DNA from: a bacterium
GTDB lineage: Bacteria; RBG-13-66-14
Length of the DNA: 19,705 bases
Reading direction: 5' to 3'
Assembly: GCA_035528375.1 (NCBI GenBank)
Contig: DATKYS010000083.1
Location: 1 to 19,705, forward strand
In this document: piece by piece, positions 1 through 19,705 of the stretch
Layout: the number at the start of each line of letters is the position of its first letter
How positions within the stretch are numbered: the first letter of the stretch is position 1
Notes under the pieces: model-generated
Databases searched by the model: none
Told to the model about the DNA's origin: nothing
Seen by the model: only the letters and a program-made list of their open reading frames with translations
Made by a program: the position numbers and the translations under genes

Positions 1-1
1 C

Positions 2-226
2 TACGACTCCCCCGGCGGCGAGCCGCTGGGCGAGAGCGTCGCCTTCACACGGAGCGCGGAGATTCTTGGGCAGGAGGGGAATTGGGTCAACGTCAGGTCG
101 AGCGACTGGGAGACGGGGGCCGACGTGGTGGGCTGGGCCAAACTCCTGCCGCTGGACGATAAATGGGAGGTTCTGCCGAGCCTGTTGCCCATGCCCGAGT
201 CGTACTACGAGGATGAGGAGTATTAG
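2..226 (+). CDS. 3' end of a gene with SH3-like C-terminal domain (partial)
   Basis: Only the last 74 codons are present, because the gene begins before the window. The frame is open from base 2 to TAG at 224-226. The visible part contains a short beta-rich stretch with the pattern GNWVNVR...GWAKLLPL, typical of bacterial SH3-like domains that bind cell-wall or protein ligands. An acidic, tyrosine-containing tail (ESYYEDEEY) follows. Base composition is GC-rich like the core of the window. A hairpin terminator begins 28 bp after the stop, so this is the end of its transcription unit. The function of the full protein cannot be told from this fragment. The SH3 assignment is inferred from the pattern, and the reading frame itself is well supported by composition and the terminator. 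Confidence 0.6.
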   Translation, partial: YDSPGGEPLGESVAFTRSAEILGQEGNWVNVRSSDWETGADVVGWAKLLPLDDKWEVLPSLLPMPESYYEDEEY

Positions 227-253
227 CCGAACTGCACTTGTGACTATGACGTA

Positions 254-277
254 GGGCGGGGGCTCTTTACCCCGCCC
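254..277 (+). terminator. Hairpin terminator after the SH3-tail gene
   Basis: GGGCGGGG (254-261) pairs perfectly with CCCCGCCC (270-277) around an 8-base loop. It is followed on the plus strand by a modest T-rich run (ATCGTTTATC). It lies between convergent genes, so it may also stop transcripts coming from the minus-strand AT-rich genes, although the T-run is on the plus side. Confidence 0.6.
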
Positions 278-326
278 ATCGTTTATCTACCAAATGTTTC
301 GATATGGTAATCCCTTTCCTACATTC

Positions 327-863
327 TCAATTTACCGCTTTAACCCTTCTTTTACCAACAAATAAATCATATAGTAATTGCATAGCATTATCCTCATCTA
401 GAAGAACTCTTTTATTATCAATTATCCAATAAGTCTCAAATTTTTCTTCTTTCACATTAATACCGATATAAATACCGTTGTCCAAATATGGTGCTTTTTC
501 TCTTGGTAAATGTATATTATCAGGAATTACTTCAACTTTAGCAGTTGCCCCAACATAACCAATTCCCCCATTTAATTTAAACTTTATACTTTGGTTTTCT
601 AAATTTATTTGCAACTCGTTAATTTGTACTTTTCCTATTTGACTGTTATCAAAATGTTTGTACAATACTATATCCCTTTCCTTCTCAATAGGAACTAAAG
701 GTTTATCACATAAAGCCTTAAAAATGTCATTAATATGCTGAAGAGCCTTTGGTATTAAACCAATGATAATTTTATTGAACTGCTTTTCATTTTCTTGATA
801 CATCTTAGTTTCCTTTTCTATGTCCCTAAGCGCATCAAAAAAATCCTTTTTACCTATTCTCAT
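327..863 (-). CDS. Unrecognised 178-residue protein, second gene of AT-rich island
   Basis: I do not recognise this protein. The first ~55 residues look alpha-helical and charged. Residues ~65-165 alternate polar and hydrophobic residues as beta strands do (for example around KVQINELQINL and IYIGINVKEEKFETYWII), and a short helix closes the protein. It has no signal peptide, membrane segment or familiar catalytic motif. The ATG (863-861) overlaps the TAA of the upstream gene by one base (TAATG), and a strong ribosome binding site (AGGGAGGG) lies a few bases upstream. The two genes are therefore very likely translationally coupled. The DNA is strikingly AT-rich compared with the flanks, indicating recent transfer. 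The gene itself is well supported; its role is unknown. A soluble partner in a two-gene accessory module, such as defence or toxin-antitoxin, is conjecture. Confidence 0.75.
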   Translation of the reverse strand: MRIGKKDFFDALRDIEKETKMYQENEKQFNKIIIGLIPKALQHINDIFKALCDKPLVPIEKERDIVLYKHFDNSQIGKVQINELQINLENQSIKFKLNGGIGYVGATAKVEVIPDNIHLPREKAPYLDNGIYIGINVKEEKFETYWIIDNKRVLLDEDNAMQLLYDLFVGKRRVKAVN

Positions 864-1222
864 TACACCCTCCCTAATGCAGTATACGTGTCGTGGAGTA
901 TCTTCCGTATCTCTTCAGCTTGAGATAACGTTAAGGGCTGCTGCCTTAAATAGGCTAAAGATACTGAAGAAATACCAATTATAGAATATGATTTATAAAG
1001 ACAATCAATAATTGCATCCTTATTATTATTTAACTGATTTATTACTGATGTACTATAACTTGCTCCAATAGATGGATATAAATCGAAGAACTTATTTATT
1101 GTCTCTTGATAAATTGTAGCAATTCTTCTATTATATCTCCTTTTTTCACATTTAAGCGTAACCCACGTATTGATTGTATTTGTACCAATATTCGTGAGTA
1201 GGGTGACCCAAAAGGTATCCAT
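863..1222 (-). CDS. Unrecognised ~119-residue protein, first gene of AT-rich island
   Basis: This is an unrecognised small protein. From the ATG at 1222-1220 it is 119 residues; an in-frame TTG at 1234-1232 would add four. Neither start has a well-spaced ribosome binding site, so the start is uncertain. The N-terminus (residues ~3-22, FWVTLLTNIG...TWVTL) is hydrophobic. It is followed directly by a basic stretch (KCEKRRYNRR), the arrangement expected of a single membrane-associated helix with the rest of the protein in the cytoplasm. The remainder is probably helical. The stop codon overlaps the start of the following gene by one base. A sigma70-type promoter lies just upstream. Composition is AT-rich, unlike the surrounding genes. 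Membrane association is inferred and the function is unknown. Confidence 0.65.
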   Translation of the reverse strand: MDTFWVTLLTNIGTNTINTWVTLKCEKRRYNRRIATIYQETINKFFDLYPSIGASYSTSVINQLNNNKDAIIDCLYKSYSIIGISSVSLAYLRQQPLTLSQAEEIRKILHDTYTALGRV

Positions 1223-1255
1223 ACCCTCTACCAATCATCTATCTATTTCAAGGTC

Positions 1256-1283
1256 ATTTTAAATGATACCACAAAAAAGTCAA
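1256..1283 (-). promoter_or_regulatory. Sigma70-like promoter of the AT-rich gene pair
   Basis: On the minus strand, TTGACT (1283-1278), a 16-base spacer and TAAAAT (1261-1256) make a good promoter. The predicted transcript starts near 1249, just before the first island gene. The island therefore has its own transcription signal and does not depend on moxR. Confidence 0.6.
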
Positions 1284-1320
1284 GTTCGTAATACAAGAAA
1301 AATGACGACTATATAAGGCT

Positions 1321-2334
1321 TTATTCGTTTCCAATAACCTCTAATAACCTACTAATGATTTCGTCGGAGTGGACCCCCTCGGCCTCGGCGTTGAAGTTGA
1401 TCAGCACCCGGTGGCGCATCACGGCGTGGGCCAGGTCGCGCACGTCGTCCACCGACGCCGCCGGACGCCCCCGGAGCGCGGCCCGGGCCTTGGCCCCGAG
1501 AATCAGGTACTGCCCGGCGCGAACCCCCGCCCCCCAGGCCACCCAGCGCTTGATGAACTCCGGCGCCGTGGGGTCCTCGGGACGGCTCGCACGGGCCAGG
1601 TTCACCGCGTAGCTGACAACGTGCGGCGCGGCCGGAATCTCCCGAATCAGCCCCTGTAGCTCGATTATCTCCTCCGCGTTCAGAACGGGGCTTATTTCCG
1701 GCTCATCGCGGCCCGTGGTCCGGGCGACGATGCGCTCCTCCTCGTCCCGCTTCGGGTAGCCGATGCGGATTTCCAGCATGAAGCGGTCGAGCTGGGCCTC
1801 GGGCAGGGGGTAGGTCCCCTCCTGCTCGATGGGGTTCTGGGTGGCCAGGACGAAGAAGGGGTCGGGCAGGGGGTAGGTGGTGTCGCCGATGGAGACCTGG
1901 TGCTCCTGCATGGACTCCAGGAGGGCGGCCTGGGTTTTAGGTGGGGTGCGGTTGACCTCGTCGGCCAGAATCAGGTTGGCGAAGACCGGCCCGCGGAGGA
2001 ACTGCATCGTCCGCTGACCCGTCTCCGGGTCAGGCTGGATGACGTCGGTGCCGGTGATGTCGGCGGGCATGAGGTCGGGGGTGAACTGGATGCGACGGAA
2101 GGAGAGGTCCAGGGCGCGGGCGAGGCTGGACACCATGAGCGTCTTGGCCAGCCCCGGCACCCCGACCAGGAGGGCGTGGGCGTGGGAAAACAGAGCCACC
2201 AGGAGCTGTTCGACGACCTCCTCCTGCCCGACGATGGCGCGGGCGAGCTGGTCCTCGACGCTCCGGGCGGCGTCGGACAGCCGCTCGAGCTTGGCCGCGG
2301 CCTCCACGGCGTCCACGGAACCCCCCTTCGCCAC
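1321..2334 (-). CDS. MoxR-family AAA+ ATPase
   Basis: This is a MoxR-type AAA+ ATPase of 337 residues, the normal family length. It is predicted to be a cytoplasmic chaperone that remodels or matures protein partners using ATP. Visible motifs are Walker A GVPGLAKT (58-65), Walker B LILADEVNR (121-129), sensor 1 ATQNP (164-168) and an arginine-finger region LPEAQLDRF (178-186). The start is GTG at 2334-2332, preceded by AAGGAA about nine bases upstream. MoxR genes are usually followed by DUF58 or von Willebrand-domain partner genes. Here the AT-rich island begins immediately after the stop, so any such partner is missing locally. The last ~15 codons are AT-rich, unlike the rest of the gene, which suggests that the insertion junction lies inside its 3' end. 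The family call is firm; the substrate is unknown. Confidence 0.93.
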   Translation of the reverse strand: MAKGGSVDAVEAAAKLERLSDAARSVEDQLARAIVGQEEVVEQLLVALFSHAHALLVGVPGLAKTLMVSSLARALDLSFRRIQFTPDLMPADITGTDVIQPDPETGQRTMQFLRGPVFANLILADEVNRTPPKTQAALLESMQEHQVSIGDTTYPLPDPFFVLATQNPIEQEGTYPLPEAQLDRFMLEIRIGYPKRDEEERIVARTTGRDEPEISPVLNAEEIIELQGLIREIPAAPHVVSYAVNLARASRPEDPTAPEFIKRWVAWGAGVRAGQYLILGAKARAALRGRPAASVDDVRDLAHAVMRHRVLINFNAEAEGVHSDEIISRLLEVIGNE

Positions 2335-2356
2335 TGACGATTTTCCTTAATTATAC

Positions 2357-2394
2357 AAAAAAAGGACCCGCGCGGTTCCCCCGGGGCGGAACCG
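2357..2394 (-). terminator. Possible terminator after the nucleotidyltransferase gene
   Basis: Reading the minus strand, CGGTTCC (2394-2388) pairs with GGAACCG (2379-2373) around an 8-base loop. Nine bases later comes a run of seven T (2363-2357). The gap between stem and T-run is longer than ideal, so termination efficiency is uncertain. A second 7-bp hairpin lies between this one and the upstream stop codon. Confidence 0.4.
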
Positions 2395-2396
2395 AA

Positions 2397-2420
2397 CGAG
2401 GCCAGTCGGTGCCGGCCTCG
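2397..2420 (-). terminator. GC hairpin downstream of the nucleotidyltransferase gene
   Basis: CGAGGCC (2397-2403) and GGCCTCG (2414-2420) form a 7-bp stem with a 10-base loop, 21 bp past the stop codon at 2442. There is no T-run of its own. It could protect the 3' end of the transcript or act together with the next hairpin at 2373-2394. Confidence 0.3.
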
Positions 2421-2441
2421 CCCGCGAGCCACCGGAACGGG

Positions 2442-3659
2442 TCACTCACTCTCCGGCCAGATTTCGCCCTTGTCGCCTTGGACGACCTCGCCGAACTCTG
2501 TGCGCGCCCCGGCGGCGATTTTCACCCCGGGCATCAGCACGGTCATCGGCGCCACATAGGCGTCGGGGCCGATGACGGCGCCGAACTTCGGCAGGTCCAC
2601 CTCCACCCGTTCGCCCTTGACCGTGGAGTAGATTTTTCCGTCGGGCGGCGGGTCGCAGAAGGCGGTCACGGCGTCTCCCAGCGTCGCCCCGTCGCCGATG
2701 ACGCACCGGGTCAGAAGGCAGCGCCGGCCTATCTGCACGTTGGCCCCGATCAGGCAGTTCCCGATCTGGGTCCCGCCGGCTATCTGTGTGTTGGGCCCCA
2801 CCGTGGTGCGGTTCATGATTTGCACCCCTGGGTGGAGGTAGCAGTTCCGCGAGATCATCACCCGGTCGGTGAGGATGCACCCGCGGCCGATCCAGGAGTC
2901 CTCGAGGATGTTCACGGTGACGCAGCGGTGGACGTCGCCCAGGAGGCGCGCCTTTACGTTGAACCGCTGCAGCGGCCGGTCCTGGATCAGGCGGGTGTTG
3001 GCCTCCAGCAGGTGCCACGGGTAGCCGATGGCGTACCAGCCGCCGTTGGACTCGACCCAGTTGAGCTTGCCCTCGGCGGCCAGCTTGGCGGCCGCTCCGG
3101 TCATCTCTATCTCGCCGCGCTCGCTCGGCTCCAGCGTGGTGAGCAGCCGGAGGAAATCGGCGTTAATCTTGAAACAGCCGGTATTGGCCAGGTCGGAGAC
3201 GAACCGGGCGGGCTTCTCGTGGACGCCGGTGACCCGGTCGCCCTCCACGGTGAAGACCCCGAAGCGGTCGGGGTCGGTGACGCGCTGGGCCAGGACGGCG
3301 TTGGGGTACTCGAACAGCTCCTCGAAATTCTCGTCGCGGTAGAGGTCGTCGCCCATGAGCACGAGCGCCTCGCCGGCAATTTTGTCGGCGGCGCACAGAA
3401 GGGCGTGCCCCGTCCCCTTCTGCTCCTTCTGCTCCACGTAGCGCAACCGGATGCCCCGGTAGCTGGAACCCAGGCGCCGGATTATCTTCTCTCCCATGAA
3501 CCCGACGACGATGACGGCCTCATCCACCAGGCCCTCGACGGCGCGCAGGTTCAGCTCGATTATGGAGTGCCCGGCAACCTCGTAGAGGGCCTTGGGGGTC
3601 CTCACGGTCAGGGGGTAAGTGCGGGTGCTCCGTCCGGCGGCAAGGATGACTGCTTGCAT
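2442..3659 (-). CDS. GlmU-like sugar-1-phosphate nucleotidyltransferase with left-handed beta-helix domain
   Basis: This 405-residue protein is predicted to join a sugar 1-phosphate to an NTP, giving an NDP-sugar for envelope or exopolysaccharide synthesis. The N-terminal Rossmann-like domain (about 1-230) carries LAAGRSTRTYPLT (6-18) with the nucleotide-binding G-R-S-T-R loop, PKAL (22-25), KGTGHAL (81-87) and the metal-binding GDD (103-105). Residues ~235-390 are hexapeptide repeats of a left-handed beta-helix (for example IGRG, VGPN, IGAN), as in GlmU and archaeal bifunctional acetyl/nucleotidyltransferases. Acetyltransferase activity is possible, but no catalytic residue is certain. The start ATG (3659-3657) has only a weak ribosome binding site. 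The gene lies upstream of and co-directional with moxR, but is separated from it by hairpins. The family call is firm; the sugar specificity is not determinable. Confidence 0.88.
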   Translation of the reverse strand: MQAVILAAGRSTRTYPLTVRTPKALYEVAGHSIIELNLRAVEGLVDEAVIVVGFMGEKIIRRLGSSYRGIRLRYVEQKEQKGTGHALLCAADKIAGEALVLMGDDLYRDENFEELFEYPNAVLAQRVTDPDRFGVFTVEGDRVTGVHEKPARFVSDLANTGCFKINADFLRLLTTLEPSERGEIEMTGAAAKLAAEGKLNWVESNGGWYAIGYPWHLLEANTRLIQDRPLQRFNVKARLLGDVHRCVTVNILEDSWIGRGCILTDRVMISRNCYLHPGVQIMNRTTVGPNTQIAGGTQIGNCLIGANVQIGRRCLLTRCVIGDGATLGDAVTAFCDPPPDGKIYSTVKGERVEVDLPKFGAVIGPDAYVAPMTVLMPGVKIAAGARTEFGEVVQGDKGEIWPESE

Positions 3660-3690
3660 TTAATTCGCCCGAGCTGTGTGTTCCAGGGGC

Positions 3691-3696
3691 TTTATA
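3691..3696 (-). promoter_or_regulatory. Possible -10 element for the nucleotidyltransferase gene
   Basis: TATAAA on the minus strand lies 32 bases upstream of the ATG at 3659, in a short AT-rich gap between GC-rich genes. The -35 region 17 bases upstream (TTTCAT) matches the consensus poorly, so this is a weak call. Confidence 0.3.
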
Positions 3697-3723
3697 GCAA
3701 AAAACAACCCAAAATGAAAGGAA

Positions 3724-4395
3724 TTACTGCGGGGAGAGCTGCGGCGGGGCGACGGTGCGGCTGACGAACATGCCCTCAGCCAGGAGGGTGAATTCGTAAC
3801 AGCCCCCGGACAAGCGCCCGTCGGGCGGGTGGCCCAGGTGGAAATCCGCCGAACCGCAGCTCGTACCCAGGGTCACCTCCCGCTCCGCCTCGGGGATGGT
3901 CCGGCCGTCGTAGCTCCAGCTCCCCGTCAGGCGAGCGCCGGGCTCGCAGTGCCGGTAATTCACGGCGGCGAGGAGCCCCGATTCCTCCCAGTCTATCCGC
4001 GTCACGTACTGGGGCGGACGCGGCGGGATGTAGAGCACTTTCGTGTTGAGGGGAATGCCGGTATCATCGGTCAGGTCGAGCCTGTGGTATCCAGCGGGGA
4101 CCTCGAAACCGGTCAGAGTGAAGAAGAGCTCGCCGTCGCTCGAGTCCACCCGCAGGGTCTTGGACAGGGGCTCCGATGGCGATGGCGGCTTCCAGCGGCA
4201 GGTGAAGGAATCGCCGGAAGATGCGTTCTGGAAAAGAACCCGCACCTCGAGCCTCTCCGAATCGGTCGGTCCGGCGGGCGGGTACTGCACCTCGACGATT
4301 TCGAGCCGCAGCCCACCGGTCGCCAGGTAGATCAATACCCACACCCAGAGGAGGAAGAGGGGGAAGAGGTTGCGTACGAGCGGGTGCGACCTCAT
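3724..4395 (-). CDS. Membrane-anchored protein of unknown function
   Basis: I do not recognise this 223-residue protein. Residues ~10-27 form one hydrophobic segment (LFPLFLLWVWVLIYLAT) preceded by basic residues, so it is an N-terminal anchor or uncleaved signal. The rest would lie outside the cytoplasmic membrane. The exported part is beta-rich, with two imperfect stretches that each end in a cysteine-containing strand (around CRWKPP and CEPGARL...SCGSADF...CYEF). This suggests Ig-like or similar beta-sandwich folds with possible disulfides. The start ATG overlaps the TGA of the upstream DUF366 gene (ATGA, 4392-4395), so the two are co-translated. No catalytic motif is visible. The gene is well supported; the fold and role are inferences. 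Confidence 0.7.
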   Translation of the reverse strand: MRSHPLVRNLFPLFLLWVWVLIYLATGGLRLEIVEVQYPPAGPTDSERLEVRVLFQNASSGDSFTCRWKPPSPSEPLSKTLRVDSSDGELFFTLTGFEVPAGYHRLDLTDDTGIPLNTKVLYIPPRPPQYVTRIDWEESGLLAAVNYRHCEPGARLTGSWSYDGRTIPEAEREVTLGTSCGSADFHLGHPPDGRLSGGCYEFTLLAEGMFVSRTVAPPQLSPQ

Positions 4396-4949
4396 TCCAC
4401 CGCCCTGACCTTGGCCGCGGCGAACGCGAGGCCGCGCTCCGTCTCCTCGAAAACGTCCAGCAGCTCGCGGGCGAAATCGGCCGCCCCGACACCCAGCTCG
4501 GCCAATCCGACCGCAGGCACCGGGGCACCGGTCGGATCGTCGTTGAGGCCGATATGGACGAGCCCGGCCAGGGGGCTGATCGTGGCGATGGAAACCGAGA
4601 GCTTTCGCCGGTCCGGCGTGTAGATGTCGTCGCCCTCGACTAACACGTCCACACCACGGAGCCGGAGGCGCTCGGCCGTCAGGAAGACGTACAGGCGCTG
4701 GCGCAGAACCGTTTCCGCCAGCGTCCGCCCGAACCAGACCCCGACGAGGTGGAGCATCCGCCCCGCGGTGATGCGCTCCCCGGCCCGGCGGTCCTCCAGA
4801 TCCACCAGGTTCTCGGTGGGCACCTCGGCCGGCCCCAGGAAGGCTACGACGCAGTCACCCGCCACACCGGCCGTCCGGCGCGGCCAGTGTGTGGCGAGCT
4901 GGGTTCCGTCGTAGACGAGCTCCGACGGTATGAATCGGGTTTGAAACAT
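4392..4949 (-). CDS. DUF366 family protein
   Basis: This 185-residue protein has the layout I associate with DUF366. Visible are LVYDGTQLATHW (11-22), GDCVVAFLGPAEV (31-43) followed by NLVDLED, MLHLVG, then LRQRLYVFL, GDDIYTPDRRKLSVSIAT (around 105-122) and GLVHIGLN, ending in a helical tail. The biochemical function of this family is not established to my knowledge. The conserved GDD and RKLSVSIA regions look enzymatic. It is a cytoplasmic protein with no signal peptide. ATG 4949-4947 is the only reasonable start, with a weak ribosome binding site and a promoter just upstream. It overlaps by 4 bp with the following membrane-anchored protein gene, so the two form a two-gene operon. The family assignment is from memory of the pattern. 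Confidence 0.75.
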   Translation of the reverse strand: MFQTRFIPSELVYDGTQLATHWPRRTAGVAGDCVVAFLGPAEVPTENLVDLEDRRAGERITAGRMLHLVGVWFGRTLAETVLRQRLYVFLTAERLRLRGVDVLVEGDDIYTPDRRKLSVSIATISPLAGLVHIGLNDDPTGAPVPAVGLAELGVGAADFARELLDVFEETERGLAFAAAKVRAVE

Positions 4950-4975
4950 AGGTTAAAGCCGGGGACCGCCCGGCG

Positions 4976-5004
4976 ATTGTAGAACCGTTCGCTTTTAAAA
5001 ACAA
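4976..5004 (-). promoter_or_regulatory. Promoter of the DUF366 operon
   Basis: On the minus strand, TTGTTT (5004-4999), a 17-base spacer and TACAAT (4981-4976) match sigma70 elements. The transcript would start near 4969, about 20 bases before the ATG. The -10 is close to consensus; the -35 matches mainly in TTG. Confidence 0.5.
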
Positions 5005-5076
5005 CCTGACAACCCGATTCAACGGGCCCCGGGCCACCCCTCCGGTCCACTTCCGACGAGGCCCGACCGCGCTCCG

Positions 5077-6996
5077 TCAGAGGGTCGTCCTGATCATGAG
5101 CCCCACGTTGAACGAATCCCGATCGGGGTCGTACTCGTAGATGCGGTAATCGGCGTCCACGTGGATGACGAGGTTCTTGACGATGTTGTAGGAGAAGGAG
5201 AGTCCCCACGCGTGGTCGGTGTTGATGGTCTCGAGGTAGGTGTAGGTGGACGTGTGGGAGTTCAATTTGTAGGAGACCTCGAAGGCCAGCGTCTCGGTGG
5301 GGTATATATTGACCCGGGTGTTGATCCTCCAGTCGTTCTTGAGCCCCATGCTGCCGGAACTCTCGCCCACCGGAAAACTAACGCTCTCCCTGAAGGAACC
5401 GGAGAAGTCCAGGCCCCAGTATTCGGAGACGCTGAACACCGGCTCGATGATGAGCTCCCGTGTAAGGGAGTCGGAGCCACTCTCGAAGTCGTCAGTCCGC
5501 CGGTTGTTACGGGAGAGGGTGTAGGTCAAACCGACGCGCAGGCCCTCGATGAGCTTCACCTCGCTGCCGAAGCTCAGCTTGATCTCGTTGCTCCGGGGAA
5601 GGTTGCTCGAGATGCCGCCCATCGTCCGGTCGAAGCCGATGTTGAGGTTCGCGCTGAAGGAAACCGCATTGGTCAGCTTCCACTTGATGGATGATGAGAC
5701 GTCGTTGTAAACAGAGATGGTGTCCTTATCGGTACTGATCGGATAGGCGAAGTCGTCGTGGGTTATCTTGTGCTGCAGCTTGAGGATGAAGCTCTGGCCC
5801 AGGTCTATCTGGGCGTCGGTGGTCATGGTGTTCTTGATGTTGGTGAGGACCGAATCGGCGATGGCGAAACGCTCCGGGGGCAGCTCGCCCTCGTCGTCGT
5901 AGTACCTCCTGTTCAGTGTGTCCTGGGACAGGTTCCAGTGGAGGTGGTCTTCCCGGGGCGAGTCCCAGTTGAGCTGCAGCTTCCAGCTTATCCCCCGGGA
6001 GAGGATATCGTAGAGCGGCCACCAGGGCGCACGGATACGGGACCCGGGGATGGGGTCCAGCTCGGGGTAGATCCAGAAGAAGTACTTCTGGAGATAGACC
6101 TCTTTTTCCAGGTAGGTCGTGGTCCCCTGAAGCAGGTCCACGGAAAGGATGCCCTTCACGTCGAAGGGGGTTTCGTAGTTCGTAATCAGGGACAGGGTGT
6201 TGTTCAAGGCGTCCTGGTCGCGCTCGATGAGGTTCATGTCCCTGTAGAGAATGCCGTTGAAAAGGTATCTGAGCTCCACGGTCGTGTTATCCCAAGGGAC
6301 GTAATTCCCGGTGAGGTTAGTGTTTATCCCGCCCACGTAGTACTCCGAATTCAAGGCGGGCTGTACGGGGTAGCTACGCACCTCCCGGGATCCGGTGAGA
6401 TCGAGGGAGAGCCGGGTGTTTTCGGTCATCCTGTAGTCGAAACGGAGATCGGTGTCCGCGGACAGGGAGTGGTAGAAGTACTCGCGATAGACGTAATCCC
6501 AGTCGTAGGTGCCCTCCTGGGCATCGCTCGTGGTGAAATAGGCGTCCATGTCGGCGTTGAAGGCGTCGGAGAATTTAATGGAGGCGCTGGTCCCCGCCCG
6601 CTGGCTCTTCGATTTCTGGTACTGCTCCTGGATCACCAAGTTCGAGTCGTAAAAGCTCTCCTCGTAGTAACAACCGATGCGGGTCGTGTCCACCGGATTG
6701 TAGAAGAGATCGAAGCGCATGGTGCGGCTGTCCGAATCGCGCTCCGACTGGGGTTCGTTCTGAACGCTCTGGTTCAGGGTCAGCCGGAAGGTGAACACTT
6801 CGGCCAGGGGATAGGTGTAAGAAAGCGCCGACCCGATCCTGTTGAGGGATTTGCCGCCGCTGAAGTCAATGTTCAGGCCGGGCTCGACGCCCGTGTCCTC
6901 CTCCCGGGCCCAGGACGCGCACGGGAGGAAGAGCACCGCAAGGAGCACAGGGAGGATTCGCCCGGGCGTTACTCGCTTCGCTTCGGTTCGCCTCAC
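5077..6996 (-). CDS. Outer-membrane beta-barrel protein
   Basis: From GTG at 6996-6994 this encodes 639 residues. Residues 1-30 are a signal peptide: a basic start, the hydrophobic core ILPVLLAVLFL, and cleavage after ASWA. The mature protein is a long series of alternating hydrophobic/polar strands rich in Tyr, Trp and Phe and linked by acidic turns, as in large transmembrane barrels. It has no plug domain or TonB box that I can see. It may be a porin-like or general outer-membrane protein of unknown substrate. The start was chosen because GGAGG lies seven bases upstream of this GTG and a consensus promoter precedes it. A longer reading from 7050 would start inside the -35 box. The protein ends in TTL rather than the usual aromatic residue. 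The barrel fold is inferred from pattern alone. Confidence 0.8.
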   Translation of the reverse strand: MRRTEAKRVTPGRILPVLLAVLFLPCASWAREEDTGVEPGLNIDFSGGKSLNRIGSALSYTYPLAEVFTFRLTLNQSVQNEPQSERDSDSRTMRFDLFYNPVDTTRIGCYYEESFYDSNLVIQEQYQKSKSQRAGTSASIKFSDAFNADMDAYFTTSDAQEGTYDWDYVYREYFYHSLSADTDLRFDYRMTENTRLSLDLTGSREVRSYPVQPALNSEYYVGGINTNLTGNYVPWDNTTVELRYLFNGILYRDMNLIERDQDALNNTLSLITNYETPFDVKGILSVDLLQGTTTYLEKEVYLQKYFFWIYPELDPIPGSRIRAPWWPLYDILSRGISWKLQLNWDSPREDHLHWNLSQDTLNRRYYDDEGELPPERFAIADSVLTNIKNTMTTDAQIDLGQSFILKLQHKITHDDFAYPISTDKDTISVYNDVSSSIKWKLTNAVSFSANLNIGFDRTMGGISSNLPRSNEIKLSFGSEVKLIEGLRVGLTYTLSRNNRRTDDFESGSDSLTRELIIEPVFSVSEYWGLDFSGSFRESVSFPVGESSGSMGLKNDWRINTRVNIYPTETLAFEVSYKLNSHTSTYTYLETINTDHAWGLSFSYNIVKNLVIHVDADYRIYEYDPDRDSFNVGLMIRTTL

Positions 6997-7003
6997 CGAT
7001 AAA

Positions 7004-7008
7004 CCTCC
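7004..7008 (-). promoter_or_regulatory. Ribosome binding site deciding the GTG start of the barrel gene
   Basis: A perfect GGAGG lies seven bases upstream of GTG 6996. It rules out the longer in-frame TTG at 7050, which coincides with the -35 hexamer. Confidence 0.8.
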
Positions 7009-7021
7009 GGTGTGGATGTTT

Positions 7022-7050
7022 ATTGTACGGGTACGCCGGACGGGTGTCAA
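7022..7050 (-). promoter_or_regulatory. Consensus sigma70 promoter of the barrel-protein gene
   Basis: On the minus strand, TTGACA (7050-7045) is followed by exactly 17 bases and TACAAT (7027-7022). Transcription would start near 7015, just ahead of the GGAGG at 7008-7004. It is arranged back-to-back with the ATPase promoter, whose -35 lies 45 bp away. Confidence 0.8.
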
Positions 7051-7094
7051 CCGCCGGAACTTTTTAATCTTATGCCACTTAGTCCCCTCCGGCG

Positions 7095-7121
7095 TTGACT
7101 AATCAGGCGTCGTGTGATAAT
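7095..7121 (+). promoter_or_regulatory. Promoter of the V-type ATPase operon
   Basis: TTGACT (7095-7100) and GATAAT (7116-7121) are separated by 15 bases. The bases TGT directly before GATAAT give an extended -10, which compensates for a short spacer. Reading TAATGT (7118-7123) as the -10 gives a 17-base spacer. The transcript would begin near 7128 with a leader of about 80 bases before the first ATPase gene. Confidence 0.6.
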
Positions 7122-7207
7122 GTCTGTTCACTTTTCTTCTTAAGGGGCGACCCGGGCCGCCCTTCCCATGTGCCCACCCTCCACGGTCCACCTTCAAGCC
7201 ATAATCC

Positions 7208-7531
7208 ATGGACGATACGGCCAACCCTTTGCTGACACCGGTGGTGAGGGCGGAGAACGCCGCCCGCGACCGGATCTCCAACGCCGAAAACGAGGCGAAG
7301 AACGAGCTCCGCGCCGCCCGCGAGAGGGCGGAGGATTTGGGGAAGACCGCGGAGGCCAAGGCCCGCGAAGAGGTCCGCCAGGCGGTCGAGGACGCCCGCT
7401 ACTCGGGCGAGGTCGAGGCCCAGGACATACTCGAACGCACAGAGAAAGAAATCGAGACGATGAAGAAGAAGGCCCGCGGTCGCATGAAGGAAGCCTGCCG
7501 GGCCCTCGTGGAACGCATCACCGGCACCTAG
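7208..7531 (+). CDS. atpH: V-type ATPase subunit H/G-like peripheral stalk protein
   Basis: This 107-residue, almost entirely helical and highly charged protein has continuous Ala/Glu/Arg heptads from about residue 12 to 100. That is the coiled coil expected of the small peripheral-stalk subunit (NtpF in Enterococcus, subunit H in archaea), which pairs with subunit E and holds the catalytic head still. It is the first gene of the operon and ends six bases before subunit I, matching the F-I-K-E-C-G order of the Enterococcus ntp operon. The ATG at 7208 has no clear Shine-Dalgarno sequence, so the start is slightly uncertain. Coiled coils are low in information, so the identification leans on gene order. 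Confidence 0.82.
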   Translation: MDDTANPLLTPVVRAENAARDRISNAENEAKNELRAARERAEDLGKTAEAKAREEVRQAVEDARYSGEVEAQDILERTEKEIETMKKKARGRMKEACRALVERITGT

Positions 7532-7537
7532 GCGACG

Positions 7538-9499
7538 ATGGCCAACACCCGAGTCCAGCGCATAGAGATTCTCCTCCACTCGAGTGTCCGGGACGACCTG
7601 CTCGACGCGCTGGCGGACGCCGGCGCCGTGGAGCTAGAGGCCCTGGAGCCCGAGGATCGGGGCGAGCTTCCCACGCCCTCCACGGTCCCCGCCGAGGAGG
7701 CCGACCGTACCCTCGATCAAATCCGCCAGGCCCTGGATTACCTGGACGTGTACGCGCCCAAGGCCGGATTTTTCGCCGGTATGATGGGTCACAAGGTCGA
7801 GGTGCCCGCCGCGGAGCTCGAGGAACGCCTGGCCGGTTTCGACGCCCCGAGCGCCGTCGAGCAGGTTCTCGCCGTCCAGTCCGGGGAGAACGAGACACGG
7901 TCCCGCCTCGATCGCCTGGAGGAGGAGCGGACGACGCTGGCTTCGTGGCTGGGGCTCGAGGTACCGCCCGACTCGATCGGCGCCACCGACAGCACCTTCT
8001 CCGCCGCCTACGCCCTCAACCCGCGGAACCTCCCCCGGTTGAGGGAAGTCCTCGCCGAAGCGACGGGAGAGCTCTTCGAGCTCACCGACCTGGGCGTCGC
8101 CGGGGAGGAGGCGTCCGCCGCCTCGGGCCGAATCATTCTTGTCTGGCACGCCTCGGTGGACTCTGGCGTCCGGGACGCGCTCAAGGGCTTCGAGCTGATA
8201 CCCTGCCCCCTGACCGGACCGCTGACGCCCGACCGACGACTACGGCAGGTCGAGGGGGAAATCGAAGAGAGCCGGACGGAGCTGGAGGAGACGCTCCGGG
8301 AGGCACAGCGGCTATTAGAACACCGCGACCCCCTCTACCTGGCCCTGGACCGGGCGCGCACCGAGAGCGAGGGGCAGCGGAAGGTCGCCGAATCGGCGGC
8401 TACCGAGCTCACCATCTACATGCGCGGCTGGGTGCCCGAGACGGCGGTGGAAGGCGTCAAGCGCGTCCTGGACGGGAGCGAGCTGGTCCACCACACCCTC
8501 CGCCCGGCGACGGCGGACGAGACGCCGCCGGTGTACCTCTCCAACATCGCGCCGGTGCGCCCCTTCGAGATGGTCACCGACCTCTACGGGCGGCCCCAAC
8601 CCGCCGAGAGCGACCCCACCCCTTTCTTCGCCTTCTTCTTCGCCCTCTTCTTCGGCATCTGTCTCACCGACGCGGGCTACGGACTCGTTCTCATCGTCAC
8701 CAGCCTGCTGTTTTTAAAATTCCTGCACCTGGGACCCACCACGCGGAAGCTGTTCCGGATGATGGTCATCGCGGGTGGTTTCACGATGGTGGTGGGGGTG
8801 CTGACCGGGGGCTTCTTCGGCCTGTCCTTCGAGCTGTCCCCGGGCCTGGCCCGCATCCGCGAATCGCTCATGGTGCTGGACCCCCTGGACCCGGACCAGA
8901 TGTTCTACTTCTTCTACTTCTCCCTGGGGCTGGGCTACCTGCACCTTCTCATCGGTTACACCATCGGCTTTATCGAGGCGCTGAAGCAGAAAGATTCCCG
9001 GACCGCGTACTTCCGCAAGCTGCCCTGGATGCTGGTGATGCTCCTGGTGCCGCTGGCGGTGGGCCTGCCGATGCTGGGGATCGGCGGGGACTGGGCCTGG
9101 TACGCGCTCATCGCCATCGGGGTCTACGTGGTCGCCTTCAGCGGGGTGGGGGACGACTCGGGGCTGCCGCGGCTGGGGGCCGGTTTCTTCAACCTCTACA
9201 CCGGCTTCTCCGGCCTGTTCTCGGACATCCTGTCCTACGCGCGCCTGTTCGCCCTGGGGCTGGCCACCGCGGTCATCGCCCAGGTGGTGAACACCATGGC
9301 CTTCGACTCCAACATCATCGGCATGATTCTCATTCTCATCGTGGGCCACGCCTTCAACATCGCGATGAACTCGCTGGGCGGCTTCATCCACACCGCCCGG
9401 CTCCAGTTCGTGGAGTATTTCGGTAAATTCTATACGGGGGGCGGCCGGACTTTCGTCCCCTACGCCCGGTCCATGGAGCACACGGTCCTCAAGGGTTGA
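7538..9499 (+). CDS. atpI: V-type ATPase subunit I (membrane stator, a-subunit homologue)
   Basis: At 653 residues this is the usual length for subunit I, the membrane stator that carries the ion half-channels and contacts the K ring. Residues 1 to ~355 are cytoplasmic with a long coiled-coil section. From ~360 onward there are repeated membrane helices, beginning with the Phe-rich FFAFFFALFFGICLTDAGYGL. The family hallmark LSYARLFALGLA is present, and R569 should be the essential arginine that releases the ion from the ring glutamate. The ATG is six bases after the H stop. Unlike the tight junctions around it, a 112-base gap follows before subunit K. The identification is secure. Confidence 0.96.
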   Translation: MANTRVQRIEILLHSSVRDDLLDALADAGAVELEALEPEDRGELPTPSTVPAEEADRTLDQIRQALDYLDVYAPKAGFFAGMMGHKVEVPAAELEERLAGFDAPSAVEQVLAVQSGENETRSRLDRLEEERTTLASWLGLEVPPDSIGATDSTFSAAYALNPRNLPRLREVLAEATGELFELTDLGVAGEEASAASGRIILVWHASVDSGVRDALKGFELIPCPLTGPLTPDRRLRQVEGEIEESRTELEETLREAQRLLEHRDPLYLALDRARTESEGQRKVAESAATELTIYMRGWVPETAVEGVKRVLDGSELVHHTLRPATADETPPVYLSNIAPVRPFEMVTDLYGRPQPAESDPTPFFAFFFALFFGICLTDAGYGLVLIVTSLLFLKFLHLGPTTRKLFRMMVIAGGFTMVVGVLTGGFFGLSFELSPGLARIRESLMVLDPLDPDQMFYFFYFSLGLGYLHLLIGYTIGFIEALKQKDSRTAYFRKLPWMLVMLLVPLAVGLPMLGIGGDWAWYALIAIGVYVVAFSGVGDDSGLPRLGAGFFNLYTGFSGLFSDILSYARLFALGLATAVIAQVVNTMAFDSNIIGMILILIVGHAFNIAMNSLGGFIHTARLQFVEYFGKFYTGGGRTFVPYARSMEHTVLKG

Positions 9500-9513
9500 G
9501 CTCCCGATTACCC

Positions 9514-9587
9514 GCGGCGAAGCCGCAATCAAACGTCAACAGACCACAAGGTCTGGTTCCCACCTTCCGACAAGGGCTCCCCCCTTG
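9514..9587 (+). other. Three consecutive hairpins between subunits I and K
   Basis: Three small perfect stems lie in the 112-base I-K gap: GCGGC/GCCGC (9514-9526, 3-base loop), CAGACC/GGTCTG (9540-9555, 4-base loop) and CAAGGG/CCCTTG (9571-9587, 5-base loop). None is followed by a T-run, so they are unlikely to be simple terminators. They may be mRNA processing or stability elements, or a short interspersed repeat. Confidence 0.5.
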
Positions 9588-9611
9588 CCCGAGGTAAAAA
9601 AAGGAGAGAGC

Positions 9612-10064
9612 ATGGGCCTCGTTTGGTCCTACCTGGGTGCGGCATTGGCCGTGGCCCTGGCCGGAATCGGCTCGGCCATCGGCATCGGCTACGCCGGTCA
9701 GGCCACGGCGGGCGTCATGAGCGAAGACCCGCGCAACTTCGGCAAGTACCTGGTCCTCACCGCCCTGCCGGGCACCCAGGGCATCTACGGCTTCGTGGCC
9801 GGCTTCCTGGCGCTCAATAAAATCGGCGCCCTGGCCGCCACCATGACGCCGGAGGTCGGGATGCAGATATTCCTGGCCTGCCTGCCGGTGGCCCTGGCCG
9901 GGATGCTCTCGGCCATCCACCAGGGCAAGGTCTGCACCGCCGGCGTGGGCCTTACGGCCAAGCAGCCCGCCGAGTCGGGAAAGGCCCTGGTCCTGGGCGT
10001 CTTCGTCGAGTTCTACGCCGTTCTGGGGCTTCTCATCACCATCTTCCTCCTGAACGCCGTCTGA
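9612..10064 (+). CDS. atpK: V-type ATPase subunit K (proteolipid ring)
   Basis: This 150-residue proteolipid has four membrane helices formed by two tandem hairpins, each beginning with a Gly/Ala-rich helix. It forms the rotating ion-carrying ring. The second hairpin holds the ion-binding glutamate E133 (FVEFYAVLG). In the first hairpin the equivalent position is Q56 (LPGTQGIYGF). L52, T55, Q56, Q104 and E133 match the Na+ ligands L61, T64, Q65, Q110 and E139 of Enterococcus hirae NtpK, with identical spacing within 52-56 and between Q104 and E133. Sodium coupling is therefore likely. The start is ATG 9612 because GGAG (9603-9606) lies five bases upstream; an earlier in-frame TTG at 9585 lies in a hairpin. 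The subunit identity is secure; ion preference is inferred. Confidence 0.95.
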   Translation: MGLVWSYLGAALAVALAGIGSAIGIGYAGQATAGVMSEDPRNFGKYLVLTALPGTQGIYGFVAGFLALNKIGALAATMTPEVGMQIFLACLPVALAGMLSAIHQGKVCTAGVGLTAKQPAESGKALVLGVFVEFYAVLGLLITIFLLNAV

Positions 10065-10074
10065 GGGGTGTGAA

Positions 10075-10650
10075 TTGTCCCTGGACGCAATCATCGCCAG
10101 GATAAAGAGCGACGCCGACGCCCGGTTGGCGGAGATAGAGTCCGCCTCGAAGGCCAAAATCGCCGAAATCCTCGCCGAGGCTGAAAAACGAGCCCGCGCC
10201 TTGGAAGCGCGCATTCGGGAGGCGGGCGAACGCGAGGCCGCAGGCACCCGGGAGCGCGTCATCTCCATGGCCGAGCTCAACGCCCGCAAGGCCGTCCTGG
10301 CGGCCAAACAGGAGCTTTTGGACGAGGCCTTCGCCGCGGCGGTCGAGGAGCTGGAGTCCCTGAAAAAAGACGCCTGGCGCGCGGTCTTCAAGCATCTCGT
10401 CGCCGGCGCCGACCTGAAGGGCCCTTACGAGGTCATCGCCTCGAAACGCGAGGCAGCCTTCCTCGACGACGCCTTCCTGAAAGGTTTTGGGCCGAAGCTG
10501 TCGGTTTCCAAAAAGACACGCGAGCTGGGCGGCGGATTCGTCCTCCGCGGGGGCAAGACCGAGCTGAACTTCACCTTCCCGGCGCTGACCCGGAGCCTGC
10601 GGCCGCTTCTGGAGAAGGAACTGCTCGGCATCCTGGGAATCGAAGGGTAG
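10075..10650 (+). CDS. atpE: V-type ATPase subunit E (peripheral stalk)
   Basis: This 191-residue peripheral-stalk subunit pairs with the H/G-type coiled coil and links the catalytic head to subunit I. Residues ~1-110 form a charged helix rich in Ala, Glu and Arg. Residues ~115-190 form the compact C-terminal domain, including the GGGFVLRGGKTELNFTF stretch typical of the family. The start is TTG at 10075, with GAGGGG (10063-10068) six bases upstream overlapping the K stop. There is no in-frame ATG or GTG nearby. A rare start codon for a stoichiometrically limited subunit may lower its translation relative to K. The gene is packed tightly, 10 bases after K and 3 before C. Confidence 0.92.
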   Translation: MSLDAIIARIKSDADARLAEIESASKAKIAEILAEAEKRARALEARIREAGEREAAGTRERVISMAELNARKAVLAAKQELLDEAFAAAVEELESLKKDAWRAVFKHLVAGADLKGPYEVIASKREAAFLDDAFLKGFGPKLSVSKKTRELGGGFVLRGGKTELNFTFPALTRSLRPLLEKELLGILGIEG

Positions 10651-10653
10651 AAG

Positions 10654-11655
10654 ATGACGGGGCGGGTGAAGCTCTCCGGCGATCCGGCTTACACCTACGC
10701 CGTGGGCCGCGTGCGGGTCCGCGAGCGCCGCCTGTTGACGAAAAGGGCGCTCGTCGAGGCCGCCGAGGCCCGGAGCTTCGAGGGCGCCGTGGACGCCCTC
10801 CGCGAGGCGGGGTACGAGCCCGTATCCCGGGGCGGCGCCGGCCTGGAGGAGCTCCTCGCCAAGCAGTCCGCCGAGTTGACCCGGTTCATCCGGGAGAGCG
10901 TGCCCGACCCCCGGCTGCTCGAATACCTGCGTCTGAGGCTGGATTACGCCAACCTCAAGGCGGCCCTCGTCGGGCGCCTGACGGAGAGAAAACCGCCCCT
11001 GACCGAGGGGGGGGCGGTGCCCCCGGAGAAGCTGACCGCCTTCGCCGACGGCGGCGAGCCGGACGTGCTCCCTACCCCCTTCGCCGAGCTGGCGCGGGGG
11101 CTCCTGGAGGAATGGGAAAAGGCGCGCGACCCGTTCCTGTTACAGCAGGGGGTGGACCGGGCCCTTTTCGCCCGCCTGACCGGGCTCGTCGGGGAGATAG
11201 GGCTGCCCTTCCTCACCGCGTACCAGAAGCTGGAGACCGACTTAGTTAATCTGACGGCCCTGGTTCGCTGCCTGGCGGCGCCCAATCCCGAGGAGCTTTC
11301 CGCGGCGGCCTTCATCCCCGGTGGCGGGTTGGACCTCGTGAGGCTGGAGGGTTACGCCCGGACCGGCGACAGAAGCGGAGCCGCCGAGTACGTCGGCCGC
11401 ACCCCCTACGCCGAGCTCACCCGCGGCGCCGTCGAGGGCGCTCCCGACGGCATCGCAAACCTGGCGGCGCGGGGGGCGGACCGGAAGCTGGAGTTTCTGC
11501 GGCAGGCGCGCCATGCCCCCTTCGGCGCCGAACCGCTCATCTCGTACTACCTGGCGAAGAGGAACGAGTTCGAGATGGTCCGCTTCGTCCTGACCTGCAA
11601 GCTGAACGGCGTTCCGCCGGAAACGATCACCGCCCGTCTGTGGGGCGTTTCGTAG
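10654..11655 (+). CDS. atpC: V-type ATPase subunit C (rotor-ring connector, d-type)
   Basis: This 333-residue helical protein is of the V-type ATPase C (AC39/d) family, the funnel-shaped connector that sits on the K ring and receives the central shaft. The family-typical opening YAVGRVRVRERRLLTK (15-30) is present, as is the helical repeat pattern with conserved LEYLRLRLDYANLKA (~residues 89-103) and, near the C-terminus, PLISYYLAKRNEFEMVRFVLTCKLNG. The ATG lies three bases after the subunit E stop. Position E-C-F agrees with other bacterial V-ATPase operons. Nothing is missing compared with the usual length. Confidence 0.93.
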   Translation: MTGRVKLSGDPAYTYAVGRVRVRERRLLTKRALVEAAEARSFEGAVDALREAGYEPVSRGGAGLEELLAKQSAELTRFIRESVPDPRLLEYLRLRLDYANLKAALVGRLTERKPPLTEGGAVPPEKLTAFADGGEPDVLPTPFAELARGLLEEWEKARDPFLLQQGVDRALFARLTGLVGEIGLPFLTAYQKLETDLVNLTALVRCLAAPNPEELSAAAFIPGGGLDLVRLEGYARTGDRSGAAEYVGRTPYAELTRGAVEGAPDGIANLAARGADRKLEFLRQARHAPFGAEPLISYYLAKRNEFEMVRFVLTCKLNGVPPETITARLWGVS

Positions 11656-11664
11656 CGGGGACGG

Positions 11665-11991
11665 GTGGCCGGTCTGAACCAGATTTATTTCATCGGCGAG
11701 GAAGACCAGCTCCGCGGCTTCACCGTCCTGGGGACGACGGTAGTGGGGGTTAACTCGATCCACGAGGCCGAGGAGGCGCTGCGCAAGGCGGTGAGCGGCG
11801 GCGCCGTGGCGATTTTCATCACCGAGGAGTTCGGCGGCCGGATGCTGGAAACCATCGCCGAATACGCCGACCGCCCCCTGCCGGTGATTACGCTCATCCC
11901 GTCGTCGTCGGGCTCGAAGGGAATCGCCTACGAGCGCATCCGGCGGATGGTGGAGCGCGCCGTCGGCGCCGACGTGCTGGGGAAGGAGTAG
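11665..11991 (+). CDS. atpF: V-type ATPase subunit F (central stalk)
   Basis: This 108-residue protein shows the small alpha/beta fold of subunit F (NtpG), which binds subunit D in the central rotor. Its pattern is IYFIGEEDQLRGFTVLG, then a helix, AIFITEEFG, and LPVITLIPSSSGSKG, close to the family consensus. It starts at GTG 11665, with GCGGGGACGG upstream, ten bases after subunit C. F works only with subunit D, yet no D gene is in this window. Two bases separate its stop from the next, non-ATPase, gene, so transcription continues. Confidence 0.92.
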   Translation: MAGLNQIYFIGEEDQLRGFTVLGTTVVGVNSIHEAEEALRKAVSGGAVAIFITEEFGGRMLETIAEYADRPLPVITLIPSSSGSKGIAYERIRRMVERAVGADVLGKE

Positions 11992-11993
11992 GG

Positions 11994-12476
11994 ATGGATT
12001 TATACCGCGAGCGCCTCACCGACTGGGTGTCCCAGATCATCTTCTGGATCGTCCTGGCGCTCTGCGCGTTCCTCGGCGTCTTCCCGGAGTTGCTGGGGCT
12101 GGGCGCCGTGGTGGAGCGGGTCTTCCCCTGGGTCTTCCTGCCCGTCGCCGGGCTGGTCTTCCTCTTAATCCTCAACTTCCTCTTCATCTCGATCCGGCTG
12201 GACGAAGAGGGCCTCGCCGCCCGCCTGGGCGTATTCAAAACGCGGGCCCGCTGGGACCAGGTGACCGGAGCCGAGATGGACACCCTGCCCGGGTCGGCCT
12301 ACGGCGGCTGGGGAGTCAAGGGGGGGCACATCGGCGGCGAGTATATCCAAGTCTACTCGACCGTCGCCCATCGGCGGGTGGCGGTGAAGCTGACGGGGCA
12401 CAAGTTCGACAGGCTCATCTTCTCGACGAGGAACCCCGAAGAGGTACTTAGGCTGATCAACGGACAGTTAGGGTGA
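11994..12476 (+). CDS. Two-helix membrane protein with PH-like domain
   Basis: This 160-residue protein has two membrane helices (about 13-30 and 44-66) followed by a cytoplasmic beta-rich domain. That domain (~67-158) runs through IRLDEEGLAARLGVFKTRARWDQV, AYGGWGVKGG and a closing helix EEVLRLING. It resembles bacterial PH-like domains attached to membrane helices, with the GGWG turn seen in DUF3093-like proteins. Lipid or protein binding at the membrane is likely; no catalytic residues are visible. The gene starts two bases after subunit F and is clearly within the ATPase transcript, but it is not a known ATPase subunit. It may be an assembly or membrane-environment factor. The family call is a pattern inference. 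Confidence 0.65.
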   Translation: MDLYRERLTDWVSQIIFWIVLALCAFLGVFPELLGLGAVVERVFPWVFLPVAGLVFLLILNFLFISIRLDEEGLAARLGVFKTRARWDQVTGAEMDTLPGSAYGGWGVKGGHIGGEYIQVYSTVAHRRVAVKLTGHKFDRLIFSTRNPEEVLRLINGQLG

Positions 12477-12482
12477 TGGTTT

Positions 12483-13001
12483 ATGCCGCCCTTCGATAAC
12501 CGCTCGCCGTTAAGAATCTTCGTCCACGCGGCCTTCTTCCTCGTGGTCGGCGGTCAGATCGCGCTGGTTTTCATCCTCGAGCCCCACTGGAACGTCTCGT
12601 GGCTGCGATGGGTGGGATACGCCATGTGGGGTTTATCAGTAGTGCTGGGCTGGCTGCCCATCTTCATCTTCCGGCGACGGGGCGGGGTGGAGAAGGGAGA
12701 AAGTTATACCTCCACACAACGTATGGTAACCACCGGTCTCTACGCCGTCGTCCGCCACCCCCAGTTCCTGGCGCTGATCCTGTTGGGCGTGGCTGCGGCG
12801 CTGCTGACTCCACACTGGGCGACCATCGCAGGCGCGGCGGTCATCTCGGTCACCATCTACATCGTCATGTTGTCCTCAGATCGCCGATTGGTGGAGAAGT
12901 TCGGCGACGAGTACCGGGACTACGAGCGCCGGGTCCCCCGGGCCAACATCCTCTGGGGGCTCGTAAAGCTCATCTTCGGCCCCCGACGGCCGGTAAAATA
13001 A
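12483..13001 (+). CDS. Isoprenylcysteine carboxyl methyltransferase-like membrane protein
   Basis: This 172-residue integral membrane protein has about four hydrophobic segments (near 10-32, 41-64, 94-110 and 114-131). It carries the signature of the ICMT/phospholipid-methyltransferase superfamily, TTGLYAVVRHPQF (83-95), and a C-terminal FGDEYRDYERRVP (140-152). These enzymes transfer a methyl group from S-adenosylmethionine to a membrane lipid or lipid-linked target. The glutamate pair usually found just before the C-terminal motif is replaced here by SSD (131-133), so activity is uncertain. The gene is six bases after the PH-like gene and 45 bases before subunit A. The combination suggests a membrane lipid function coupled to the ATPase, but the substrate is unknown. 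The superfamily is likely; the reaction is not proven. Confidence 0.75.
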   Translation: MPPFDNRSPLRIFVHAAFFLVVGGQIALVFILEPHWNVSWLRWVGYAMWGLSVVLGWLPIFIFRRRGGVEKGESYTSTQRMVTTGLYAVVRHPQFLALILLGVAAALLTPHWATIAGAAVISVTIYIVMLSSDRRLVEKFGDEYRDYERRVPRANILWGLVKLIFGPRRPVK

Positions 13002-13046
13002 CCAGGCTGTACGTAACTCAACCTCAGCCCTGGAGATAAACCTTAT

Positions 13047-14822
13047 ATGGAGCAGACGGGAACCATCGTCAAGGTCGCCGGCCCCCTGGTGGTGGCCTCC
13101 GGGATGTCCGGCGTGCGGATGTACGACGTCGTCCTGGTCTCGGAAATGAGACTGGTGGGCGAGGTGGTGAAGCTCGACGGAGACCTGGCCAGCATCCAGG
13201 TCTACGAGGAGACGGGCGGAATCGGCCCCGGCGAGCCGGTGTTCACCACGGGCATACCGCTCTCCGTGGAGCTGGGACCTGGACTGATGTCCTCCATCTA
13301 CGACGGCATCCAGCGCCCACTCGCCGTCATCCGTGAAAAGACCGGCGACTTCATCACCCGCGGTGTCCACGCCGACGGCCTGGACCGCGGGCGCAAGTGG
13401 GAGTTCACCCCGAAGTTCAAGGCCGGCGACGAGGTGGTTCCCGGCGACATTCTGGGGGTGTGCCCGGAAACCCCCCTCGTCGAGCACCGCGTGCTGGTCC
13501 CCCCCGGCGTCCGGGGGAAGCTCACGGCCCTGGACTCCGGTTCTTACACCGTGGATGAGCCCATCGGCAAGATCAAAACTCCCGAAGGCGAGGCGGAGCT
13601 CAAGCTGATGCACACCTGGCCGGTGCGGAAATCCCGCCCCTTCGCCCAGCGCCTGACCCCCGAGGAGCCCCTTATCTCGGGACAGCGCGTCATAGACGCC
13701 TTCTTCCCCGTGGGTAAGGGGGGGACCGCCTGCGTCCCCGGGCCATTCGGCTCCGGCAAGACCGTCATCCAGCACCAGCTCGCCAAGTGGGCCAACGCCG
13801 AAATCGTCGTCTACGTTGGCTGCGGCGAACGCGGCAACGAGATGACCGACGTGCTCATGGAGTTCCCCGAGCTCAAGGACCCGCGCTCCGGCGAACCTTT
13901 GATCACCCGCACGGTGATGATAGCCAACACGTCGAACATGCCCGTGGCGGCGCGGGAGGCGTCCATCTACACCGGCATCACCATCGGCGAGTACTACCGC
14001 GATATGGGATACTCCGTGGCCCTCATGGCCGACTCCACCAGCCGGTGGGCCGAGGCGATGCGCGAGATGAGCGGCCGCCTGGAGGAGATGCCCGGCGAGG
14101 AGGGTTATCCCGCGTACCTGGGCACGAAGGTGGCCGAGTTCTACGAGCGGGCCGGACGAACCATCTGCCTCGGCTCCGACGAACGGGAGGCCTCGCTAAC
14201 GGTCATCGGCGCCGTCTCCCCCGCCGGCGGCGACCTCTCCGACCCCGTCGTCCAGGCCACCCTGCGCGTGGTCAAGGTCTTCTGGAGCCTGGAGGACAAG
14301 CTGGCCTACAAGCGCCACTTCCCCGCCATAAGCTGGCTCAACTCCTACAGCCTCTACACCGACAACATCGCCGAATACCTCAAGCGGGAGATGGGCGAGG
14401 ACTGGATACCGATGCGCGACGAGGCGATGGCGTTGTTACAGCGGGAGGCGGAGCTGGAGGAAATCGTACGCCTGGTGGGCATGGAGTCCCTCTCCCCCGG
14501 CGACCGCCTGGTCATGGAGACCAGCCGCTCCATCCGCGAGGATTTCCTGCACCAGAACGCATTCCACCCCGTGGACACCTTTTCCAGCGCCTACAAGCAG
14601 TACCGGATGCTGAAGCTCGTCATGAGCTTCCACCACGCCGCCAAGGCGGCCCTCGAAACGCCGGAGCTGAACCTGGACGCGCTCTTCGCCCTGCCGGTTT
14701 CCGAGGACATCGCCCGCGCCAAGTTCACGCCCGAAGAGGAGGTCGAGGCGAGTTTCGACGGCATCGAGAGCGACATGCAGAAACAGATCGAAGAGCTCAT
14801 CTCCGAAGGACCGGGAACGTAA
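13047..14822 (+). CDS. atpA: V-type ATPase catalytic subunit A
   Basis: This is the 591-residue catalytic subunit that hydrolyses or makes ATP in the A3B3 head. It has the N-terminal beta-barrel (1-75), the A-specific insertion (~115-190), P-loop GPFGSGKT (232-239), catalytic glutamate in GCGERGNE (E261), Walker B ALMADSTSR (D329), and MSGRLEEMPGEEGYPAYLG (341-359). The C-terminal helical domain is complete. All key residues are present, so the protein should be active. Start ATG 13047 follows GGAGA (13032-13036), spaced by about ten bases. The gene lies after two non-ATPase genes and is separated from subunit B by two more. That breaks the usual adjacent A-B order. Confidence 0.97.
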   Translation: MEQTGTIVKVAGPLVVASGMSGVRMYDVVLVSEMRLVGEVVKLDGDLASIQVYEETGGIGPGEPVFTTGIPLSVELGPGLMSSIYDGIQRPLAVIREKTGDFITRGVHADGLDRGRKWEFTPKFKAGDEVVPGDILGVCPETPLVEHRVLVPPGVRGKLTALDSGSYTVDEPIGKIKTPEGEAELKLMHTWPVRKSRPFAQRLTPEEPLISGQRVIDAFFPVGKGGTACVPGPFGSGKTVIQHQLAKWANAEIVVYVGCGERGNEMTDVLMEFPELKDPRSGEPLITRTVMIANTSNMPVAAREASIYTGITIGEYYRDMGYSVALMADSTSRWAEAMREMSGRLEEMPGEEGYPAYLGTKVAEFYERAGRTICLGSDEREASLTVIGAVSPAGGDLSDPVVQATLRVVKVFWSLEDKLAYKRHFPAISWLNSYSLYTDNIAEYLKREMGEDWIPMRDEAMALLQREAELEEIVRLVGMESLSPGDRLVMETSRSIREDFLHQNAFHPVDTFSSAYKQYRMLKLVMSFHHAAKAALETPELNLDALFALPVSEDIARAKFTPEEEVEASFDGIESDMQKQIEELISEGPGT

Positions 14823-14826
14823 TCCC

Positions 14827-15942
14827 ATGTCGAAAACGAAGAGCACTTACCGCATCGTGTTTCTGGCGGCGGTCGCGGCCCTGCCCCTCTTTCTGGCCTG
14901 CGCGGGCCCCGACGACGAGTTCGCCGGCATGACCCCCTGCGCCGAGGTCGCGTACCCCGACACGGCGGGCATCGCGCCGGCCGACGAACCGCTGATAAGT
15001 TTCTACGCGTCGCTGGACCCGGCGAGGCCCCTCGTCCTGCGCGAGGAGGAAGTCTCGACCCACATCGTTCTGCCCGACTGCGACACCCGCAGGATCGCCT
15101 CGACCCGGGCGGAGGTCAGCTACTCCGATGCCGGGAAGGAACCGAGCCTCCGGCTGGCGCTCGACGGCATCGAGGGGGAGGTCAAGCTGGCCGACCTTCC
15201 GCGGGGCGAGAGTTTTTGTGTTAAAAACGACTACCTCGCTCTCCAGGTAGTGCGGGTCGGCAGCCTGGAGATATCGGGGGCCGTCTTCGCGCGTTACCCC
15301 CACAACTCCGTCGCCGTCAAGACGCCCAACCCCGCGAACTGGATCATAGAGGCGGCCCTGACCCCGCCGGAGGAAATGCAACCGACCGAGTCATCCGCGG
15401 TTGAGGGAGAGGCCAACGATTTCGGCACCGGCACGCCTGACCTGGCCAACCTGGAGCGCTTCTTCCTCGTCCTGCAGGGGGGTGTGGCCAACAACACCCA
15501 GCTCACCATCCAGGGCCAGTACACGGGCGACCAGTCGGTAACCTCGGGTCAGATGTTCTTCTCACCGGCGCCCGCCACCCCCGCCGAGGCGGAGGAAATA
15601 AAAAGCTCCACCGAAGAGCGCATCCGCGATCTCTACCTGAACGCCCCGGGGTGGAAGGTGGCCGAACGGCTGACGGTGGAGACGCTGGACTGGAACGAGC
15701 CCTACTTCTCGGACCTGGTCAACTGGTCGGGAACGGAGGTGGACGTCCGGCTGACCTGGAGTGACCCCGCCTCGGGCACGGTCCTGTACCAGACCGTGGA
15801 CACCATCGGCCTGGTGCGCTGGACCGACTTTCTCTGGTACGTGGACGTGGACCACATCCTGCGCCGGGAGCAGCCGGTTGGAGAGAACAGGCTCTGGACC
15901 GGCTGCCCGACGCCGAAAAACATCGCAGAAGATACGGAGTAA
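14827..15942 (+). CDS. Probable lipoprotein of unknown function
   Basis: This 371-residue protein begins with a signal sequence. Residues 1-24 have basic residues, then a hydrophobic core and PLFLA before C25, so it is probably lipidated at C25 after signal peptidase II cleavage. The lipobox is imperfect, with Phe at -3. The +2 residue is Ala, compatible with outer-membrane sorting. The mature part is beta-rich without a family I recognise. It contains four further cysteines (in TPCAEV, PDCDT, SFCVKN and GCPTPK) that could form disulfides. It starts four bases after subunit A's stop and ends nine bases before the cyclase-TPR gene, so it is co-transcribed with the ATPase. No known V-ATPase subunit is a lipoprotein. 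The role is unknown; sensing or envelope stabilisation would be speculation. Confidence 0.7.
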   Translation: MSKTKSTYRIVFLAAVAALPLFLACAGPDDEFAGMTPCAEVAYPDTAGIAPADEPLISFYASLDPARPLVLREEEVSTHIVLPDCDTRRIASTRAEVSYSDAGKEPSLRLALDGIEGEVKLADLPRGESFCVKNDYLALQVVRVGSLEISGAVFARYPHNSVAVKTPNPANWIIEAALTPPEEMQPTESSAVEGEANDFGTGTPDLANLERFFLVLQGGVANNTQLTIQGQYTGDQSVTSGQMFFSPAPATPAEAEEIKSSTEERIRDLYLNAPGWKVAERLTVETLDWNEPYFSDLVNWSGTEVDVRLTWSDPASGTVLYQTVDTIGLVRWTDFLWYVDVDHILRREQPVGENRLWTGCPTPKNIAEDTE

Positions 15943-15951
15943 CCGTAAGAG

Positions 15952-17220
15952 ATGGGCAAATCACCCGACTACTACCCCATCGTTTTCACCGACCTCGTGG
16001 CCAGCAAATTGGCGATGAGTTATCTACCGGAATACATGGTCAATGAATTTCTCCGTGAACACAGCCGCGTTGTCCTGGATACCGCCAGGCGCACGTGCGG
16101 AATGGACGAACTGCCCTTCAAACCCACAAATTTAGGTGACGGTAACCTTTTCATATTCAATAACATGGATGAATCAATCATATTCTCCATTTGTATAATG
16201 AGCAGCTGGAAACGTTACTGGGACGAAACCGTATCTACGTGCCTCCTCGACTATCCAAAAATCGCCGAGCGCGGTTGCGTCCTGATGATGCGTATCGGGA
16301 TACATTACGGCTTGATCTACCACGAGGACATCCAGGACTTCTCCACCCAGGTCAATCTCGGCAACGCCATCAATACAACTTTCGTCCTCCAAGGCCAGGC
16401 CTCCCCCGGTGAGGTGACCATCACCGAAACCGCCGCCTCACTCACCGCCAGCTCTCTGTTCAACATCCGTTACCGAGGGCGTTTCGACCCACTCAACCGA
16501 TCGGAGGACGTTTCGGAGGAGGAGCGGCTCTCCTTCTACGAGGTCACCGGCATGATCAAGCCACCCAGATACAGCTCCATCGCGAATCGCCTTCCACCCG
16601 TCAAGCGCGATAGGATCGCCTTGGATTGGTACTGGCGGGGTTTCTACCAAGGCAATGACCCGACTACAATCAACGAGGCTATCAACTCGTACGAACAGGC
16701 GACCCTGTTCAACCCCAGATTGGCCAACGCGTGGGCCAACATGGGCGTTCATCTGTCCGACAGCGGAAAGTACGACACAGCAAAAAAAATATTGGAAAAA
16801 GCGCTGGAGATGGAACCGACCAACGTCAACATCCTCTGTAACCTCGGGTCGGTTTTTCAGAAAATAGGCGAGCCGGAAGAGGCGAAGAAACGGTGTGAAA
16901 AAGCACTGGAGCTGGACGAAACTTCCGAGTACGCCCATTACAATCTCGGAACGGTATATCTCGACATGCACGAACTGAAGTCCGCAGAGAAACGTTTTCA
17001 ACAAGCGATAGAGCTAAATCCCCTTTTTTATCAAGCACTGTACAACCTCGGCTGTGTTCATACCCTCCAAGAACGACCAGAAAAGGCATTGGAGTATCTC
17101 TCGCGCGCCTTTCAAGTATACCCTCAGTATATGAAGATCGCCCGCAAGGATGAGGACCTGAAGTCCCTCTGGACCGATAAACGCTTTCTCAATCTGGTAG
17201 GCGGTACCAACGTTGATTAA
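15952..17220 (+). CDS. Degenerate class III nucleotide cyclase domain fused to TPR repeats
   Basis: Residues ~8-170 follow the class III adenylate/guanylate cyclase fold: FTDLV with metal-binding D14, LGDGNLFIF with D63, MRIGIHYG (113-120), and [21 protein letters not shown] (133-153). Both metal aspartates and N141 are present. The transition-state arginine expected four residues after that asparagine is V145, and helix pairing is unusual, so cyclase activity may be lost or altered. Residues ~222-391 are five TPR repeats, a protein-docking surface. There is no membrane segment. The gene sits between subunits A and B and could report or adjust ATPase state. Its composition is less GC-rich (for example 25 of 60 bases in one line) than A and B, so it may be a later insertion. 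The architecture is clear; the activity is open. Confidence 0.8.
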
Positions 17221-17247
17221 CCACCACATCCCTATCAACCCACACAT

Positions 17248-17269
17248 CAGGATTTAACCAGGATTTAAC
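17248..17269 (+). repeat. Tandem 11-bp duplication containing the ribosome binding site of subunit B
   Basis: CAGGATTTAAC occurs twice back to back (17248-17258 and 17259-17269), ending one base before the ATG of subunit B. Each copy carries AGGA, so the gene has two tandem Shine-Dalgarno-like sites. The downstream copy is well spaced. Confidence 0.8.
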
Positions 17270-17270
17270 A

Positions 17271-18692
17271 ATGGGAGAAAAGGAAAAAGTCGCGGTGCAG
17301 CCGCTCAAGGAGTACCTCTCCACCCAGGAGATAGCCGGCCCGCTGATGCTCGTCGAGGGGGTCGAGGGGGTCAAGTACGAGGAGCTGGCCGAGATCGAGC
17401 TCCCCACGGGCGAAATCCGCCGGGGGCGCGTCCTCGAGGTGCACAAAGACAAAGCCCTGCTGCAGCTCTTCGAAGGCGCGACGGGGATAGACATCCCCTC
17501 CTCCCGGGTCCGCTTCCTGGGCCGGGGGGTCGAGCTGGGGGTGTCCCGGGAGATGCTCGGGCGGGTTTTCGACGGCCAGGGGAGGCCCATTGACGACGGA
17601 CCCGAGATCATCCCCGAGGAGCGGCGCGACATCAACGGCTCCCCCATCAACCCCTACGCCCGCGATTACCCCAACGAGTTCATCCAGACCGGCATAAGCT
17701 GCATAGACGGGCTGAACACCCTTGTCCGCGGCCAGAAGCTGCCGATATTCTCCGGCTCGGGGCTGCCGCACCAGCAGATGGCGGCGCAGATCGCACGCCA
17801 GGCCAACGTGCTCCAGTCGGGCGAGGGGTTCAGCGTCGTCTTCGCGGCCATGGGCATCACCTTCGAGGAGGCCCGGTATTTCATTGACGACTTCCGGCGC
17901 ACCGGGGCCATAGACCGCGCGGTGCTCTTCATGAACCTGGCCGACGACCCGGCCATCGAGCGCATCTCCACCCCGCGCATGGCCCTGACCGCCGCCGAGT
18001 ACCTCGCCTACGAGATGGACATGCACGTGCTGGTCATCCTCACCGACATGACAAATTACTGCGAGGCGCTGCGCGAGATTTCCGCGGCCCGGAAGGAGAT
18101 TCCCGGCCGGCGCGGGTACCCCGGCTACCTCTACACCGACCTCTCCAGCGTCTACGAGCGCGCGGGGCGCATCAAGGACCGACGCGGCTCCATAACCCAG
18201 ATTCCCATCCTCACCATGCCCGAGGATGACAAGACGCACCCCATCGCCGACCTCACCGGCTACATCACCGAGGGGCAGATAATCCTCTCCCGCGCCATGC
18301 ACAAGAAGGGTATCTACCCGCCGGTGGACGTGATGCAGTCGCTTTCCAGGTTGAAGGACAAGGGCATCGGCGAGGGGAAGACGCGCAAGGACCACGCCGA
18401 TGTCTTCAACCAGCTCTTCTCCGGTTACGCCCGGGGCAAGGAGGCCCAGGAGCTGGCGGTGATTCTGGGCGAGGCGGCGCTCTCGGACATGGACAGGGTC
18501 TTCTTCAAATTCGCCGACGAGTTCGAGCATCGCTACATCGCCCAGGGGGACCACGAGAACCGCGGGGTGTTCGAAACGCTGGACCTCGGCTGGCGCCTTT
18601 TAGCTGCTCTGCCCAGGGCGGAGCTCAAGCGCATCCGGCCGGAGTACCTGGATGAGTTCCTGCCGAAGTTCTTGAAAACACTGGAGGATTAA
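17271..18692 (+). CDS. atpB: V-type ATPase non-catalytic subunit B
   Basis: This 473-residue protein alternates with A in the catalytic head. Nucleotide-binding features are the degenerate P-loop SGSGLPHQ (161-168), lacking the catalytic lysine, as is normal for subunit [32 protein letters not shown] and the Arg-rich C-terminal [10 protein letters not shown] are family hallmarks. Length and motifs are complete. Start ATG 17271 follows the duplicated AGGA sites. The usual next gene, subunit D, is not present. Instead the DNA becomes AT-rich 14 bases after the stop and carries an unrelated promoter. No terminator hairpin is visible, so read-through into the insert is possible. Confidence 0.97.
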
Positions 18693-18705
18693 TTTAAAAG
18701 TTGTC

Positions 18706-18734
18706 TTGACAAAAAAGGAAAAAGCGGCTAAACT
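18706..18734 (+). promoter_or_regulatory. Consensus sigma70 promoter of the DUF3800 gene
   Basis: TTGACA (18706-18711), a 17-base spacer and TAAACT (18729-18734) form a near-consensus promoter 14 bases after the subunit B stop. The transcript would start near 18741 with a leader of about 70 bases. It makes the downstream insert independent of the ATPase operon. Confidence 0.75.
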
Positions 18735-18803
18735 TCATTGCGCGGTTGGGAGGGCTGCATATAGCGGTCCGTTAGGAGTTAATCCTACCTGGCTGCATTT
18801 TTT

Positions 18804-18808
18804 GAGGA
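18804..18808 (+). promoter_or_regulatory. Ribosome binding site deciding the DUF3800 start
   Basis: GAGGA lies five bases upstream of ATG 18814. A longer in-frame reading from 18706 would begin at the -35 box and encode residues unlike the family, so the ATG is preferred. Confidence 0.7.
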
Positions 18809-18813
18809 ATTCT

Positions 18814-19551
18814 ATGTATTTACTGTACTTAGACGATTCGGGCTCTGCAGGAAATAGGACAGAACAACATCTCGTCCTTGGTGGTGTATCTATCTTTGAA
18901 CGGCAGGTTCACTGGATATCCGAGGAAATGAACCGGCTAGCTGAGCAAATATCACCTATTTCTCCTGAACAAACTGAATTCCATGCTTACGACATTTTTT
19001 CAGGTAAAGAAGCTCCCTGGAAAGGTATGCCTAGACAAGAAAGAATTAATACAATTAAGGAAACATTGAATATCCTAGCCAATTCTAATATCACAACCCA
19101 AGCATTTGCATGTATTGTAGATAAAGAATCATTTCCAAAGCATGACCCCATGGAACTCGCTTTTGAGAATATATGTAATAGATTTGACCTCTTACTTAAA
19201 GCACAACACCATCAAGGTAATACACAACGTGGTATTATTATCCTTGATAGAAGTTCATACGAAACAAGTCTGCAATATTTAGCACGTGATTTTAGAACGC
19301 TAGGCACTAAATGGGGAATCACTGTTAATATCAATGAAGTACCTTTATTTGTTGATTCAAAATTATCCCGCTTAATTCAACTTGCAGATCACGTGGCCTA
19401 CTCTGTGTATAGAAGATACGAACGCGGTGATACACAATATTTAGATATTATATTAAATCGCTTCGGTCTTGAAGATGGAAAGCTTCATAATCTTGTCCAT
19501 AAGACTCATAAATCAAGTTGTATGTGCCCTGCATGTTTAAGCCGTAAGTAA
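18814..19551 (+). CDS. DUF3800 family protein
   Basis: From ATG 18814 the protein has 245 residues. It opens with YLDDSGSAG (5-13), the hallmark of DUF3800, and continues with EFHAYDIFSG (55-64), IIILDRSSYE (141-150) and IQLADHVAYSVYR (188-200). The conserved acidic residues (D7, D8, D60, D145, D192) resemble those of metal-dependent nucleases, but the family's reaction is not established to my knowledge. DUF3800 genes often lie in accessory or defence-rich regions. A Cys/His-rich tail (HKTHKSSCMCPAC, 229-241) could bind zinc. The DNA is AT-rich (18 of 60 bases G/C in one line), unlike the ATPase genes, so it was probably acquired. The family call is from the motif pattern; the function is open. 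Confidence 0.8.
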   Translation: MYLLYLDDSGSAGNRTEQHLVLGGVSIFERQVHWISEEMNRLAEQISPISPEQTEFHAYDIFSGKEAPWKGMPRQERINTIKETLNILANSNITTQAFACIVDKESFPKHDPMELAFENICNRFDLLLKAQHHQGNTQRGIIILDRSSYETSLQYLARDFRTLGTKWGITVNINEVPLFVDSKLSRLIQLADHVAYSVYRRYERGDTQYLDIILNRFGLEDGKLHNLVHKTHKSSCMCPACLSRK

Positions 19552-19637
19552 TAATGTATTAAATAAGGGATCGTCTTACCTAAACGGACCATTATCCGTG
19601 TTCATAACGCTAGAGACACGTTGATTGAGGAGTGTTA

Positions 19638-19673
19638 TCCTGCCACAGATGTGAGGAGGCAAAAGTGGCAGGA
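19638..19673 (+). promoter_or_regulatory. Hairpin enclosing the start codon of the last gene
   Basis: TCCTGCCAC (19638-19646) pairs perfectly with GTGGCAGGA (19665-19673) around an 18-base loop holding GGAGG. The GTG start codon at 19665 would lie inside the stem, so translation could be controlled by opening it. Confidence 0.5.
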
Positions 19674-19705
19674 AAGGCGTCATCCGACCGGCACATCAAG
19701 TGCCC
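19665..19705 (+). CDS. 5' end of a small gene, possibly mobile-element associated (partial)
   Basis: From GTG 19665 the reading is MAGKASSDRHIKCP before the window ends. GGAGG (19655-19659) stands five bases upstream, a strong ribosome binding site. The opening basic residues and the IKCP cysteine resemble small zinc-finger-like proteins in phages and integrative elements of Gram-positive bacteria, but 13 residues are far too few to prove it. The competing frame from GTG 19651 has no such site. The gene lies in the same plus-strand tract as the DUF3800 gene. Confidence 0.35.
   Translation, partial: MAGKASSDRHIKC

Follow-up and report, generated by a model that had tools for sequence, protein, structure and literature searches.

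Between the genes for the head subunits A and B of a bacterial V/A-type ATPase lies a gene for a protein that combines a class III cyclase-like domain with TPRs. This raises the question whether the product serves the ATPase or is only encoded with it. The initial annotation, made from the DNA alone, had suggested a recruited nucleotide sensor or regulator of the ATPase and knew of no described system with this arrangement. We also found none, and none of the papers searched names both Coatesbacteria and V-type ATP synthase or ATPase.

Operon and domain layout

The window, i.e. the whole stretch of DNA that was analysed (19,705 nucleotides), belongs to a 2.63-Mb assembly (G000) of an organism that shares its genus with Candidatus Coatesbacteria bacterium RBG_13_66_14 (G002, contig L069). 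The first part of the V/A-type ATPase operon encodes the subunits H (7208), I (7538), K (9585), E (10075), C (10654) and F (11665). It continues with a PH-like membrane protein (11994), an ICMT-like methyltransferase (12483), subunit A, a lipoprotein, the cyclase-TPR protein and subunit B, and subunit D is encoded elsewhere in the genome (C48 of G000). The cyclase-TPR gene is an intact ORF with an ATG start. It is on the same strand as the neighbouring lipoprotein gene and atpB, from which it is separated by 9 nt and 50 nt, respectively. The position between A and B was therefore described correctly, with the addition that the lipoprotein gene also sits between atpA and the cyclase-TPR gene. 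The features used below are the following.

13047-14822, plus strand: V/A-type ATPase subunit A (atpA); Pfam ATP-synt_ab 3.7e-72, VA-specific C-terminal domain
14827-15942, plus strand: predicted lipoprotein; lipobox-like FLAC close to the N-terminus; adjoins atpA/atpB in relatives too
15952-17220, plus strand: cyclase-TPR protein, 422 aa; ORF, domain, alignment and structure evidence
15952-16554, plus strand: predicted class III cyclase-fold domain, residues 1-201
15991-15993, plus strand: D14, first metal aspartate (VFTDL), invariant in 7/7
16126-16128, plus strand: T59, canonical substrate-lysine position, Thr or Ile across the family
16138-16140, plus strand: D63, second metal aspartate (LGDGNL), invariant in 7/7
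16363-16365, plus strand: N138, canonical adenine-specifying aspartate position, unconserved (N,R,E,R,R,R,S)
16372-16374, plus strand: N141, canonical transition-state asparagine, invariant in 7/7
16384-16386, plus strand: V145, canonical transition-state arginine position, Val in 7/7
16597-16710, plus strand: degenerate first TPR-like helix pair, residues 216-253; AlphaFold helices
16723-17118, plus strand: four TPRs, residues 258-389; TPR_1 5.4e-32, helix pairs in the AlphaFold model
17271-18692, plus strand: V/A-type ATPase subunit B (atpB); Pfam ATP-synt_ab 3.8e-80, VA-specific C-terminal domain

The lipoprotein is common to all seven genomes of the family. It has no match in Pfam or NCBIfam, and its AlphaFold model (pLDDT 49) is uninformative. 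For the C-terminal part of the cyclase-TPR protein five TPRs had been proposed; four of these helix pairs pass Pfam, whereas the fifth, at residues 216-253, is degenerate and without a strong TPR match of its own. Membership of the protein in a defence system was considered and rejected, as PADLOC returned just a generic TPR match.

The genes for the PH-like membrane protein and the ICMT-type methyltransferase (11994-13001, plus strand, between subunits F and A) are both kept in G006 (33% and 65% identity), where a radical-SAM-like gene is added in the F-A region, and the contigs of G004 and G005, both partial, show one or the other. At the left end of the window two ORFs of low GC (327-1234, minus strand, GC about 0.3) were found; they gave no match with PADLOC and are probably a recent acquisition.

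The divergent cyclase site

The Pfam match of the N-terminal domain to Guanylate_cyc is borderline (residues 109-178; 22.5 bits vs a cut-off of 21.9). In an AlphaFold model calculated with the seven-member family alignment as input (pLDDT 88.2), residues 5-199 can be superposed on the cyclase Ma1120 (5d0h; Z 20.9, 160 residues aligned at 2.1 A). Many further class III cyclases, active ones included, also match the predicted domain. Judged by this model, the protein belongs to the class III nucleotidyl cyclase fold superfamily. The alignment comprises the window protein and six homologs (n=7) that are 36-53% identical to it, and the six canonical positions were mapped by eye against the canonical cyclases of the window genome together with this alignment. 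Both metal-binding aspartates expected of a class III enzyme, D14 and D63, are present, in agreement with the initial annotation, and the arginine described there as missing is also replaced by valine in all homologs. The two residues that canonically specify the substrate (Lys/Asp for ATP; Glu plus a partner for GTP) are absent from the family, and the transition-state Asn-Arg pair is incomplete, with Asn kept and Arg exchanged for Val. Thus three of the six canonical residues (Lys, Asp and Arg) are gone family-wide. Since D14, D63 and N141 are invariant at 36-53% identity while the other canonical residues were lost, the metal site is under strong constraint. The family also has motifs of its own that are nearly or fully invariant, one beginning DLxx and the other GRFD.

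From the missing arginine a sensor instead of an enzyme had been deduced. This conclusion is not established, as shown by XC_0250 from Xanthomonas campestris, in which Leu and Ala replace Asn and Arg and which is reported to be an active guanylyl cyclase that makes cGMP in vitro; its activity is abolished by changing the metal aspartates (PMC3770947). By layout and residues XC_0250 resembles the window protein: TPRs follow an N-terminal class III cyclase domain in which both metal aspartates are kept (PMC3770947). It differs in the additional loss of Asn, in its size (886 aa), in the reported in vitro activity and in its linked gene, which encodes a cNMP-binding GGDEF protein, whereas the neighbours of the window protein are the lipoprotein, atpA and atpB. 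The mycobacterial adenylyl cyclases Ma1120 and Rv1900c share the predicted fold (Z 20.9 and 20.3) and demonstrate that the canonical Asn is not universal and that its loss is tolerated (PMC4215837, PMC4886424). Unlike the window protein they retain Arg, their solved domains have no TPRs, and the identity is about 20%. The DUF2652 proteins (PMC4886424) are likewise cytosolic class III-like domains with conserved metal aspartates and other residues altered, but they occur in other phyla and keep substrate-specifying residues and an Arg or another stabilising residue; TPRs are unmentioned in PMC4886424. What is known is therefore the cyclase-TPR layout with a degenerate site (XC_0250), and what is new is a clade-restricted cyclase-TPR variant with family-wide loss of Arg. 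As a small and clean natural family that keeps an invariant metal site and has lost Arg and both substrate-specifying residues, it makes testable, together with XC_0250, the question of what a class III domain without Arg can do.

In light of these comparisons the protein could be an active non-canonical nucleotidyl cyclase that produces cGMP, cAMP or another product under control of the TPRs and signals through the cNMP-binding proteins of the genome. We regard this as possible, and the case for it as tentative. The retained Asn and metal aspartates, the activity of XC_0250, the tolerance of Rv1900c and Ma1120 to loss of Asn (PMC4886424, PMC4215837) and eight cNMP-binding matches in the window genome point in this direction. 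On the other side, Arg and both substrate-specifying positions are gone in all seven proteins, and the genome already encodes cyclase domains in four further genes, of which three are strong matches.

A further reading assumes a C1-like half, which would give its metal aspartates to a heterodimeric cyclase while Lys, Asp, Asn and Arg would come from the other half. The residue pattern does resemble the metal-binding half of two-domain cyclases, and one protein of the window genome is split in the same way: L105 2691-6350 (G000 C93) encodes a protein of 1220 aa in which a tandem pair of cyclase domains is combined with an ATPase module and helical repeats, resembling soluble adenylyl cyclase (sAC) in layout; its first cyclase domain carries the metal aspartates and its second D, N and R. 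However, this protein already contains both halves, no free C2-like partner was seen, and the cyclase-TPR protein retains Asn, which belongs to the other half. Of all readings we consider this one the least probable.

The slot before atpB in relatives

A search with the N-terminal domain as query identified six strong copies in four other genomes of the same Candidatus Coatesbacteria family. No relative covering the domain was found outside the family among 386 genomes, only weak partial matches. A pattern scan of GTDB contigs recovered four relatives, all from family genomes already known, and no relative covering the domain turned up in viral contigs. By these sequence comparisons the cyclase-TPR proteins are a real family that is confined to one Candidatus Coatesbacteria family. 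In other families of the phylum the V-type B subunit gave just distant matches, at about 30% identity, which we take to be F-type subunits.

The order lipoprotein, cyclase-TPR gene, atpB is kept in five genomes from four genera (G000, G002, G004, G005 and G006), so that the linkage to the ATPase genes, which the initial annotation had proposed to survey, is conserved. In G005 an extra small membrane protein (L017 7876-8235, minus strand) is encoded between the cyclase-TPR gene and atpB. Within the genus of the window (G000-G003) the slot before atpB occurs in four different states. G000 has the intact window copy. According to the draft metagenome-assembled genomes, G002 has a copy 50% identical to the window copy with an in-frame TAG, in G001 an N6/N4 DNA methyltransferase gene replaces the cyclase-TPR gene, and in G003 all that is left in the slot is EDERFIDLVGENSSD*, a remnant of 15 codons from the 3' end of the gene that stops 38 nt before atpB. 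Against the family C-terminal profile this remnant scores 22.9 (true members 17-26), a value reached by none of 1500 shuffles (maximum 14) and none of 276 other segments. The flanking lipoprotein and atpB genes align cleanly up to the edges of the slot. From the four slot states, the G003 remnant and the clean flanks we conclude that the gene was most likely present in the ancestor of the genus and later underwent deletion, replacement or possibly disruption.

If the gene were decaying and already without function, its loss, replacement or interruption in three of the four congeners and its very fast divergence would be explained. Against this, the window ORF is intact and contains every family-invariant residue, three other genera have intact copies, and the GC3 pattern is typical of a coding gene; decay is therefore very unlikely in our view.

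The same data bear on the proposed link with the ATPase. An obligate component or regulator should be present wherever the V-ATPase operon of the family is present, but the gene is absent from G001 and G003, in which the A-lipoprotein-B stretches are contiguous across the slot. In addition, G004 and G006 contain extra stand-alone copies that are unlinked to ATPase genes. As close relatives have lost or swapped the gene, the protein looks dispensable to the ATPase and not like a core regulator of it. The conservation of the slot in four genera is more than would be expected from random insertion and could reflect a functional tie to the ATPase.

A dedicated sensor that regulates assembly or activity of the V-ATPase, with the pseudo-cyclase binding ATP or another nucleotide and the TPRs gripping A, B or another subunit, is unlikely. 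The single slot in five genomes of four genera, the common strand and the tight spacing in the window argue for it, as does the invariant metal site with lost catalytic residues, and there is an animal precedent in which cAMP from sAC activates PKA, which regulates the V-ATPase (PMC8294626). sAC (ADCY10) and the bacterial proteins with two cyclase domains, an ATPase module and repeats also link a cyclase to helical repeats; the sAC layout consists of two tandem cyclase domains and an ATPase module, whereas in the window protein a single cyclase domain is followed by nothing but TPRs. These points stand against ATPase operons kept without the gene, the unlinked copies and the finding that the gene has changed at a much higher rate than A, B and the lipoprotein, with a history independent of theirs. 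The regulator role suggested in the initial annotation is hence unsupported. A narrower version, in which a clade-specific pseudo-cyclase senses nucleotide, controls the V/A-ATPase through contacts of the TPRs with the head and was lost where this regulation was unneeded, seems slightly less probable still.

Base rate, composition and the preferred reading

How much weight the location can carry was estimated from the distance between A and B in 119 pairs outside the family. This distance had a median of 40 nt and was at least 1 kb in 11 of the 119 pairs, so that an insert between A and B is uncommon elsewhere, and its uniqueness was rejected. The occupants scanned in these 11 long gaps included MNT/HepT toxin-antitoxin, Schlafen-like, RAMA and NYN genes and two TPR proteins, and were mutually unrelated. 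Because the A-B junction takes accessory genes, a location there says little about function. In bacterial V-ATPase operons accessory and mobile genes are admitted between atpA and atpB, and position alone should not be read as function.

The low GC had been taken as a sign of recruitment to the operon. For the window copy a GC lower than that of A and B is correct (GC3 0.66 vs 0.87-0.90 for the neighbours), but GC3 is ordinary in the majority of the slot homologs (0.85-0.88 in G002, G004 and G006; 0.70 in G005). The low GC is consequently a property of the window allele and not the mark of a foreign gene, and as proof of recruitment it was rejected. The codon use of the window copy has the lowest score and is the most atypical in the operon. 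With the caveat that this copy was flagged for deviant composition, which may mislead both tree and dS, dS between G000 and G002 is 2.15 for the cyclase-TPR gene vs 0.30 for the lipoprotein and 0.23 for atpB, and the protein tree joins the window copy with G005 (96/95) and not with its congener G002 (AU test p 0.04 against a G000+G002 clade). In the atpB and lipoprotein trees G000 groups with G001 and G002. Between G004 and G006 the dS of the cyclase-TPR gene and of the lipoprotein is the same (0.71), matching the expectation of vertical descent. The simplest reading is an allele swap, in which the window allele arrived by recombination from a relative of lower GC.

Taken together, we lean towards an accessory signalling protein of one Candidatus Coatesbacteria family, with a putative metal-NTP-binding divergent class III cyclase domain and TPRs for docking, which would be co-transcribed with the ATPase through a permissive slot and be neither a subunit nor an obligate regulator. 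In such a protein the divergent cyclase-type site would bind metal-NTP, and the TPR solenoid would dock it to a partner. Co-transcription with the V-ATPase would follow from the permissive slot just before atpB. The product may be a cyclic nucleotide, as reported for the similarly degenerate XC_0250, or there may be none, in which case the protein would act as a binding-only switch. Parts of a cyclic-nucleotide network are available to it because of the other cyclase and cNMP-binding genes of the genome.

Mobile or defence-type genes collect on both sides of atpB. Just after atpB, G001, G002 and G003 encode a nucleotidyltransferase with a HEPN-like partner on the opposite strand (L016 6013-7060, L042 6491-7577 and L046 3309-4308); the nucleotidyltransferase of G002 is assigned to PDC-M05A by PADLOC. 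At this place the window has a DUF3800 gene of about 38% GC, which looks like a recent acquisition. A DUF3800-VI RNA motif (RF02915, 66.5 bits) at 18743-18795 (plus strand) lies just within the called DUF3800 ORF, and a promoter-like site (TTGACA-N17-TAAACT) is located upstream of the motif at 18706. The ATG at 18814 is more likely the start of this gene than the TTG at 18706.
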